Origin: Hufsiella ginkgonis
Lineage (GTDB): Bacteria; Bacteroidota; Bacteroidia; Sphingobacteriales; Sphingobacteriaceae
Direction: 5' to 3'
Length of the DNA: 64,000 nucleotides
Assembly: GCF_009834915.1 (NCBI RefSeq)
Contig: NZ_WVHS01000002.1
Coordinates: forward strand, 372,001-436,000
The notes beneath the pieces are model-generated. The model was not told the origin of the DNA. It was given only the letters and a program-made list of their open reading frames with translations, and made no database searches. Position numbers and translations under genes: made by a program. Every line of letters begins with the position of its first letter. Position 1 is the stretch's first letter. This document shows positions 1-64,000 of the stretch, piece after piece.

Positions 1-1
1 C

Positions 2-850
2 TTTACCGATGTCGCGAATTATATACAACTCGGTTTCGTAGACGAATTTAAAAACCGTGATCCGCGCATGTCGCAAACCATGGTATACCCGGGATGGGTG
101 AGAGTGCCTGACGCGACACCATACATTCAGCGGTTAAATAAAAACTTCACCGGCTATCACCAGTTGAAAGGCTATGTGAACAGTACCGATAATGCCATCT
201 TAAACGGTGTGGATTTCCCGGTTTACCGCTACGCGGAAGTGCTTCTTACTTATGCGGAAGCATTGGCTGAACTGGGTACGTTAACACAAACTCAATTAGA
301 CCAATCGCTGAACCTGTTGCGGAAAAGAGCGGGCTTGCCCGACCTGAACCTGGCAGCCGCCAACGCCGGCCCCGACCCGGTTTTGCAACTGCAATACCCG
401 GGCGTGGCTGCCAATACAGGTGTGATCCTGGAGATCCGTCGCGAACGCAGGGTTGAATTCGCCTTTGAAAACATGCGCTTCGACGACCTGATGCGCTGGA
501 AAGCAGGTAAATTGCTCACCAAAAGCCCCGAGGGTATGTACTTTAAAGGATTAGGAAAATATGACATGACCGGCGATGGGGTAGATGATATTATCCTGAT
601 CGACCGCACCGTGACCATCCCTGCAGAAGATCAGAAGGAGAAAAACTCCCTGGGTGTGAAGCTGGTATATTACCGCGCAGGCGTAATCGGTTCTGACGCC
701 ACCGTTTACCTGAAAAATGGAAACAACGGGGGCGTCATCATTACCGAAAATGTTGTGCGGAACTTCGAGGAGCCGAAACATTATTATCGCCCCATCCCAC
801 AACAGCAAGTAACGTTAAATCCTAAATTAAAACAGATCTTCGGCTGGTAA
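2..850 (+). CDS. RagB/SusD family outer-membrane nutrient-uptake lipoprotein, C-terminal part
   Basis: The reading frame is open from the first bases of the window, so this is the C-terminal part of a longer gene (SusD proteins usually have 450-600 residues). Family hallmarks are visible: YRYAEVLLTYAEALAELG, LLRKRAGLP, the basic IRRERRVEFAFENMRFDDLMRW segment, and the ending YYRPIPQQQVTLNP...IFGW, which matches the usual PIP...NP.L.Q.PGW tail. SusD proteins sit on the outer membrane and pass glycans or other polymers to a SusC TonB-dependent porin; the SusC partner would lie upstream, outside the window. The internal ATG at 68 is not the start. The next gene begins 5 bp downstream, so an operon with the two phosphoesterase-type genes is likely. 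Confidence 0.93.
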   Translation, partial: FTDVANYIQLGFVDEFKNRDPRMSQTMVYPGWVRVPDATPYIQRLNKNFTGYHQLKGYVNSTDNAILNGVDFPVYRYAEVLLTYAEALAELGTLTQTQLDQSLNLLRKRAGLPDLNLAAANAGPDPVLQLQYPGVAANTGVILEIRRERRVEFAFENMRFDDLMRWKAGKLLTKSPEGMYFKGLGKYDMTGDGVDDIILIDRTVTIPAEDQKEKNSLGVKLVYYRAGVIGSDATVYLKNGNNGGVIITENVVRNFEEPKHYYRPIPQQQVTLNPKLKQIFGW

Positions 851-855
851 TACCC

Positions 856-1773
856 ATGGAAATAAGCAGGAGAACCTTATTGAAAGCGGCCGCAATGGCT
901 GCAGGCACGGCTGCTGCAGGCGGCCTGCCTGCTTTTGCATCGCCGCCAGCCGAACGTGAGAGGGGCAAAGGTCCCGTGCTCACCATAGCGCACATCACAG
1001 ACGTGCACATCCACGCAGGAGAAAACGCCCCCGCGCGATTCAAAAACGCCTTAAAGCAGGTCATCTATAAGCACAAACCTGATTTCTTTTTAAATGGCGG
1101 CGACTCTATCCACGATGCCTCGTATGACAATGTGGTGCGTGAACAGGTGACAGAACAATGGGCCATCTGGGACGATTGCCTGAAACTATTGAGCGAATAC
1201 GAGATCTACAGCTGCATTGGCAACCACGACCCATGGTGGAAGGCACCGGCCAAAACCGACGAAATGTACGGGAAGGATTACGTGGTGAAGCGGCTGAAAA
1301 TCCCGGCCCGCTATTACAGTTTCTCTAAAAAGAACTGGCACTTTATTATCCTCGACGGAAACAACGAAAAGATCTCCCTGGACGCCGAACAATACACCTG
1401 GCTTGAACGGGAACTGGAAAAGATACCCGCATCAATCCCGACGCTGCTGATGTCGCATTATCCCATCCTGGGTACCACGCAGGTGCTGGTAGGCGGCGGG
1501 CATTCGGACTGCAAGAAGCTAAAGGACTTGTTTTACAAGCACCGGGATAAAGTGAAGGTTTGCCTGAGCGGGCACAATCATTTATCAGATCGCACCAGCT
1601 ATAATAATGTACTTTATTGCTGTAATGGTGCCATGAGCGGTTACTGGTGGGGGAAAGGCGATGCAGAATCGGCAGGACAAGGGTACTACCTGGAAACGCC
1701 GCCTGGATATGCTATATTGAAGCTCTACGCCGACGGGACCGTAGAAAACGACTATTTTTCGCATTCATTTTAA
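856..1773 (+). CDS. Tat-exported calcineurin-like metallophosphoesterase
   Basis: A 305-residue protein with a twin-arginine signal (SRRTLLKAAAMAAG, residues 4-17, then an Ala/Gly-rich stretch ending near AFA at about 28), so it is exported folded. The metal-binding motifs of the calcineurin-like superfamily follow in order: D-x-H at 49-51 (TDVHIH), GGDS at 81-84, GNHD at 122-125, SHYP near 200 and SGHNH near 238. It probably hydrolyses phosphomonoesters or diesters in the periplasm; the substrate cannot be read from the sequence. It starts 5 bp after the SusD stop and is followed 24 bp later by another exported phosphoesterase, which suggests a locus taking up and dephosphorylating a phosphorylated substrate. 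Confidence 0.9.
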   Translation: MEISRRTLLKAAAMAAGTAAAGGLPAFASPPAERERGKGPVLTIAHITDVHIHAGENAPARFKNALKQVIYKHKPDFFLNGGDSIHDASYDNVVREQVTEQWAIWDDCLKLLSEYEIYSCIGNHDPWWKAPAKTDEMYGKDYVVKRLKIPARYYSFSKKNWHFIILDGNNEKISLDAEQYTWLERELEKIPASIPTLLMSHYPILGTTQVLVGGGHSDCKKLKDLFYKHRDKVKVCLSGHNHLSDRTSYNNVLYCCNGAMSGYWWGKGDAESAGQGYYLETPPGYAILKLYADGTVENDYFSHSF

Positions 1774-1797
1774 CACATTACAAACATATCAAAGACG

Positions 1798-3030
1798 ATG
1801 TTAAAGATCATCCTCCCCATAGTATGCCTTTCTTTGTCGGCATCCGCGTATGCCCAGCAGCGCCAAAAGAAGGCGATTTATATTATTGCCGACGGCATTC
1901 CCGCGGACGTGATGGAACGGTCGCCCATGCCTAATTTTAAAAAGATCATTGCCGCCGGATCGTACTCGCGCATACACGTAGGTGGCGATAAGGGAACCTA
2001 CAATGAAACCCCCACCATCTCCGCCGTAGGCTATAACAGCCTGCTTACCGGCACCTGGGTGAACAAACATAACGTGCCCGACAATAACATTAAGGCGCCG
2101 AATTACAATTACCAGCACATTTTCAGGTTATTTAAAAGCCAATACCCCGCAAAAAAGACGGGCATTTTTTCCAGCTGGACCGATAACCGCACCAAACTCC
2201 TGGGAGACGGACTGCCGGCAACCGGCAACTTTAAGCCGGATTATGTTTCCGACGGGTACGAGCTGGACACCGTTCGCTTTAAACACGATAAAAAATCGGA
2301 TTACATGCACCTGATAGACGATGAAGTAGCGCAACAGGCGGCGAATACCCTCCGCGTAAATGCGCCCGATCTTTCGTGGGTTTACCTGGAATATACCGAC
2401 GACATGGGTCACCGCTATGGCGACAGCCCTGAGCTTGCCAACGCCATGACCATGCTGGATGTGCAGGTGGGCAAGATCTGGGACGCGATCAATTACCGCC
2501 AGGCGAAATTTAAAGAAGACTGGCTGATCGTGATCACCACTGATCATGGACGGGATGAAAAAACAGGTCGTGGTCATGGCGGGCAGTCGGAGAGGCAGCG
2601 CACCACCTGGATGGTCACTAATTTTAAGGACCTGAACACCTACGCGCAATATTTCGATATGGGGGTAGTGGACATCATGCCATCTATCGCCCGTTACCTT
2701 GACGTAGCGCTGCCTGAAAGCGTCGCCCGCGAAATTGACGGCACGCCTTTTATCGGTCCTGTATCCATCACCGCCCTCAAAGCTAATTACGTACAGCAGC
2801 ACCTCGACATCAGCTGGAAAGCCCTGGAAAAAAAGGGTAAAGTAAAGATCTGGGTGACCACCACCAACAACTTTAAAACAGGGGAGAAAGACACCTATCA
2901 CCTCCTGGGAGAGGTGGACGTGGCGCAGCAGCATTACTTCGCAAACGTAACAGGTTACCCCTCCGAATTCTACAAGCTGATTGTCGAGGCGCCGGCTAAC
3001 AGCGTCAATAAATGGATCAGTTTAAAATAA
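1798..3030 (+). CDS. Exported type I phosphodiesterase/nucleotide pyrophosphatase-like (alkaline phosphatase superfamily)
   Basis: A 410-residue protein with a Sec signal peptide (MLKIILPIVCLSLSASAYAQ, cleavage near residue 20). Alkaline phosphatase superfamily motifs: an early metal-binding Asp (YIIADGIPADV), a nucleophile-type Thr/Ser region (TYNETPTISAVGYNSLLTGTW), a second Asp region (EYTDDMGHRYG), and a DHGRD...GHGG block near residues 256-270 that supplies Asp/His zinc ligands. The family cleaves phosphodiesters or pyrophosphates; the natural substrate is unknown. It is the last gene of the SusD-metallophosphoesterase group and ends just before a strong hairpin terminator, so the three genes are probably cotranscribed. 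Confidence 0.87.
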   Translation: MLKIILPIVCLSLSASAYAQQRQKKAIYIIADGIPADVMERSPMPNFKKIIAAGSYSRIHVGGDKGTYNETPTISAVGYNSLLTGTWVNKHNVPDNNIKAPNYNYQHIFRLFKSQYPAKKTGIFSSWTDNRTKLLGDGLPATGNFKPDYVSDGYELDTVRFKHDKKSDYMHLIDDEVAQQAANTLRVNAPDLSWVYLEYTDDMGHRYGDSPELANAMTMLDVQVGKIWDAINYRQAKFKEDWLIVITTDHGRDEKTGRGHGGQSERQRTTWMVTNFKDLNTYAQYFDMGVVDIMPSIARYLDVALPESVAREIDGTPFIGPVSITALKANYVQQHLDISWKALEKKGKVKIWVTTTNNFKTGEKDTYHLLGEVDVAQQHYFANVTGYPSEFYKLIVEAPANSVNKWISLK

Positions 3031-3045
3031 CTCCGGTTAAAAACG

Positions 3046-3079
3046 AAATGGTAGAGTAAATTCGTTTATTCTACCATTT
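3046..3079 (+). terminator. Strong hairpin with TTCG loop after the phosphodiesterase gene
   Basis: Bases 3046-3060 (AAATGGTAGAGTAAA) pair along their full length with 3065-3079 around a TTCG tetraloop at 3061-3064. The only non-Watson-Crick pair (3056/3069) is G-U in a plus-strand RNA but C-A in a minus-strand RNA, so the hairpin is tuned for the plus-strand transcript. It overlaps the last codons of the convergent gene ending at 3066. The following T-run is short (about four). Confidence 0.7.
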
Positions 3080-3788
3080 TACCCGACTTCTTCAGGTACC
3101 TTACCGTTGCGTAAAATAACACCAGCACTACCAGCACGGTAATAGCCAGGATGTTCCGTAAACGCTCATCGCTGAAAAGGATATCATCGTACTTAAATAA
3201 CAGGATCGCGCCAATCCCCATCAACCATACAAACTGGGTATTGTACTCTTTCAGGATCCAGCGGTTAAAGTTGAATTTCATGCTTCCCATGGTGGTGCTC
3301 AGGCCCTTCACATTAATCACCCAGCGGTTAACGCGTGCACAATATTCGTCGAACTGCCTGCCAAACTTGTTCCGCAAAAAGTTTTCCTCCGCCAGTACAA
3401 TCGCCTGGTAAATAAAAAGGAAGAGCGGGATGAACAGTGCAACGAACAACAGGGAGTTGCTCAGGATCCCCACACCGACCAGCATCAGGATATTACCTAC
3501 GTACAAAGGATTGCGTCCATGGTTAAAGATCCCTTCCGTAACCAGGTTCTCAGCGTATACTTTTTTATCCTTTCCGCCACGGACGATATACGCCAGGCCG
3601 ATGGTAATTCCCCGGATCACCTGCCCGGTTACCGTTACTACCAGCCCGATAATGATCGGCCATAAATAATAATGGTCGCCAAACGTCTCCGGTCCGAATA
3701 CTTTCCGCGATGGAATAAACAATGCCAGGTAAAGAAAAATGAATAGGTTGTTCCTATATTTAAAGAAAAAGTTACCGATTTGTATCAT
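3066..3788 (-). CDS. Isoprenylcysteine carboxyl methyltransferase-like membrane methyltransferase
   Basis: A 240-residue integral membrane protein with hydrophobic segments near residues 10-25, 42-65, 95-130 and, after a soluble loop, two more near 185-230. The ICMT/phospholipid methyltransferase signature GIFNHGRNPLYVGNILML is followed by an EENFLRNKFGRQFDEYCARVNRWV block, the typical E-x-x-L...Y...V pattern that binds S-adenosylmethionine. Enzymes of this fold methylate lipids, isoprenoid-linked groups or related membrane substrates; the real substrate is unknown. It starts about 80 bp upstream of nothing obvious, lies between convergent and same-strand neighbours, and its C-terminal codons overlap the terminator hairpin of the plus-strand operon. 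Confidence 0.82.
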   Translation of the reverse strand: MIQIGNFFFKYRNNLFIFLYLALFIPSRKVFGPETFGDHYYLWPIIIGLVVTVTGQVIRGITIGLAYIVRGGKDKKVYAENLVTEGIFNHGRNPLYVGNILMLVGVGILSNSLLFVALFIPLFLFIYQAIVLAEENFLRNKFGRQFDEYCARVNRWVINVKGLSTTMGSMKFNFNRWILKEYNTQFVWLMGIGAILLFKYDDILFSDERLRNILAITVLVVLVLFYATVRYLKKSGKMVE

Positions 3789-3869
3789 TTACGTTGTACG
3801 TTATAAGTTCTCCGTTATATGCAGGCGCCCGGCACGCATAACGTCCGGCGTCAAACGTATAACGTAATT

Positions 3870-4622
3870 CTATTTCACTGCGATCATTCCGCAGAAATTA
3901 TACCATTTAAAGAAAGTTTCGCAATGGGTAAAGCCTGCTTCGCGGAGCATGAGGTTATTTTCACTCAGTTTATAGGGGATCAGCACGTTCTCGAGTGCTT
4001 CGCGCTTTTGTGAGATCTCCATGTCGCTGTACTGATTCCGGCGTTTATAGTCGTAATAATACTTGATAAAATCCCGGTTAAAAGAAGTTTCCTCCGCGAG
4101 GATCTTTTCAGACAGGATCAGTACGCCCCCGGGGGTAAGGCCTTCGTAGATGGCGCGAAGCAGCTTATCGCGGTACAGCGGACGGATAAACTGGAGCGTG
4201 AGGCATAACACCACCACCGAGGCGTTGGTGATCTTCACGTTATCGCCCAGGTCGGCTACGCGTAGTTCGTACGGACGTGTAAAACCGGCCTCCCTGAGTT
4301 TTACATCGCATTTTTCGAGCATCTCTACTGAATCGTCGATACCAACGAAACGGATATCCGGTGAAACCAGTGTATTCATGCCGATCATGGTGGTGCCGGT
4401 GGAGCAGCCAAGATCGTAAATATCGGTTCCCGGCTGAACGCGGTCGGCCGCCAGCTCAGCGATCATGCGCTGGATCTCGCCGTAATAGGGCACCGAGCGG
4501 CTCACCATGTCGTCGAACACACTGGCGACTTTTGCGCCGAACTTAAAATCCGAAACCTTATTGATCTCTTCTTTAAAAACTTCGTCTTTGGGTTGTTTTG
4601 GAGCGGCAGGCATTTGCTTCAT
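3870..4622 (-). CDS. cmoA: Carboxy-S-adenosyl-L-methionine synthase CmoA
   Basis: A 250-residue class I SAM-binding protein. Diagnostic CmoA features are the N-terminal F.E.INKVSDFKFGAKVASVFDDMVSRSVPYYGEIQ, the nucleotide loop YDLGCSTGTTM, GIDDSVEML, VVLCLTLQFI and the C-terminal GFTHCETFFKWYNF. CmoA makes carboxy-SAM from SAM and prephenate; CmoB then uses it to form the 5-oxyacetyluridine derivative at the wobble position of tRNA. No cmoB is present in this window, so the partner must lie elsewhere or be absent. A near-consensus -7 box (TATCTTTA on the minus strand, about 4636-4643) precedes the start. Length agrees with the family. Confidence 0.93.
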   Translation of the reverse strand: MKQMPAAPKQPKDEVFKEEINKVSDFKFGAKVASVFDDMVSRSVPYYGEIQRMIAELAADRVQPGTDIYDLGCSTGTTMIGMNTLVSPDIRFVGIDDSVEMLEKCDVKLREAGFTRPYELRVADLGDNVKITNASVVVLCLTLQFIRPLYRDKLLRAIYEGLTPGGVLILSEKILAEETSFNRDFIKYYYDYKRRNQYSDMEISQKREALENVLIPYKLSENNLMLREAGFTHCETFFKWYNFCGMIAVK

Positions 4623-4673
4623 TTAACTAAAGGCATAAAGATAACAATGAATAAGGAATAATGGAGAAATCAT

Positions 4674-4681
4674 TAATTTTG
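4674..4681 (+). promoter_or_regulatory. Bacteroidetes -7 box (TAATTTTG) for aguB
   Basis: An exact match to the Bacteroidetes TAnnTTTG element lies 26 bp before the start codon at 4708. No clear TTG-type -33 element is seen at the usual 19-21 bp distance. Confidence 0.5.
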
Positions 4682-4707
4682 CGGCCTCATTAGATAGCAG
4701 CGGAAAT

Positions 4708-5580
4708 ATGAATAAGCAAGTGAAAGTAGGATTGGTACAGATGACCTGTACTGCCGATAAACAGGAAAACCTGGCCAAGGCAGTGGAAAGAGTGCGGGAA
4801 GCCGCCCAGAAAGGCGCGCAGATCGTGTGCCTGCAGGAGCTTTTTACCTCTCTTTATTTTTGTGATGCAGAGGATTATGACAATTTCGCCCTGGCGGAAA
4901 GTATACCCGGCCCGTCGTCCGACGTTTTGAAAACGCTTGCGGCGGAGCTGAACGTAGTGATCATCGCGTCGCTATTCGAGAAACGCGCCCAGGGGATCTA
5001 CCACAACACCACAGCCGTGCTGGATGCGGATGGCGCCTATCTCGGCAAGTATCGCAAAATGCATATCCCTGACGATCCCGGGTTCTACGAGAAATTTTAT
5101 TTTACTCCCGGGGATCTCGGTTATAAAGTATTTAAAACAAAATTCGCCACCATCGGCGTGCTGATCTGCTGGGACCAATGGTATCCCGAAGCTGCCCGCA
5201 TTACCTCGCTCATGGGCGCCGAGATCCTGTTTTACCCTACCGCTATCGGTTGGGCACACACACAGAACGACGACACCAATACCGAGCAATATAACGCCTG
5301 GCAAACCATCCAGCGCAGCCACGCAGTAGCCAACGGCGTACACGTAGTGAGCGTAAACCGCGTGGGAAGCGAAGCGGGCATCAGGTTTTGGGGCGGTTCT
5401 TTTGTAGCCAACCCGTTCGGCAGCGTCATTTACCAGGCCTCGCACAGCGACGAGGAAGTGATCGTGCAGGAAATCGACCTCGCTAAAACCGATAGCTACC
5501 GCACGCACTGGCCGTTTATGCGCGACCGGAGGATCGACTCCTACAGCCAGATCACGAAGCGGTATATTGACGAGGAGTAG
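4708..5580 (+). CDS. aguB: N-carbamoylputrescine amidohydrolase (carbon-nitrogen hydrolase)
   Basis: A 290-residue nitrilase-superfamily enzyme with the Glu-Lys-Cys triad in place: Glu in CLQELFTSLYF (about residue 45), Lys in KYRKMHIPDDPGFYEKFYF (about 118) and Cys in GVLICWDQWYPEAAR (about 154). The DDPGFYEKFYFTPGD segment and the WAHTQNDDTNTEQYNAWQTI region are typical of N-carbamoylputrescine amidases, which release putrescine, CO2 and ammonia in the agmatine route. The agmatine deiminase that usually works with it is not in the window. A TAnnTTTG promoter box precedes it, so it is probably transcribed alone; the repeat array begins just after its stop. Confidence 0.9.
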   Translation: MNKQVKVGLVQMTCTADKQENLAKAVERVREAAQKGAQIVCLQELFTSLYFCDAEDYDNFALAESIPGPSSDVLKTLAAELNVVIIASLFEKRAQGIYHNTTAVLDADGAYLGKYRKMHIPDDPGFYEKFYFTPGDLGYKVFKTKFATIGVLICWDQWYPEAARITSLMGAEILFYPTAIGWAHTQNDDTNTEQYNAWQTIQRSHAVANGVHVVSVNRVGSEAGIRFWGGSFVANPFGSVIYQASHSDEEVIVQEIDLAKTDSYRTHWPFMRDRRIDSYSQITKRYIDEE

Positions 5581-5640
5581 GTGGTAGTTATCAGTTGTCA
5601 GTGGTCAGTAATCAGTTATCAGTTGTCAGTTATCACTGAT

Positions 5641-5763
5641 CGGTTATGAATAGTCAGTTGCCAGTCATTGGTTGCCAGTTTAATTGCGTGTAGTTTCCGG
5701 TTGTAGCCGCCGGACAACCCGGGATAGGAACTGATTACTGACAACTGATCACTGATAACTGAT
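5641..5763. repeat. Tandem unit 1 (123 bp)
   Basis: Contains the hairpin GGTTGT (5699-5704), loop AGCCGCCGG, ACAACC (5714-5719), then five ACTGATN-type heptamers. Confidence 0.85.
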
Positions 5764-5892
5764 CGGTTATGAATGGCCAGTTGCCGGTCATCAGTGCCAG
5801 TTTAATTACGTGTAGTTTCCGGTTATAGCCGCCGGATAACCCGGGATAGGAACTGATTACTGATTACTGACAACTGATCACTGATAACTGAT
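5764..5892. repeat. Tandem unit 2 (129 bp)
   Basis: The hairpin arms are GGTTAT (5821-5826) and ATAACC (5836-5841): both arms have changed relative to unit 1, so pairing is preserved. It carries six heptamers. Confidence 0.85.
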
Positions 5893-6015
5893 CGGTTATG
5901 AATGGTCAGTTGCCAGTCATCAGTTGCCAGTTTAATTACGTGTAGTTTCCGGTTGTAGCCCCCGGATAACCCGGGATAGGAACTGATTACTGACAACTGA
6001 TCACTGATAACTAAT
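5893..6015. repeat. Tandem unit 3 (123 bp)
   Basis: The hairpin arms are GGTTGT (5951-5956) and ATAACC (5966-5971), a G-U pair in a plus-strand RNA. The last heptamer reads ACTAAT instead of ACTGAT, which creates the stop codon of the DUF2062 gene. Confidence 0.85.
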
Positions 6016-6475
6016 CCCGCTGACCCGCTTTCCTTCTTTCTAACCTCGCAAACGCTGCCTTCGATCCATAATACATCCCCGCGAACAGGAACGGGCAGGT
6101 GAGGAGCCACAACAGGAGCCCGAACATATTTACCACGAACAGCGTGGTAATGGCGTGCCAGGGATCTTTCGTGATCATAGAGGTGATATCTGCCAGGGTA
6201 TAGTTAAATTTCCGGTCACTCAGCAGCGTTGTGCCGAACTTCAAATAGGGAATGAACAACAACAGCTGCAAAGGATAAACCAGGTGACATACCAGCTGGT
6301 TGACCGCTAAGTTGATCCTCAGCACCAGCGACAAGGTAATACTTAAAACGGTGGTCGAACCCAACAACGGAATGATCCCGATACACAATCCCCAGGCCGA
6401 TGCCAGCGCCAATTTATGCGGCGTGATGCCCATCGTGAGAAATCCCCTGACCTTTTGAAATAGTTTGGCAAACAT
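6011..6475 (-). CDS. DUF2062 domain membrane protein
   Basis: A 154-residue membrane protein of unknown function. The N-terminal KVRGFLTMGITPHKLALASAWGLCIGIIPLLGSTTVL is the DUF2062 pattern (G.sP...ALG.a.Gv.iG..P..G), followed by a second hydrophobic helix pair near residues 60-75 and a last one near 120-145. I start it at MFAKLFQK (6475); a longer frame to 6550 adds a non-family extension. In other bacteria this domain occurs alone or fused to glycosyltransferases and is thought to help handle envelope lipids. Its last two codons and stop fall in the third tandem repeat, so repeat insertion or decay has shaped its 3' end. Confidence 0.75.
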   Translation of the reverse strand: MFAKLFQKVRGFLTMGITPHKLALASAWGLCIGIIPLLGSTTVLSITLSLVLRINLAVNQLVCHLVYPLQLLLFIPYLKFGTTLLSDRKFNYTLADITSMITKDPWHAITTLFVVNMFGLLLWLLTCPFLFAGMYYGSKAAFARLERRKAGQRD

Positions 6476-6664
6476 GCTGCGATATACGAGATTTATAGAA
6501 AGGAAACACTGATTACCGGAAAATATTCGTGAATACCGCCGCAGCAACAATTACATACTTGTATCACCTCTGCGATACCAAACGGTTCCATAAACGAATA
6601 GCGGGAATAAAAGCGCCGATAAAAGTAATCCCCAGCTTGACCTCCTTCATTACTTTCTAATACT

Positions 6665-6672
6665 TAATTTTG
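6665..6672 (+). promoter_or_regulatory. -7 box (TAATTTTG) upstream of the EVE gene
   Basis: An exact TAnnTTTG match, 65 bp before the start codon at 6738. A TTG at 6637-6639 lies 25 bp upstream, slightly too far for a good -33 element. Confidence 0.4.
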
Positions 6673-6737
6673 TCTCCATATGCATTCCCGCGTGCGGGCT
6701 TTAAACGACTATAACACCTTAAAACATCATCTATCAC

Positions 6738-7154
6738 ATGAACCACTGGCTCGTAAAATCCGAACCCCATAAATACTCCTGGGAAAAATTCAATGAAGAT
6801 GGGCGTACTTCCTGGGACGGCGTACGCAACTATGCAGCGCGTAACAACCTGCGCGACATGCGGGAGGGCGACCTCGTATTATTTTACCACAGCAACGAAG
6901 GCAAAGAGGTGGTAGGCATTGCCAAAGTGGTGGCGGAATCGTACCAGGACCCCACCACCGAAGATCCGAATTGGCTGGTGGTAGATCTTTCGCCCGTAGA
7001 GCCGCTGAAAAACCCGGTAACCCTGACCCAGATCAAGGCAGACGTCGCCCTGAAAGATATCGCACTGGTGAGGCTCGGCAGGCTGTCTGTCGTTCCCTTA
7101 AAACCGGAGGAGTTCGACAGGATACTGGAACTGTCGGCGAACGTTTTACGTTGA
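6738..7154 (+). CDS. EVE domain protein
   Basis: A 138-residue single-domain protein. MNHWLVKSEPHKYSWEKF...TSWDGVRNYAARNNLRDMREGDLVLFYHSNEGKEVVGIAKVV is a textbook EVE domain, a PUA-like fold related to YTH that binds modified bases; human THYN1 is a member. W4, K7, W32 and the Y-A-A-R-N-N-L segment correspond to conserved positions. The bacterial role is unsettled; links with modified DNA or RNA bases are the usual suggestion. No restriction or methyltransferase genes lie nearby. Monocistronic, with its own -7 box. Confidence 0.92.
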   Translation: MNHWLVKSEPHKYSWEKFNEDGRTSWDGVRNYAARNNLRDMREGDLVLFYHSNEGKEVVGIAKVVAESYQDPTTEDPNWLVVDLSPVEPLKNPVTLTQIKADVALKDIALVRLGRLSVVPLKPEEFDRILELSANVLR

Positions 7155-7207
7155 CATTACACGTTAAACCCTTTACTCTCCTAATTCATCCCCATAAAAA
7201 GTCAGTA

Positions 7208-7717
7208 TTAACTAAAAAGCGCTTTCAGCTCCGTGGCATCGGCGGGCTGCATTTTCCCGCCTAGGATGAGGCGCAGCTGCCGGCGGCGCAAAGCCCCCTC
7301 GAACAGCAGGTGATCTTCTTCGGTTTCCGGAACCAGCGAAGGCACAGGCGTAGCGACGCCTTCTTTTTGCACGGCTACAAAGGTGTAATATGCCTCATTT
7401 GATTTGATACGGGTGCCTGAGGGGATATTTTCCGCCCATACATCCAGCCTTACCTCCATGGAGGTATTAAACGCCCGGGTCACTTTTGCTTCGATGGTAA
7501 CCACATCGCCCAGGCGGATGGGTTGCTTAAACGACACATTGTCTACCGATGCCGTTACAACAATGCAGTTACAGTGTTTTTGCGCCGAAATCGCAGCGGC
7601 GATATCCATCAGGTGCAGGAGCCGGCCTCCCATCAGGTTGTTCAGTGTATTGGTATCGTTAGGCAGCACGAGCTCGTTCATTATAACGAACGAATCTTTG
7701 GGGGTCTTTGAAGTCAT
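7208..7717 (-). CDS. Acyl-CoA thioesterase (hotdog fold, YciA/BACH type)
   Basis: A 169-residue protein starting at MTSKTPKDSFV (7717); an upstream extension to 7777 would run through its promoter. The hotdog-thioesterase segment NDTNTLNNLMGGRLLHLMDIAAAISAQKH carries the catalytic Asn/Asp region, followed by VDNVSFKQPIRLGDVVTIEAKVTRAFNTSMEVRLDVW. It should hydrolyse medium or long acyl-CoA esters in the cytoplasm. A TAnnTTTG box at 7724-7731 ends only six bases before the ATG, pointing to a leaderless mRNA. The upstream minus-strand gene at 7774 is only 56 bp away. Confidence 0.88.
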   Translation of the reverse strand: MTSKTPKDSFVIMNELVLPNDTNTLNNLMGGRLLHLMDIAAAISAQKHCNCIVVTASVDNVSFKQPIRLGDVVTIEAKVTRAFNTSMEVRLDVWAENIPSGTRIKSNEAYYTFVAVQKEGVATPVPSLVPETEEDHLLFEGALRRRQLRLILGGKMQPADATELKALFS

Positions 7718-7723
7718 CGGGAG

Positions 7724-7731
7724 CAAAGATA
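7724..7731 (-). promoter_or_regulatory. -7 box (TATCTTTG) abutting the thioesterase start
   Basis: An exact TAnnTTTG match on the minus strand with six bases between the box and the ATG at 7717. It settles the start choice in favour of 7717. Confidence 0.55.
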
Positions 7732-7773
7732 GCGAGTAATAATCATGTTTGGGCGTTTTACGTCCAACCTCCC

Positions 7774-9039
7774 TCACCTGCCATTCACCACGATCTCTCT
7801 ATATCCCACCAGCTCATCCCATCTTCCTCCCGGCTTGCGGTAATAAAAAAGCAACTGGTAGGTGTTGTTGGTCTCGAAGTGGGAACCGTCAAAAACCGTA
7901 TCATCGGTTACTTTTCCTTTATCATCGGCCCATACATAATGGTAGTCGTAAAGACCCTGTTTAAGGAAAAGGGAGCCTGTAAAGCGTTTATGCGCCTCGT
8001 CATAGGCCATCCGGTTCTCCGGCGTGAGGCGGTAATCGTTAAACTTCCCGACAATGTAGGCGCTGCCGCCTTCCGTGGGCGGAACGGCAGACAGCGCAAA
8101 TTTCACGCTGGCGTAATCGGCGTCGGTGCGGCTGTCGCGGCCTTCCTGGTTTCTCACGAGGAAATTACCGTTATTGTCGTAAAAATAAGTGTAGGCAGCA
8201 GCGCTTATATCCGGGTCGTTAAGCAGGTACACCGCATTGGCCGTGTCTTTCACGATCTTGGCGATCCGCTCAGACTGGTAGCGGAGACTGATGAAATCCA
8301 GTCTCCGGAATTCGATCCCTCCCAAAAAATCGAGTTTTTGCAGATCGTTATACACCAGCTGGTTCTGCCGCACATAGGTCGGCCGGCCGGCCCATTGCGC
8401 CTGGTCATCGCGACCGTTCTGGATCACCAGCGCCTTTACATCGAGATACGGGTTCTGGATCATAAACTGGTGGTTAACCGAGAAATTGATCTTCTGTCGC
8501 CTTTCGCGCTCGCGGACGTTGGTAGACGGGCCTACGTCGGTGGTCATGGAAACCTGCTGGTTCACCACGTAAAAGCGGCGCGTAAAAGCCGGTTTCCGCG
8601 CATCGTCCTCGTAAACCTTCAACAGGTAATTTCCGGAGATTTTCGGCTTAATGGTGAAATTCGGGAGTACCAACTCATAATGGGTATACTTCTTAAGGGT
8701 GTTTACAGAGATGCGGTAGTCGGTGATCCGGTCCTCCGTAAAGCCTTCCATATAATCAAGCGGGGAGATGCGGCTGGTGTTCCACTCCGCATCGCAATGC
8801 TCGAGGGCGTACGAAAAATTATGGGTACCGGTACGAAGATCATCGAACGTCAGCAGCAATTCCTCCGAACCGCCCATGACCAGGACCGGGAACGACTGCT
8901 CTTTCCGGCGGTTATAGAATTCTACGGAACGGATGTAGGGCTTATATACGGCGTTTATGTTGCTGGTTTGCTGCGCGTGACCCGGGAAGACTACACCCGG
9001 AATGATGAATGTGCAAAGTATTACGATTTTTTTTAGCAT
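7774..9039 (-). CDS. Type IX secretion system plug-domain protein (DUF5103)
   Basis: A 421-residue exported protein with a signal peptide ([23 protein letters not shown]). The body is rich in beta strands and carries the DUF5103 pattern: [19 protein letters not shown] near the N-terminus, [33 protein letters not shown], and YDYHYVW...[19 protein letters not shown] near the C-terminus. The family is currently described as a plug component of the Bacteroidetes type IX secretion translocon, which supports the phylum assignment. It is transcribed divergently from the metallophosphoesterase at 9114; a long reverse frame across it is a shadow. Confidence 0.85.
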
Positions 9040-9070
9040 ATTTTATAAAGTCCAACGTCTTACGTAATAA

Positions 9071-9078
9071 TATATTTG
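9071..9078 (+). promoter_or_regulatory. -7 box (TATATTTG) for the membrane metallophosphoesterase
   Basis: An exact TAnnTTTG match, 35 bp before the ATG at 9114, in the short divergent spacer between the plug-protein gene and the phosphoesterase gene. It argues against any start upstream of 9071. Confidence 0.5.
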
Positions 9079-9113
9079 CCTTTCTTTCCCATAAAAGTAT
9101 CATTTTATTCTAT

Positions 9114-10352
9114 ATGCCACGTTTTCTCGTTCCCGTCTTTATCCTGGTTTTCTTATCCGCGTTGATCGATTGGTACGCCTTCCAGGGAGTACACACCATC
9201 TCGGCATATTTCGAAGCGGCAGCCATCGCCGACCCCGTTTATTGGATGATCTCGGCCGCATCGGTGGGGTTGCTGATCGTGGCTACCGCCCGTTACGTGG
9301 CACAACGCAAAGCAACCATGCTTTTTAACGTAGCGGTGAACACTTTTCTTACCCTGCTTGTCACCAAACTGGTGTTCTGCCTGGTGTTGCTGGGTGAAGA
9401 TATCTTCCGGCTCGGTTTTTACCTCATCAAGCTGGTAGTTACGCAGGGTGAAACCGTTACCGGCCGCGCGCCGAGATCGGTATGGATCAGCCTGGGCGCG
9501 GCGGTGGTTTCACTGATCCCGTTTTTCGCTTTCCTGTTCGGCATTACCAAGGGTAAATATCATTACCGGGTACACCGCACCATACTTACCTTTGCCGACC
9601 TGCCGGAAGCGTTTGACGGGTTCAGGATCATCCAGATATCCGATATCCATTCCGGGAGCCTCACCAACAAGAAGGAAGTACAGCGCGGTGTAAACATGAT
9701 AAATGCACAAAAACCTGATCTTTTTATATTTACAGGAGATCTCGTAAACAATCGCTCGACAGAAATCGTGCCCCTCATCCCGGTATTTTCGCAGATCAGG
9801 GCGCCTTACGGACAGTTCTCTATCCTTGGTAACCATGATTATGGCGACTATGTAAGCTGGCCAACGCCTGACGAGAAACGAAAGAACCTCGCCAGCCTGA
9901 AAGATCACCACCGCTCGATGGGTTTTCGCCTGTTGCTGGATGAACATGTACGTATCACCCGGGGACAGTCGCATGTCAACCTGCTAGGGGTAGAGAACTG
10001 GGGTAAAGGTTTCGGCGAACGCGGCAATCTCGCAAAAGCGATGTCGGGCATCACCAATGGCGAGTTTAACCTCTTACTGTCGCACGACCCTTCTCATTGG
10101 GATGAACAGGTGAAAAACAATCCGCTAAAGATTCACCTTACTTTTTCGGGACATACACACGGCATGCAATTTGGCATCGAGGCGTTCGGTTTTAAATGGA
10201 GCCCGGTAAAATATCGCTATGCTAACTGGGCCGGCCTGGCCGAAGAGAACGGGCGTTACCTGTATGTAAGCCGGGGATTTGGCTTCCTGGGGTTTTCGGG
10301 CAGGGTGGGGATCTGGCCGGAGATCACGGAGGTGGTATTAAGGAAAGGCTGA
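9114..10352 (+). CDS. Membrane-anchored metallophosphoesterase (YkuE-like)
   Basis: A 412-residue protein. The first ~150 residues hold about four hydrophobic helices (residues 3-20, 40-60, 70-100, 125-145), then a calcineurin-like catalytic domain with QISDIHSG (D-x-H), FTGDLVNN, LGNHDYGDY, LSHDPSHW and SGHTHGMQFG. This arrangement is that of YkuE-like enzymes acting on lipid or envelope phosphates at the membrane. I start it at MPRFLVPVF (9114), since the open frame from 9009 overlaps the divergent gene and its promoter. It is apparently monocistronic and ends 89 bp before the response regulator gene on the other strand. Confidence 0.88.
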   Translation: MPRFLVPVFILVFLSALIDWYAFQGVHTISAYFEAAAIADPVYWMISAASVGLLIVATARYVAQRKATMLFNVAVNTFLTLLVTKLVFCLVLLGEDIFRLGFYLIKLVVTQGETVTGRAPRSVWISLGAAVVSLIPFFAFLFGITKGKYHYRVHRTILTFADLPEAFDGFRIIQISDIHSGSLTNKKEVQRGVNMINAQKPDLFIFTGDLVNNRSTEIVPLIPVFSQIRAPYGQFSILGNHDYGDYVSWPTPDEKRKNLASLKDHHRSMGFRLLLDEHVRITRGQSHVNLLGVENWGKGFGERGNLAKAMSGITNGEFNLLLSHDPSHWDEQVKNNPLKIHLTFSGHTHGMQFGIEAFGFKWSPVKYRYANWAGLAEENGRYLYVSRGFGFLGFSGRVGIWPEITEVVLRKG

Positions 10353-10441
10353 GAACCGTTCACAGCTGGCATAGCAATACCCGGAGGGCTGCATCAGCAC
10401 TAATAAGACACGATCGATAGCCTTCCTTCATCACTCAGCAC

Positions 10442-11119
10442 CTACCGGTTGCTGATCTTTAACCGGTCCATATACGACTCGCCTACCGGGATGGTCTTCC
10501 CGTTTATATGCACCTGGTGACGCTCGATGCGATCGATATGATCTATCGCGGCCACATACGAACGATGGATGCGGATGAACTTCGCTTCTGGCAAAAGGCT
10601 CTCCAGTTCGCCGAAAGTCATACGCGAGAGCAGGCTCCGGTCCTTCATCACGAAGTTCACGTAATTGCCTGCCGCCTCGAGGTAATAGATATCGTCGAAG
10701 TTCACTTTTACCTGTTCATACCCGGTTTTAAGAAAAACATAGGATACGCTGTTATTCTTGTTCCGGGCATCATATAGCTCCTGTACCTTGTTGCACGCTT
10801 TTACGAAGCGGGGCAGGGAGAAGGGCTTGAGCAGGTAGTCCACGGCGTCGAGCTCAAAGCTGGTCACCGCATGTTCGGAGTAGGCGGTGGTAAAAACCAC
10901 GAGCGGTTTTTTATTCAGGCTATGCAGGAATTCGATCCCGGAAATATCCGGCATTTTAATATCCAGGAAGAGCAGGTCGACCTGTTCCCGCCGCATATAC
11001 TCCATCGCTTTAAAGGCATCGGTAAACACGGCTTTCAGCTCGATAAAGGAAACTTTTGAAGCATGTGACCGGATCACTTCGAGCGCAAACGGCTCGTCGT
11101 CGAGGGCTATGGCTATCAT
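10442..11119 (-). CDS. LytTR-family response regulator
   Basis: A 225-residue protein. The N-terminal receiver domain has the acidic pair DDEP (7-10), the phosphoacceptor Asp in LLFLDIKMPDISG (about residue 54), the Thr in VVFTTAYSEHA and Lys in YLLKPFSL. The C-terminal LytTR DNA-binding domain covers roughly residues 120-222 (VNFDDIYYLEAAGNYVNFV...FIRIHRSYVAAIDHIDRI...IPVGESY). It is the partner of the LytS-type kinase immediately upstream on the same strand, separated by 89 AT-rich bases. Targets are not evident. Confidence 0.93.
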   Translation of the reverse strand: MIAIALDDEPFALEVIRSHASKVSFIELKAVFTDAFKAMEYMRREQVDLLFLDIKMPDISGIEFLHSLNKKPLVVFTTAYSEHAVTSFELDAVDYLLKPFSLPRFVKACNKVQELYDARNKNNSVSYVFLKTGYEQVKVNFDDIYYLEAAGNYVNFVMKDRSLLSRMTFGELESLLPEAKFIRIHRSYVAAIDHIDRIERHQVHINGKTIPVGESYMDRLKISNR

Positions 11120-11208
11120 GGCGACTAAGTTAGGAAATTCCGGTTAAAAGTAATTATAAAGGTAATTTATATAACTAACTAATATAAAGCTAAATAAAAT
11201 TACATATG

Positions 11209-12735
11209 CTAATATTGTACAGTCAAATGAATGAAGAACTCACGGGCGGTTTCCCGGATGATGAGCTTATGTTTATCAGGATATAATAAGGCCAGGCGCT
11301 GTTTGACGTTGTTAAGACCGATGCCTGAATGGTCCTTTTCCGGGTCGTCGCCCGACCGCGGGTGAATACTGTTATATACATCAAAATAAAGCTCGTTCTC
11401 ATTGGTGTTCAGCGTGATCCGGATCCAGGAAGGTTTTGATAAACTGATCCCATGTTTAAAGGCGTTCTCGATAAAAGGGATCAGGAGCATCGGCGCTATA
11501 CGCTTGTCTATCAACGCTTCCTCGATATTTACATCAACACGTATATCAGGTGATTCCTGGGTACGGAGCAACTGGAGATCGATGTAGTTACGCAGGTAAT
11601 CCAGTTCCCGGGCGAGTACGATCTTGTCCTGGTGATTCTCATGGATCATAAAACGCATCATGTCGCCGAGCTTCTGGATGCCGTTCGCGGTGCGCTCGCT
11701 GTTTTCCTGCAATGCGGTTCCGTACAGCGTGTTCAGCGAGTTGAAGAGGAAATGCGGATTGATCTGCGAGCGAAGAAAATCGAGGCCGGCCTCAGACCGT
11801 CCCAGATCGGTTTTGAGCTGGTGCAGTTCGGTGTTCATCGATTCACGTCTTTTGTATACCTGCCAGGCCAGCGGTGCAGTGATCAGCAGCTGGAAGCCGG
11901 CATTAAACAGGTTGATGATAAGACCGGCATCCCAGCTGTAATAAATGATCAGCACGATAAAAGAGATCGGAAGCGTGCCCGCGGCAACCGACAGCGCTAC
12001 CAGCCTGAGGTATGCGCCGAACTTTTGCTTCGCGGCCAGCACCCTTGGAATAAAGTCGTAGATCGAGTACCAATAGAGGCCAATAGCGAACGGCGCGATC
12101 AGGCCAACTAACCCGATGGCCTCTTTTGGAGCATTACCGCCCATCATCATCAGCATTATGATCATCCAGATCACCAGGGCGACGGCACATTCGCGGCTTA
12201 TTGCCTGGTACTTGGGCGCGATCTTATTGGTATTCAACAGGATGTAACTGGCCGCATATTTAATAGCGGTATAGAACACGAACATCATCATAAGCCAGAA
12301 TCCGTAGATCATGTTTTCCTTAAACACCTGGCCGTAAAAAGCGTCCAGGTCGGGATGGTCTACCACCACGTAACCTCTCAGCCAGGTATCGGTGACCGCG
12401 AAAATTAACCCCAGTCCCACAAATAGGAAAAGACAAAAGATCACGTTTAACGCTACGTTCCTGCGGCTCAGCAACGCTGGAGTGATGTTAAGGATCAACA
12501 GTACGAACGATGCATACAGCACCGTATAGCGCACCATTTTCGGGAGAAAGTAGTTGGCGAAATACGAATATTCCACATGCGCATCGTTAAACCGCCATTG
12601 CAGGCCATCAGTATCGCTTTGCGTAACCGCCCGCGATACGAGAAAAAACATCGTAAATACATATAGCACGGTGGCGAACCAGAACTCGGTTCTCTTCAGG
12701 TCAAAAGGTTTCTTTAAAAGATCTTCCATATTCAT
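11209..12735 (-). CDS. LytS/YehU-type sensor histidine kinase
   Basis: A 508-residue membrane kinase. About seven hydrophobic helices occupy residues ~18-300; a short coiled-coil linker (MNTELHQLKTDLGRSEAGLDFL) leads to the His_kinase domain, with the phosphoacceptor His in SQINPHFLFNSLNTLYG (about 330), then LIPFIENAFKHG (N box) and SGIGLNNVKQRL (G box). A TTG at 12750 could extend it by five residues; the ATG at 12735 is preferred. It phosphorylates the LytTR regulator encoded just downstream. The ligand is unknown. Confidence 0.92.
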   Translation of the reverse strand: MNMEDLLKKPFDLKRTEFWFATVLYVFTMFFLVSRAVTQSDTDGLQWRFNDAHVEYSYFANYFLPKMVRYTVLYASFVLLILNITPALLSRRNVALNVIFCLFLFVGLGLIFAVTDTWLRGYVVVDHPDLDAFYGQVFKENMIYGFWLMMMFVFYTAIKYAASYILLNTNKIAPKYQAISRECAVALVIWMIIMLMMMGGNAPKEAIGLVGLIAPFAIGLYWYSIYDFIPRVLAAKQKFGAYLRLVALSVAAGTLPISFIVLIIYYSWDAGLIINLFNAGFQLLITAPLAWQVYKRRESMNTELHQLKTDLGRSEAGLDFLRSQINPHFLFNSLNTLYGTALQENSERTANGIQKLGDMMRFMIHENHQDKIVLARELDYLRNYIDLQLLRTQESPDIRVDVNIEEALIDKRIAPMLLIPFIENAFKHGISLSKPSWIRITLNTNENELYFDVYNSIHPRSGDDPEKDHSGIGLNNVKQRLALLYPDKHKLIIRETAREFFIHLTVQY

Positions 12736-13074
12736 TTTTTGATGATACAATGGTAACCGGAACTTTCCGGGAGCGAAAAAAAATGTGACAGAGCGGCATT
12801 TTCATGGGATGGAACCTTACGTACCCTCATTACACAAGCATAAAAAAATATATCGTCGTTTCCGGTTCGATATCATGCGAGAGACCAACGGACCTGTATT
12901 TTATTTACCGGGGAATCAGTAGGAATATTGCCAGCCGCAAGAACTGTCTATCCGCTGAGCAAATATTATCCTGAAAATAGTTATTCACATTCCGGATAAT
13001 GACCGGTCAATTTTTTCAACATTCCCCTTAAAAGCAAGTCAATCCATTAAATTCGCCGGATTAAACTGAACGGG
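12736..13074. other. Gene-free spacer upstream of mutS
   Basis: This 339-bp divergent spacer between the histidine kinase gene and mutS has no convincing reading frame. It holds an imperfect inverted repeat (ATTATCC 12965-12971, GGATAAT 12994-13000) and, near its end, the TAAATTCG element at 13048-13055, one base from the -7 consensus and 19 bp before the mutS start. Nothing else stands out. Confidence 0.5.
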
Positions 13075-15684
13075 TTGGCAAAAGACGCGAACAAAGAAAC
13101 GCCTTTAATGCAGCAGTATTATGCCATCAAGGCGAAATACCCCGGCGCGCTGCTGCTTTTCAGGGTGGGGGATTTTTACGAAACGTTTGGTGAGGATGCC
13201 ATCAAAGCGGCCGGCATTCTCGGGATTACGCTTACCCGGCGGGCGAACGGTGCGGCAACGCACATCGAGCTGGCGGGGTTCCCGCACCATTCGGTAGATA
13301 CGTACCTGCCGAAGCTGGTAAGGGCCGGTCAGCGCGTGGCCATTTGCGACCAGCTGGAGGATCCCAAAACCACCAAGACCATTGTGAAACGGGGCGTTAC
13401 CGAGCTGATCACGCCCGGGGTAGCGCATCATGACCAGATCCTGGCACAAAAATCCAATAATTACCTCGCGTCACTTTATTTTGACAAGAACCAGGCCGGC
13501 GCCGCCTTCGCCGACATTTCTACCGGCGAATTTATGGCGGCGCAAGGCGGTATCGATTACATCGGCAAGCTGCTGCAGAGCTTTAAGCCGAGTGAAGTGA
13601 TCTTCCCAAAGAGCCGCAGCCGCGAGTTTGCGGAAATTTACGGAAGCAATTTTTATACTTACGCCCTCGATGAATGGCCGTATGCAGGCGATTACGCTTC
13701 GGAAACATTGCTGAAGCATTTCGACGTAAAATCGCTGAAAGGCTTCGGAATCGCTCACCTGCCCCTGGCCGCTACCGCTGCGGGGGTGGCATTGCATTAC
13801 CTCAACGAAACCGAGCACCGCAACCTGCAGCATATTTCTTCGCTTTCGCGGATAGAGGAAGACCGGTACATGTGGCTAGACCGCTTCACCATCCGTAACC
13901 TGGAACTGGTAGGCTCGGCAAACGAGAACGGGAAAACGCTCGCGGATGTGCTGGACCGTACCTGTTCACCCATGGGAGCGCGGCTGCTGCGCCGGTGGAT
14001 CGTGATGCCGCTGAAAGAAAAGAAACCGGTAGAAGAGCGCCTGGAAGTGGTCGATTTCCTGCTGAAGGACGACACGCTGCGTGAAAAGCTGGCACAAGAG
14101 ATCCGACAGATCGGCGACCTCGAGCGGCTTATTTCCAAGGTGGGTCTCCAAAAGGTGAACCCCAGGGAGGTTTGCCAGCTGCAACGTGCGTTAACCGCCA
14201 TAGAAACCATTAAAAAAGCCTGCGAGGCGACCGATAACAACGCGCTCCGGATCATCGCAGAACAGCTGAACCCCTGTGCATTGATGCGCGAACGGATTGC
14301 CCGGGAACTGAGCCCTGAGCCGCCCGTGCTGCTGGCAAAAGGCGGCGTGATGGCCGATGGCGTAGATGAGGAGCTCGACCGCCTGCGAAAGATCGCCTAC
14401 GGCGGCAAGAACTACTTGCTGGAGATCCAGAAGCGTGAAGCGGAAAGTACCGGGATCCCTTCGCTGAAAGTGGCCTTTAACAACGTATTCGGGTATTACC
14501 TCGAAGTAACACATGTCCATAAGGAAAAAGTGCCGGCCTCCTGGATCCGCAAACAAACGCTTGTAAACGCCGAGCGCTATATTACGCCCGAGCTAAAGGA
14601 CTACGAGGAGCAGATCCTGGGTGCCGAAGAAAAGATCATGCTGATCGAGAACCGGCTCTACAGCGAGCTCGTACAATTTCTCGGCAGTTATATCAACCCG
14701 GTTCAGCTGAACGCCCGTTTAGTGGCCAGGGCCGATGTATTGCTGTGCTTCGCAGAGCTTGCCCTCAAAAATTACTACGTTCGCCCGGTGATCAATACCG
14801 GCAGCGAACTGGATATCAAAGGCGGCCGGCACCCGGTGATCGAAAAGAACCTGCCTCCCGGCGAGGAATACATCACGAACGATGTACTCCTCGACAGCGA
14901 AAATCAGCAGATCATTATCATTACCGGCCCCAATATGGCGGGTAAATCGGCCCTGCTGCGGCAAACGGGACTGATCGTACTGATGGCCCAGATGGGTTGC
15001 TTTGTACCGGCAAAAGAGGCCAGCATCGGGTTGGTGGACAAGATCTTTACCCGTGTAGGGGCTTCAGACAACCTTTCTTCGGGCGAATCTACCTTCATGG
15101 TGGAAATGAACGAAACGGCAAGTATCCTCAATAATATTTCCGGGCGAAGCCTGGTGCTGCTCGACGAGATCGGCCGTGGCACGAGTACCTACGACGGGAT
15201 CTCCATTGCCTGGGCTATCGCCGAGTTCCTGCACAACCAGCCGCACGCAAAGGCGAGAACGCTCTTTGCCACCCATTACCATGAGCTGAACGAACTGACG
15301 AACTCTTTTAGCCGGATCAAAAACTTTAACGTATCGGTGAAAGAGGTCGGCAACAAGGTGATCTTCCTGCGCAAACTGGTTCCGGGCGGCAGCGAACATA
15401 GCTTTGGGATCCACGTGGCTAAAATGGCGGGAATGCCGCAAAAGCTGATTTCGCGCGCCAGCGAGATACTGAAACGCCTCGAGCAGGAACGCACCGGCGG
15501 CGAACATATCAAAGACAGCATCAAGAAGGTGCAGCAGCAGGCCTACCAGCTGCAGATGTTCTCCATAGACGACCCGGTACTGATCAAGATCCGCGACCTG
15601 CTGAACAACCTCGATGTAAACACCCTCACACCGGTAGAAGCCTTAATGAAGCTCGATGAGATTCAGCGCGTATTGAAGGCCTGA
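13075..15684 (+). CDS. mutS: DNA mismatch repair ATPase MutS, TTG start
   Basis: An 869-residue mismatch-recognition protein. The mismatch-binding Phe-x-Glu motif is in [13 protein letters not shown] (about residues 35-40); the connector, lever and clamp regions follow; the ABC-type ATPase has Walker [12 protein letters not shown] (about 620), the [16 protein letters not shown] signature, Walker [16 protein letters not shown] and the ATHYHEL switch. Length is right for Bacteroidetes MutS. The start is a TTG at 13075: it gives the MAK...[17 protein letters not shown] beginning shared by homologues, whereas the first ATG (13108) would cut it. The mutL partner is not here. It probably has its own promoter (13048-13055). 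Confidence 0.97.
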
Positions 15685-15744
15685 TTCCACACATGTTAAT
15701 AACTTCCGCCTGTATGTTACCGGTCAGTTCCTGACGTTTGTGCC

Positions 15745-16308
15745 ATGCAAAAAAGCGTTTTCCGTTTGCTGATATTGTTACTGGTCTCCTCGGCAGTTGT
15801 TTCCTGCAAATCCGGGAAGCTGCTAACGGATGCACGCGACCTGCGGAATAAGCCGGTATCGGGCTCGCTGAAAGAGCGGTACGCCGCCGCCCTTAACGTA
15901 AAAGAACGCGAGATCGACAACGAAAAACTGTACAAATTCATCGATAAATGGATGGGCGTGCCTTATCGCGCCAACGGAATGGATAGGGATGGGGTAGATT
16001 GTTCGGGCTTTACCACTCTACTGGAAAAAGAAGTTTTCGATGTATCGGTACCACGTATAGCGAAACAGATGGCCGAGAATGTAAAGCGGAAATACGAAGA
16101 GGACCTGCAGGAAGGAGATCTTGTTTTCTTTGATTTCAGCGGACAAAAATTCAGTCACGTAGGTATTTACCTGAAAAACAATAAATTCGTACACGCCTCC
16201 ACCAGTAAAGGAGTGATCATCAGCGACCTGAAGGATCCCTGGTATTACAAATATTTCTCGAGAGCTGGCAGCCCGAAAAATGATACCGCGACTTCCGGTG
16301 GACAATAA
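15745..16308 (+). CDS. NlpC/P60 (C40) peptidoglycan hydrolase lipoprotein
   Basis: A 187-residue lipoprotein: signal peptide MQKSVFRLLILLLVSSAVVSC with the lipidated Cys at 21 (lipobox VVSC). The NlpC/P60 domain covers roughly residues 65-175, with catalytic Cys in DGVDCSGFTTLLEK, His in FSHVGIYLKNNKFVHAS and a following polar residue in STSKGVIISDL. Such enzymes cut D-Glu to diamino-acid bonds in peptidoglycan stem peptides; here it would act in the periplasm, anchored to a membrane. It follows mutS by 60 bp, so read-through is possible, but its function is separate. Confidence 0.92.
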   Translation: MQKSVFRLLILLLVSSAVVSCKSGKLLTDARDLRNKPVSGSLKERYAAALNVKEREIDNEKLYKFIDKWMGVPYRANGMDRDGVDCSGFTTLLEKEVFDVSVPRIAKQMAENVKRKYEEDLQEGDLVFFDFSGQKFSHVGIYLKNNKFVHASTSKGVIISDLKDPWYYKYFSRAGSPKNDTATSGGQ

Positions 16309-16387
16309 CGCCTTAGATATTTCCCCCTTCTTTTATTCCCCCCGGTTATTGAGCAGCTGGAACGAATTAAATAACCACTCAGAATCG

Positions 16388-16395
16388 TAAATTTG
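16388..16395 (+). promoter_or_regulatory. -7 box (TAAATTTG) abutting the TlpA-like gene start
   Basis: An exact TAnnTTTG match with only four bases between the box and the ATG at 16400, implying that transcription starts at or very near the start codon. Confidence 0.55.
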
Positions 16396-16399
16396 CGGT

Positions 16400-16882
16400 A
16401 TGAAACGGTTCGTTGTTACGCAGTTACTTTATTTGCTATTCGTGTGGCCGGCATTTTCACAAACAGTAAGGCCTGTTACGGCCAGCCAGTTAGAATCCCG
16501 GTTCAGGTCGGGCAAGGATACGGTGTACGTGGTCAACTTCTGGGCCACCTGGTGTGTACCTTGCGTGAAAGAATTACCCGAATTTGAAAAGTTCCGAGAA
16601 GATCACAAAGATCAGCCGCTTAAACTGCTGTTGGTAAGCATGGATTACGAGTCGAAGGTAAAATCGGCGGTAATGCCCTTTGCCAGGAGGCAAAAGTTAA
16701 AAGCCGAAATATTGATCGCTTCAAGGAAAAACGAGCAGGGGTTTATCGATGCGATAGACAAGGGGTGGAGCGGGTCTCTGCCGGGTACGCTCATCGTAAA
16801 TAATGCCAAAGCGGTGCGCAAATTCTTCGAGAAGCCGCTTACCCATGAGGAACTGAACACACTGTATCAGACTTATAAATAA
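16400..16882 (+). CDS. TlpA-like thioredoxin-fold oxidoreductase
   Basis: A 160-residue exported protein with signal peptide MKRFVVTQLLYLLFVWPAFSQ. The thioredoxin active site reads NFWATWCVPCVKELPEF (CVPC near residue 54-57), followed by the TlpA/ResA-type VSMDYESK segment and SGSLPGTLIVNNAKAV with the cis-Pro. It is expected to reduce or exchange disulfides in the periplasm. It is followed 5 bp later by a second thioredoxin-fold gene, and a third small membrane gene may belong to the same operon. A -7 box directly before its ATG marks it as the first gene. Confidence 0.9.
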   Translation: MKRFVVTQLLYLLFVWPAFSQTVRPVTASQLESRFRSGKDTVYVVNFWATWCVPCVKELPEFEKFREDHKDQPLKLLLVSMDYESKVKSAVMPFARRQKLKAEILIASRKNEQGFIDAIDKGWSGSLPGTLIVNNAKAVRKFFEKPLTHEELNTLYQTYK

Positions 16883-16887
16883 CGGTC

Positions 16888-17493
16888 ATGAAAAAACTAA
16901 TGATTCTTGTTATAGCCGCGGCTGCCGCGCTTGCCGCAAAAATTCCCGCTGAAGGCTATAAGGCAGGCGACAGAGCCGCAGATTTCAGGTTAAAAAACGT
17001 AGACGGCAAAATGCTTTCTATGGCCGGCTATAAAACCGCGAAAGGCTTTATAGTGGTATTTACCTGTAACCATTGCCCTGTTTCCCAAGGGTACGAACAA
17101 AGGATCATTGCGCTGGATAAAAAATATGCGCAGAAAGGATACCCGGTGCTGGCGATCAGCCCGAGTGACCCGGCTTCGGTGCCTGCCGATTCCTATGAAA
17201 ACATGCAAAAGGTCGCTACCGCTCATAAGTACACCTTTCCGTACCTGATCGACGAAACCCAGGCGGTTAGCAAAGCGTTTGGCGCACGGGCGACGCCACA
17301 TGCATTCGTAATTCAAAAAACAGGCGCCGGTAACGTAGTCGAATACGTTGGCGCCATTGACAACAATGCTGAAGACGGCGATCCCAACCGGACCAACTAC
17401 GTGGAAAAAGCGGTAGATGCCCTGCTTGAGGGCAGGAAGCCTGTTGTTAATACCACCAAAGCCTTCGGTTGCAGCATAACATACAAGAATTAA
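16888..17493 (+). CDS. Thioredoxin family protein with CNHCP motif
   Basis: A 201-residue protein beginning with a hydrophobic segment (MKKLMILVIAAAAALAA) that is probably a signal peptide or anchor. Redoxin-like features: GDRAADFRLKNVDGKMLSM, then VVFTCNHCPVSQGYEQRI with a CxxC pair (CNHC, about residues 54-57), AISPSDPASVPADSYENM and a GARATPHAFVI loop with the cis-Pro. This type is common in Bacteroidetes and resembles AhpC/TSA-related thiol oxidoreductases; the electron partner is unknown. It is translationally close to the upstream TlpA-like gene, suggesting a joint role in envelope thiol chemistry. Confidence 0.85.
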   Translation: MKKLMILVIAAAAALAAKIPAEGYKAGDRAADFRLKNVDGKMLSMAGYKTAKGFIVVFTCNHCPVSQGYEQRIIALDKKYAQKGYPVLAISPSDPASVPADSYENMQKVATAHKYTFPYLIDETQAVSKAFGARATPHAFVIQKTGAGNVVEYVGAIDNNAEDGDPNRTNYVEKAVDALLEGRKPVVNTTKAFGCSITYKN

Positions 17494-17502
17494 TAAAAAC
17501 CG

Positions 17503-17610
17503 ATGCAAGAAAATTTCTGGAACAAATACAAACGTTTCGCCACCACCGAGATCCTGATGTATGTAAGCATGATCTTGATCATACTCCTGGGTATCCTGGT
17601 ATTCAGTTAA
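17503..17610 (+). CDS. Small single-helix membrane protein (35 aa)
   Basis: A 35-residue frame (ATG 17503, TAA 17608-17610) starting 9 bp after the thioredoxin-family gene. It has a polar, basic N-terminus (MQENFWNKYKRFATTE) followed by one hydrophobic helix (ILMYVSMILIILLGILVFS), giving a plausible inner-membrane protein with its N-terminus inside. It fills exactly the space up to the convergent transglutaminase gene, whose stop begins at 17611. Position and composition suggest a real third gene of the thiol-redox operon, perhaps a membrane partner; I do not recognise a family. Confidence 0.5.
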   Translation: MQENFWNKYKRFATTEILMYVSMILIILLGILVFS

Positions 17611-19518
17611 TTATTTTTTCAACAGCACCAGTTTCCGGTTATCCACATCAGCGGCAAGCTGGTAGAACTCAAAAAGCTCCTGGTATTTCCCGGCCGGGTA
17701 AGTGCCCTGGTTGATCTGCATCGTGCGGGTATACGTCAGCTGGTTGCCTTTCAGTTCCGAGGAAATGCTGAACGTACCGAACGGCTTTTCTACTTTCATA
17801 TCCTGTGGATAACTTTCGGGCTGGAACCCTTCGGGCAAAGTAAAAATGAATTTGTCTACATCCAGGTAACCGCGGTTGATATATACGGGATTGACCCGGT
17901 TATTTACTTCCCGGATACCGCTGGAGATCTTGTTCACCTCGTTAACCGGGATGTACATTCGCTTATCGTTCGTTACGCCATATCCTTCGGCAGTAAATAC
18001 CAGCTGCTCGGTAGCCACCGGGTTTATTTGTTTATCCTGGGTGAGCTTAAACGACTTAACTTCCAGGTTATCGATCACGTAGATATCATGCAGCTTCTTA
18101 ACCTGCTCCGTGTAGGGGGAGTTAAACAGCTCCCCGCGGTTGTCATACTGAGTTCCCGCGAAACGGGTAACCATCTCGCCGCTGAGAACGCCCCGGCTAT
18201 CCAGGGTAAACTTCGCCTCGCGTACCTGCGAGTTCATCGCAGCGGAGTACACAGGGGTGCGCATTACCTTACCGCCATTTTCTGTGCAGGCTACTACCAG
18301 GCGGTCGTCGGTAAAATCACTGAGAAAACCGAAAGGGATCTTTTGGTTGGTACATTCGAGCCAGGTGGTGTCGCGTTCAAAAGGCACGCAAAGGATCACG
18401 TGGTTTCCCTGGTTCATGGAAGCAAAATGCGGTGAAGCGCTCACTTTGGCATTACCAGCCTCCACTACGGTATACCAGGATTTAATGCCCGCCACCTTAA
18501 GCAGGCCGTGCATATAGTTTACCAGGCCTTTGCAATCGCCGTAGCCGGTACGGTCGACTTCGGAGGCCAGGATTGGCTGAAAGCCGCCAATGCCCACCTG
18601 CACGCTGATGTAGCGCGTCTTCTGCTGCATGTATTCGTAGATCTTCTTTGCTTTCTCTTTCGGCGAGGCGACGTTCCTGGTCATTTCCAGTACTTGTGCG
18701 GCAGTTTCCGGCGGGATGGCGCTGCGACCGGTCAGCAGCTTATCATATACCCAGCGCCCAAATTCGTCCCAATTGGTAAAAGAGCCCTTCACACCGTCAT
18801 AGCTGAACTGTACCGGCGCCACCTGTACCGAAGTCATCAGCACTTCTTCATTCGGGCTGAACGGCTCGTCGCGATACGCCTTCATGTTAAAAACCTCCCA
18901 TGACCAGGTGCTAAACCCATCGGCCGAAGTGCCTTTTACCAGTTTGCCGGGGAAGTTATTTTCAAGGTACCTGATCTCGAAGCCGGGTTTAGCCTTCACG
19001 GTAAATGCGGCTTTTTCTACGGATACGCCTGGTTCCGGGTTGGGGCGCCAATCGGGGAACGACAACGTTTGCTTTACCTTCACTTCATATTCATATTCAA
19101 CCGTATACGGGTACGTGGTTATGGCGGGACGGTAATATTTGATCCGCGAATCCTCGTAAAGAGAGAAATCGCTGATGGCGCTCTGGTCCTTAAAATCCTT
19201 TTCACTAAAGCGGTTAATGGGGAGCCCGAACTCATTCATAATGGTACCCCGCACCGACTTTATTTGCCGGGTTTTATCATACCAAAGGTAGATCTGTGCT
19301 TCCGCATCGCCATTTTTATTGAGTACAGTTACTGATTTTTTAAGCGTATGCGTGGCATTCTCCAGGTCTTTTACTTCGATGGTAAGCTGCATGTTGCGGA
19401 CCACGGCGCTTGCGCGCGACGACAACCCTGGAGGGATAGACGCTACGGTATACGTTTGCCGCCCCACGGCACCTGGTCCCGTCAGCAGCAGCAAAATTAA
19501 CATCTTGAAAAATCTCAT
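17611..19518 (-). CDS. DUF3857/transglutaminase-like exported protein (catalytic Cys present)
   Basis: A 635-residue protein with signal peptide (MRFFKMLILLLLTGPGAVG). The N-terminal DUF3857 beta domain spans about residues 45-250; the transglutaminase core near 285-390 has the Cys in TGYGDCKGLVNYMHGLL and the His in NQGNHVILCVPF, followed by WLECTNQ in the Asp position. A C-terminal DUF3858-like beta region follows. This architecture is widespread in Bacteroidetes, but its substrate is unknown; papain-like protease or cross-linking activity in the periplasm is possible. It overlaps the upstream paralogue by 4 bp, so the two are translationally coupled. Confidence 0.88.
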   Translation of the reverse strand: MRFFKMLILLLLTGPGAVGRQTYTVASIPPGLSSRASAVVRNMQLTIEVKDLENATHTLKKSVTVLNKNGDAEAQIYLWYDKTRQIKSVRGTIMNEFGLPINRFSEKDFKDQSAISDFSLYEDSRIKYYRPAITTYPYTVEYEYEVKVKQTLSFPDWRPNPEPGVSVEKAAFTVKAKPGFEIRYLENNFPGKLVKGTSADGFSTWSWEVFNMKAYRDEPFSPNEEVLMTSVQVAPVQFSYDGVKGSFTNWDEFGRWVYDKLLTGRSAIPPETAAQVLEMTRNVASPKEKAKKIYEYMQQKTRYISVQVGIGGFQPILASEVDRTGYGDCKGLVNYMHGLLKVAGIKSWYTVVEAGNAKVSASPHFASMNQGNHVILCVPFERDTTWLECTNQKIPFGFLSDFTDDRLVVACTENGGKVMRTPVYSAAMNSQVREAKFTLDSRGVLSGEMVTRFAGTQYDNRGELFNSPYTEQVKKLHDIYVIDNLEVKSFKLTQDKQINPVATEQLVFTAEGYGVTNDKRMYIPVNEVNKISSGIREVNNRVNPVYINRGYLDVDKFIFTLPEGFQPESYPQDMKVEKPFGTFSISSELKGNQLTYTRTMQINQGTYPAGKYQELFEFYQLAADVDNRKLVLLKK

Positions 19519-21485
19519 AGTTTCTTACGAAAAACGATGTCTGTTTTTTGCGTTTGTATGATCCTGTTGTACATCTCCTTCAGGTAGGAGTATTCTTCGT
19601 TACTGTAAACAGACTTATTGAACTGTGTGATCTGTGTATAAACCAGTTGGTTGCCATCGATGTTGGTCTCGCTGGTATATCGTCCGCCGCTTAGCGGCAG
19701 CGCCAGGCCAATGGGCGCCGGCTTGCTGGCAACCTCGAACCGCTCCGGGAATCTTAGCGACATCTGGATACGGTAATCAGACGGCGATCCCATGTCAACC
19801 GGGTAGGTACGTTCTTTCAGCTTAAAAGGATTCTCGCGGATGGCTTCCATGAAAAAAGGGTTAAACGAAAAAGACCCGGTGTTAAGGTCGCTAAAAGCAT
19901 CGATCTGTACCTCGTATATCTCTTCAAGCGCCAGGTCCAGGCTATCGATATTGTTTATCTGGCTTTTTAACAGCTTGATCCTGGGCATCTTCTCGTCCAG
20001 GTTCTCTACATATTCTTCTACTGAATTGAACTTCTTGATCGCCCGTCGTTTGTTGTAAGCCTCATAGCCTTTGGAGTAACATTTCAGCGCACCGGTGATC
20101 TTTCCATTGTCGTTGATAGTAAGATCGAGGTTTAACGTGCGGCTCTTTTTCTCGGCGGCGGTCATATCGATCCAGTAAGAGGGTTTGTTCCGGCTGATCA
20201 CACGTCCCTGGTCATTAATGCACTTGAACGGCAGCAAGCCAAAGGGCAGGAGCGGGTCGGTGGCATCCAGCATGTAGCTTTTCCCGTCAATATTTACCTG
20301 GGCTACCACGTAATCGAAGTCGCTGAGTACCGGGTAAAGTTTATTGATAAAGCCGTTCTCGCGGGTCGACAACAGCACGGCCTCTGCATCCAGCCCGGCG
20401 TACGAGAGCGCAGCAACAAGCGCGAGATTGATATCGCCGCTGCTGCCGGTATGGCTTTCATAAGCCTTCCTGATCCCGGTCATGCTGTAAATCCCGTCGA
20501 AACCGTTCCATTTATACCATTTCTGCAGGTAAGCATAAATAGCTTTCGCCTTGCTCAGCGGGGCGGTTTTACCGGCGAGAACAGGCGTAAGCTTATCCTT
20601 AAACAGATCTCCCTTCTTGATCTGGGCTCCAAAAGCGTCATGCCGCTGCAGGTCGACGTCGATCGCCTTCCAATCTTTGGTCACCTTGATCTTGGTACCT
20701 TCGTAGTTCTGGTAATCGGCCAGTTCGAAATAAATCGCCGAGCGGAAATTGTTGGGCGAGGTCATATAATCTTCTTCCACCAGCGCGGGTACGTTGGTCA
20801 TGATGTAGGTCATCTTCGAGCAATCCACCTTGATACCACCGCCTGGTGTAAAACATTCTTTCTCCAGCTGGGCATCTGTTTTCGATAGCTTAAGCAATCC
20901 TCTTAACGACACATTATAGTTGAACATAGCCGGGATATGCGCCATATACTCGCTATGCACTTTGGGGATCTCCGACTGGAATACCCAGGGCTGGAAGTTA
21001 AAAATATACGGCTTGGTAATTTCGTAGCTGTACTCGATAATACAGCCCTCGGCGAGATTGGGCATTGCGAACTTAACCACGTCCCAGTGACTGTTCTTGT
21101 TTTCGCGGTAAACCTTCTTAGGGTCGAGGTTGGTGCGCTTCATCTCGCCGTTCGGGCCGGGAGAAATGGTGATACCTGAAATTTCGGAAACGGATTCAAA
21201 CCGGTTGTTGTCTGATTTATAGACCGGGATCACCACATCACCCTGGTTAAACCCTTCTTTATTAAATATTTTAATCTTAACGTGGTATTTGTAGACCAAC
21301 GGGGTGCCTTCGCCGCTGCTCATAAAAGTATCGCCGAATTCATGCAGTACGACGGCGTTGGCGCTGGTATCCGGTGCATACGATTTCATACCGAGCTCAC
21401 TTGCCAGGAACTTGCCAAATTCGAAATCCTGGGCCATGCACACACCCGGTAGCAGGGAGAAAAAGAGGAGTAATCTTAGTTTCAT
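19515..21485 (-). CDS. DUF3857/transglutaminase-like exported protein lacking the catalytic Cys
   Basis: A 656-residue protein started at MKLRLLLFFSLLPGVCMA (21485), a clear signal peptide; a longer frame adds four residues. It has the same DUF3857-plus-transglutaminase layout as the downstream gene, but at the catalytic position it reads HTGSSGDINLALVAALSYAG instead of a Cys-containing GDC motif, while keeping the Asp-containing SYMLDATDP. It is therefore probably not a working transglutaminase and may act as a binding or scaffold partner for its Cys-bearing neighbour, with which it shares a 4-bp overlap (19515-19518). A variant of this kind is common beside an active paralogue. Confidence 0.87.
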   Translation of the reverse strand: MKLRLLLFFSLLPGVCMAQDFEFGKFLASELGMKSYAPDTSANAVVLHEFGDTFMSSGEGTPLVYKYHVKIKIFNKEGFNQGDVVIPVYKSDNNRFESVSEISGITISPGPNGEMKRTNLDPKKVYRENKNSHWDVVKFAMPNLAEGCIIEYSYEITKPYIFNFQPWVFQSEIPKVHSEYMAHIPAMFNYNVSLRGLLKLSKTDAQLEKECFTPGGGIKVDCSKMTYIMTNVPALVEEDYMTSPNNFRSAIYFELADYQNYEGTKIKVTKDWKAIDVDLQRHDAFGAQIKKGDLFKDKLTPVLAGKTAPLSKAKAIYAYLQKWYKWNGFDGIYSMTGIRKAYESHTGSSGDINLALVAALSYAGLDAEAVLLSTRENGFINKLYPVLSDFDYVVAQVNIDGKSYMLDATDPLLPFGLLPFKCINDQGRVISRNKPSYWIDMTAAEKKSRTLNLDLTINDNGKITGALKCYSKGYEAYNKRRAIKKFNSVEEYVENLDEKMPRIKLLKSQINNIDSLDLALEEIYEVQIDAFSDLNTGSFSFNPFFMEAIRENPFKLKERTYPVDMGSPSDYRIQMSLRFPERFEVASKPAPIGLALPLSGGRYTSETNIDGNQLVYTQITQFNKSVYSNEEYSYLKEMYNRIIQTQKTDIVFRKKL

Positions 21486-21558
21486 ATGTTCGGTCAAAGT
21501 AACAATTCATGTACACAATTACAATAGTTTTACGACCTTCGTCGTTCTCACAACGAAT

Positions 21559-22527
21559 ATGAAATTAAACCTTAAACGCCCCCTGGCCTTTTTCGACCTG
21601 GAGGCAACCGGCGTCAATGTCGCTTCCGACCGGATCGTGGAGATCTCTATACTCAAGGCCATGCCTGACGGGACGGAGCAGATCAAAACCATGCGCATAA
21701 ACCCGGAGATCCCGATTCCGCTGGAGGTCTCCCTGATCCATGGGATCTACGATGAAGACATTAAGGACGCACCGACCTTTAAAGAAGCAGGAGAGGAGCT
21801 TGCCCGTTTCCTTGATGATGCTGACCTGGCAGGCTATAACTCGAACAAATTCGATATCCCGATGCTGCTGGAAGAATTCCTCCGTGCCCGCATTGATTTC
21901 GACCTCGAAAACCGCCGCTTCGTCGACGTTCAGAACATCTTTCACCAGATGGAGCAACGTACCTTGAAAGCGGCCTACCAATTTTATTGCGGTAAATCCA
22001 TCGAGAACGCACATTCGGCAGAAGCGGACATCAAAGCTACATACGAGGTGTTGCTGGCCCAACTCGACAAGTATAAGGAGACCGAGTTTGAAGATAAAAA
22101 AGGCAACAAATCCTTTCCCGTACAAAACGATGTGGAAGCACTCCATAAATTCACCAACCTTAACCGCCCCGTAGACTTCGCCGCCCGGATGGTGTACAAC
22201 GAAGAGGGCGATGAATTGATCAATTTTGGCAAACATAAAGGCAGGCGGGTAGAAGAGGTGTTCGACGCCGAACCCAGCTATTATGCCTGGATGAAACAGG
22301 GCGATTTCCCGCTCTATACCAAACGCTGCCTCGAAAAGATCTGGGTGCGCTGGAATGAAAAGAAAGTGGTGATCCGGAAAACCACCGAAACCGTTACGAA
22401 AATAGAACGCGAACCCGCTCAGGGGCAGCGTTCGTTCCAGAAGCCTCAAAAGCCGGCCAAACCGGAAGAAATCACGCCCGTGACGGACGATATGCTTGCC
22501 CAGTTAAAGATGAAATTCGGGAAATAA
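21559..22527 (+). CDS. DnaQ-like 3'-5' exonuclease with C-terminal DUF3820-like region
   Basis: A 322-residue protein started at the ATG at 21559; the open frame continues upstream across the divergent gene but is not coding there. The exonuclease domain covers about residues 1-175, with the DEDDh residues in FFDLEATG (D, E), AGYNSNKFDIPML (D), and NAHSAEADIKATYEVL (H...D). A C-terminal segment INFGKHKGRRVEEV...YAWMKQGDFPLYTKRCLEKIW matches the small FGKhkG...p.YW.w.l domain (DUF3820 type). It could proofread or trim DNA or RNA. It ends 94 bp upstream of gyrA on the same strand. Confidence 0.9.
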   Translation: MKLNLKRPLAFFDLEATGVNVASDRIVEISILKAMPDGTEQIKTMRINPEIPIPLEVSLIHGIYDEDIKDAPTFKEAGEELARFLDDADLAGYNSNKFDIPMLLEEFLRARIDFDLENRRFVDVQNIFHQMEQRTLKAAYQFYCGKSIENAHSAEADIKATYEVLLAQLDKYKETEFEDKKGNKSFPVQNDVEALHKFTNLNRPVDFAARMVYNEEGDELINFGKHKGRRVEEVFDAEPSYYAWMKQGDFPLYTKRCLEKIWVRWNEKKVVIRKTTETVTKIEREPAQGQRSFQKPQKPAKPEEITPVTDDMLAQLKMKFGK

Positions 22528-22542
22528 ATCAGCGATTTTTAC

Positions 22543-22550
22543 TAACTTCG
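22543..22550 (+). promoter_or_regulatory. Possible -7 box (TAACTTCG) for gyrA
   Basis: Seven of eight positions match TAnnTTTG, 71 bp upstream of the gyrA start at 22622. This would give a leader of about 65 nt. No good -33 element was found. Confidence 0.3.
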
Positions 22551-22621
22551 CGGGTTCGCTACGGCGAATTCACGCATTTGCCTATGGGCATGACTATTTA
22601 ATGAAGAACCAATCATAAAAG

Positions 22622-25216
22622 ATGGCTGAAGAAACAGGAAACGGAGACCAACTACCTACTCACGACCGGATCATTCCAATAAACATCGAAGAAGAAATGA
22701 AATCAGCGTACATTGACTATTCAATGTCCGTGATCGTTTCGCGCGCGCTGCCCGATGTACGCGACGGCTTAAAGCCCGTACACCGCCGGGTATTGTTCGG
22801 CATGTTAGACCTTGGTGTTACCAGTAACAGACCTTATAAAAAATCTGCCCGTATCGTGGGCGACGTACTGGGTAAGTATCACCCGCATGGCGACTCGTCG
22901 GTATACGGCGCCATGGTACGTATGGCACAGGATTGGAGCCTCCGCTACCCGTTAGTAGACGGGCAGGGGAACTTCGGTTCCATTGACGGCGATAACCCGG
23001 CGGCCATGCGTTATACAGAGGCGCGTCTTAAAAAGATCGCCGAGGAGATGCTGGCCGATATCAACAAGGATACGATCGACTACCAGCTTAATTTCGACGA
23101 TTCCCTCGAAGAGCCTACCGTGCTCCCCACCAAGATCCCTAACCTGCTGGTGAACGGCGCTTCGGGTATCGCAGTGGGGATGGCCACCAACATGCCGCCG
23201 CATAACCTGCGCGAAGTGGTGGACGCCACCGTAGCCTATATTGAAAATAACGATATCGATGTAGCCGGGCTGATGCAGTTTGTAAAAGCCCCCGATTTTC
23301 CTACCGGCGGTACCATTTATGGCTATTCCGGTGTGCACGAAGCTTTTGAGACGGGTCGCGGCAGGATCGTGATGCGTGCAAAAGCGGAGATCGAAACCTA
23401 TAAAGGCGATCGCGAACGGATCATCGTAACGGAAATCCCGTACATGATCAACAAAGCCGACATGATCGAGCGTACCGCCGAACTGGTGAACGAGAAAAAG
23501 ATCGAAGGCATTTCGGAGATCCGCGATGAATCGGACCGCGAAGGGATGCGCATCGTCTACGAGATCAAACGCGACGGAAATGCCTCTATCGTACTTAATA
23601 ACCTGTTTAAGTACACAGCCTTACAGACCTCGTTCAGTGTGAATAACATCGCGCTGGTGAACGGCCGCCCGATGATGCTGAACCTCAAAGACCTGATCCG
23701 TCATTTTGTGGACCACCGGCACGAGGTAGTGATCCGCAGAACGAAATTCGAACTGGCGGAGGCCGAAAAAAGAGCCCATATCCTTGAAGGATTGCTGATC
23801 GCGCTCGATCACCTCGACGAAGTGATCCGCCTTATCAGGGCATCGGCTACGCCGGAGGACGCAAGGGCCGGGTTGATGGAACAATTCGGACTTTCAGATA
23901 TCCAGGCACGTGCGATACTCGACATGACGCTTCGCCGGTTAACCGGGCTCGAGCGCGATAAGATCAAGGAAGAGTATGCAGAGCTGATGAAAACCATCGA
24001 TTATTTGAAAGCTGTACTGGCCGACGAAAATCTGCGTATGAAGATCATCACTGATGAGCTGCTGGAAGTGCGCGAAAAATACGGCGACGAACGTAAAACG
24101 AACATCATCCACTCGGCGGAAGACATGCGGATGGAAGATTTTATCGTCGATGAAGATGTGGTGATCACCATTTCGCACGAAGGCTATATCAAACGCACAC
24201 CGCTGGCGGAGTACCGCAAGCAGGGAAGAGGAGGAAAAGGATCGATCGGGTCGAGCTCGCGCGACGAAGATTTTATCGAACACATTATTACGGCTTCCGC
24301 GCATAATTACATGTTGTTCTTTACCGAATCCGGGCAGTGTTTCTGGCTCCGTGCATTCGAAATACCGGAAGGCTCGAGGACCAGTAAAGGGCGTGCCATC
24401 CAGAATATCATCAACATTCCTAAAGAAGAGAAGATCAAGGCCTATATCAGGGTGAAGAACCTGAAAGACCAGGATTACCTTGAAAACAACTTCATCATTA
24501 TGTGTACCAAGAAAGGGGTGATCAAGAAAACGTCCCTGGAAGCGTACTCACGACCGCGTGCGAATGGCATTAACGCCATTAACATCAACGAGGGCGATCA
24601 GCTGTTGGAGGCTTGCCTCACCAGCGGTGGCGCCGAGATCGTAATGGCGCTGCGCTCAGGCCGCGCCATTCGTTTCAACGAAGCAACCGTTCGCCCGATG
24701 GGCAGAACCGCTACCGGGGTGAGAGGTATCACACTGGCAAGCGTGAAAGACGAAGTGGTGGGTATGATCAGCGTCGACAGTCCCGAGGTTACCGTCCTCG
24801 TAGTTTCGGAAAAAGGCTACGGAAAACGTACCGATATCGAAGACTACCGCGTGACAAACCGTGGCGGCAAGGGGGTAAAAACCATCAATGTTACCGAGAA
24901 AACCGGTCAGCTGGTGGCGATCAAAGATGTGACGGATAAAGAGGACCTGATGATCATCAACCGCTCGGGTATCGTGATCCGCATCGGTGTAGCCGACCTG
25001 CGCATTATGGGCCGTGCCACACAAGGGGTAAGGCTGATCACGTTTAAAGGTGACGACGAGATCGCCTCTATCGCAAAAGTAGATAGGGAGGAAGAAATAG
25101 TGGATGCCGAAATAACAGAGATCGCCGGAACTGATGAGGCGGAAACGGCACCGGAAGAGGACAATTCAACAGAAGAAAATAATACAACAGGAGAAGGATC
25201 GTTACCAGAAGAATAA
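22622..25216 (+). CDS. gyrA: DNA gyrase subunit A
   Basis: An 864-residue type II topoisomerase subunit. The breakage-reunion domain has the PHGDSSVY segment and the catalytic Tyr in [10 protein letters not shown] (about residue 130). The gyrase-specific GyrA box appears as KQGRGGKGS (near 530), supporting GyrA over ParC, and six beta-propeller blades follow, ending in an acidic, Thr/Glu-rich tail. In the quinolone-determining region the Ser equivalent to E. coli Ser83 is kept, but the Asp87 equivalent is Gly (SSVYGAM); this may be normal for the lineage. The downstream TPR genes follow within 15 bp, so they are probably cotranscribed. Confidence 0.97.
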
Positions 25217-25230
25217 CGATTTGACGATAC

Positions 25231-26334
25231 ATGGTTAAAAAGGCAATTTTAACGGTTGGATTTATTGGCTGCTTTTTTATGGTGCAGGCGCAAACGGTCA
25301 TCAAAGAAGCGGCTAATAACCTGGCGTTGTACTCCACGTCGAAAGATTTCGCTTTGCTGGAAAAAGCAAAAAAATCCATAGACGATGTGTACAAAACCAG
25401 GAAAGATTCGGTTTCTTACCGCCATAACCTGCTTCGCAGCATGATCTACGCCAACCTGGCGAATGCGGATGCGAAGAGAAAGCTCGCTTACAAGAAAGAT
25501 CCGGCCGACGAGGCGTTGTTCTCGCTCCGGAAACTGACCAATGTAAAGCAGAACGACGAGCATTCCGCCGAGATCATATTTATCAGGAAACAGCTGGCCA
25601 ATTATTTCCTGGTAAGGGCCAACGGACAGCTAAGTGCGCTTAATTATTCGAATGCGCTTTACGCGTACCGGATGGTAGATTCGCTTACCTCCGGCGATAT
25701 CAAGGTGAAACATAACCTGGCTTTGCTGAGCGAACGTCTCGGGCAGGCGGTTAAAGCGGAAAGCTATTACAAGCAACTTATTGAAGACAAAGAACATGCA
25801 CTGCCGGATTACTTTATGGCGCTTTCCAACCTGTACGACAACCGGGGAGACTTCAACAAGTCGATGGAGGTGCTTCAAAAGGGCAGGGAGCTATTCCCCG
25901 GCAACCGGGATATGCTGTTTAAAATGATTAACCGGTACGCAGATAACGGGCAGTACAACGCCGTAACCACCCTTATCGGCGATGCCCTAAATTTGGATCC
26001 TGAAAATCAAAATTTAAATTATCTTGCAGGGTTTTCTTACGAATACAGCGGAAACCGGTCGCTTGCCGAAGGGTACTACAAAAAAGTGATCGACCTCGAT
26101 GCCAATAATTACGACGCGAATTATTCGTTAGGATTACTTTATCTAAATTTATACGCAAAGAACAACAAAGAAGAAACGTTACAGGACGCGGGAAAATACC
26201 TGGCACGGGCGCGTGAGATTAGCCCGAACCAGGTGAACCTGCTAAAATCGCTGATCGTGTATTATGGCATCACCAACGATACCGGCGAAGCGGAAAAAGT
26301 AAAAAATGTTTTAAACCAGATTATATTAAATTAA
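25231..26334 (+). CDS. Exported TPR protein
   Basis: A 367-residue protein with signal peptide (MVKKAILTVGFIGCFFMVQAQ). The rest is helical, with several tetratricopeptide-like repeats, clearest at NYSNALYAYRMVD, GQAVKAESYYKQLIED, DFNKSMEVLQKGRELFP, NLAGFSYEYSGNRSLAEGYYKKVIDLDANNYDANYSLGLLYLN (seen as two adjoining repeats) and the C-terminal YGITNDTGEAEKVKNVL. TPR arrays bind proteins; no catalytic motif is present. It sits between gyrA and another TPR gene (6 bp gap), an arrangement typical of this phylum. Confidence 0.85.
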   Translation: MVKKAILTVGFIGCFFMVQAQTVIKEAANNLALYSTSKDFALLEKAKKSIDDVYKTRKDSVSYRHNLLRSMIYANLANADAKRKLAYKKDPADEALFSLRKLTNVKQNDEHSAEIIFIRKQLANYFLVRANGQLSALNYSNALYAYRMVDSLTSGDIKVKHNLALLSERLGQAVKAESYYKQLIEDKEHALPDYFMALSNLYDNRGDFNKSMEVLQKGRELFPGNRDMLFKMINRYADNGQYNAVTTLIGDALNLDPENQNLNYLAGFSYEYSGNRSLAEGYYKKVIDLDANNYDANYSLGLLYLNLYAKNNKEETLQDAGKYLARAREISPNQVNLLKSLIVYYGITNDTGEAEKVKNVLNQIILN

Positions 26335-26340
26335 CGGATT

Positions 26341-27525
26341 ATGAAAAATAGCGGTTTTATTTTAGGGTTGGCCCTTTTGATCTCCGGCGCAACGACCTAT
26401 GCCCAAAAATCAGAACTAACGAACGCAAAGAAGGGTTACGAAGAGTACCAGTCGTTAAGGAGCAGCGCTGCCGCGTTGAGTACAGCCTCCTTAAAGAAAG
26501 CACAGGTGGCGATCGACAAAGCCACAATACACGAAAAAACTTTGGCCGATCCGGAAGTTTGGAGCTACCGCGCGAACATTTATGCCGGTCTCGCTTCGCT
26601 TGATACCATTAATGCGAAGATCGATCCGATGATCGCGGAATCCGCAAAAGCCATTAAAAAGGCGACAGAGCTCGATACGAAAGGCGAGCAAAAAGCAAAT
26701 ATCGCGATCGCAACAGAAACATTGGCTTCAATTGCCCTTAACAAAGGGGTGAGGGCATACAAAAGCGCCAAGTACGGCGATGCTTTCAAGGCCTTCGAAG
26801 AATCTGCGGCGTTTTCAGGCGCAGGCAAAGATACTACCGCCTTATATTACTCAGCCATTTCCGCACAGAACGCAAAAGATTACCAGGGAGCGATCAAGCA
26901 GTATACCGCGTTATTAAGCTCAAATTACTCGATGCTGGAAGATGTATATTCGAACCTTTCTATCCTTTATGCCTCTCCGACAGTGAAAGACACCGCTGCT
27001 GCGATCCGGATCGCCGGGGAAGGAGTGAAACGCTTTCCTAAGAATTCTGTGTTAGCCACCCGCGAGATCGAGTTCAGCCTCATGACAGGTAAGGAGAAAG
27101 AGATCATCGGTAAGATAGATGCCCAGGCTGCAAAAGAGCCCACCAACAAGCTATTACCTTACTACCTTGGAATCGCCTATAATTCACTAAAAGACTATAA
27201 AAAAGCGGAAGACGCGTATAAAAGAGCGATCGCTATTGACCCTTCTTTTGATAACGCGAACATCAACCTCGGCGGATTGATCATGAACTCCGGCATCGAG
27301 ATCTATAACGCCACCAACAAGCTTCCTGCCAGCAAAACGGCAGAATACAAGGCTGGTATGGCTAAGGCAAATGCCGAATTCGACCGCGCGTTGCCTTACC
27401 TGGAAAAATCAACACAGCTAAACCCTAAATCGGAACTGGCCTGGAGAAACCTGAGAACTTACTATATGATTAAGAACAACCAGGCAAAGGTTGATGAAGT
27501 ACAGAAAAAACTGGATGAGTTGTAG
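26341..27525 (+). CDS. Exported TPR protein
   Basis: A 394-residue protein with signal peptide (MKNSGFILGLALLISGATTYA). It is lysine- and alanine-rich and helical, with TPR motifs at EVWSYRANIYAGLASLD, AKYGDAFKAFEESAAF, KDYQGAIKQYTALLSS, and LLPYYLGIAYNSLKDYKKAEDAYKRAIAIDPSF followed by the last repeat SELAWRNLRTYYMIKNNQAKVDE. It resembles the preceding gene in plan and is probably a paralogue. No enzymatic motif was found. It is the last gene of the gyrA operon, closed by the hairpin at 27571-27610. Its ATGAAAAAT start region is complementary over nine bases to the linker of the candidate small RNAs at 32029-32051 and 32334-32356. Confidence 0.85.
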   Translation: MKNSGFILGLALLISGATTYAQKSELTNAKKGYEEYQSLRSSAAALSTASLKKAQVAIDKATIHEKTLADPEVWSYRANIYAGLASLDTINAKIDPMIAESAKAIKKATELDTKGEQKANIAIATETLASIALNKGVRAYKSAKYGDAFKAFEESAAFSGAGKDTTALYYSAISAQNAKDYQGAIKQYTALLSSNYSMLEDVYSNLSILYASPTVKDTAAAIRIAGEGVKRFPKNSVLATREIEFSLMTGKEKEIIGKIDAQAAKEPTNKLLPYYLGIAYNSLKDYKKAEDAYKRAIAIDPSFDNANINLGGLIMNSGIEIYNATNKLPASKTAEYKAGMAKANAEFDRALPYLEKSTQLNPKSELAWRNLRTYYMIKNNQAKVDEVQKKLDEL

Positions 27526-27570
27526 CTTATACAGCAACCGGCATTTTTAAAGTTAAAGGTTAAAGTTTGA

Positions 27571-27610
27571 GTGAAAGGTTGGGCGTTTAATAAAGCGTCC
27601 AACCTTTCAC
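27571..27610. terminator. Long hairpin between the convergent TPR and Ku operons
   Basis: GTGAAAGGTTGGGCG (27571-27585) pairs with 27596-27610 around a 10-nt loop; the one mismatch on the minus strand is a G-U pair on the plus strand. Outer arms GGTTAAA (about 27559-27565) and TTTAACC (about 27612-27618) extend the stem. It lies 46 bp after the TPR stop and 37 bp before the Ku stop. There is no long T-run. Confidence 0.6.
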
Positions 27611-27647
27611 GTTTAACCCCGAAACTTTATGGAGGCAACCGAAATTA

Positions 27648-28412
27648 TCAAGCTCCTTTACCCAGGCTCTGCATGAGCTGTTCGTACAGGTCGTCGCCGA
27701 CATCCTTTTTAGGTTTCAGCTTTTTGATAGTGGGTCGTTTTCCTTTTGCTTTTGCCTTGATGATCTTCAAAAGTTCGGCGTGGTAGGTATCTTTGAACTT
27801 GTTGATATCGAACCTGGAAGAATATTGATTGATCAGCGCAAGCCCCATATCCAGTTCTTTTTTACCGATCGTGGTCAAATCGGGAGTAGAGATCTCCTCC
27901 ACGGGGCGGATCTCCTCCGCGAAGCGGATCTTGGTCACCACGATCACATTTTCTACCGGGTGGATGATACAAAGGTTCTCGGTGCTGCGCAGCACAAAAC
28001 GCGCAAGTCCCGCTTTTTTTGATTTTTGGAGCGCTTTAAGCAGTAGGGCGTAGGCTTTACGGCCTTGCGTTTCGGGTTCAGAATAATAGGAAGTTTCGTA
28101 ATAGATCGGGTTCACTTCGTCAAGCTCCACGAAATTTTCAAGCTCTATGATCTTGGTTTTCTCAGGACTGGCATCTTCAAAATCCTGCTCCTCCAATATT
28201 ACATACGCTTCGCCTACGGCATACCCTTTTACGATTTTTTCGTAAGGAACTTCCTTCCGGGTTTTTTCATTGATGCGCTGGTACCGGATCCGCTCGTGAT
28301 CGCGGCTGTCGAGCATATCCAGCCCGAGAGAACTTTCCTGTACGGCAGAATATAGCTTAATGGGAATGTTAACCAAACCAAACCCGATCGAACCTTTCCA
28401 GATTGCTCTCAT
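27648..28412 (-). CDS. ku: Ku protein of bacterial non-homologous end joining
   Basis: A 254-residue single Ku core domain with the standard beginning MRAIWKGSIGFGLVNIPIKLYSA, then RYQRINEKTRKEVPYEKIVKGY, VELDEVNPIYYETSYYSEPE, ARFVLRSTENLCIIHP and the lysine-rich C-terminal tail (IIKAKAKGKRPTIKKLKPKKD). Bacterial Ku forms a homodimer that encircles DNA ends and recruits LigD. No ligase D is in the window, so the pair must be split in this genome. It lies 11 bp downstream of a DUF2383 gene on the same strand, suggesting a two-gene operon linked to stress survival. Confidence 0.96.
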   Translation of the reverse strand: MRAIWKGSIGFGLVNIPIKLYSAVQESSLGLDMLDSRDHERIRYQRINEKTRKEVPYEKIVKGYAVGEAYVILEEQDFEDASPEKTKIIELENFVELDEVNPIYYETSYYSEPETQGRKAYALLLKALQKSKKAGLARFVLRSTENLCIIHPVENVIVVTKIRFAEEIRPVEEISTPDLTTIGKKELDMGLALINQYSSRFDINKFKDTYHAELLKIIKAKAKGKRPTIKKLKPKKDVGDDLYEQLMQSLGKGA

Positions 28413-28423
28413 AATAAGATAAT

Positions 28424-28897
28424 TTATATACCAGGACTGGTCTTAAAAAGACCAAAATATAACTTGTCGATTTCCAGGAAGGCCTGGTGGATATCGATGC
28501 GCTGATTCATTAGTATAGGTTTCAGCGGCGTTTCAAGTATAGAACCCTGGAGGGCGTCATCGTAAGCGTCCAATGCGGCTAAATCGCCGTTTTTGCACGT
28601 TTCAAGGATCGCCTGGTCGTCGTTGTCTGTAAACGCCGTTTTAATATTCATCCAACTGCGGTGTATGGCGCCCAACGCACCGCCGCCGATATTATCGGGA
28701 TCACCGCCATATGTCGTTACAAAAGGCCTCAGCTGGTCGGCAAGCTCTTCACGCTGCGCGGCGAATCTCATGAAAATGGTCCGTAGATCCGGGTTCTCCG
28801 TTTGCTGTGCGGCATTTCGGTAACCGATCTTACCATCGTTCAATAATGATAACAGTTGCTCCAACTTCTGACCGTGGTTTTCAGTATAAGTTTCCAT
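28424..28897 (-). CDS. PA2169-type four-helix bundle protein (DUF2383)
   Basis: A 157-residue all-helical protein with the family pattern LNDGKIGYRNAAQQTENPDLRTIFMRFAAQREELADQL, a middle WMNIKTAFT segment, and CKNGDLAALDAYDDALQ near the C-terminus. The family has a ferritin-like fold, but its function has not been established. Homologues are often induced by stress and found with desiccation or oxidative-stress genes. Here it is the first gene of a likely operon with Ku, which fits a general DNA-protection or stationary-phase role (inference). Confidence 0.88.
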   Translation of the reverse strand: METYTENHGQKLEQLLSLLNDGKIGYRNAAQQTENPDLRTIFMRFAAQREELADQLRPFVTTYGGDPDNIGGGALGAIHRSWMNIKTAFTDNDDQAILETCKNGDLAALDAYDDALQGSILETPLKPILMNQRIDIHQAFLEIDKLYFGLFKTSPGI

Positions 28898-29119
28898 ACG
28901 CTTTTTGAGATGAGGTTTATGCGTTGATAACAGCAGCCCGGACGAATAGTTTTCGACCCGGGAAAGCAGGATGGAAGCGAAAATTTCTATTTAACATAAT
29001 ATTAATTATACAATAAAATAGCCATGATGATTTTTTATGCAAAAACTTTGTTTCGTATGCTAAACTTGTGATCCTTCAACGTTATTTTGCAGCCGTTATA
29101 CCATTCATTAATATCCTCT

Positions 29120-29581
29120 ATGAACCACATTCAATACCAAGCAAACGATGTCGTGGTATCATCCGATAAGTCGTTACTTCAATTCGGGGTGATCCATCGA
29201 TACTTGTCTGAAGAAGCGTACTGGAGCAAAAAGATCCCCGGGCATACCGTACGGACTGCCATTGAAAATTCCTTCTGCATCGGTATTTATGTGGCAGGAA
29301 ACCAGGTCGGATTTTGCCGTATCATCTCAGATTACGCGACTTTTGGCTACCTGGCAGATGTATTCGTGCTCGACGGGCACCGCGGGAAAGGATTGTCGAA
29401 ATTAATGATGAAGCTGATCATGGAGTTGCCCTGGATCCGTGAACTGCGCCGGTTCACCCTGGCGACGGTTGATGCACATGGCTTATATGGACAGTTCGGC
29501 TTTGTTTCGCCGAAATTCCCGGATCGGCTGATGGAGATCACCAAACCAAAAATGTACGAATCTTTGCAGTCGAACTCCTGA
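29120..29581 (+). CDS. GNAT family acetyltransferase
   Basis: A 153-residue protein starting at MNHIQYQAND (29120); the open frame from 29087 is not needed. The N-acetyltransferase fold is indicated by SFCIGIYVAGNQVGFCRIISDYATFGYLADVFVLDGHRGKGLSKLMMKLI, which contains the acetyl-CoA-binding R-G-x-G-L-S loop, and the C-terminal LATVDAHGLYGQFGF, the usual Y...GF ending. The acceptor is unknown. It stands alone between divergent and convergent neighbours. Confidence 0.85.
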   Translation: MNHIQYQANDVVVSSDKSLLQFGVIHRYLSEEAYWSKKIPGHTVRTAIENSFCIGIYVAGNQVGFCRIISDYATFGYLADVFVLDGHRGKGLSKLMMKLIMELPWIRELRRFTLATVDAHGLYGQFGFVSPKFPDRLMEITKPKMYESLQSNS

Positions 29582-29588
29582 ACACCCG

Positions 29589-30938
29589 TTAACGCGCTAT
29601 CCACGCCGCGGGATTTTGCGGTGTCATTCCCTTGCGAACTTCGAAATGAAGCTGTGTACTGCCATCGAACGGGTCCGTTAAGATGGTGCCGACCGACTGT
29701 TTGGTGCTTACTTTTTGTCCCCGCGAAACGCTTACCGAACGCAGGTTAGAATATACCGTAAAATACTCGCCATGCCTGATCAGTACCGCATAAAAACCTC
29801 CCATGTTTTGTACGGTGCTCACTTCACCCTCAAATACCGCCCTGGCTTCAGCTCCGCTGGAAGTGCTGATGTCTATTCCATAGTTCTCGGTGATTACGTT
29901 CACGCCGTCTTTGTTCTTGCCGAAACCACGGCTTATCCTTCCGGACGATACCGGGGATGGCAGCTGCCCCCGGTTACCGGCAAATTCTGCGGATAACTTG
30001 GCAGCGCCCGGGTTACTGATCAGCACATCCGATCCTTTCGATACTACAGCCGGTTTTGGCGCCACCGGTTTGGGTGCCGGCAGCGCCTCGGGGTTGGCTT
30101 TTCTTTTGGCGGCGGCTTCCGCAGCCTCCTTTGCGGCTTTTACTCTCGCAGCTTCCGCAGCACGCGCGATCTCCCGCTCCTCCCGCTCACGGGCGAGCTG
30201 TATCTCCCGGGCGATAGCGGCCTGCATGGCCTTATTTACTTTGATGGCCTCCTGCTGTTTGGCAGATAACTGCTGACGGAGCTTTTTCTCTTTCTCCGTA
30301 AGTTTTCCAAGCTCCTCGTTTTGCTTGTTTTTCTGTTTCCCCAGTGTTTGCTTCTCCTCTTCCTCGTCGACCAGCAGCGAGCTTTTCTCTTTCTTGTCGT
30401 TATCCAGTTCCTTGATCTTTACTTTCAGTTCCCCCTGCGTATGCTGGATCTCCCCGGCCTGCCTGATCCGGTATTCGCTGAACTGGCTCAGGTATTTGAG
30501 CCTTTTATAGGCTTGGTTGAAGTCTTTGGACGCAAAAACAAACATGATCTTGCTGTACGAGCTCCTGTTCCGGAAAGCAAACAGGATCATAGCGGCGTAC
30601 TGTTTCTTAAGCTTGTTCAGCTGCGTCTGCAGGTTTCTAACGGTTTGCGTATTGCCGCTGATCTGGTTATCGAGCAGCCGGATCTCCGAATTAATGGTAT
30701 TGATCTTATCCTCGCGGAGACGGATCTGTGCCGTTAGGGCATTGATCTGTTTAAGCGAAAGTTTTTTACTCCCGGCAGTCTGGTTCAGGCTTTTATTCAG
30801 CGCAGCGATCTCTTTGGTGATCTCAGTTTTACGCCTCTTAAGTTCCGCACTGCTTCGGGGCTCAGATTTCGGCTGCGCGGCTACCGTAGTAAAAAAAAGG
30901 CAAACGATAAGCGTAGATAGCAGTCGGTAGAGCTTCAT
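29589..30938 (-). CDS. EnvC-like murein hydrolase activator (degenerate M23/LytM domain)
   Basis: A 449-residue exported protein with signal peptide (MKLYRLLSTLIVCLFFTTVAA). Residues ~28-260 form a long coiled coil, followed by an Ala/Lys/Pro-rich linker and a C-terminal LytM domain (about 330-449). Zinc ligands are partly lost: the usual H-x-x-x-D is NYGIDI, and the usual Y-x-H-L is VYSNL, while LHFEVR retains a His. It is therefore probably an activator of amidases rather than a peptidase, like EnvC of E. coli. A TAnnTTTG box ends five bases before the ATG. It acts during cell separation, in the periplasm. Confidence 0.88.
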   Translation of the reverse strand: MKLYRLLSTLIVCLFFTTVAAQPKSEPRSSAELKRRKTEITKEIAALNKSLNQTAGSKKLSLKQINALTAQIRLREDKINTINSEIRLLDNQISGNTQTVRNLQTQLNKLKKQYAAMILFAFRNRSSYSKIMFVFASKDFNQAYKRLKYLSQFSEYRIRQAGEIQHTQGELKVKIKELDNDKKEKSSLLVDEEEEKQTLGKQKNKQNEELGKLTEKEKKLRQQLSAKQQEAIKVNKAMQAAIAREIQLAREREEREIARAAEAARVKAAKEAAEAAAKRKANPEALPAPKPVAPKPAVVSKGSDVLISNPGAAKLSAEFAGNRGQLPSPVSSGRISRGFGKNKDGVNVITENYGIDISTSSGAEARAVFEGEVSTVQNMGGFYAVLIRHGEYFTVYSNLRSVSVSRGQKVSTKQSVGTILTDPFDGSTQLHFEVRKGMTPQNPAAWIAR

Positions 30939-30943
30939 TGCCG

Positions 30944-30951
30944 CAAAGCTA
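30944..30951 (-). promoter_or_regulatory. -7 box (TAGCTTTG) abutting the EnvC-like gene start
   Basis: An exact TAnnTTTG match on the minus strand with five bases between box and ATG at 30938, implying a leaderless transcript. Confidence 0.55.
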
Positions 30952-30969
30952 AGAATTGAGCAGGAAAAA

Positions 30970-31953
30970 CTAAGCCTCTACCTGCTCTTTCTTATTTTTA
31001 AACGCTTCACGCGGCTTGAGGCCCAATAGTTCGAACATCTGCATATCCTCGCTGAAAGCGGGGTTCGGGGTGGTGAGCAGTTTATCTCCGGCGAAAATAG
31101 AATTCGCACCTGCCATGAAACAAAGCGCCTGGTCGGTCATGCTCATTTCGGTGCGCCCGGCAGATAACCGCACCACCGTTTTCGGCATAATGATCCGGGC
31201 CGTTGCAATCATCCGCACCATATCCCATACGGGCACCTTTGGCTGATCGGCCATTGGCGTTCCTTTTACCGGGACCAGTGCGTTGATGGGTACCGATTCC
31301 GGGTGCGCGGTCATATTCGCGAGCGTTTTAAGCATAGAGATCCGGTCTTCTACCGTCTCCCCCAGCCCGATAATCCCGCCGCTGCAAACCGAAATCCTGG
31401 CTTTTCGTACGTTTTCAATGGTCTGAAGACGATCATCGAACGTACGTGTGGTAATAATGCGTTTATAGTCTTCTTCAGAAGTATCCAGGTTATGGTTATA
31501 AGCGTACAGGCCCGCATCGGCCAGCCTTTCGGCCTGCGATTCGGTTAACATGCCAAGCGTGCAGCAAACTTCCATACCCATACCGTTTACGGCCTTTACC
31601 ATACCGAGCACCCTGTCGAAATCGCGGTTGTCGCGCACTTCCCGCCAGGCCGCGCCCATACAGAGACGGGACGCACCTTTATCCCTCGCGTTAGCGGCTG
31701 CCGCGGTCACCTGGTCCAGCGACATCAATGCGTGAACGGCTACATCGGTATGGTAACGCGCGGCCTGCGGACAATAAGCGCAGTCCTCCGGGCAGCCGCC
31801 GGTTTTGATCGAAAGGAGACTGCTGATCTGTACTTCTGCATAATCCTCATTTTCCCGGTGCACGGAAGCTGCCCGGTAGATCAGGTCCAGCAACGGACTG
31901 TGATATATTTCTTCGATCTCTTCTTTTGTCCAGTTATGTCTTATTTCGTTCAT
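30970..31953 (-). CDS. bioB: Biotin synthase
   Basis: A 327-residue radical-SAM enzyme started at [13 protein letters not shown] (31953), which matches the usual beginning; a longer frame adds seven residues. The [4Fe-4S] site reads [20 protein letters not shown] (CxxxCxxC), and the auxiliary-cluster residues lie in [17 protein letters not shown] and [11 protein letters not shown]. It inserts sulfur into dethiobiotin, the last step of biotin synthesis. Other bio genes are absent here. Two candidate small RNAs lie upstream on the same strand; the nearer one ends in a terminator 46 bp before this start codon, so it might act as a leader/attenuator instead of an independent RNA. Confidence 0.96.
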
Positions 31954-31998
31954 GATATTCTGTAGCGGTGCCAATATGAGGAAAAAAATCGTCGTTAC

Positions 31999-32068
31999 AA
32001 AAAAGGGCCGAATACAAGTATTCGACCCTACATCTACCTATGAAAAACATGCCCTTGGAAGGGCGTTA
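31999..32068 (-). ncRNA. Candidate small RNA, copy A
   Basis: A likely ~65-70 nt minus-strand transcript. It begins with a hairpin (GCCCT, loop UCCA, AGGGC; 32052-32065), continues with a linker that is identical over 23 nt to copy B (32029-32051), and ends with a terminator hairpin (32005-32028, arms GGGUCGAAUA/UAUUCGGCCC, CUUG loop) plus a run of six U (31999-32004). The U-G pair in the terminator becomes a C-A mismatch on the plus strand, which fixes the direction. A perfect -7 box lies at 32069-32076. No known family is recognised. It may also be an attenuator of bioB. Confidence 0.6.
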
Positions 32069-32076
32069 CAAATATA
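32069..32076 (-). promoter_or_regulatory. -7 box (TATATTTG) of small RNA copy A
   Basis: An exact TAnnTTTG match on the minus strand, placing the transcription start within the first bases of the 5' hairpin. Confidence 0.5.
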
Positions 32077-32301
32077 ACTATAAAATGACATTACCAACAA
32101 TAAACGGAAAAATTGTTTAAACTCGTAATTTCACCTTAAGATATTATTTATCAATTAGTTAATTCCAAATTAGGTCACCGGGCCGCCTGTTTGGAATGAA
32201 TATGGTACCTATGTACCGTTATTATAAAATAACTAAAACCGTTGCTACCTTTGTTTGTTCTTACCATACATCGATAAGGTACCAGTCTTACATTCACCTA
32301 C
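32077..32301. other. AT-rich spacer between the two small-RNA copies
   Basis: No reading frame is convincing here. There is a short hairpin GGTAC-CTAT-GTACC near 32207-32220 and a plus-strand TACCTTTG box at 32246-32253 with no obvious gene close downstream. No third copy of the 23-nt linker is present. Confidence 0.4.
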
Positions 32302-32378
32302 AAAAAAGGCCGATTGCTAACGCAAACCGGCCTTACATCTACCTATGAAAAACATGTCCTTTGGGAGGACATTTATTC
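32302..32378 (-). ncRNA. Candidate small RNA, copy B
   Basis: Second copy of the element. The 5' hairpin (AUGUCCU, loop CCCAA, AGGACAU; about 32354-32372) shows a compensatory change relative to copy A (C-G replaced by U-A in the same stem position), the linker 32334-32356 is identical over 23 nt, and the terminator hairpin (32308-32332, arms GGCCG/CGGCC with inner UUGC/GCAA and a GUUA loop) has a different sequence but the same place, followed by six U (32302-32307). Upstream, TAACCTTTG (about 32383-32391) is a near-consensus -7 box with one extra spacer base. It is divergent from the TauE-like gene at 32542. Confidence 0.58.
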
Positions 32379-32432
32379 TTAGACAAAGGTTATACCAAAC
32401 ACTTCCTTCTTCAAAATCCTCAATTTCCCAGG

Positions 32433-32455
32433 TTCACACTGTGGCAAAGTGTGAA
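32433..32455. other. Inverted repeat upstream of the TauE-like gene
   Basis: TTCACACT (32433-32440) and AGTGTGAA (32448-32455) form a perfect 8-bp stem around GTGGCAA. It could be an operator or an RNA hairpin; it lies about 65 bp upstream of the TauE promoter box. Confidence 0.4.
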
Positions 32456-32496
32456 AAATACGCACAACTATGGAAATATGGGAAAACAAATACACA

Positions 32497-32527
32497 TTGC
32501 AGGTGCGGGGCCAGAATCTTACTTTAG
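32497..32527 (+). promoter_or_regulatory. Promoter of the TauE/SafE-like gene
   Basis: TTG at 32497-32499 and TACTTTAG at 32520-32527 (seven of eight -7 positions) are separated by 20 bp, the expected Bacteroidetes spacing; the ATG follows 14 bp later. Confidence 0.5.
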
Positions 32528-32541
32528 CCGGCAATTAAACC

Positions 32542-33360
32542 ATGTCTGTTCTGATACTTGTAATACTGGGATTGGCGGTCGGCGCGTTTGGAACGCTGAT
32601 CGGCGCCGGCGGCGGATTTATCCTGGTGCCTGTTCTTTTAATCGCTTACCCAGAAAAAAAGCCGGAACTGATCACCAGCATCTCCTTAGCGGTGGTATGC
32701 CTCAACGCGGCATCCGGGTCCGTTGCCTATGCGTTTAAAAAACGGATAGATTATAAATCGGCCCTGATCTTCTGCATTACGACGCTGCCGGGTTCCATTA
32801 TCGGGTCTTACCTTACCGGGTATATCCCCCGCCACGTGTTTAACCTGGTTTTCGGCCTCATGTTGGTCATGATATCTGCTATGCTGATTATCAAGCCTTT
32901 TCGCTCATCCGTTGCAGGCAATGACCTCGCTTCTAAATTTATATTCCCCACCATACGAAAAATGACCGACAAGTATGGTGAAAAATACACCTATCGGTAC
33001 GACATTATCACGGCCTGTATCCTCAGTTTTTTTGTAGGTATCGCATCCAGCCTGCTGGGAATCGGCGGTGGCATTATCCATGTGCCCGCTATGGTAAACC
33101 TGCTCAATTTCCCCGTACACATCGCTACGGCAACTTCGCACTTCGTACTCGCACTGATGGGCTTTTCCGGGTCTGCCGTCCACTGGCTAAAAGGCGACCT
33201 CCAGGAAGGCCTCCACCAGGTGATCTGGCTTGGCGTGGGCGTAATTGGCGGAGCGCAGGTCGGGGCCGCCCTTTCTAACAAAGTAAAGGAGGCCATCATT
33301 ATCCGCAGCCTTGCCGTAGCGCTCGGAATCGTCGCCATCCGGATCCTCTGGATGGTATAA
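32542..33360 (+). CDS. TauE/SafE-family anion transporter
   Basis: A 272-residue membrane protein with about eight hydrophobic helices in two related halves, each starting with a glycine-rich motif: GLAVGAFGTLIGAGGGFILVP near residue 10 and VGIASSLLGIGGGIIHVPAM near 165. That duplicated pattern defines the TauE/SafE (sulfite exporter-like) family, which moves sulfonates, sulfite or other organic anions across the inner membrane. The substrate cannot be told from sequence. The central cytoplasmic loop holds charged residues (TIRKMTDKYGEKYTYRYD). It is monocistronic. Confidence 0.9.
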   Translation: MSVLILVILGLAVGAFGTLIGAGGGFILVPVLLIAYPEKKPELITSISLAVVCLNAASGSVAYAFKKRIDYKSALIFCITTLPGSIIGSYLTGYIPRHVFNLVFGLMLVMISAMLIIKPFRSSVAGNDLASKFIFPTIRKMTDKYGEKYTYRYDIITACILSFFVGIASSLLGIGGGIIHVPAMVNLLNFPVHIATATSHFVLALMGFSGSAVHWLKGDLQEGLHQVIWLGVGVIGGAQVGAALSNKVKEAIIIRSLAVALGIVAIRILWMV

Positions 33361-33444
33361 TCATTTTTTCACGGATACCAGTACGATGCAGACACCACAG
33401 CTACAACGGTTCGGTATCCTATGCGTTGTGATCACGTACTATAC

Positions 33445-35103
33445 TTATTTCCCGGACGGCCCGCTGCTAAAAATATCGCCTGAATTCCAGGTCGGCTTCG
33501 CCCGGTCCTGCGCCACGAGGTAGCCGATCAGGAAGTTTAGCTGTGCATAGGTCTTGCCGGCTTCAAAATCGAAGAGGCCATTGATATCGTCCTGTGGCTT
33601 ATGATAGTATTTAGCTCTCCAGGGAGCCACCAGGTCGTTCAGGTTGTTTTTCCCGTCGGCGGTTTTACTGCCATATTTAACGTGCAGCGCCGGGATACCA
33701 GCTACCACGAAACTGTACTGGTCGCTCCTGGTAAAGCGCGCCTGCTTTGGCTCCGGGTCTGGTTCTACCGTGATGCCGAAATATCCTGCCGCCTGGTCTA
33801 CTTTAGCGGCCAGCGACGAGTGTTCGGCGCCGAGCGCCGTAATGGATAACAGCGGCGCAATGACCGTAGGCATATCCGTATTTACGTCGGCTACCATGCT
33901 TTTTACCGGTACCGTGGGGTGCTGTGCAAAGTACCCCGAGCCCAGGTCGCCCATTTCCTCGCCGGTAACCAGCACCACGAGGACGGAACGCTTCGGCTTT
34001 GCCTTGATGTTACTATAAATTTTTGCAATACCTAACAAGCTGGCAACACCCGAAGCATTATCATGCGCACCATTAAAGATAGAATCGCCGAGCACAGGGT
34101 TGCCTATGCCGAGATGATCGAGGTGCGCGCTGTGCACCACGTATTGTTTTTTTAGCTTCCTGTCGGATCCGGTGATCTTACCGACCACGTTATAGCTTAC
34201 CATGTCCTGGTAAACCGACTTGTAAGAAAGTGAGATCTGCGCCGGGACCGCGAACGATTGCGGGTTACCTGCCTTCAGCTGATCGATCGTTGCCGGGATG
34301 CTTTTCCCGGCTTTCTGAAAAAGAGATTTTACCAATGCATACCGCATGGTACCATACACTTTAAGCCCCGGGTCGTAGCTCCTGGAAACAGCAACACGAC
34401 CTTTCTCATCCATGATGCTGTTTACGCCGCGCGGGGCGCCGCCGCTACCGTTACCGCCGCCGCCAAATACGCGTGCCGTGGAATCCACCGACGCGACGAT
34501 CACCCCCACGGCACCATGCTCGGCGGCTTTGCGAAGTATGGTGCTGCCATTCATTACATGGGCGGATACCGATGACGCAAACTTTTCGGGCGCGCCACGA
34601 ACCACGATGACGACTTTCCCTTTTACGTTCAGATTGGCATAATCGTCATAACCCAATCCGGGCTCACTGATGCCATATCCGGCGAAAACCAGCGCCCCTT
34701 GTACACTCACCTCGGGAACTACCGGGTTAGGGCTGATGGTGAGGTCGTTCTGGGTCGCAGCAACGGCCGCCTGCCCGTCTTTGATCGTAAAAACCGGCTC
34801 TTTGACAAAAGCCTTGCGGAACCTGACCGTTTGAAGCCAGGAGCCATGCTCGCCTGCCGGCCGTACACCTAGTTGCTTCAGGTGGTCGACCACATAGTCT
34901 ACGGCCATTTGGAAGCCTTCCGTTCCGGGAGCTCTTCCTTTTAGTTTATCGTCGGCCAGGTAGGCGATATCCGCTTTTATTTCGCTGGCCTTTACTGTCT
35001 CCAGCGCCTGTTTTATTTCTTCGGATAAAGTAACCGTTTGAGCAAACCCGTTCACAAATAATAACGGGCATAATAATGTCAGTAAAAATAGCTTATGCTT
35101 CAT
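33445..35103 (-). CDS. Exported M28-family zinc peptidase with PA domain
   Basis: A 552-residue protein started at MKHKLFLLTLLCPLLFVNGFAQ (35103), a clear signal peptide; a longer frame adds 20 residues. A protease-associated domain lies about residues 130-270, interrupted by a glycine-rich loop (VFGGGGNGSGG). The M28 catalytic core follows with HSAHLDHLG (His, Asp), FNGAHDNASGVASLL (bridging Asp), VTGEEMGDLGSGYF (Glu-Glu) and VADVNTDMP, with a final ligand His probably in LHVKYG. It is probably an aminopeptidase or carboxypeptidase in the periplasm. A -7-like box (TATCTTCG, minus strand, 35111-35118) lies directly upstream. Confidence 0.9.
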   Translation of the reverse strand: MKHKLFLLTLLCPLLFVNGFAQTVTLSEEIKQALETVKASEIKADIAYLADDKLKGRAPGTEGFQMAVDYVVDHLKQLGVRPAGEHGSWLQTVRFRKAFVKEPVFTIKDGQAAVAATQNDLTISPNPVVPEVSVQGALVFAGYGISEPGLGYDDYANLNVKGKVVIVVRGAPEKFASSVSAHVMNGSTILRKAAEHGAVGVIVASVDSTARVFGGGGNGSGGAPRGVNSIMDEKGRVAVSRSYDPGLKVYGTMRYALVKSLFQKAGKSIPATIDQLKAGNPQSFAVPAQISLSYKSVYQDMVSYNVVGKITGSDRKLKKQYVVHSAHLDHLGIGNPVLGDSIFNGAHDNASGVASLLGIAKIYSNIKAKPKRSVLVVLVTGEEMGDLGSGYFAQHPTVPVKSMVADVNTDMPTVIAPLLSITALGAEHSSLAAKVDQAAGYFGITVEPDPEPKQARFTRSDQYSFVVAGIPALHVKYGSKTADGKNNLNDLVAPWRAKYYHKPQDDINGLFDFEAGKTYAQLNFLIGYLVAQDRAKPTWNSGDIFSSGPSGK

Positions 35104-35204
35104 GGTAGCCCGAAGATAGCTGAATAGTCGGTGGGACATACCTCCTAATGCGATTTGTAACAAAGAATAAACAAAGCAACGTTAACGGATTACGAACAAA
35201 GCGC

Positions 35205-36419
35205 TCAGGCAAATGCCGCCGCATTGCTACGGTACGTATTTTGCGCCCTCGTGAAGAGAAAGAATACGATTCCAACAAACAGCGCCAGTATCACGTAAGC
35301 CACCCCCAGCGTTCCCTGGCTCTTAATCTCCAGCGTCTTGATGATCCCGGAACTAAAAAATGAGGTAATAATATACATCGACCCGCCGGTGATACCGCTC
35401 GCAATACCCGCATTTTTTGAAAAGCGGCCCAGGCAATACGAAAAAAGGTTATTAAATACGAAACCCGACAGCAAGTGTACCACCAAAACGAACGGCATCA
35501 TAGTATACAGGCCCGTTTTAAATTGCGAGGTAAAGATCATTGCCAGGGCAAACAAAAACTGGAGGCTTACCGCCGATACGATTTTCGTATTGAGCGACTT
35601 TTTAATCAGCAATTTGGAAATGGTTCCGCCTGCCATTAATGCAACGCCCGAAAGTAAGGCACAATTCCCGGTAATAACGGGTGAATACCGGAACACCTTC
35701 TCGATGATAAACGGGCTCGCCATGCCGTATACCATCAGCATGGAATACGAGAGCCCGAGGATAAACAGCCCGAGCGTATAATCGGCGGTTTTCATCATAG
35801 AAGTATACACCCTGAATATGGTTTTTCCGTTAAACCGCTGGAAGCTTTTTAAAGACTCGCCACCATACAAAAATTCGGTGAACAATATCGCAAGGGTGAA
35901 AAAACCAAGAAAGTAGAAATTAGACTGCCATCCGAAAGACGCTTGCAGGAATCCTCCCAGGAATGGCGCAATAATAGGCGCCGATGCCCAGATAATGGAA
36001 AACAAACTGGTGTAATGCTTCAGCTTATCGCCGGAGTACATATCTACAAAATATGCCCGCTTACTGACTACAATAATCGCTACCGTAATGCCATGTACCA
36101 CGCGCATCAGGTAGATCAGGTAAATATCCCTGGATAGCGCGATAATAAATGACGCCAGCGCAAATACGGCCAGCGCGGCAATATTGAGCCTGAAACGTCC
36201 GAAACTATCCAGTAAACTTCCCACGAATAACTGGCTGATGCCGGAGCTCACCATAAAAATAACCAGCGAAAGCTGTACGGCCGTACCGGGTACGTGAAGC
36301 CAGGTGGCCATGGCCGGCAGCGATGGCAGGTAAATATCCGTTGCGAATCCCGAAAGCGGGATCAACGCAAACGCAAGGACGGTGGTTAAACCACGGTGGT
36401 TCTCTTTAATCGTTCTCAT
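35205..36419 (-). CDS. MFS drug transporter, Bcr/CflA-like
   Basis: A 404-residue membrane protein started at MRTIKENHRG (36419), which matches the short cytoplasmic lead before helix 1 in this family. About twelve hydrophobic helices are present; the first carries the Bcr/CflA-type motif LIPLSGFATDIYLPSLPAMATWL, and motif A-like GSLLDSFGRFRL follows helix 2. These proton-driven pumps export drugs such as bicyclomycin or chloramphenicol, or small metabolites. The gene lies 53 bp downstream of a TetR regulator on the same strand and is presumably cotranscribed and controlled from the operator at 37071-37094. Confidence 0.9.
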   Translation of the reverse strand: MRTIKENHRGLTTVLAFALIPLSGFATDIYLPSLPAMATWLHVPGTAVQLSLVIFMVSSGISQLFVGSLLDSFGRFRLNIAALAVFALASFIIALSRDIYLIYLMRVVHGITVAIIVVSKRAYFVDMYSGDKLKHYTSLFSIIWASAPIIAPFLGGFLQASFGWQSNFYFLGFFTLAILFTEFLYGGESLKSFQRFNGKTIFRVYTSMMKTADYTLGLFILGLSYSMLMVYGMASPFIIEKVFRYSPVITGNCALLSGVALMAGGTISKLLIKKSLNTKIVSAVSLQFLFALAMIFTSQFKTGLYTMMPFVLVVHLLSGFVFNNLFSYCLGRFSKNAGIASGITGGSMYIITSFFSSGIIKTLEIKSQGTLGVAYVILALFVGIVFFLFTRAQNTYRSNAAAFA

Positions 36420-36472
36420 GTTTGATCGTGTTAAGCGGTGCCAGACCAATCGGTGTGGTATTTAGCAAAAAA

Positions 36473-37060
36473 TCAGCCGCTAAACGAGGTGATTTCTGAC
36501 TTAAGGAGGCTGATCACCACCTGCATCTGTTTGTTGTGACCGAAAACACGGCTGGTAAAGATAGCCCCTTCGAGCATGGTGAACATTTTGATAGCGAACT
36601 CTTCCGCATTCAGACCCTGCCGGAAAACGCCTGATGCGATCCCTTCGGTTACCAGGTCTTTTATCCTCAGCTGCGCGATGCTGATGGCTTCCCCTACCCG
36701 GCGTGTAAGTAGCGGACTGGTGTCATCCGCCTCCACGCCGAAATTAAGGATGGGGCAACCGCCGCCGGTACCCGACACCAGCTTTTCATTGTAATTGTCA
36801 AGCAAGGCGAACAGTTTCTCTTTCGGACCTGCTTTGTCCAACATCGCCAGCTGCGCAGCACCGGAAAGATTTTGAGAAAGGTAGTTGAAAGCCTCAAGGC
36901 AAATCTCTTCTTTATCCTTAAAATTACCATAGATCCCGCCTTTGGCGAGCTTGGTAGCCTCCATGATGTCGCTGATGGAAGTGCCGGCCATGCCCTTCTT
37001 ATTCAAAACCGTTGCGGCCTTCTCAATTATAAACTGGCGTGTGCGTGCCGCTTTCGTCAT
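36473..37060 (-). CDS. TetR/AcrR-family repressor
   Basis: A 195-residue regulator. The N-terminal helix-turn-helix covers about residues 8-55 (RTRQFIIEKAATVLNKKGMAGTSISDIMEATKLAKGGIYGNFKDKEEICLEAF, in which TSISDIMEATKLAKGGIYGNF is the recognition part). The C-terminal domain resembles the TetR_C_33-like type (VTEGIASGVFRQGLNAEEFA...MLEGAIFTSRV) and should bind a small molecule. It is followed by an MFS pump, which it probably controls. Its own promoter region carries a perfect 24-bp palindrome overlapping the -7 box, so it is likely autoregulated. The ATG lies seven bases from the -7 box. Confidence 0.93.
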   Translation of the reverse strand: MTKAARTRQFIIEKAATVLNKKGMAGTSISDIMEATKLAKGGIYGNFKDKEEICLEAFNYLSQNLSGAAQLAMLDKAGPKEKLFALLDNYNEKLVSGTGGGCPILNFGVEADDTSPLLTRRVGEAISIAQLRIKDLVTEGIASGVFRQGLNAEEFAIKMFTMLEGAIFTSRVFGHNKQMQVVISLLKSEITSFSG

Positions 37061-37067
37061 GACGAAA

Positions 37068-37094
37068 CAAATATAAGACCGATCGGTCTTATAT
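37068..37094 (-). promoter_or_regulatory. tetR promoter with a perfect palindromic operator
   Basis: A perfect 24-bp palindrome (37071-37094) has the core GACCGATCGGTC, typical of TetR-family operators, flanked by ATATAA/TTATAT. It overlaps a consensus minus-strand -7 box TATATTTG at 37068-37075, so binding would block RNA polymerase. The start codon is at 37060. Confidence 0.8.
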
Positions 37095-37136
37095 TAATAT
37101 CCTGTTTGTCATTTAATTGAAACAATTAGCCATGAA

Positions 37137-37832
37137 TCAGTCTGCGCCGCCCAGCACCTCGTCGATCATCCCGAACTGTTTTGCTTCTTGCGCGATCATC
37201 CAATAGTCGCGGTCTGATACCTCGTGCACCTTTTCATAAGATTGCCCGCTGTGTTTTGCGAGGATCTCGTAAAGTTCGCGCTGCAGCTTCAGGATTTCCC
37301 TTGCCGTGATCTCGATATCGGAAGCCGGGCCCTGCACGCCGCCGGAAGGTTGATGCATCATCACACGGGAGTGTTTAAGCGCCGACCGTTTGCCCGCCGC
37401 ACCGGCACACAGCAGTACCGATGACATGGAAGCCGCCATACCCGTACAGATGGTACCCACGTCGGGCGAAATATATTGCATGGTATCATAGATACCCAAT
37501 CCCGCGTATACGGAACCTCCGGGCGAATTGATATACAGCTGGATGTCGCGCTTGTCATCTGCCGATTGCAGGAACAGCAGCTGGGCTTGTATGATGTTTG
37601 CCACCTGGTCGTCGATGGCGGTACCGAGAAAGATCACCCGGTCCATCATTAACCGGGAGAATACATCCAGCTGCATGATATTCAGCTGGCGTTCCTCCAT
37701 AATATACGGCGTGAGGCCCATTATGGGAATTCCCGCGCTATTTACCTGTGCAATAAACTGGTCGACATGTAAACCGTTCACATGGCGGTGCCCTACCGCA
37801 TACTTGCGGAACTCATTCTTATCTGTTTTCAT
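37137..37832 (-). CDS. clpP: ATP-dependent Clp protease proteolytic subunit
   Basis: A 231-residue ClpP. The Ser-His-Asp triad is in GMAASMSSVLLCAG (Ser about residue 134), RVMMHQPSGG (His about 159) and SDRDYWM (Asp about 208), with INSPGGSVYAGLGIYD and the YIMEERQLN N-terminal hairpin region. ClpP assembles into a 14-subunit chamber that degrades proteins unfolded by ClpX or ClpA/C. It is not next to tig or clpX here, which is the usual bacterial place, and may therefore be a second copy; that cannot be decided from the window. The downstream gene starts beyond the TetR operator region. Confidence 0.95.
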   Translation of the reverse strand: MKTDKNEFRKYAVGHRHVNGLHVDQFIAQVNSAGIPIMGLTPYIMEERQLNIMQLDVFSRLMMDRVIFLGTAIDDQVANIIQAQLLFLQSADDKRDIQLYINSPGGSVYAGLGIYDTMQYISPDVGTICTGMAASMSSVLLCAGAAGKRSALKHSRVMMHQPSGGVQGPASDIEITAREILKLQRELYEILAKHSGQSYEKVHEVSDRDYWMIAQEAKQFGMIDEVLGGAD

Positions 37833-37848
37833 AAAGGGGGATGGTTAT

Positions 37849-38115
37849 TTACCGGAATAATCGCCTGATCCGGGCTATAAAAGCTGTTTCGCACGGATCA
37901 CGCTTTACTTGATCGCAGGCTTCCTTAATTTCCGCTTTAAGCGCCCTGCGGCTGTATTGTTCTACCAGCCAAAGAGTTTGCTTCTGCAGGGCGATGCTGT
38001 TCCGGAGATCGGGCTGCAGGATCATTCTCGCCTGGAACACCGTTTGGTCTGCGGGCGATGACCGTTTAAAAAGATGATCGTCGATGGCTTTCAGCTCATT
38101 TAAGGAAGTCCTCAT
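37849..38115 (-). CDS. Short anti-sigma-like partner of the ECF sigma factor
   Basis: An 88-residue soluble protein. MRTSLNELKAIDDHLFKRSSPADQTVFQARMILQPDLRNSIALQKQTLWLVEQYSRRALKAEIKEA resembles the cytoplasmic N-terminal region of Bacteroidetes anti-sigma-like proteins (I..YL.G.L...E...FE..L..D..L...V). There is no transmembrane segment and no C-terminal sensor domain. Its start overlaps the end of the sigma-factor gene by 20 bp, so the two are translationally coupled. I infer that it modulates that sigma factor; the match is by pattern only. Confidence 0.6.
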   Translation of the reverse strand: MRTSLNELKAIDDHLFKRSSPADQTVFQARMILQPDLRNSIALQKQTLWLVEQYSRRALKAEIKEACDQVKRDPCETAFIARIRRLFR

Positions 38116-38641
38116 AGGTCAATGCTTTTTGTTTAACGGTTTCTCTTACTTTCTCGAGGCATTTGTATTTTTGTACGGTGACCGACCGGGTGCCGCTGAA
38201 ACCGAACATTTCCGAGAGCTGCCTGGCGGGTAATTTATCGTAATAAAAGGCTTTCAGAAGCTCCATACATTTTTTCCCGGCGGATGACAGGTGCTGCAAT
38301 AATACCTCCGCAGCAGGTTCACGAGAAATCACCTCATCCGGCAGATCCGCATCCACTTCCTCAAACGTAACATTGGTGATTCGCTGGCGAAATTTCCGTA
38401 CCCACAGGTGTTTCACGATACCGAACAGGTAAGCTTTTTCATCCCGGCCGGCCGTGCTTTTGCCCGCCATGGCCTTCTCATAATAAACCAGGAGCGCATC
38501 CTGGAAAACATCTTCGGCCTCATCAAAAGTACCGCCCCGCCTGGCGATCCATGCCGCTGCGGACGGGAAGACGCTTTTATAAAGCATCCTGAAAAGATAT
38601 GGCCTGCCTGCGGCTGTGGTGCCTGGTGTTGCTGTCTTCAT
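38096..38641 (-). CDS. ECF-type RNA polymerase sigma factor
   Basis: A 181-residue sigma-70 family factor. Region 2 (about residues 20-85) has YKSVFPSAAAWIARRGGTFDEAEDVFQDALLVYYEKA and DEKAYLFGIVKHLWVRKFRQ; region 4 (about 125-175) has GKKCMELLKAFYYDKLPARQLSEMFGFSGTRSVTVQKYKCLEKVRE, a helix-turn-helix that reads the -35 region. No region 3 is present, as expected for ECF factors. It overlaps the short anti-sigma-like gene downstream. Its regulon and signal are unknown; no FecR-type membrane anti-sigma is adjacent. Confidence 0.9.
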   Translation of the reverse strand: MKTATPGTTAAGRPYLFRMLYKSVFPSAAAWIARRGGTFDEAEDVFQDALLVYYEKAMAGKSTAGRDEKAYLFGIVKHLWVRKFRQRITNVTFEEVDADLPDEVISREPAAEVLLQHLSSAGKKCMELLKAFYYDKLPARQLSEMFGFSGTRSVTVQKYKCLEKVRETVKQKALTYEDFLK

Positions 38642-38834
38642 GTTTTAACAACGCTTTATGGGTAAGTGCAAGATATCCGGAAATTATCACCGCAAAAGGT
38701 AAAATTTATTTCGGGCAAATTACCACGACGAGTTTCGCGGGTTTCGCGTCCCGTCTGCCGGCGTTGTACATCAATAGAGGCAGGTACGCTGCGGTTTACC
38801 GCCGCCGGGAAGCAGGTAAACGCGGTCGTTAATT

Positions 38835-39140
38835 TTATACGGGTGTTTTATAGGTAATGATGAGTATCGCGATCGTTATTACTACCACCAGGATCGAATA
38901 TAGCGACAACGTTTTCAGGCTAAACTTTTCCTTCACCCACCTGGTAAAAGCCATTACCGGCAGGAGCAGTGTGAGGGTTACAACACCTAGCCAAAGGAGC
39001 TCAAATACGGCGCCGACTACGGCGAAATGGTAAACGTTCACCAGGTTACCAATTATCCAGAATGAGGCAACGGCGAGGCTCAGCAGGAAAATGGTCTTGT
39101 CCTCTCTCGTAACTTTAGAAAAATCGACGATTGTTTTCAT
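38835..39140 (-). CDS. Small membrane protein of unknown function
   Basis: A 101-residue protein with three predicted hydrophobic helices (about residues 17-33, 38-62 and 77-97) separated by short charged loops (MKTIVDFSKVTREDKT at the N-terminus, RWVKEKFSLKTL before the last helix). I recognise no family. The hydrophobic pattern and ATG start in a region otherwise free of genes make it probably real. It stands alone, 193 bp from the sigma factor gene and 242 bp from the SRPBCC gene. Confidence 0.6.
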   Translation of the reverse strand: MKTIVDFSKVTREDKTIFLLSLAVASFWIIGNLVNVYHFAVVGAVFELLWLGVVTLTLLLPVMAFTRWVKEKFSLKTLSLYSILVVVITIAILIITYKTPV

Positions 39141-39320
39141 CAGGTTTTGGATCAGCGGGTTGTACTGGTATAAAAATACATAAAATTAAACACAATCAGT
39201 TCCCGCAACAAAATCCGCGTGAAGCTCCAGGACAGCCCGGAAGACCGCCTCGCCCCCGGGGAGGAGCTGGAATAAACCGGGATATTAAAAGTACATCAGC
39301 CAGCTGTAAAAAGGGAAAAT

Positions 39321-39342
39321 GAGCCCGACTGATTTCGGGCTC
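39321..39342 (-). terminator. Terminator of the ArsR-SRPBCC operon
   Basis: GAGCCCGA (39321-39328) pairs perfectly with TCGGGCTC (39335-39342). Read on the minus strand the hairpin is followed by ATTTTCCCTTTTT, a broken U-tract. It lies 40 bp downstream of the SRPBCC gene stop. Confidence 0.6.
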
Positions 39343-39382
39343 AAAGTTGAATTGTTATAGACTAAAACGCGGTGTAGCGACA

Positions 39383-39892
39383 TTATGAGGCCGTTGCCAG
39401 CATTGCGTCGAGCTTGTTAAGCATTTTGATCCAGCTTTGGTAAGCGCCTGTCTGCCGGGCATTTTCTTCGGCTACGGTTTGATGCAGCGTCAGTTTAGTA
39501 TGGTTGCCCACGGCCGTGAAAGTTACCGTTGTCAGGATCTCCTCCGGCCAGTCTTCCGGTTTACCGGCCTCCATGGATTCCACGGAATCGCCATTTTCAT
39601 TGGTTAACACCATGGTGTACACCAGTTTTTCGGGAGCGGAGACTTCGAGGTAAACACCTTTTATCCAGCACGCGCCATGCACGGGGTCGTGGATACAGGA
39701 ATGGAAAGCGCCTCTTTCCCGTACGTCAATGGACCGGAACTCGATGGTGCAGCCGTCTGGCGCATACCAGTGCCGTAAATGCGCAGGGTTTGTCCACGCC
39801 GCAAATACCAGCTCGCGGGGAGCTTCGAAAAGATGGGTGATCAGCAGCTCTTTCGCCTGCCGATCGTTAGCAGAATTTTCACTTGTTTTCAT
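39383..39892 (-). CDS. SRPBCC (AHSA1-type) protein
   Basis: A 169-residue protein of the START-like AHSA1/CalC fold: LLITHLFEAPRELVFAAWTNPAHLRHWYAPDGCTIEFRSIDVREGG-like segments early, then EKLVYTMVLTNENGD, EILTTVTFTAVGNHTKLTLHQ and a C-terminal GAYQSWIKMLNKLDAMLA helix. The fold makes a hydrophobic pocket that binds lipids, polyketides or drugs. It overlaps the upstream ArsR gene by 14 bp, the common ArsR-SRPBCC pair in which the regulator and binding protein act together, often in response to a small hydrophobic molecule. Confidence 0.9.
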   Translation of the reverse strand: MKTSENSANDRQAKELLITHLFEAPRELVFAAWTNPAHLRHWYAPDGCTIEFRSIDVRERGAFHSCIHDPVHGACWIKGVYLEVSAPEKLVYTMVLTNENGDSVESMEAGKPEDWPEEILTTVTFTAVGNHTKLTLHQTVAEENARQTGAYQSWIKMLNKLDAMLATAS

Positions 39893-40220
39893 TATCGGGG
39901 CTATTGGTTTGTAGCTCGTCCAAATAACTATCCAATTTTCTGAAGCGGGTTACCCATTGTTTTTTAAACTGGATCACCCAATCTGTCACTTCATCCAGCT
40001 TCTCCGCACGGGCTTCGCAAAAACGCTCGCGGCCTTTCCGGGTGATCACCACCAGGCCGCATTCCGTCAGGATCTGGATGTGACGGGCCACTGCCTGCCG
40101 GCTGATGTCGAGCGTCTCCCCCACCGAGTTAAAATTTAACGGCCCGCCGGCAATGCGCTGTATGATCTCGCGGCGGGTGGGATCGGCGATGGCCTGGAAT
40201 ACATCTCTTCTCGTTATCAT
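39879..40220 (-). CDS. ArsR-family repressor
   Basis: A 113-residue winged-helix regulator: FQAIADPTRREIIQRIAGGPLNFNSVGETLDISRQAVARHIQILTECGLVVITRKGRERFCEARAEKLDEVTDWV is the standard ArsR/SmtB fold. The alpha-3/alpha-5 metal-binding cysteines of SmtB/ArsR are missing, so it probably does not sense metals. It is translationally coupled to an SRPBCC gene. Its promoter contains two operator-like palindromes (40224-40239 and 40251-40266) around the -7 box, which points to autorepression. Confidence 0.92.
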   Translation of the reverse strand: MITRRDVFQAIADPTRREIIQRIAGGPLNFNSVGETLDISRQAVARHIQILTECGLVVITRKGRERFCEARAEKLDEVTDWVIQFKKQWVTRFRKLDSYLDELQTNSPDNENK

Positions 40221-40223
40221 TAT

Positions 40224-40271
40224 GCAATCAAATAGTTGCCCAAATATAATGCAATCATTTGATTGCCCAAA
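40224..40271 (-). promoter_or_regulatory. ArsR promoter with two operator sites
   Basis: On the minus strand TTTG (40268-40271) and TATATTTG (40241-40248) are separated by 19 bp, a full Bacteroidetes promoter. A perfect 16-bp palindrome GCAATCA-TT-TGATTGC (40251-40266) sits between the two elements, and a related site GCAATCA-AA-TAGTTGC (40224-40239) lies over the expected start of transcription, 27 bp away. Confidence 0.75.
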
Positions 40272-40300
40272 TTTATTTTACTCCCGGTTTTCTCAAGAGC

Positions 40301-41227
40301 TTACAAGATGTAAAATACGCCTCTTTCGCGAAGGTCCTTTGCCGGTTTCTTTTTAGGCGTACAATGCTCTTTCAGCATCTGCTTCACATCGCGCTCGATG
40401 GTTTGCGAAAGCGCGGTTGTTGGTGTATCCGTTGGTTTATTTTCAAAAGGGTCCTGCAGGTGGATAGCCATCTTTTCGATCAGGAAAAAAGAGCAGGAGA
40501 TGGCTACTACCAGCGGCACCTCTACGATCCCGAAAAACTCGATGAGCCCGAAGGGCAGCAGCATGATAAACAACAGCAGCGAGAAATGAATATATACGCT
40601 GTAGGTAGCCGGGAATACGGTGTTCTTGATCCGCTCGCAGCCACCCATGTGGTTGGAAAAACGGGTAAGCGTTTTATCGAGCTCTACCTGCTGCAGATCG
40701 TTCAGCCAGCCTAGCTTATACGCGTTGCGGATGTCGTGCGCCTGCAGCTCGAGCAGCGCCATGGGCACATTATCATAACGTTCCAGGCATTCCCGGTCTT
40801 CCGCGGAAATAAAGTTACCGAGCCCTTCAAAAACGTCCTTCTTCCTAAGCTGCTGGCTGAGTGCGTACGACCAGGCGATCTGCCGTTTAGCTACACGCTC
40901 GCAAAATGCCGTTCCTTCGTTAGCGGCCAGGTGCGTATCGACAAACGTGAGCAGCTGCCGGGTGAGCGTCCTGGAATCGTTTACAATAGAGCCCCAGAGA
41001 TTGCGGGCCTCCCACCAGCGATCGTACGCCTGGTTTGATTTAAAGGCCAGCAGCAGGGAGATCACGGTGCCCAGGATAGTGGGCACGGCGATCGGGATAG
41101 AGATCCGGGTAAAATGCAGACGGTCATAAATAATGGCGATCACCACGGAATAAACCGTTACCATTAACGCCTCGTTGCGGATCTTTCCAAAAATATAGGT
41201 TACCGGTATATTGTGTTTTAATAGCAT
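40301..41227 (-). CDS. Bestrophin-family ion channel
   Basis: A 308-residue protein of the bestrophin/UPF0187 family. Hydrophobic helices occur near residues 20-65 and 215-255; between them the typical RISIPIAVPTILGTVISLLLAFKSNQAYDRWWEARNLWGSIVNDSRTLTRQL block is present, with RWWEAR and the following S/T residues diagnostic. The C-terminal LPFGLIEFFGIVEVPLVVAISCSFFLIEKMAIHLQDPFENKPTDTP segment, ending in the DPF motif, is also typical. Bestrophins are pentameric anion or cation channels. It lies 32 bp downstream of a universal-stress-like gene and probably shares its transcript. Confidence 0.9.
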   Translation of the reverse strand: MLLKHNIPVTYIFGKIRNEALMVTVYSVVIAIIYDRLHFTRISIPIAVPTILGTVISLLLAFKSNQAYDRWWEARNLWGSIVNDSRTLTRQLLTFVDTHLAANEGTAFCERVAKRQIAWSYALSQQLRKKDVFEGLGNFISAEDRECLERYDNVPMALLELQAHDIRNAYKLGWLNDLQQVELDKTLTRFSNHMGGCERIKNTVFPATYSVYIHFSLLLFIMLLPFGLIEFFGIVEVPLVVAISCSFFLIEKMAIHLQDPFENKPTDTPTTALSQTIERDVKQMLKEHCTPKKKPAKDLRERGVFYIL

Positions 41228-41259
41228 AGTTTCGATGAATTGATGAATTAATAATCAGA

Positions 41260-41751
41260 TCAGGCTTCTTCAAAAACGATCGACGCCAGTGGTTCGGGCA
41301 GTTGCCGCCCTGCCTGCTGCACGGGTTGCGGCCTGGCGGCGCTGATGGCGGGCAGTTCGCTGCGTTTGGCGAGCGTGAGCAGGTCGGCGCTTTCGGGGTG
41401 CAGCCGGGAGATCGAACAGTCGTTCACATCCAGGATATAATCTACCTGGTTGGCCTCCAGGAAGTTCCTGAACATGCGAAGCGTGCTTCCGTAGAAGAAC
41501 TCCACGCGCAGTCCTTTTAAGGTGGGATGTGCCGCCTTCAGCTCGCGGCAGCGGAAGAAAAAATCGTCGCTGATGGCTTCGGTCTCCCGGCTTCTGCGCG
41601 ACAGCATCAGCAACTCGCTAATGGAATCCGAAAGCTTTATCATGTGCAGGTAAATGAGCACAACTTCTTCTTCGCCGAAGCGCTCGCAAAGTGCGGGAAC
41701 GCAGTTCAGGGCCGAAACTTTAAAATCAGTGGGGATCAGGATAGTTCGCAT
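41260..41751 (-). CDS. Universal-stress-like protein
   Basis: A 163-residue cytoplasmic protein. MRTILIPTDFKVSALNCVPALCERFGEEEVVLIYLHMIKLSDS resembles the beginning of UspA-fold proteins, and CRELKAAHPTLKGLRVEFFYGSTLRMFRNFLEANQVDYILD resembles the second half, but the ATP-binding G-x2-G-x9-G motif is not visible, so it is not a nucleotide-binding type. Function is unknown. It is the first gene before a bestrophin channel; just upstream are tandem direct repeats that look like binding sites for an OmpR-type regulator, possibly the one encoded at 43310-44002. Confidence 0.65.
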   Translation of the reverse strand: MRTILIPTDFKVSALNCVPALCERFGEEEVVLIYLHMIKLSDSISELLMLSRRSRETEAISDDFFFRCRELKAAHPTLKGLRVEFFYGSTLRMFRNFLEANQVDYILDVNDCSISRLHPESADLLTLAKRSELPAISAARPQPVQQAGRQLPEPLASIVFEEA

Positions 41752-41817
41752 AACGGGATAAATGAGTGAATCAATTAATTTATTAATGCAATTTTATCGC
41801 CGGGGAATTAAAGCCTG

Positions 41818-41940
41818 TTAAGAGATTAATTAGAGAATGGTTAGAATTAAAAAAAAGAAAATGCTATTAAGCATTGACTTTCAATTACTTATAAAATAAA
41901 AATAAGAAACCTGCAGGCACTTATTAGAATCTGGTTAGAA
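41818..41940. promoter_or_regulatory. Tandem OmpR-type direct repeats (TTAGA, 11-bp period)
   Basis: TTAGA-N4-GGTTAGAA occurs twice (41830-41846 and 41924-41940); in each, two TTAGA half-sites are 11 bp apart, the usual spacing for OmpR/PhoB dimers. A weaker TTAAGA at 41818-41823 extends the first cluster. They lie in an AT-rich spacer between the histidine kinase stop and the USP/bestrophin operon. Confidence 0.45.
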
Positions 41941-41948
41941 AGGAAGGG

Positions 41949-43313
41949 TCAATTGCGGCTGATCGGCAATAAGATCTGCATTTCGGTGCCTACATTCTCC
42001 TCCGAACGGATGCCGATGGAACCCTTATGAAGCCGGATAATATTAAGTGCGAGCGGAAGCCCGATACCGAATCCTTCAAACTCCACCGTATTGGACGCCC
42101 GGAAGAAAGGCTCGAAAATATGCTGCTGCTCTTGTTCAGGGATCCCGATCCCTTTGTCCGTTACCGAGATCGAGATCCGTTCACCCCCGATCGTTAGCCG
42201 GATGGTGACTTCCTGGTTGGCTGAATATTTACAGGCATTAAGTACGATATTGCTCAAAGCGAGCTGCAGCAGGTTGACGTTTCCCTCCGTAATAAGCATG
42301 GTTTCGTCGGCGGGAAGCCCCGAAAGGTCCGGCCGCAGCTTGCTTTCCGGGTCAATTTCCTTTACCGAAGCGATCACGGTCAGGATGAGCTCGTCGGCGC
42401 GTACCTTTTGCCAGTTCTGCTTCTTGCCGTCAAATCCCGACTGTGCCAGGCCGAGCAGGCTCTTCAGGATGTGCTCGAGCTTACCGGCTTCCGAGAGGAT
42501 CGTTTTTACGGTCTCACTGGTTTTAGCGGGAAGTTTGTCTTCGGTGAGCAGGAGTTCCGCCTCGGAGGTAATGATAGCAAGCGGGGTACGCAATTCATGC
42601 GAAGCGTTACTTACAAAGTTGTTCTGGGTTTCGAACGAAGTTTCGAGCCTGGTGAGCATGTTGTTAAAAGTATAGATCAGCTCCGCGATCTCGTCGCGCC
42701 CCTTCACCTCTTCCAGGCGGGAATGCAGGTTATTGGCCGAAATATTCTTTACGCTTTTAATGATACCGCGAAAGGGTTTCATAGTATAATGCGAAAAAAC
42801 GGCGCCGGCAACGTACGTGACCAGGATAGAGATCACGAAACTGATAAGCAGCACTTTCCGCAGTTGCGCCAGTTCCTTGAAACCATACGGGTCTGATGCC
42901 GTTACGATAACGATGTACCGGCCATTCTCCGTATTGAAAAAACCCCCGGCATAGAACCGGTTGCCTGAATCATAGCGGGCTTTCCCGTTCCTGATCACCT
43001 CGCGGTAGAATTTTTCGGGCAGGTTTACCGGTCGTTTAAACACGTACCGGCCGCCGCTGTCGATGCGCACTACGAAATCCTGTTCGTCGTCGAGCTTTTC
43101 GAGGTACCGGTTACGCACTTCCTGGTACGCGGCCGACTTTTCATCGGGCGAAATATTGATCTGCGCTGAGAGTTTTACCCTTGCTTCGAGCCTTTTAAAA
43201 AAGTCTTCGAAATTAAACTCCGATACGAAGTAAAAAATGGAAGCGTTGAGCAGCACCAGCCCCGCGGTTGATATCGCAAAGAACAGGATGGTGATCTTGG
43301 TTTGAATTTTCAA
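41949..43313 (-). CDS. Two-component sensor histidine kinase, TTG start
   Basis: A 454-residue kinase. Two membrane helices (about residues 7-28 and 150-172) flank a ~120-residue periplasmic sensor region; a HAMP domain (about 175-230) leads to HisKA with NNFVSNASHELRTPLAIITSEAELL and HATPase with NIVLNACKYSANQEVTI, DKGIGIPEQEQQHIFEPFFRAS and GFGIGLPLALNI. The start codon is TTG, in a 4-bp TTGA overlap with the response-regulator stop; no alternative ATG is close. The pair resembles CusS/CusR- or QseC-type systems. It follows the RND operon on the same strand. Confidence 0.94.
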   Translation of the reverse strand: MKIQTKITILFFAISTAGLVLLNASIFYFVSEFNFEDFFKRLEARVKLSAQINISPDEKSAAYQEVRNRYLEKLDDEQDFVVRIDSGGRYVFKRPVNLPEKFYREVIRNGKARYDSGNRFYAGGFFNTENGRYIVIVTASDPYGFKELAQLRKVLLISFVISILVTYVAGAVFSHYTMKPFRGIIKSVKNISANNLHSRLEEVKGRDEIAELIYTFNNMLTRLETSFETQNNFVSNASHELRTPLAIITSEAELLLTEDKLPAKTSETVKTILSEAGKLEHILKSLLGLAQSGFDGKKQNWQKVRADELILTVIASVKEIDPESKLRPDLSGLPADETMLITEGNVNLLQLALSNIVLNACKYSANQEVTIRLTIGGERISISVTDKGIGIPEQEQQHIFEPFFRASNTVEFEGFGIGLPLALNIIRLHKGSIGIRSEENVGTEMQILLPISRN

Positions 43314-44002
43314 TTAACCGCCTCCTCTTTAAACAGGTACCCCATACCGAATACGGTATGTATCAGCTTCACCGACCGGTTATTGTCTACCTTTTTCCGC
43401 AAGTAGTTCACATACACATCCACCACGTTGGTGCCCATATTGAAATCGATATCCCAAACATGCTCCAGGATCTCCACGCGCGACAGCACCTTGTTGGGGT
43501 TGCGTACAAAAAACTCCAGCAGGCGGTATTCCGTAGAGGTAAGGCTTACGGGCGCTCCTTCCTGTGTCACCAGTTTTGATTCCAGGTCAATCTCCAGTCC
43601 GCCTGCAACAATGGTTGATTTCGAACGCTGTGGTGCGCCGCTTCGCCGGATAAGCGAACGGATCCGCGCTTCGAGTTCGGCCAGCTTGAACGGCTTTACG
43701 AGATAATCGTCGGCACCGCTGTTCAACCCCGTTACGATATTCTCCGTGCTGTTCAGCGCAGTAAGCATCAGCACCGGTATATGCGCATCGGCTTTTCGCA
43801 ATTCGCGGCAAACCTGGATGCCATTCATCCCCGGCAGCATTACGTCGAGGATCACCAGGTCGAACTGATGATGGAGGGCCATTTCAAGTCCCGTAAGGCC
43901 GTCGCCCGCTACGCTCACTTCCATCCCGGCCTGCGAAAGTCCCCTGATAATTACTGATACCAGGCCCGGCTCATCCTCAATCAGCAACAGTTTTTGACTC
44001 AT
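43310..44002 (-). CDS. OmpR/PhoB-family response regulator
   Basis: A 230-residue regulator started at MSQKLLLIEDEPGL (44002). The receiver domain has the acidic pair IEDEP (8-11), the phosphoacceptor Asp in DLVILDVMLPGMNG (about 51), Thr in LMLTALNS and Lys in YLVKPFKLAELEARI. The C-terminal winged helix covers about residues 130-226 (VSLTSTEYRLLEFFVRNPNKVLSRVEILEHVWDIDFNMGTNVVDVYVNYLRKKVD). It overlaps the kinase gene by four bases. Targets might include the neighbouring RND operon and the USP/bestrophin genes whose upstream DNA carries 11-bp-spaced repeats. Confidence 0.95.
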   Translation of the reverse strand: MSQKLLLIEDEPGLVSVIIRGLSQAGMEVSVAGDGLTGLEMALHHQFDLVILDVMLPGMNGIQVCRELRKADAHIPVLMLTALNSTENIVTGLNSGADDYLVKPFKLAELEARIRSLIRRSGAPQRSKSTIVAGGLEIDLESKLVTQEGAPVSLTSTEYRLLEFFVRNPNKVLSRVEILEHVWDIDFNMGTNVVDVYVNYLRKKVDNNRSVKLIHTVFGMGYLFKEEAVN

Positions 44003-44142
44003 CCGGCGGAAAATAACCGTTTCCCGCCGGCTATAAAATACCATGTGAACACTTTACGTTTTGATGACGGAACGGGGGAGATAATCAGGCCCCGGGAACT
44101 TCACGCGCTATTACACCGGTTCGGGCACTGGCGAACAATTGA

Positions 44143-47100
44143 TCACCCCTGGTGCTCCAGCTCATATTCATGCACATCTTTATGATCATAGGGCTCTTCC
44201 AATAATTCTTCGATCGATTTACCTTTCTTGTTAAAGCCGAACTTCTCCAGCATGGTATCAAACACCAGGTAAACCACCGGCACCACGATCAGTGTTAAGA
44301 AAAGGGAACTGGTTAAGCCCCCAACAATCACCCATGCCAGCCCGTTTTTCCATTCCGCACCTGCGCCGCTGGCTAACGCGATGGGCAGCATGCCGAAGAT
44401 CATGGCGATAGTGGTCATTAAGATCGGGCGTAAACGGGCGTGATTGGCCAGGACGAGGGCCTCTACGGTCGACTTTCCTTCCGCTTTCATGTGATTGGTA
44501 AAATCCACCAGGATGATCGCGTTCTTGGCTACCAGCCCCATCAGCATGATCAGGCCCAGTATCGTAAAAATGCCGATAGAGTTATTGGTTAAAGCAAGCG
44601 CCAGGAACGCACCGATCAATGCCAATGGCAGCGAGAACATCACCACGAGCGGGTACACAAAACTATCATATAAAGCCACCATGATCAGGTACACGAGGAT
44701 AATCGACGCCAATAAAGCGATCCCCAGCGTACCGAAGCCTTCCGCCTGGTTTTCCTGGTCGCCGGCCCAGGTATAACTTACGCCTACCGGGGCTGTTAGC
44801 CTGCCATCCTTTTGCAATTCCGCCAACTTCTGCTGGAACTCGGTTACTATGGTGCCGGTCGGCCGGCCTATCGACTGCGCTTTTACCGAAACGGATGTCG
44901 ATTTGTTAAGGCGCTCCAGCTGACTCGGTCCGGAGCTCTCCGTAATATTGGCAAATTGCGATAACTTGATCTTCGCCCCCGCGGAATTGATAAATACCAG
45001 GTTACGCACATCATCGATATTTTTCCGGTTAAAATCCTGGTACTGGATATTGATGTCGTACTCGTATTCGCCGCTCCGGTACTTCCCGTCTGTGTTCCCG
45101 GCAAAAGCTGTTTGCATGGTTGCACCTACGGTTTGAAGCGTTAAGCCTACCGCCGACATTTTATCGCGGTCTACCTGCACATTGATCTCCGGCGTGCCTT
45201 TTTCTACCGAAAGCTTGATCTCCGTGGCGCCCGGTATAGCGGCCAGCACCTTTTGCGCGCCTGCGGCATATTTCAGCGCACTATCCAGGTTGGCGCCCAT
45301 CACCACCAGTTGGATCGGCGCATTTTCCGCGGTGCCCAATATACTGATCGGTACCGTTTTTACTTTTGCGCCCACCAGTTCCCTGGCCAGCGCACGGCTC
45401 ATTTTGGTAGCGAAAATATCCGAAGAGACATTATTACGCGCTTTACGTTCCACCAGCTTTACGTTGATCTCCGACTTATAGGCCGTAGCCTGCGAGGTAC
45501 CCATATCACCGCTCGCCTGCCCTACCGTGGTGATCATTTGCCTGATCTCCGGTTGTTTTCTTAAAAAAGCTTCTGCCCGCTGGGTATAAAAATTTGTTTG
45601 CTCCAAAGAAGCATCCTTGGGCAGCTCTACCTGCACGAGGAATTCGCCTTTGTCTGATTTTGGAAAGAACTCGGACCCGATAAATCCCGCGCCGGCCAGC
45701 CACATGGCAGCCACAAACAACACTACTACCGCAAAGAGGGTACGCCGCTTGTGGTTTAACGACCAGGTTAATATACCAGTGATCCATAAGGTGAATTTCT
45801 TCAGCTGCTTTTCAAACCACAGGATAAATCGACCGAAGATGTTTTTCCCTTCAATACGTTCCAGCTTACCGTACCTGGAAAAAATCAGCGGCACGATGGT
45901 AAATGAAGCCAGCAGGGAAAGCAGCGTGGCAATAATAACCACCACGCAGAACTGACGCAGGATATTGGATACCAACCCGGTGCTGATAGCGATCGGGAAG
46001 AAAACCACTACGATCACCAGCGTAATAGACACTACGGTAAAGCCAATTTCCCGCGTTGCATCCGAAGCCGCACGTACCTTATTCTTTCCCATCTCCATGT
46101 GCCGCTGGATATTCTCCAGCACTACGATGGCATCGTCTACCAGGATCCCCACCACGAGGGAAAGCCCGAGTAATGACATCAGGTTTAGCGTATAACCCAG
46201 CAAACCAATACCGATAAACGTAGCCACCAGCGATGCCGGGATAGAAACCATCACGATCAGCGCATTTCGCAGGCTGTGTAAAAAGAACAGCATCACAAAG
46301 GCTACCAGCACCACGGCAAGCATTAAATCGTGGATCACCGCATCGGCGGATTCGAGGGTGAACACCGAGCTGTCATTGGCTATCCTGATGTTAAGCTTGC
46401 TGGCTTCGTATTCCTTCTCCAGCCTGGCAATGGCCAGTTTAACTCCTTTGCTCACCTCCACCGCATTGGCATCGCTTTGCTTGATGATCTGGATGGCGAT
46501 GGCCGCTTTCTGATCGATACGTGCCAGTTTTTCGGTTTCTTTCTGCGCGTCCTGCACATCGGCTACATCGCCTAAACGCACCTGTGCACCGGTGTTCGAG
46601 GTGCTAAGCACGAGGTTGCGCAACTCCTTTATGCTCCGGTATTTGCCCGACAGGCGGATCAATACGTCCTGGTTCGCCGTTTTTACGCTCCCCGTCGGGA
46701 AATCCAGGTTGGAGCTTAAGATCAGTTGCTGTGCCTGCGGCACTGACAGGTTATAGCCCTGCAGCTTATCGGCATCTAACGAAACCTTGATCTCACGCTC
46801 CGAGCCACCGATCAAATTCACCTGGGCAATTCCCGTTACCCTCGAAATTACGGGGGCGATCCGTTTATCGATCAGGTCGTAAAAAGCGACATCGTCCATA
46901 TTGGCGGAGGCCGACATGGTGATCACCGGCATATCGTCAAGGGAGAATTTGCTGATCGAAGGTGTCTTCACATCATCGGGCAATTGCGAAAGGATGGCGT
47001 TCACCTTGCGCTGGGCGTCGTTTTGCGAAACATCGATATTCGCTTTATCGGTTAAGGTGATGGTTACGGTAGATAAGCTTTCGAATGAAACTGAGTTTAT

Positions 47101-47337
47101 TTTTTTTATGTTCTCCATAGAGGATACCGCATCCTCGATCTTTTTGGTGACCGTATTCTCCACTTCATTCGGCGAGGCGCCGGGATAGATCGTGGCAATG
47201 GATACTACGTTGGGAGAGAACTTTGGGAGTAACTCATAGCCCAGCGAAAAGTAGCTTAACAGCCCCAGTAAGGTAAGCGCGGTAAAAACCACGATCACCA
47301 GGGTGGGCCTCTTTATAGATATATCTGTTATTAACAT
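44143..47337 (-). CDS. RND-family efflux pump, inner-membrane transporter
   Basis: A 1064-residue pump started at MLITDISIKRPTLVIVVF (47337), the standard beginning; a longer frame adds 15 residues. Twelve membrane helices and two large periplasmic loops are expected. The proton-relay Asp pair is in GLSLVVGILVDDAIVVLENIQRHMEMG and the Lys in LIMLMGLVAKNAIILVDFTNHMK, as in AcrB/MexB-type (HAE1) transporters. Residues GYELLPKFSPNVVSI and ATIYPGASPNEVENTVT follow the first helix. Together with the adaptor and TolC-like genes just upstream, it forms a tripartite exporter for drugs or other hydrophobic compounds. Confidence 0.95.
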   Translation of the reverse strand: MLITDISIKRPTLVIVVFTALTLLGLLSYFSLGYELLPKFSPNVVSIATIYPGASPNEVENTVTKKIEDAVSSMENIKKINSVSFESLSTVTITLTDKANIDVSQNDAQRKVNAILSQLPDDVKTPSISKFSLDDMPVITMSASANMDDVAFYDLIDKRIAPVISRVTGIAQVNLIGGSEREIKVSLDADKLQGYNLSVPQAQQLILSSNLDFPTGSVKTANQDVLIRLSGKYRSIKELRNLVLSTSNTGAQVRLGDVADVQDAQKETEKLARIDQKAAIAIQIIKQSDANAVEVSKGVKLAIARLEKEYEASKLNIRIANDSSVFTLESADAVIHDLMLAVVLVAFVMLFFLHSLRNALIVMVSIPASLVATFIGIGLLGYTLNLMSLLGLSLVVGILVDDAIVVLENIQRHMEMGKNKVRAASDATREIGFTVVSITLVIVVVFFPIAISTGLVSNILRQFCVVVIIATLLSLLASFTIVPLIFSRYGKLERIEGKNIFGRFILWFEKQLKKFTLWITGILTWSLNHKRRTLFAVVVLFVAAMWLAGAGFIGSEFFPKSDKGEFLVQVELPKDASLEQTNFYTQRAEAFLRKQPEIRQMITTVGQASGDMGTSQATAYKSEINVKLVERKARNNVSSDIFATKMSRALARELVGAKVKTVPISILGTAENAPIQLVVMGANLDSALKYAAGAQKVLAAIPGATEIKLSVEKGTPEINVQVDRDKMSAVGLTLQTVGATMQTAFAGNTDGKYRSGEYEYDINIQYQDFNRKNIDDVRNLVFINSAGAKIKLSQFANITESSGPSQLERLNKSTSVSVKAQSIGRPTGTIVTEFQQKLAELQKDGRLTAPVGVSYTWAGDQENQAEGFGTLGIALLASIILVYLIMVALYDSFVYPLVVMFSLPLALIGAFLALALTNNSIGIFTILGLIMLMGLVAKNAIILVDFTNHMKAEGKSTVEALVLANHARLRPILMTTIAMIFGMLPIALASGAGAEWKNGLAWVIVGGLTSSLFLTLIVVPVVYLVFDTMLEKFGFNKKGKSIEELLEEPYDHKDVHEYELEHQG

Positions 47338-47368
47338 CTTCTTCGTATTAGTAGGTTGTTGTGGCGTA

Positions 47369-48436
47369 TTAATTAACGACACTTACCGCGCTGCCGTCGG
47401 TAAGGTTGATCTGGCCGCTGGTGATCACCATTTCGCCTTCTTTCAGGCCGTCGAGGATTTCCACGCTTTCGCCGAGGATGCGGCCGGCAACCACTTTTCG
47501 CAGTTTCGACGTTTTTGTCGCCCCGTCAAATACAAATACCTGGTTGCTGCTCACACTGCCCACAAACGAGGTGCGGGGGACCAGGATGCCCGGCGCTTGT
47601 CCGGGGAAGTTGAATATCGCGGTACCATACATACCCGCTTTCAGGCTATTATTGGTGTTGTTAAACACTTCGATCTCGATGGGGAAATTTAGCGTTTCGT
47701 CGGCCTTGGCGGCGATGAAGGAAACCTTCCCCGAAAACCGTTCATTTGGAAAAACGGAAGATTTAATGTCGATGCGGTCACCTATCTTCAGGTTCGCCAC
47801 CTGCGATTCGTTTACATTTACCTTCAGCTTTAGTTTAGAAACATCCACCAGCTCAAACAGCCTGGTTCCCTGGGCAGTAACAAAAGCGCCCACCTCGATG
47901 TACCGCTTGTTTACCACGCCGTTGATCGGCGATTTGATATTGGCATCGCTTACCTTTCTTTGCGATGCCTGTAATCGCAGCCTGGCATTTTGTGTAGCCA
48001 GCACCGCCTGGTCCAGCTGCTGCTGGGTAACTCCACCTGTCTGGAAAGCACTTTTATACCGGGCTTCGTCCTTCAATGCGTTTTGGTAGGTGGCTTCGGC
48101 AGTTTCCCTGTCGGTATTGATAATTTCGGCGTCGATACGGGCCAGCACCTGACCTTTTCGCACGGTAGCACCTTCGTCTACGTATACCGCGCTCACGCGG
48201 CCTGCATTTTCCGATAAAAAGTCGAGGTCCTGGTTAGCGATAAAGTTTCCGTTTGCGCTAAAGTCGAGATCCACCACTTTCTTTTCTACCGTTGCCACAC
48301 GTACGGCGACGGCGCCCCCTCCTTCGGCAATGAACGCCGTTTTTGCTTCATTTTTCTTTTTGTTGTTCGTTAACACGTAGGCGATCGCGCCGAGGGCGAC
48401 AACGATCACGATGATTATGGTGATTACTTTTTTCAT
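47369..48436 (-). CDS. Periplasmic adaptor subunit of the RND efflux pump
   Basis: A 355-residue membrane-fusion protein. An N-terminal hydrophobic anchor (IIIVIVVALGAIAYVL) is followed by a lipoyl half-motif (FIANQDLDFLSENAGRVSAVYVDEGATVRKGQVLARID), an alpha-hairpin coiled coil (EATYQNALKDEARYKSAFQTGGVTQQQLD...), the second lipoyl half (NIKSPINGVVNKRYIEVGAFV) and C-terminal beta-barrel domains. It bridges the inner-membrane pump and the TolC-like channel. It lies 9 bp downstream of the TolC gene and 31 bp upstream of the pump gene on the same strand. Confidence 0.94.
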   Translation of the reverse strand: MKKVITIIIVIVVALGAIAYVLTNNKKKNEAKTAFIAEGGGAVAVRVATVEKKVVDLDFSANGNFIANQDLDFLSENAGRVSAVYVDEGATVRKGQVLARIDAEIINTDRETAEATYQNALKDEARYKSAFQTGGVTQQQLDQAVLATQNARLRLQASQRKVSDANIKSPINGVVNKRYIEVGAFVTAQGTRLFELVDVSKLKLKVNVNESQVANLKIGDRIDIKSSVFPNERFSGKVSFIAAKADETLNFPIEIEVFNNTNNSLKAGMYGTAIFNFPGQAPGILVPRTSFVGSVSSNQVFVFDGATKTSKLRKVVAGRILGESVEILDGLKEGEMVITSGQINLTDGSAVSVVN

Positions 48437-48445
48437 GGCTTCCTC

Positions 48446-49789
48446 TTATTTTACCAGTGACTTGATATTTCCGTTTGATTTGATTAATTGTATTTCGGCG
48501 ATCTTATAGTTCAGCAACGCTTCGGTGTACCGGTTTTGCGCGTCGGTCATCGAGTTCTCCGTGTCCAGCAGGTCCGTCAGGCTGGCCAGCCCGTTATTGT
48601 AATTATTCTGGGTGCTTTTATAGATCTCCTGGGCGAGGTCGGCATTTTTCCGCTGTGCGTTGATGGTATTTAAGCTGTTCCGCAATTGAAGCTTCGCGTT
48701 TTCGTACGCCAGGTTCAGCGAGTTCACCGTCTCTACGCGGTCCTCCTGCGCTTTCCTGATATCCACTTCTGCCTGGCGAATTTTAGATCGCGTTAAGAAG
48801 CCGTTAAAAATCGGCACCTTCAGCGTTAATCCAACGGAGGATGCGCCAAAGCCGATGGCGGCGCGGTTCGAGCTCAAAAAGTCGAACCCACCGCTCTGGC
48901 TGGAATAGGTGTAATTGCCCGATAACGACAACGTTGGATAATACTCTGATACGTAGGCTTTACGCTGCAGCATCAGCAGTTTGTCCTGGTTATTAAGCAG
49001 CCTGACCTCTGTTCTGCCGGCTAATGCCACCGAATCTGCCAACTCAGGCAGCTGTGTTACAGGCGCCAATTCGGTATCAGGTAAAATGATGGGGGTGTTT
49101 ACCTCCATCCCCATCGAAAACTTCAACTGGTTTTCTAACTGCGTAACCGCATTGAGTATTTGCGCCCGCTGCGTTTCCAGGTTGGTGAGGTTAACCGCGA
49201 TGCGATCTACATCGATCTTTTTAGCCAGGCCGTTCTGGTACTGGTTGGCAATGATCTTCTCTACCACTCTTACGTTTTTGATGTTATTGTCAACCACCGT
49301 AAGCTGCTGCCTGTTCACCAGTACCTGGTAGTAGTTGCCGGCAACCAATTCGATGATCTGTTCTTCTGTTAACTGTGCGGTGAGGTTGTAATATTCCGCG
49401 CTCGACCGGGCCGCCTGCAACCCGGTAAAAACCTGTTGGTTAAACAGTTGCTGCGAGAGCTGGACGCCTGCGGTCGAGTTCCATTTCTGACCGAACTTCA
49501 GCGTCTGGGTGGTGCCGCCAAAGTCGACCACCTGCTGGCCGATGATCGCATTGTAGGTTAACCCGGAGGTACCGCTTACCTGGGGCAAAGCCTGTGCCTG
49601 TACTTCTGCCACCTTATATTTCCCGCCTTGCTCGTCGAGCCTTGCCTTGCGTATCTTCGTATTATTTTGAAGGGCGAAATTCAATGCTTCACCCAAGGTG
49701 ATCTTTTGCTGGGCTATTGCAAATTGCGGCGCAGCGGTCATCCCCAATAAAACAAGTATCACCCTGGCGATCTCAATTCTCGTTTTCAT
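48446..49789 (-). CDS. TolC-family outer-membrane channel
   Basis: A 447-residue protein with signal peptide (MKTRIEIARVILVLLGMTAAPQFAIA). The TolC/OEP repeats are present: ITLGEALNFALQNNTKIRKARLDEQGGKYKVAEVQAQALPQVSG at the start and RKAYVSEYYPTLSLSGNYTYSSQ with RQAEVDIRKAQEDRVETVNSLNLAYENAKLQLRN in the second half, giving long alpha hairpins. It forms the outer-membrane exit duct of the tripartite pump. It is the first gene of the efflux operon; the DNA between it and the upstream regulator carries an operator-like TTAGTTC-N10-GAACTAA palindrome at 49918-49941. Confidence 0.94.
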   Translation of the reverse strand: MKTRIEIARVILVLLGMTAAPQFAIAQQKITLGEALNFALQNNTKIRKARLDEQGGKYKVAEVQAQALPQVSGTSGLTYNAIIGQQVVDFGGTTQTLKFGQKWNSTAGVQLSQQLFNQQVFTGLQAARSSAEYYNLTAQLTEEQIIELVAGNYYQVLVNRQQLTVVDNNIKNVRVVEKIIANQYQNGLAKKIDVDRIAVNLTNLETQRAQILNAVTQLENQLKFSMGMEVNTPIILPDTELAPVTQLPELADSVALAGRTEVRLLNNQDKLLMLQRKAYVSEYYPTLSLSGNYTYSSQSGGFDFLSSNRAAIGFGASSVGLTLKVPIFNGFLTRSKIRQAEVDIRKAQEDRVETVNSLNLAYENAKLQLRNSLNTINAQRKNADLAQEIYKSTQNNYNNGLASLTDLLDTENSMTDAQNRYTEALLNYKIAEIQLIKSNGNIKSLVK

Positions 49790-49917
49790 TCTCTATTCAT
49801 TATTTGATTACTCTTCAATTATTATCGGCTCATTTTATGCTCAGCCGGCTGGGTATTCACCTGGCGTTAACCTGGTCGTTGTTAGTACTCTTATTTTATC
49901 ATTATTTTCATTACCAG

Positions 49918-49941
49918 TTAGTTCAGTATTTAAAGAACTAA
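49918..49941. promoter_or_regulatory. Operator-like palindrome upstream of the efflux operon
   Basis: TTAGTTC (49918-49924), ten bases, GAACTAA (49935-49941). The same motif with the same spacing occurs at the regulator's own promoter (50467-50490). On the minus strand, TTTG and a weak TACTGAAC element are placed around it. Confidence 0.65.
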
Positions 49942-49955
49942 CCGATCAAAAAAAG

Positions 49956-50432
49956 TTACTTGTTTTCTTCCTGGTATTTTTGATAGGTAGCGATCACCTG
50001 GTTGTGCAGCATGGAAAGGAACTCCGTCATCCGTTTCAGGTTTGCATTAAACTCTTGTGTGCTATCCGGTCTTACCTGCAACACCTTTTTGTAAACAGCG
50101 GTCAGCGACAAGATCCCGTTGAACTGTTCCAGTACCTGGGTGTCCCAGTCGGCCACGCGTACATGAAAATACCGTTTACGGTCGCCGATCCTGGTTTTAT
50201 AGCTGATCTTTTTGGCCATAAGAAGCTGGCTTAGCGCCTGGCTGACGGCGCTCTTACTAAGCGCCAGCGTATCCTTGATCTGGTCGAAAGTAAGTTCCGT
50301 TTCATCCGAGACTACCAGCAGGCCTAAAATTTTGGACATTGCCGGCTGTGATCCAAACGTTTCGTTCACCTGGGCAAGCTCTTCGATGAGCGTCACTTGT
50401 TCTTTCGTTAATGAAATTTTGTTTCCTGACAT
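49956..50432 (-). CDS. GbsR/MarR-like transcriptional regulator of the efflux operon
   Basis: A 158-residue regulator. The winged helix is in MSKILGLLVVSDETELTFDQIKDTLALSKSAVSQALSQLLMAKKISYKTRIGDRKRYFHVRVADW (about residues 31-95), typical of the GbsR branch of MarR-like proteins; the C-terminal helices (RPDSTQEFNANLKRMTEFLSMLHNQVIATYQKYQ) form the dimer interface. No metal or redox residues stand out. It precedes a TolC-adaptor-RND operon on the same strand. Paired palindromes at 49918-49941 and 50467-50490 suggest that it represses both itself and the pump. Confidence 0.88.
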   Translation of the reverse strand: MSGNKISLTKEQVTLIEELAQVNETFGSQPAMSKILGLLVVSDETELTFDQIKDTLALSKSAVSQALSQLLMAKKISYKTRIGDRKRYFHVRVADWDTQVLEQFNGILSLTAVYKKVLQVRPDSTQEFNANLKRMTEFLSMLHNQVIATYQKYQEENK

Positions 50433-50448
50433 GAGCGTTAAATCTCCG

Positions 50449-50490
50449 CAAAGATAGTAAGTTTTTTTAGTTCACAAAATAAAGAACCAA
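50449..50490 (-). promoter_or_regulatory. Promoter and operator of the GbsR/MarR-like gene
   Basis: A minus-strand -7 box TATCTTTG (50449-50456) and a TTG-type -33 element about 18 bp upstream (near 50475-50479) form a full promoter. The operator palindrome TTAGTTC-N10-GAACCAA (50467-50490) covers the -33 element. The ATG is at 50432. Confidence 0.7.
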
Positions 50491-50537
50491 ATAAAAAAAC
50501 GGGTCACATGCCGGTCTTTTTATTTGGTCTCCGCCGT

Positions 50538-50880
50538 TTAAGCGTAAGTGACATCCATCGTAACAGGCACGCTCAACGCTTAGAGATGATTCAATTGGCT
50601 TTTGCGCCTTCGGCTACGGCCTGAAGTGCGCTTCGTCTACGCCAGCTATTGAGCTGGCTTTGAGCATTAAATGGATTCTGGTAACTCGTAGCGAAGCCAT
50701 ATCGAGGTCGAGAAGGGCATCGGTGGTGAGGTCGCCGGGTGTAAAACCGCCCTGGGTTAACGCAGCGCCAACGGCCATAGTAAAGCAGCCGGCATGTGCT
50801 TCGTTGTAAAACTCTCCCTTTTTGTACGATTTAAAATGCCAGTAAGACCTGGAGGGATCAAATCCTGCTGACTCATCCCG
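50538..50880 (-). pseudogene. Remnant of an OsmC/Ohr-family gene
   Basis: Read on the minus strand, 50820 to about 50620 translates as an OsmC-like core including NEAHAGCFTMAVGAALTQG (the catalytic Cys region) and a typical LRVTRIHLMLKA strand. The frame then shifts near 50622, continuing as QAVAEGAKAN; the codon for the second conserved Cys is TGA, and a further 1-bp loss is needed to reach SKALSVPVTMDVTYA and the stop at 50538. The 5' part (50821-50880) no longer matches the family. An intact OsmC-family gene lies at 59433-59906. The rest of the 50491-50948 spacer shows only unassignable fragments. Confidence 0.7.
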
Positions 50881-50948
50881 GAGATGGTATTGATGGTGAT
50901 TCTTAACCGCTCCAAAGCATCCATTTCGCGTAGCTTAACGGGATATTG

Positions 50949-51236
50949 TTACAGCTGCATCTCTCTCTCTACGTCTTTGGCACCTTCACCACCGGTGATC
51001 TTAAGGTACACGTGCGTACCGGCATCTTTAATCGTAAGCTCGAATTTAAAGTAAGGCAAATTTGTCCGCTGGTAAAGTATAAAAGTGGTCAGGCGCCTGA
51101 TCATATCGTCGGTACCCTGGAAAGCGTAAACAAAACCGTCTGTACTTTCCTGCTTATCTTGAAGCGCTTCTTTCAGCCCCGCCAGGAGCTGCTCCTGCTT
51201 CTCGGGATCTTCATTAATTGTGTCACAGGATATCAT
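50949..51236 (-). CDS. Hypothetical protein (95 aa)
   Basis: A 95-residue protein I do not recognise. The N-terminus is polar and helical (EDPEKQEQLLAGLKEALQDKQ); the rest alternates strands and helices with aromatic residues (DGFVYAFQGTDDMIRRLTTFILYQRTNLPYFKFELTIKDAGTHVYLKITGG). There is no signal peptide or membrane helix. The codon pattern looks like its neighbours. It lies in a decayed accessory stretch, about 150 bp downstream of the GNAT-nitrilase gene, and could be a real small gene or a remnant. Confidence 0.5.
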   Translation of the reverse strand: MISCDTINEDPEKQEQLLAGLKEALQDKQESTDGFVYAFQGTDDMIRRLTTFILYQRTNLPYFKFELTIKDAGTHVYLKITGGEGAKDVEREMQL

Positions 51237-51385
51237 GTTGAAAAATACGGATTATATTTTACGTAGGCGATATGAGTTTTCCACAGGACCCGGCCCGCAA
51301 TCGGGGTAACATGATAAGACCCGCTTCTGCGTTCCTTTCCAGGCAGGCCAGGAGTAAAATCAGGCATAGTATGGCCGGGTTCAAC

Positions 51386-52921
51386 TTACTGGTCCTGTTG
51401 TATCTTGTTTTTTAGCTTCAGCTCGTAAAAGTCGGTCCTCCTGTCTTTCAGGTTTCTTACGCTTCCGTAGCTGTGCAGCTCATGAAGCAATGAAAGGTCC
51501 ACCTCCGCGATCAGGATCATTTCCGTATTGGCCGTGGCCTCGCTTTTGATGCAGTTTGAAGGAAAGGCAAAATCACTCGGTGTGAATACGGCTGACTGTG
51601 AATACTGGATATCCATATTTTCTACCTGCGGCAGGTTACCAACGCTTCCCGTTATGGCCACGAAGCATTCGTTCTCGATGGCCCGTGCCTGTGCGCAAAG
51701 CCTTACGCGCATATAGGCGTTCTGGGTATCCGTGAGGAACGGAACGAACAGGATCTGCATACCGTCATCAGCCAGCAGGCGGGCCAGTTCAGGGAACTCC
51801 ACGTCGTAACATACCAGGATGCCGATACGGCCTGCATCGGTCTCGAATACTTTCAGGCTATCGCCGCCCTGTATACCCCAGTGCTTGGTTTCGTCGGGCG
51901 TGATATGGATCTTTTCGTACCGGTCTACCGTTCCGTTCCGGTGACACAGATAGCCAATATTTTTTAAGGTATCGCCCTCCAGGCTTGGCACGCTCCCGGT
52001 GACGATATTGACATTGTAACGGATAGCCAGTTCGCGGAACCGGTCCTTCATCGCTGGCGTATATTTCGCCAGTTCGCGCATTGCCTCGGCTTCCGACATA
52101 TGGTTGAACCCGGCAAGCAGCGGCCCGTTGAATAACTCGGGAAATACCGCAAAATCGCATTTATAGGCAGATACCGAATCGACAAAATATTCCAGCTGGC
52201 TGAACATCTCGTCAAGATCCTTGTATAACCGCATCTGCCACTGGATCAGCCCGATACGAACATAAGTTTTTACGTTGAACAGGTTCTTAAGATCCGATAC
52301 ATAATACACGTTGAACCATTGCAGCAGGGTGGCGAATTCCTTGCTCTGTTCGTCCTCCGGCATGTAGTTGGCGAGGACTTTTTTTACATGGAAATCATTT
52401 GACAACTGGAAGGAAAGCACCGGATCATAGATCTCCTTGTTCTTTACTTTCTGGATATACTGCTTGGGGGTGAGTTCGCCTGCATATTCGTGGTAATTTG
52501 GAAGCCGTCCGCCGAAAATGATCGCCCGCAGGTTCAGGTTTTCACAGAGATCCTTTCTTGCATCGTAAAGCCTTCTACCCAGCCTGAGCCCACGGAAATC
52601 AGGATGGATAAAGATCTCTATCCCGTACAGTACATCCCCTTTTGGATTGTGCGTGCGGAAAGTGTAGTTACCCGTGATCTGTTTGTAAGTATGTTCATCG
52701 GTGAATTTCTTATAATCCACGATAATGGAAAGCGCACAGCCTACCACCACACCGCCCGCCTTAATAACGATCTGGCCCTCGGGGAACCTGTTTATCAGGT
52801 TTTCAATAGCGCTTGGACTCCAGTACCCGCCCTGCCAGCCCTGGTAGGATGCCTTCATAGCATCCAGCAGCTCCTGGTAATCTTCAAAATGTAACGGACC
52901 GATATTGACCTGTTCTATCAT
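51386..52921 (-). CDS. GNAT acetyltransferase-nitrilase fusion protein
   Basis: A 511-residue two-domain protein. Residues ~1-200 form a GNAT acetyltransferase (GYWSPSAIENLINRFPEGQIVIKAGGVVVGCALSIIVDY; YGIEIFIHPDFRGLRLGRRLYDARKDLC with the acetyl-CoA R-x-x-R-L-G-R-R loop). Residues ~220-505 form a carbon-nitrogen hydrolase with Glu in FAVFPELFNGPLL, Lys in YEKIHITPDETKHWG and Cys in GILVCYDVEFPELARLL. Similar fusions are known in Bacteroidetes and proteobacteria, but the joint reaction is unknown. A possible reading is hydrolysis of an amide followed by acetylation of the product. Near-consensus -7 box TACCTTTA lies just upstream. Confidence 0.9.
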   Translation of the reverse strand: MIEQVNIGPLHFEDYQELLDAMKASYQGWQGGYWSPSAIENLINRFPEGQIVIKAGGVVVGCALSIIVDYKKFTDEHTYKQITGNYTFRTHNPKGDVLYGIEIFIHPDFRGLRLGRRLYDARKDLCENLNLRAIIFGGRLPNYHEYAGELTPKQYIQKVKNKEIYDPVLSFQLSNDFHVKKVLANYMPEDEQSKEFATLLQWFNVYYVSDLKNLFNVKTYVRIGLIQWQMRLYKDLDEMFSQLEYFVDSVSAYKCDFAVFPELFNGPLLAGFNHMSEAEAMRELAKYTPAMKDRFRELAIRYNVNIVTGSVPSLEGDTLKNIGYLCHRNGTVDRYEKIHITPDETKHWGIQGGDSLKVFETDAGRIGILVCYDVEFPELARLLADDGMQILFVPFLTDTQNAYMRVRLCAQARAIENECFVAITGSVGNLPQVENMDIQYSQSAVFTPSDFAFPSNCIKSEATANTEMILIAEVDLSLLHELHSYGSVRNLKDRRTDFYELKLKNKIQQDQ

Positions 52922-52971
52922 AGGTTTAGGTTAGGGGGTAAAGGTAACATCTCCTGCCATGACTGATACGT

Positions 52972-53508
52972 TCATAGACGTTTTTCTTTATAATATCGTT
53001 CCAGTTCTTTAAGGCGGGTAACCTGCCCGGGGCGCGGGTTGATAAAGGTCCTCACCTTTTTTACCAGCGCGAAGGCGTCGTCAAAGGTCAACCCCGTACT
53101 AATCAGGTAGGCGATCGTCATAGTCGGCCCGCGGCCAAGGCCCTGGCGGCAATGAATGTATACTTTTCCCCCGCTTTTGATCTCTTTAGCGGCGAAATCT
53201 GCGCCTTTTACCAGCGTTTCCAGCTGCGGCGGCGTATTATCAACCGTAGGAAGATGCAGGTATTTGATCCCTTGGTACCGTGCCTCCTCGTATACCGAAT
53301 GCTCGCGCATATTGATAATAGCGGTAATTCCCAGCGCTCTTAGCTTTCCGAGCCCGATCCGGCTGTACTGGCTCCCCAGGAACAGGTCGGGAGTGATCCG
53401 GCTCCTTTTCAGCGTTGGTATCCCGGTAATATAGCGGTAAAGATTATCGTAGATCTTATGGAAAAAAATAACGACGAGGGTAAGCAGACTTCGGATCTTG
53501 GTAAGCAT
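52972..53508 (-). CDS. Dual-specificity protein phosphatase-like
   Basis: A 178-residue protein with a hydrophobic N-terminal segment (LLTLVVIFFHKIYDNLYRYITG) that may anchor it to the membrane. The cysteine-phosphatase loop HCRQGLGRGPT has the C-x5-R-S/T pattern (Cys about residue 121), preceded by the general-acid region LPTVDNTPPQL. The MREHSVYEEARYQGIKYLHLPTVD segment resembles PTP-like lipid phosphatases. It lies 8 bp downstream of a diacylglycerol-kinase-like gene on the same strand, so it probably dephosphorylates a lipid such as a phosphatidylglycerophosphate or a protein. Confidence 0.85.
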   Translation of the reverse strand: MLTKIRSLLTLVVIFFHKIYDNLYRYITGIPTLKRSRITPDLFLGSQYSRIGLGKLRALGITAIINMREHSVYEEARYQGIKYLHLPTVDNTPPQLETLVKGADFAAKEIKSGGKVYIHCRQGLGRGPTMTIAYLISTGLTFDDAFALVKKVRTFINPRPGQVTRLKELERYYKEKRL

Positions 53509-53516
53509 GGCGGGAA

Positions 53517-54401
53517 TTATTCAGACTTGGGGACAAGGATTTTAACTGCGGCAGGCACTACCCGGATATCGATTTTTTTTCCCGATTCTTCCCGGTCATC
53601 GCAAATGAACCGCTGTTTTTTTTGCAGGGAAATAATGACCTGGCGGCACTTCCAGTGCTTTACCGCATCCGTGGGCTGCTGCAGCAGGGCGCTGCCTGCC
53701 GCTTTCAGGATGGATCCAAGGCCGGCATTTTTGAGCAGGATGATGTCCAGCAAACCGTCGGTAATACTTATACCTGGCTGCAGGTCATAATCCCCGATCC
53801 CTACGTTGCCCGAGTTGGTCACCGTAAGCGATACTCCCTCCTCCCGGCAAATCTTTCCGTCTATCTCCAGCTCGTACCCGATCGCTTCTGCGCCCGCTAT
53901 AGACTTAACGGCCGTGATCCCATAAGCCAGCTGGCCCAGCCTGTCCTTCAGCTTACGGTCTGCCTCCAATACCATATCGGCCATAATTCCCAGGTTAACC
54001 CGAAGCAGGAATGGCTTGCCGTTCACACTGCCCATATCGACCCCTTTCAACGTATGGCTCTTACCGATTAACAGCTCAAGCGCTTCCACGGAATCCTGCG
54101 GAATGCCCAGCTCTTTGGCCATCACGTTAGCAGTCCCGCCGGGTACGATGGCCATCGGGGTGCCGGTGCCTTGCAGCGCCGCTGCCGTTTCGGTTACACT
54201 ACCGTCGCCACCATACACGATCACCAGGTCCGTTTTGCCGATCAGGTCTTTAGCGATATCACCTGCAGTAAGGTCCTTCCTGGTAACCGAAACGTCCCAA
54301 CGGATCCGTGTATCGCAGAATACTTTGCTGATCCACGACAGGATCGGCTCCTCTTTGCCCGAAACCGGGTTAATGATAAAATGGACGTTCCGGAATCTCA
54401 T
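53517..54401 (-). CDS. Diacylglycerol/lipid kinase-like protein
   Basis: A 294-residue protein of the DAGK/sphingosine-kinase family. MRFRNVHFIINPVSGKEEP is the typical first strand and loop, DLVIVYGGDGSVTETAAAL has the catalytic GGDG nucleotide-binding motif, and TPMAIVPGGTANVMAKELGIP is the PxGTxN motif. The C-terminal half is the beta-rich domain (GNVGIGDYDLQPGISITDGLLDIILLK). It phosphorylates diacylglycerol or related lipids with ATP at the inner face of the membrane. It forms a likely operon with the phosphatase 8 bp downstream. The upstream spacer is gene-poor. Confidence 0.9.
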   Translation of the reverse strand: MRFRNVHFIINPVSGKEEPILSWISKVFCDTRIRWDVSVTRKDLTAGDIAKDLIGKTDLVIVYGGDGSVTETAAALQGTGTPMAIVPGGTANVMAKELGIPQDSVEALELLIGKSHTLKGVDMGSVNGKPFLLRVNLGIMADMVLEADRKLKDRLGQLAYGITAVKSIAGAEAIGYELEIDGKICREEGVSLTVTNSGNVGIGDYDLQPGISITDGLLDIILLKNAGLGSILKAAGSALLQQPTDAVKHWKCRQVIISLQKKQRFICDDREESGKKIDIRVVPAAVKILVPKSE

Positions 54402-54419
54402 AGGTGCAGTGGTGTTAAG

Positions 54420-54866
54420 CTACCTTTCAACACCAACACGACCGAATGGTTTACTTTACCACGACCAAAGTTCCACGTGCTGCCTGGTTATGCTTCAACG
54501 ATCACCACGATTTAACCGGACTGCGGGGAGTTTACCTGTTTGCTGCTATGAATGCGCTGCGTTGTTAAAACTACGATACCTGTACCTGGGGCCCAGGCAT
54601 TACCATGGTCCCCGACCGGTACTTTTCTGCAGGTAAAGAGCTCTGGATCGCTGAAAATGAGTTCGATATGCCCCAGGCAATGCACAAGTTTGAAACGCCG
54701 CCACCTATTTGCAGGAAGTGACGGCCAGCCCGAATTCGGCGGTTACGAACTGGCCCGTCGTTCCGGGGTCTGTCTCTTAATACGCCGGGTATCCGCCCGT
54801 TGGTGCATGATACGGAGCTTTTCGGGCCGATTATCCCTGAACTTTTTATTGTCGCTGTTCCTTAAT
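54420..54866. other. Gene-poor region with possible decayed coding sequence
   Basis: No intact gene spans this 477-bp spacer (54402-54878). Several short plus-strand frames look protein-like: around 54448-54567 (a segment containing TKVPRAAWLCFNDHHDLTG), 54590-54720 (GPGITMVPDRYFSAGKELW and an EFDMPQAMHKFE continuation) and 54715-54865 (ASPNSAVTNWPVVPGSV...TPGIRPLVHDTELFGPIIP). They lie in different frames, as if one gene had been broken by indels and a lost codon. I cannot assign a family. Confidence 0.3.
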
Positions 54867-54874
54867 TAACTTAG
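54867..54874 (+). promoter_or_regulatory. Near-consensus -7 box (TAACTTAG) at the VOC gene
   Basis: Seven of eight positions match TAnnTTTG; only four bases separate it from the ATG at 54879. Confidence 0.4.
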
Positions 54875-54878
54875 CGTC

Positions 54879-55250
54879 ATGCAGTTTATACCTTTGTTCA
54901 AAGTCCGCGATATGTGGGAAGCGATACGGCATTATACCGGGATTCTTGATTTCGCAATGACCTGCCCTGGTGATACAGCAGATTCCCCTGTCGTAGACCT
55001 GGGCCATGAACACACGGAGCTGCAGCTTACCACGTATGAAAGTGAGCGATTGTTCGGATCCGTAGTAAACATATGGGTTCCTGACGTGGATACATTGTTC
55101 GCCAGATTTATCAGCCGGGGGCTGGATACTTCGGCTAAAGCAAATTCCCCGGTTCACCAGGGGCCCGTTGATCAAACCTGGGGCAGGCGCGAATTTTATG
55201 TAACGGACGCAGACGGCAATACGCTTCGGTTTTGTCAAAATATCCACTGA
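54879..55250 (+). CDS. VOC (glyoxalase/bleomycin-resistance-like) protein
   Basis: A 123-residue single-module VOC protein: FIPLFKVRDMWEAIRHYTGILDFAMTCPGD, VVDLGHEHTELQL, NIWVPDVDTLFARFISRGLDTS and GRREFYVTDADGNTLRFCQ follow the beta-alpha-beta-beta-beta pattern and supply the usual His/Glu metal or ligand positions (HTELQL). Such proteins bind drugs or catalyse isomerisation or ring cleavage; the substrate is unknown. It stops 3 bp before the FGE-like gene, so the two are probably cotranscribed. A second VOC gene lies at 57271-57684. Confidence 0.87.
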   Translation: MQFIPLFKVRDMWEAIRHYTGILDFAMTCPGDTADSPVVDLGHEHTELQLTTYESERLFGSVVNIWVPDVDTLFARFISRGLDTSAKANSPVHQGPVDQTWGRREFYVTDADGNTLRFCQNIH

Positions 55251-55253
55251 GAA

Positions 55254-56018
55254 ATGAATGACCTGAATATTCCATTTGATTACCGGGGAACGCAATATGC
55301 GATCGACCTTGCCTTTGTCGCCGGAACACCCGCCGACGACCCGTTCCTTTTCGGCACCGAACAGGCGATCAGCATCCCTGATTTCTATATCGCGAAATTC
55401 CAGACCACGCAGGCCTTGTGGAAATTCATCATGGGCGATGAGGCCAACCGTTCCGCAAATCGCGGTGACCGGCATCCCGTTGAACACGTATCCTGGAACG
55501 GGATCTGCGGACCCGGCGGATTCCTTGATAAGATAAACGAAAGATTTAAAGACTTCGGCACCTTTCGCCTGCCGTCGGAAACCGAATGGGAATATGCCGC
55601 ACGGGGCGGATCGCACTGGCATGACGGCTATATTTTCGCTGGAAGTAATGATATTAAGGAGGTAGCCTGGTATGAAGGAAACAGCGGCCCGTATGCGCTG
55701 ACCCTGGTTACCGGTCTGAAAAACACCGCCAAACTCACCCGGACGCATCCCGTAGGACAAAAAAAAGCGAACCAGCTCGGGTTGTACGATATGAATGGTA
55801 ATTTATGGGAATGGTGCCGGGACTGGTTCATCCCGGATGCCGGCGCGGTTCCTAAGGACGGCAGCCCCTATTTCTTTCCCACTAACGAAAAAGTCTTGCG
55901 CGGCGGCTGCCACCATAACTGGGCTGTACATTGCACCAATACCAAGCGCTATGCAATCGGTCCGCAGTTCTTCGACGGCTGTATCGGCTTTCGTTTAGCT
56001 TTATTCCGGGACTCCTGA
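55254..56018 (+). CDS. Formylglycine-generating-enzyme-like (SUMF1 fold) protein
   Basis: A 254-residue SUMF1-domain protein with the family blocks ISIPDFYIAKFQTTQALWKFIMG, HPVEHVSWNGICG, FRLPSETEWEYAARGG, HPVGQKKANQLGLYDMNGNLWEWCRDWF and KVLRGGCHHNWAVHCTNTKRYAIGP...GCIGFRLA. The fold includes sulfatase-activating enzymes and ergothioneine-type sulfoxide synthases. The C-terminal RGG-C-HHNWAVHC motif has two Cys six residues apart, not the C-x4-C pair of aerobic formylglycine-generating enzymes, so that activity is not certain. No signal peptide is present and no sulfatase lies nearby. Confidence 0.82.
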   Translation: MNDLNIPFDYRGTQYAIDLAFVAGTPADDPFLFGTEQAISIPDFYIAKFQTTQALWKFIMGDEANRSANRGDRHPVEHVSWNGICGPGGFLDKINERFKDFGTFRLPSETEWEYAARGGSHWHDGYIFAGSNDIKEVAWYEGNSGPYALTLVTGLKNTAKLTRTHPVGQKKANQLGLYDMNGNLWEWCRDWFIPDAGAVPKDGSPYFFPTNEKVLRGGCHHNWAVHCTNTKRYAIGPQFFDGCIGFRLALFRDS

Positions 56019-56158
56019 CTTCACGCCGGGCATTCCCGGTTCAGTATATAAGTAACATGGTAACAGCTTCTTTTGTTAAGGAATAGCTTCGGATCGCTGC
56101 ATATTCGAAATGTAAGGAATTTCTATATTGTGCCCTATTTAATCACATCTTGCTAATC

Positions 56159-56310
56159 ATGAGCGCAGAGATTACGTCTCCTATTGCCGGTACCCTTAAA
56201 TAGGATGAGCGCCTTCCCGGGTGGTGGAAAAGCAAGCCCATACCGATCCCGTTCTTTGATGACTTTGAGCTGCCGGTAACGTTTACGAAGCAGACGAGCC
56301 GTTGCGACGG
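56159..56310 (+). pseudogene. Remnant of a DUF6985-like coding sequence
   Basis: From the ATG at 56159, the frame reads MSAEITSPIAGTLK, then a TAG stop (about 56201), then continues in frame as DERLPGWWKSKPIPIPFFDD...ELPVTF before a second stop near 56310. The WWKS.PIPIPFF pattern resembles a small domain found in uncharacterised bacterial proteins. It appears to be a broken gene directly before the acetyltransferase remnant. Similarity is by eye only. Confidence 0.45.
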
Positions 56311-56720
56311 ATAAAAGACCCCAGGGTGCGCTACTGGGACACCCAGCCCCATGTCTGGGAATGCTTATCGCGGTAGTCTGCGGCAAACCCATAGGCATCG
56401 TGCAGATCATCGACCCTTTACTTGAAGACTCGCATTACTGGGGCGACGTTGAGCCTGGTCTTCGCGCTATCGACATCTGGATCGGTGAGGCGGACCAGCT
56501 TAACAAGAGTTACGACACCCAGATGATGCAACTCGCCCTTGCACGCTGTTTTGCCCCGCCCGGAGTTACCGCGGTGCTTATCGACCCGCTCGGGAATAAT
56601 ACCCGTGCGCACCGGTTTTACGAACCTATGGAGTTTACCTTCCTGCGGGAGCAGGTTTTCGGCAAGGACCGGTGCCGGGTTTACGGGATGGAACGGAGGG
56701 TGGATGGAAGCACCCGGTAA
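56277..56720 (+). pseudogene. Frameshifted aminoglycoside-acetyltransferase-like GNAT gene
   Basis: The frame starting near 56277 encodes DEPLRRIKDPRVRYWDTQPHVWE, the usual N-terminal region of AAC(6')-type acetyltransferases, but stops at about 56376; a shift to the next frame then gives 119 residues (56361-56720) with LIAVVCGKPIGIVQIIDPLLED, GLRAIDIWIGEADQLNKSYDTQMMQLALARCF and DPLGNNTRAHRFYEPMEFTFLRE, the rest of the domain. The canonical acetyl-CoA loop after the strand is altered to NKSYDT. A fresh ATG at 56361 might give a truncated protein. It is probably inactive as a resistance enzyme. Confidence 0.65.
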
Positions 56721-56729
56721 CTTCATCTC

Positions 56730-57170
56730 TTAACCGGCTTTCTCTTCTTCCACGAATTTTTTCAGCGACTCACCGAGTATCGCGTTCCAGCCCTGGGTAA
56801 AGCTGCTGACGGCGAAACTGGGATGATCCTTCGGGAAGCTTTCCAGTCCTTCGTGGGTCAGCCTGAGCCTTGTTTTTTCCCCTTCTTCGGACAGATCCCA
56901 GTTGACCACCGAATACCCGTTGTTGTGCTTAGGGTAGGTCCAGCTGTAGCTGAGCTTATGAGGCGGGTCGGCGGCGATCACTTCACACTCGTGGAGGTAT
57001 TGTTCCTTATCGTCCCCGCCTGTGAATGTAAACTTAAATCCTTTCTCGGCTTTAAATTCTTCCAGTTCAAAATACCATTGTTTCATCTGGTCCTTATCGG
57101 TTATGGCTCTCCAGACCTTTAAAACAGGTGCGTTGTAGATGCGTTCTACAACCAGTGGTTTTGTTTCCAT
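56730..57170 (-). CDS. SRPBCC (AHSA1-type) protein
   Basis: A 146-residue protein started at METKPLVVERIYNAPV (57170); an upstream frame adds eleven residues. The AHSA1 pattern is complete: VERIYNAPVLKVWRAITDKDQMKQWYFELEEFKAEKGFKFTFTGG, CEVIAADPPHKLSYSWTYP, TRLRLTHEGLESFP and FTQGWNAILGESLKKFVEEE. It binds a small hydrophobic ligand. It lies near a VOC and an AraC gene on the same strand but not in a tight operon. It is a paralogue of the ArsR-linked SRPBCC protein at 39383-39892. Confidence 0.9.
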   Translation of the reverse strand: METKPLVVERIYNAPVLKVWRAITDKDQMKQWYFELEEFKAEKGFKFTFTGGDDKEQYLHECEVIAADPPHKLSYSWTYPKHNNGYSVVNWDLSEEGEKTRLRLTHEGLESFPKDHPSFAVSSFTQGWNAILGESLKKFVEEEKAG

Positions 57171-57270
57171 CGCGTTAGTTATTAAGTTATTGAATAAGTT
57201 CATCGGGCGGGCTCTATAGCCGCATCCATGCTGTCACCAACAATTGAGGGCTCATGTTGCAATTCGTACC

Positions 57271-57684
57271 TTAACCTTTCTTCTCCCCCAGCGAAAACCA
57301 GTTTCCGGAATCATCCTTAAAGAGCGCCTCGAAGCCATAAAACTCCCGGGTAGGCTCTTTGGTGAACTCAACGCCTTTGGCTTTTAATTCCTCGTAAGTT
57401 GCTAATAAGTCGTTGCATTCAAACACCCCGAACCCGAAGGTGCCGGCGCTCACCAGCGCCCGCATCTGCGCGGCAGACCCGGCCTTGAACATCATGCCTT
57501 CGGTGATGGCCATTAAGCTGATCTCCAGCTCAGGCTGCTCCGGCGGGCATACCGTTAACCAGCGCATACCCGGTCCCATAGCGGCATCGGTATGTACGGC
57601 AAAGCCCAGTTTGTTTACATAAAAATCATAAGCGCTGTCCTGGTCCAGTACAAATACGCTGACGTGGTTTAATCTGGTGATCAT
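57271..57684 (-). CDS. VOC (glyoxalase-like) protein
   Basis: A 137-residue VOC protein: LNHVSVFVLDQDSAYDFYVNKLGFAVHTDAAMGPGMRWLTVCPP, then FGFGVFECNDLLATYEELKAKGVEFTKEPTREFYGFEALFKDDSGNWFSLGE. H7 and the final E are at the usual metal positions. The long insert before ITEGMMF with a GSAAQMRALVSAG segment is a common variant. It belongs to the same broad family as the VOC gene at 54879 but is not a close copy. Confidence 0.9.
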   Translation of the reverse strand: MITRLNHVSVFVLDQDSAYDFYVNKLGFAVHTDAAMGPGMRWLTVCPPEQPELEISLMAITEGMMFKAGSAAQMRALVSAGTFGFGVFECNDLLATYEELKAKGVEFTKEPTREFYGFEALFKDDSGNWFSLGEKKG

Positions 57685-57733
57685 GTTTTATCGGGTTGTT
57701 TTTACAAAGATGGCCGGTTCCGGTAAATGCCCC

Positions 57734-58168
57734 TTATTGAAAATTGCTGTTTTTCGCCCAGCCGATCTTTTGGACAAAACAACCCGGTATAAATTTCAGC
57801 GGCGAAACCTTCATCTGCATTTTTCGTGCAAGCTGCAGCTGCTGGTACTTTGCCGGCGTTTGAAGAACGAAACGCCTGAACAGCGTAGTGAACGTGCTGA
57901 CGCTTTCAAAGCCTACCGAGAAGCAGACCCCGGATACCGGCATCCCGGTTTGCAGCAACAATTTCGCTTTATCGATGCGAAGCCCGGTTAAAAATCGGTG
58001 AGGCGTTTTCCCGTAGGCCATTTTGAAGATGCGTACGAAATGAAACTTGGAAAAGGCGGCCTCGCCGGAAATCTCGTCCAGATTGATGGGCAGGTGGTAG
58101 TTTTCTTCGATATAGCGCTTTGCGCTGAGCACCCTGCGGTAAAGATAGATCCGTGGAAAGACAGGCAT
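57734..58168 (-). CDS. AraC-family HTH regulator, single DNA-binding domain
   Basis: A 144-residue protein started at MPVFPRIYLYRRV (58168). It consists almost only of the AraC double helix-turn-helix: VLSAKRYIEENYHLPINLDEISGEAAFSKFHFVRIFKMAYGKTPHRFLTGLRIDKAKLLLQTGMPVSGVCFSVGFESVSTFTTLFRRFVLQTPAKYQQ. No N-terminal effector domain is present. Its position 50 bp upstream of the VOC gene on the same strand suggests that it controls that gene or the SRPBCC-VOC group. Confidence 0.9.
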   Translation of the reverse strand: MPVFPRIYLYRRVLSAKRYIEENYHLPINLDEISGEAAFSKFHFVRIFKMAYGKTPHRFLTGLRIDKAKLLLQTGMPVSGVCFSVGFESVSTFTTLFRRFVLQTPAKYQQLQLARKMQMKVSPLKFIPGCFVQKIGWAKNSNFQ

Positions 58169-58248
58169 AGTAAGCGAACTTACGAAATTACCCTTGTATG
58201 GCAAATTTACTTATTCAGCCTTGTCTCCGTTTATGAGGCACCCTAGCC

Positions 58249-59286
58249 TTACGACAACTTAAGCCTGCTGTACAGGTGCTCGTCGTGCAGCTCCCCGTTT
58301 TTTATTATCGATGAGCGGATCACCGCCTCCAGGGTAAATCCGGCTTTTTCCAGCACGCTCATGGACGCTTTGTTCGTGTGGAACACACTTGCGTACACCC
58401 TTACCAAGCCGAGCTCCCGGAACGCGTAATCCGCCAGCAACCTGACCGCCCCGGTTGCTATCCCCTTGTTCCAGTAGGGTTTCCCTATCCAATAACCTAT
58501 CTCCCCGTTTAGCCTGTAAATATCCTGCCCGGGCGTCACGCTGCACACGCCCGCAAAAACCCCTTCTTCGAAAATGGCAAAAACCTGTTTGATGGTGCCG
58601 TCTTTTACCAGCCCAAGGAAGGTCTCGGCATCATTAAGCGTATAGGGATGCGGGAAGATGTCGCGCATATTACCTGCAATCCCGGGTTCGTTAGCGAGCT
58701 TTTGCAGCGTCCCGGGGTCGACGGCGGCCATATCGTGTAATTGCACGCTCCTAACGCCCGCAGGTTTCCCCAATGCCTTCCGCATCAGCACGTCTCTTTG
58801 TGTATCATCTCCCACCATAAACTCATGCTCCCCGAATTCTTCAAACCCCTGTTTCCGGTAAAACGCTATCGCCCGGGCATTCTTCTCCCAAACTCCCAGC
58901 CAGATACTTTCTCTCCCTTCTTTTTTTGCGATCTCTACCGTCTTTTGGTACAGCAGCTTCCCGATCTTCTTTCCCTGGTGACTGCTTTTCACGTAGATCC
59001 TTTCGATCTCGACCGACGCTTCCTCCCGCAGATCTGATTGCGCGCTCCCGAAGTTCAGTTTCAGGTACCCTACCGGCTCACCATGCTCGCATGCCACGTA
59101 AAACCTTGAACCGGGGTTCTCCAGTTCGCTGGTCAACTGCCCCGTGCTCAGCGCGCTTTCCAGGTACTTATCCATATCGGCTTCCGTATTGCTTTCCGCG
59201 AACGTTTCTTTAAACGTTTCTACGGCCAGTTCTCTTAAGGCATGCACCTGGTCTTCGAAGATTCTTATGATCTGTATGTCGTCCAT
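58249..59286 (-). CDS. Tandem-GNAT acetyltransferase
   Basis: A 345-residue protein with two acetyltransferase domains: residues ~1-165 (VEIERIYVKSSHQGKKIGKLLYQKTVEIAKKEGRESIWLGVWEKNARAIAFYRKQGF, GNAT loop Q-G-K-K-I-G) and ~178-345 (a RimJ-like half with GEIGYWIGKPYWNKGIATGAVRLLADYAFRELGLVRVYASVFHTNKASMSVLEKAGFTLEAVIRSS). The first half resembles spermidine/spermine-type enzymes. The ATG at 59286 is preferred: the earlier possible start at 59295 is a TTG that lies inside a perfect -7 box (59293-59300). The substrates are unknown. Confidence 0.9.
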   Translation of the reverse strand: MDDIQIIRIFEDQVHALRELAVETFKETFAESNTEADMDKYLESALSTGQLTSELENPGSRFYVACEHGEPVGYLKLNFGSAQSDLREEASVEIERIYVKSSHQGKKIGKLLYQKTVEIAKKEGRESIWLGVWEKNARAIAFYRKQGFEEFGEHEFMVGDDTQRDVLMRKALGKPAGVRSVQLHDMAAVDPGTLQKLANEPGIAGNMRDIFPHPYTLNDAETFLGLVKDGTIKQVFAIFEEGVFAGVCSVTPGQDIYRLNGEIGYWIGKPYWNKGIATGAVRLLADYAFRELGLVRVYASVFHTNKASMSVLEKAGFTLEAVIRSSIIKNGELHDEHLYSRLKLS

Positions 59287-59292
59287 GTTTTC

Positions 59293-59300
59293 CAAAGATA
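59293..59300 (-). promoter_or_regulatory. -7 box (TATCTTTG) abutting the tandem-GNAT start
   Basis: An exact TAnnTTTG match on the minus strand with six bases between box and ATG at 59286. It excludes the TTG at 59295 as start and implies a leaderless mRNA. Confidence 0.55.
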
Positions 59301-59432
59301 GGGAACGGTGCTATTTTTATAAAACCGGATCATACCTTAATGGGTGCCGGAAAAAGTTTTGGGTCCGGGTATACTGCCTTTGGCGGACGCATTAAGGAGG
59401 CATAATGTCGTGAATTTTTACCGCCGCTTACT

Positions 59433-59906
59433 TTATTGTGATTGCTTTATTTGTGATTTGTGAATTACCGGGAAATTTACCGAGTTGGCGATAAAGCACA
59501 GCGCGTTCGCCTGGTGATGAAGCCTGGCCGCTCTATCGATCATATCAACTGTCTTTACGGTAACTACAGGATTTAAAATCACCTCTTTGAATCTCCCTCC
59601 GCCGTTCGCGGTTTCGACCATGACGCCTTTAGCATGATCAATATAATCCGTTACAATTATGCCTGATTCTGCGCACAAATGCAGGTACCACAACATGTGG
59701 CAGGATGAGAGAGAAGCCACCAGCAATTCCTCCGGGTTGTATTTGCTTTTATCACCGCGGAATGCGGCGTCAGAAGATCCGTAAATTACCGCCTTATCTT
59801 CACTATAGATAGTATAGCATCTATCATAGCCCTGGTAGCCCGCAGTTCCGGAACCGGTATTTCCCGTCCATTTCATGATAAGCTGGTAGCGATGTTCTTT
59901 ATTCAT
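59433..59906 (-). CDS. OsmC-family peroxiredoxin
   Basis: A 157-residue OsmC/Ohr-type protein: WTGNTGSGTAGYQGYDRCYTI..., then KSKYNPEELLVASLSSCHMLWYLHLCAESGIIVTDYIDHAKGVMVE with the first catalytic Cys (SSCHMLWY), and HHQANALCFIANSVNFPVIH with the second (ALCFIANS). The pair reduces organic hydroperoxides in the cytoplasm. It is 16 bp downstream of the ACT gene, forming an operon that is divergent from an ArsR regulator. A dead OsmC-family relative lies at 50538-50880. Confidence 0.92.
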   Translation of the reverse strand: MNKEHRYQLIMKWTGNTGSGTAGYQGYDRCYTIYSEDKAVIYGSSDAAFRGDKSKYNPEELLVASLSSCHMLWYLHLCAESGIIVTDYIDHAKGVMVETANGGGRFKEVILNPVVTVKTVDMIDRAARLHHQANALCFIANSVNFPVIHKSQIKQSQ

Positions 59907-59922
59907 AATATTTAGTATTTAA

Positions 59923-60318
59923 TTATCCCCACCATTCTTTCATCCATTCATCTGATACCTGTTTACCTTTTTCCAGGTTATCGACAACCAGTATCAATTG
60001 GTTGGCGTGGTCGCTATATTGGACCAGGATATTTATGCCAGCTAAAGCCATTCTCCGGCAAAATGCCCCTAATTGCCCGGGTACATCCTGCCTGAGCTTC
60101 TGGATGATGACCTCATTGATCTTCACTACGTTGGTTTGCACTTCTTCCAAAAGGCTTTTTGCACGTTCCGGTTCGTTCACCAAAAAATGTGCTATGGCCT
60201 TCTGTTCGTAATAAAATACGCCACCACCTTCCAGGCTGATCCCATTTTGGCCTAAGGTTTCACCCAGTAACGCAAGCGAGCCCGGTGCATTTTCTAATAA
60301 TAGTTCTATGTCTTTCAT
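59923..60318 (-). CDS. ACT-domain protein
   Basis: A 131-residue protein started at MKDIELLLENAPGSLALLG (60318). Two ACT-like modules are present: KDIELLLENAPGSLALLGETLGQNGISLEGGGVFYYEQKAIAHFLV and INEVIIQKLRQDVPGQLGAFCRRMALAGINILVQYSDHANQLILVV. ACT domains bind amino acids or other small ligands and regulate partners; no catalytic domain is attached. It is cotranscribed with the OsmC gene. The ArsR gene on the other strand starts 61 bp away, so a shared, ligand-responsive control region is likely. Confidence 0.85.
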   Translation of the reverse strand: MKDIELLLENAPGSLALLGETLGQNGISLEGGGVFYYEQKAIAHFLVNEPERAKSLLEEVQTNVVKINEVIIQKLRQDVPGQLGAFCRRMALAGINILVQYSDHANQLILVVDNLEKGKQVSDEWMKEWWG

Positions 60319-60379
60319 CCTGATTTTTTTTTCAAAGTAGGCGAAAAACTTACATTTATATTTCATTATATACTGAACA

Positions 60380-61060
60380 ATGGAGGCAGATCATAAATTT
60401 GCAGAGATAGCTTCGCTGATCTGTGAGCCGGTCAGGGCAAAAATGCTTTGGAGCCTGCTTGACGGCCGTGCCTATACAGCCGGCGAACTGGCGCTGGCGG
60501 CCGATATTTCGCCAGCGGCGGCCAGCAATCACCTTTCCAAACTGCTTAATAGTGCATTAATCAAAGTGGAAATACAAGGGAGGCACCGGTACTATTCGTT
60601 TGCCAGCCCCGAGGTCGCCTATGTCATCGAGTCCCTGGCCAGCTTATCCAGAAATGAAAAACCGGGTACAGTGAAAGAAGCCATGAAGCCTGTTCGATTT
60701 TGCCGTACCTGTTATGATCACCTGGCTGGGCATGTGAGCGTGCTGATCGCCGAAGCATTGGAACAAAAAGGCTACCTGGAAAAATCCGGGAACATTTACC
60801 TGGTAGCTGGCAGCGGATGGGAGTGGTTTGCGACATTGAATATCTTAAAAGGCGACGTAACCTCGTCCAGGAGAGCCTTAAGCAGGCAGTGCCTGGACTG
60901 GAGTGAACGCCGCCCTCATTTGGCCGGCGCCCTTGGAGCCGCCTTCCTGGAAAGGACGTTGGAAAACGATTGGTTCAGAAAAGTTAAATTCTCCCGGGAA
61001 TTGATCGTCACCGTTAAAGGGCGTCAACAGCTTCTGGAACGGCTTGGACTTGCACTCTGA
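60380..61060 (+). CDS. ArsR-family regulator with C-terminal extension
   Basis: A 226-residue regulator. The N-terminal ArsR winged helix spans about residues 10-90 (ASLICEPVRAKMLWSLLDGRAYTAGELALAADISPAAASNHLSKLLNSALIKVEIQGRHRYYSFASPEVAYVIESL). A ~120-residue C-terminal domain follows, beginning KPVRFCRTCYDHLAGHVSVLIAEALEQKGYL, where the CRTC pair and His could sense redox state or a ligand. This larger ArsR type is common across soil bacteria. It is transcribed divergently from the ACT-OsmC operon, which it probably controls. Confidence 0.9.
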   Translation: MEADHKFAEIASLICEPVRAKMLWSLLDGRAYTAGELALAADISPAAASNHLSKLLNSALIKVEIQGRHRYYSFASPEVAYVIESLASLSRNEKPGTVKEAMKPVRFCRTCYDHLAGHVSVLIAEALEQKGYLEKSGNIYLVAGSGWEWFATLNILKGDVTSSRRALSRQCLDWSERRPHLAGALGAAFLERTLENDWFRKVKFSRELIVTVKGRQQLLERLGLAL

Positions 61061-61250
61061 CTTTTGCCTTCCTGTTCATCCTGGATGACACGAAGGGACG
61101 CTTTTGTGACGCAGTTATTTAAAGTCTCACAAATAATCCGGGTACGACAACTTATTGATCTTCGCTATTTTAACCGTTCGTTCTGTAACAGTTTAAATAT
61201 ATCCCCGATAGATCCCGATAAGCAGAGCCCGGCCGCTATAACAGGCTCTG

Positions 61251-62225
61251 TCATGATGTATGGTGAATTTTGCCGGCTGTGCTCACAGAATCCTGGGACG
61301 CGCTTTTGAAAGAACCTGGCAAATGAATGATAACACCGATAAGCAGGTTAATGCAGGCAGCTGCGGTCATCCAGGTATTTTCTTTATAAAATCCGAGAAT
61401 AAAAAAGCAGGCGGTAAAAAACAGGTGGAACCAGCCCGGGACCATCCAGGTGATGGCAGGTAAGTTTTCAGCCGCAACCTTTCTCTTCCCCCATCCCACT
61501 ATTACCAGGCCGAGCAGGATAACGCTGATCCCGTAAAAGCGGTGAACCGATTTAATCCCCAGGTACTTGTTTAAAAACGGGAACAGGTAAACTTCGGACG
61601 CGTATAAAACGAACAGTGAAGACAGCAGCGCAAGCACCGCGATGGCCGTAAATTTAAGAGCCCCGGTTTTATTTCGCATCAGCCACTTTTCAAAGGTGCG
61701 GCTGAAGGCCGAGTAACAGAACACTACCGTTTGCCAGCCGATGAAATTTCCGTACGGAATACCGAACCATTGCGCGGTTAAGGGATTCAATCCCGTACCC
61801 ACCCAGTTCCAATGCCACATGTGGGTACGGTAAGCCACCGTATCCATGCCCAGGTCGATGTTCAGCGCCAGCAGCGTATCTAAAGCTGCCGCGGCCAGCA
61901 GGCCCAGCCCGAACCGGTCTGTAAACAGGCGGGCGGTATACATAATAATTCCCCAGCCAACACCGATACAGAGCGGGATATCCATGGGCGCTTTACCCAG
62001 CATCACCCAAAAACGGCCGTACGTATAACTTTCCATCAACACCTCCATGTACTCCAACAGGAGCCCGAAGGCTAACCCGCCCAATATATACAGCACATTA
62101 CGCGCACCTCTCCCGGCGGCATGCACCAGGCATAGAATAAACAACAGGTAAAGCCCGCATTCAAATAAGGGGAAACACCAGGCAGGGGCCGGGCCGTAAG
62201 GTATTCCGGCGTAAGGCAGGTCCAT
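61251..62225 (-). CDS. Carotenoid biosynthesis-like membrane protein (CruF/DUF422 family)
   Basis: A 324-residue integral membrane protein with about nine hydrophobic helices. The family signature is clear in the middle: DIPLCIGVGWGIIMYTARLF, LDTLLALNIDLGMDTVAYRTHMWHWNWVGTG...QWFGIPYGNFIGWQTVVF; this D-x-x-M-D-x-V-A...W-x-W...G-x-P-x-x-N-F-x-G-W pattern defines the CruF-type 1',2'-hydratase/carotenoid synthesis family. No other carotenoid genes (crtB, crtI, crtY) are in the window, so the exact reaction cannot be stated. The last ~30 residues are polar and less conserved. Confidence 0.8.
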   Translation of the reverse strand: MDLPYAGIPYGPAPAWCFPLFECGLYLLFILCLVHAAGRGARNVLYILGGLAFGLLLEYMEVLMESYTYGRFWVMLGKAPMDIPLCIGVGWGIIMYTARLFTDRFGLGLLAAAALDTLLALNIDLGMDTVAYRTHMWHWNWVGTGLNPLTAQWFGIPYGNFIGWQTVVFCYSAFSRTFEKWLMRNKTGALKFTAIAVLALLSSLFVLYASEVYLFPFLNKYLGIKSVHRFYGISVILLGLVIVGWGKRKVAAENLPAITWMVPGWFHLFFTACFFILGFYKENTWMTAAACINLLIGVIIHLPGSFKSASQDSVSTAGKIHHTS

Positions 62226-62407
62226 TCTTTTTTTTCTAAATAGCGGCAGCTGACGTTTAATTACAGCGCGAACGAAAATAAGAGATATTCTTATCGCAGG
62301 GTAAGATCATGTAAAATTGGACTTATAATGGCTCCCAATTTTAGCTCCCAAACTTTTAAGCCTGATACAACCTTACGCTTGGTCCGCGGTTCCGAACTTT
62401 AACGCAT

Positions 62408-62440
62408 AAAAAAGCCCCTATTCCGGCAATAAGGGCTTTT
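62408..62440. terminator. Bidirectional terminator downstream of tRNA-His
   Basis: AAAAGCCCCTATT and AATAAGGGCTTTT (62411-62440) pair through a stem of about eleven pairs with a CCGGC-type loop, flanked by A and T tracts on both sides. It ends the tRNA-His transcript on the minus strand (six T after the stem), nine bases beyond the tRNA. Confidence 0.8.
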
Positions 62441-62448
62441 ACACGATG

Positions 62449-62523
62449 GGTGGAATATGGGGCTCGAACCCACGACCTCCTGAACCACAATCAGGCGCTC
62501 TAACCAACTGAGCTAAAACCACC
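62449..62523 (-). tRNA. tRNA-His (GTG)
   Basis: Read on the minus strand it folds as a cloverleaf: acceptor start GTGGTTT, TA, GCTC D stem, a CCTGA/TCAGG anticodon stem with loop TTGTGGT (anticodon GTG), and a GTGGG-TTCGAGC-CCCAT T arm. A G precedes position 1 (62523) and the discriminator is C (62449), giving the G-1:C73 pair specific to tRNA-His. CCA is not encoded. Positions 5-68 and 6-67 of the acceptor stem are both U-U, leaving two unpaired positions. Confidence 0.95.
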
Positions 62524-62582
62524 GTGTTGGGGATGCAAAAATAATAAATTTCTCGCGCCAACCAAATTCAATCGTGAAAATC

Positions 62583-62590
62583 TATTTTTG
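62583..62590 (+). promoter_or_regulatory. -7 box (TATTTTTG) abutting the rnhA start
   Basis: An exact TAnnTTTG match with five bases between box and the ATG at 62596, implying a leaderless rnhA mRNA. No -33 element is obvious. Confidence 0.5.
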
Positions 62591-62595
62591 CGCCA

Positions 62596-63069
62596 ATGAT
62601 CGAACTATTTACAGACGGCGCATCAAGCGGTAACCCGGGTCCGGGGGGTTACGGCGTGATACTCCGCTCGGGAAAACATTATAAAGAACTTTCGGCGGGA
62701 TTTCGCAAAACAACCAACAACCGGATGGAGCTGATGGCCGTGATCGTAGGGCTCGAAGCGCTCCGTAAGCCGGGTCAGCAGGTAACCATTTACTCCGATT
62801 CGAAATATGTGATCGAGGCGGTAGAGAAGAAATGGGTATTTGGCTGGCTCGCAAAGGGTTTCCAGGGAAAAAAAAATAAAGACCTCTGGCTTCGGTTCCT
62901 GGACGTGTATAAACTTCATACCGTACGGTTCCATTGGGTGAAAGGCCATGCCGGGCACCCGGAGAACGAACGATGCGACGTACTGGCGGTAGCCGCCGGA
63001 AAGCAAAAGGACCGGTTAGGGATCGATTCGGTATTTGAAGCAGAAAGTCAGCGAGATCAGCTGCTATAG
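62596..63069 (+). CDS. rnhA: Ribonuclease HI
   Basis: A 157-residue RNase H with the catalytic carboxylates in place: Asp7 and the glycine-rich loop in MIELFTDGASSGNPGPGGYG, Glu45 in TTNNRMELMAV, Asp68 in VTIYSDSKYVIEAV, and the final Asp in ENERCDVLAVAAG, preceded by the HWVKGHAGHPENE loop. It degrades the RNA strand of RNA-DNA hybrids in the cytoplasm. It has its own -7 box and is convergent with fbp, whose stop begins directly after this gene. Confidence 0.95.
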   Translation: MIELFTDGASSGNPGPGGYGVILRSGKHYKELSAGFRKTTNNRMELMAVIVGLEALRKPGQQVTIYSDSKYVIEAVEKKWVFGWLAKGFQGKKNKDLWLRFLDVYKLHTVRFHWVKGHAGHPENERCDVLAVAAGKQKDRLGIDSVFEAESQRDQLL

Positions 63070-64000
63070 TTAGTCGATGCCGCCGATGATACCCAGGTTT
63101 TCCAGCCTGGATTCTGTGTCGGCACGAATATCCTCAGAGTATTCGCTCATGAATTTCTCGGCCAGTAACACCATATTTTCGGATCCCACGAAAATGGCCG
63201 AACGCTGGTGAAGCGAGTCCACTTCGGTATCGAGTATCCGCGAGAATCCGTTGGTGGCCCTCCCCCCTGCTTGTTCGATGATGAAGGCGATGGGATTACA
63301 TTCATACACCAGCCGCAATTTTCCCCTGGGAGAGCCTGCCGTGGTAGGATAAATAAAGATCCCGCCTTTAATAATGTTCCGGTGCAGGTCGGCCACCATC
63401 GAACCGATATACCTGGAAGTGTACGGGCGGTTAGTGGCGTCGTCCTCTACCTGGCAGTACTTGATGTATTTTTTTACGCCTTCCGGGAAGCGTTTGTAAT
63501 TACCTTCATTGATCGAATAGATCTTGCCGTCTTTAGGTATCTTCATCTGCGGATGCGAAAGGCAGAACTCGCCGATAGAAGGATCGAGCGTAAAGCCGTT
63601 CACCCCTACACCGGTAGTATACACCAGCATGGTGGAAGCTCCGTAGACGATATAACCCGCGGCCACCTGCTCCGTGCCTTTTTGAAGCGCATCCCGCAAC
63701 GTGGCTTTTCCTTCGGTTGATTTACGCCGGTAGATGGAAAATACGGTGCCCACGGCTACGTTCACATCGATATTGGATGAACCATCAAGCGGGTCGATGG
63801 CGACAATGTACTTGGCGTTCCTGGAGATCTCGGAGTCGATGTAAATATAATCGTCATTCTCCTCCGAAACTACGATGCAGCATTCCCCGCCGCTCTTCAG
63901 CGCGGAGATAAATTGCTCGTTGGCATAAACGTCCAGTTTTTTCTGTGTTTCACCCTGCACATTGATATCTTCCGTGTCGCCGATGATGTCCATCAGGCCG
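63070..64000 (-). CDS. fbp: Class I fructose-1,6-bisphosphatase, N-terminus beyond the window
   Basis: The frame is open to the window edge, so about 310 C-terminal residues are visible and perhaps 20-30 N-terminal ones are missing. Class I motifs: [11 protein letters not shown] (metal site), [28 protein letters not shown] (the DPLDGS metal-binding loop), [31 protein letters not shown] and [25 protein letters not shown] near the C-terminus. It removes the 1-phosphate of fructose 1,6-bisphosphate in gluconeogenesis. The ATG at 63993 is internal. It abuts rnhA tail to tail. Confidence 0.95.

Follow-up and report, generated by a model that had tools for sequence, protein, structure and literature searches.

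Among the sRNAs which invite comparison, the Qrr sRNAs of Vibrio are sigma-54-dependent siblings with one pairing core, and the RybB/MicA-type sRNAs of enterobacteria are driven by sigma-E, an ECF factor, and aimed at envelope mRNAs. Few publications were found on sRNA regulation in Bacteroidota outside Bacteroides. The closest described system is FopS (RF04319, BTncRNA_FopS), which comprises 14 paralogous sRNAs of Bacteroides thetaiotaomicron, ~65-70 nt long and preceded by sigma-A-type promoters, as described in the accessible part of the respective study (PMC11697453). According to the same part, the FopS 5' seed GUUUUUCAU represses susC mRNAs by pairing at their translation starts, and the protein RbpB, to which FopS binds via its 5' part, counteracts this effect (PMC11697453). 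The sRNA GibS of B. thetaiotaomicron is described there as having the R1 seed in common with FopS, besides a non-canonical promoter and a second seed, R2 (PMC11697453). Rfp18 of Flavobacterium is predicted, in the available description, to pair via its third stem-loop with protease mRNAs (PMC9723704).

Two elements on the minus strand of the window (the whole stretch of 64,000 nt that was analysed), hereafter copies A and B, represent a family which is, judged by sequence, FopS-like in predicted seed and layout, but a FopS member by neither score nor 5' structure. Its members are likewise ~65-75 nt long, multicopy, closed by an intrinsic terminator and in many copies preceded by a sigma-A-type promoter, with a predicted single-stranded seed UGUUUUUCAU which is followed by UAGAU and is complementary to AUGAAAAA starts. 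The FopS R1 seed (U)GUUUUUCAU recurs as a 10-nt identity with UAGAU in register; this stretch has no pairing partner in the copy A fold, and in copy B its first U's are partly paired with the 5' end. With the FopS model, whose gathering score is 56 bits, the two copies reach 18.3 and 17.9 bits (E 2.2-2.5), the sub-threshold alignment placing GUGUUUUUCAUgGUAUUAGAUUUAAGG of the window over AUGUUUUUCAUAG--GUAGAUGUAAGG of FopS. Moreover, FopS consists of an unstructured 5' stretch and then the terminator only, whereas the window family features an extra conserved 5' hairpin, another linker half, copies with sigma-54- or ECF-like promoters and 3'UTR boxes. FopS is found in Bacteroidaceae, the window family in another family of the phylum. 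RF04319 exceeded its cut-off in 5 of 395 genomes of the phylum, none of which belongs to the window's own family (f1, taken as Sphingobacteriaceae); 11 f1 genomes were shown without a match. Weaker RF04319 matches in three other families comprise related sequences, e.g., GGUUUUUCAUAGGAUAAGGUUUAAGGG. As a side observation, the loci L370 and L371 (genomes G259 and G757 of family f36) carry GUUUU(U)CAUAGGAUAAGGUUUAA together with a terminator and may form a further FopS-like branch.

The longest identical stretch between linker and FopS was reached by 158 of 20000 shuffles and the alignment score by 19 of 3000 (p ~0.006-0.008), which leaves common descent unproven because FopS was singled out post hoc from ten sub-threshold families, of which several others score higher. 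Common descent with FopS is nonetheless likely from the sequences, and FopS, so far described from Bacteroidaceae, thereby gains a possible deeper origin. At the gathering score, Rfam returned only a tRNA for the whole window; in the sRNA region, searched with Rfam 15 at E values up to 5, the best scores were 24.8 for sbrA (threshold 45) and 21.9 for mmgR/suhB (threshold 41). An earlier note on this DNA, made from its letters, had spoken of a class that it did not recognise and had proposed a comparison with Rfam: no family reaches its threshold for either copy, but the class is now largely explained as FopS-like.

As for the other systems, GibS, compared by its description, shares the R1 seed with FopS and has R2 as a seed of its own. 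The likeness to Qrr lies in sibling sRNAs with one shared core and, by sequence only, in the sigma-54-like promoter of copy B; phylum and sequence differ. RybB and MicA are similar by working mode, the ECF class of the window family consisting of promoter look-alikes only. Rfp18, set against the family by description only, is also a Bacteroidota sRNA kept beyond one species. A literature search by title and abstract start, with most subscription journals and preprints outside its coverage, found no paper on this sRNA family among the entries listed.

Structure and distribution of the predicted small RNA genes

Table 1. Features of the two predicted small RNA genes and of their neighbours, in positions of the window
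Feature	Position	Strand	Basis or remark
sRNA gene A	31999..32067	minus	predicted transcript ~69 nt; covariance model R1 85.0 bits
Copy A 5' hairpin GCCCU-UCCA-AGGGC	32051..32064	minus	sequence and helix 1 covariation
Copy A conserved linker, predicted seed	32029..32051	minus	near-invariance among copies; complementary 3'UTR boxes
Copy A intrinsic terminator, 11 bp (32004-32029) and U6 (31999-32004)	31999..32029	minus	sequence; helix 2 covariation
Copy A promoter box TATATTTG, Bacteroidota sigma-A -7-like	32069..32076	minus	sequence and TAnnTTTG class
Candidate TTG upstream of copy A box	32098-32100	minus	
sRNA gene B	32302..32372	minus	predicted transcript ~71-76 nt; covariance model R1 72.5 bits
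Copy B 5' hairpin AUGUCCU-CCCAA-AGGACAU	32354..32372	minus	sequence and covariation
Copy B conserved linker, predicted seed	32334..32356	minus	sequence; near-invariance among copies
Copy B intrinsic terminator (hairpin 32306-32334, T-run 32302-32307)	32302..32334	minus	sequence and covariation
Copy B promoter TTTGGTATAACCTTTG, sigma-54-like -24/-12	32384..32399	minus	sequence; 11 nt ahead of hairpin
bioB-like gene, downstream of copy A	30970..31974	minus	Radical_SAM and BATS
TauE/SafE-like gene, divergent, on the other side	32542..33360	plus	PF01925

Read on the minus strand, both elements follow the order 5' hairpin, CATG-TTTTTCATAGGTAGATGTA, terminator hairpin and T-run (Table 1), and throughout the family the near-invariant linker AUGUUUUUCAUAGGUAGAUGUR lies between the 5' hairpin and the intrinsic terminator. 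Within 3 mismatches, the 19-nt core matches twice in the window versus never in 100 shuffles. Copy A folds at -23.5 kcal/mol (z -3.69) and copy B at -27.8 kcal/mol (z -4.43), with none of 200 shuffles being equally stable in either case. The earlier note had read two minus-strand elements here, identical over 23 nt (CATG and 19 nt), and both the elements and the identity are present as it placed them. Stem 1 indeed shows the compensatory exchange of C-G for U-A between copies A and B, and the wobble from which the note had argued for the direction of copy A is also present, a single pair that reads U.G on the minus and A-C on the plus strand. That stem 2 changes completely holds for the most part and is a slight overstatement, GGYCG/CGGCC being partly common to the copies. 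Regarding promoters, the box of copy A had been recognised, but the different, sigma-54-like promoter of copy B had been missed. The proposal of structured minus-strand sRNA genes of ~65-75 nt agrees with the covarying stems and the conserved linker, and the covariance-model search of Bacteroidota which it suggested has returned homologues with both.

Two-sided changes were found in 17 of 18 pairs among 88 distinct copies, including all seven pairs of the 5' hairpin, and 94.8% of the cells in this alignment are paired, counts which benefit from the fitting of these copies to the structure model. None of 500 shuffles reached any of five covariation measures, and sliding the partners destroyed the signal. 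The pair counts do not include an initial MAFFT alignment (54 copies), whose 5' arms were misaligned.

A core search that allowed up to 2 mismatches and covered 60 genomes, the window's own included, gave matches in 36, among which are 34 of the 37 f1 genomes. According to manual reading of the match context, carried out for all same-family matches except G030:C12:637761 and G030:C23:387228, at least one copy of the sRNA gene occurs in 30 of these 37 genomes, own genome included, the weakest being that of G005 with 42.5 bits. The remaining seven (G002, G008, G009, G012, G017, G022 and G026) showed only other core sites or none; G008 is 76% and G009 71% complete. The own genome holds two sRNA genes, and in G030 10 of the 14 core sites belong to sRNA genes. 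The exact core was found in at least 120 stretches of named genomes (123 sites among the matches listed), overwhelmingly from Pedobacter, Mucilaginibacter, Sphingobacterium and other Sphingobacteriaceae-type genera; also among the matches listed are some Bacteroidetes MAGs, one Flavihumibacter and three odd cases, i.e., a Saprospiraceae MAG with an exact core (L103) and two non-Bacteroidota MAGs (L141, L163). The latter two were rejected as family copies, the core lying inside ORFs and looking like chance, and L141 was left out of the covariance-model and promoter sets. Covariance model R1 was built from 24 copies without gaps, which with a single exception are of the sigA class. In a class-wide draw of 395 genomes it matched 16, of which 15 belong to f1 and one, G062, to a different family. 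The copies of G062, one sigA-like and the other sigma-54-like, have a core that is slightly altered. That the family consists of sRNA genes is very likely in our judgement. It is widespread in Pedobacter, Mucilaginibacter and Sphingobacterium and offers a testable predicted seed together with a conserved putative 3'UTR partner.

Promoter classes and neighbouring genes

A promoter census of 156 distinct copies, with expectations taken from dinucleotide shuffles, revealed a sigA-like TAnnTTTG near the start in 101 copies (9.8 expected), a sigma-54-like GG(C/T)A(C/T)-N3-6-TTG in 30 (0.78 expected) and an ECF-like G(T/C)AAC-N15-18-(C/G/A)GTA in 11 (0.12 expected), numbers which describe coherence and are no unbiased test because the regular expressions were written after seeing the sequences. 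The labels sigma-A, sigma-54 and ECF follow what we take to be the consensus sequences of these factors. Copy A falls into the first and copy B into the second class; three copies feature both sigA-like and sigma-54-like elements, and 17 of the 156 fit no class. In the sigma-54-like class the usual distance to the hairpin is 13 nt, slightly more than in copy B. The split of the copies into sigma-A-, sigma-54- and ECF-like promoter classes, as judged from their upstream sequences, appears to be new here. An rpoN DNA-binding domain was present in 36 of 37 genomes, and all 11 ECF-type copies are confined to four genomes (G006, G011, G030 and G033). Sigma-54-type tandem arrays occur in Mucilaginibacter, with four copies in M. 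endophyticus (L172:1187-2224) and three in M. pedocola (L157:3523-4262). Most sigma-54-type copies have CTGCGAGAG as their terminator loop, copy B of the window being an exception.

The surroundings differ between the classes. At 12 of 15 hand-chosen loci, a sigA-type copy precedes a flavoprotein gene (PF02441), by our reading probably ubiX, which is mostly followed by Radical_SAM/UPF0004, LGT and inositol-monophosphatase-family genes. A divergent conserved ORF of ~103 aa (MDYNVYLLATDP..CRDVIHSRDT..), without a Pfam match, was found at 15 of 21 sigma-54-type loci (L053, L079, L084, L092, L098, L105, L109, L116, L146, L157, L158, L162, L164, L167 and L172). Ferritin-like proteins are encoded downstream in 9 of these 21 loci, and the one scanned was a Ferritin_2 protein with a TAT signal. 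As in the window, a TauE homologue also lies on one side of the sRNA at L263.

Sites complementary to the linker

Outside the sRNA genes, several near-complementary sites were located directly before the terminator, within the 3'UTRs of small ORFs that resemble one another. The earlier note had looked for pairing at translation starts and did not foresee that the strongest conserved pairing site would be this 3'UTR box and not a start codon. The proteins are roughly 42-57 aa long (MK..FDKQL..IL..DLK.., several ending in LLVA), with no Pfam match for the two members scanned; some of their genes adjoin one for an acidic protein of ~60 aa (EWENP..PE..AD.RD.EQL), likewise without a Pfam match. Profile A1, built from seven of the small proteins and searched in 37 genomes, 23 of them same-family, gave 28 matches in 15 of the 37 genomes, five of these in the own genome. 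For 23 genes, after dropping L328 (same ORF as L315) and four genes originally found through the box, the best linker complement within 110 nt past the stop averaged 12.09 of 19 positions versus 10.48 (sd 0.26) in shuffles, none of 1000 reaching this mean, a result which overstates independence because the small genes are paralogues, some within one genome. In the same 3'UTRs, the controls scored 10.57 (same-sense linker) and 10.74 (reversed complement). A complement of at least 14/19 was present in seven of the 23 genes versus 0.13 expected. Within the own genome, L321 (C22:112692) reaches 15 and L331 (C1:92163) 14, with poorer boxes at L309 (13), L327 (9) and L332 (9). The duplexes predicted for L321 and L331 amount to -19.5 and -16.2 kcal/mol, compared with shuffled-linker means of -10.4 and -9.4, and are undecisive taken alone because single shuffled linkers reach -20.9 and -20.2, respectively. 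Some 3'UTRs contain the box twice (L305, L308, L313). In addition, a sigma-54-like element lies within 260 nt upstream of 5 of 27 small-protein genes versus 0.48 expected; with a looser and uncontrolled pattern, applied to 700 nt upstream, the count is 8 of 28. The small-protein gene family with linker-complementary 3'UTRs is undescribed. It is probable, in our assessment, that the linker serves as a base-pairing seed, and there is comparably good reason to regard the 3'UTR boxes as its genuine pairing partners.

Pairing of UUUUUCAU in the linker with AUGAAAAA starts, as proposed in the earlier note, fits the FopS seed and four starts in Mucilaginibacter, but starts in general showed no enrichment for the remaining part of the linker; the suggested target with nine bases around 26340 (at 26341) matches only the generic ATGAAAAA. 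In the four Mucilaginibacter genes, the linker complement covers the start codon with 18-19 of 19 positions. These are the non-sRNA sites exactly on a start codon among the 123 exact core sites listed (at least 120 loci), and they belong to a fasciclin-domain gene (L080), two GH76 genes (L081 and L147, 86% identical orthologues) and an alpha/beta hydrolase gene (L156). Among the classified sites of 37 same-family genomes, sites with up to 2 mismatches lie on the start codons of seven ORFs of at least 100 aa (L026, L029, L055, L201, L202, L203 and L211; GTG in L029, otherwise ATG), several of which look like lipoproteins. Two shuffles keeping TTTTTCAT gave two and no start-codon sites out of 5 and 9 same-family sites, respectively. 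No SusC was noticed among the start-codon boxes, some of which lie on secreted proteins. Across 1253 starts from the fetched loci, 33 scored at least 13/19 versus 37.5 expected (sd 7.5). Only one of the five starts with at least 15/19 is independent, because L080 and L081 were retrieved on account of their match, L355 and L003 represent the same gene, and L066 corresponds to the antisense strand of an sRNA copy. The L003 hydrolase of the own genome (16/19) was rejected as a conserved target, its orthologues in G001 and G013 scoring 11 and 12. In view of the null result for the 1253 starts and the loss of the L003 box, pairing at start codons is no general rule, although for a few mRNAs it is plausible. 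The exact 12-mer CATCTACCTATG likewise showed no excess in 23 f1 genomes, with 9 non-sRNA and 2 degenerate-sRNA-like sites versus 13 for the reversed control; one shuffle gave 4.

Proposed mode of action and alternatives

The reading which we consider probable as a whole makes copies A and B siblings within a FopS-like family of Sphingobacteriaceae, sRNAs that act in trans by base pairing, with own promoters, a linker seed and boxes in mRNAs; it builds on structure, conservation, promoter classes and 3'UTR boxes, each shown by computation. Copy A would be transcribed by the housekeeping sigma factor and copy B by sigma-54 from separate promoters, and an intrinsic terminator of its own would close each RNA. 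Between 5' hairpin and terminator would lie the single-stranded, near-invariant linker, which as a seed may pair in the cell with mRNAs carrying ACAUCUACCUAU(G)AAAA boxes. In small-protein mRNAs, part of which have sigma-54-like promoters, such a box would lie in the 3'UTR just ahead of the terminator, and this 3'UTR would be either a target under regulation or a sponge that titrates the sRNA. In certain species, boxes also span the start codon in mRNAs for secreted proteins or lipoproteins, and pairing there could bring about repression, by analogy with FopS. With such siblings, one and the same pairing sequence would serve different sigma factors.

The direction of control might also be reversed, the 3'UTRs of small-protein mRNAs titrating the sRNA via their antisense boxes, so that the mRNA regulates the sRNA. 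Boxes located just ahead of the terminator, far from the coding start and sometimes present twice, would suit such a role, as would the sigma-54-like promoters which some small-protein genes have like some sRNA copies; the start-codon boxes elsewhere resemble ordinary repressed targets, and we regard this reversal as a tentative option. An improbable view takes the linker mainly as a binding site for a protein, e.g., an RRM/RbpB-like or other chaperone, for which the sRNAs would be decoys. The near-invariance and single-stranded state of the linker agree with this view, the binding of FopS to RbpB provides a precedent in the part of the study available (PMC11697453), and the own genome encodes three RRM_1 proteins. 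However, RRM_1 was found in 11 of 23 f1 genomes and is missing in 12, and an RRM_1 partner cannot be universal because nine of these 12 carry the sRNA; moreover, it is the complement and not the same-sense linker which recurs in 3'UTRs.

Considered as a cis-acting leader or attenuator, each element would control the gene downstream, bioB here and the ubiX-like flavoprotein gene elsewhere. The recurrence of that flavoprotein gene after sigA-type copies agrees with such a role, but the downstream gene varies, sigma-54- and ECF-type copies adjoin other genes, and each copy has promoter-like and terminator sequences of its own, which makes a leader very unlikely. Even less credence is given to a mobile repeat or a small peptide gene in place of an sRNA: tandem arrays (L172, L157) and a reading frame from AUGUUUUUC in many copies are compatible with it, but flanks, hairpins and promoters vary among copies while the stems covary, and the peptide gene was discarded, the AUG ahead of the linker missing in many copies.

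With base-pairing sRNAs as the preferred reading, a wider scenario can be formulated as a speculation that we would not bet on: a phylum-wide superfamily with the GUUUUUCAU seed might exist, FopS being its Bacteroidaceae branch, and Sphingobacteriaceae might have diversified it by promoter capture into housekeeping, sigma-54 and ECF siblings with one identical seed and evolved a counterpart to it, namely anti-seeds which small-protein mRNAs linked to sigma-54 carry in their 3'UTRs and which act as sponges or as targets under common regulation.

Viral sequences were also considered. Two exact 19-mer matches in IMG/VR were rejected as phage copies, since chance could give two by a rough estimate of the collection size. 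On one viral contig (L005:1883-1951), an exact core and a terminator without the 5' hairpin directly follow a possible capsid ORF, and L006 (IMG/VR) gives a weak covariance-model match. At L374:7832-7849 of IMG/VR, the core complement lies on an apparent start codon (MKNTLRTLRIAV...), with a second similar box upstream.
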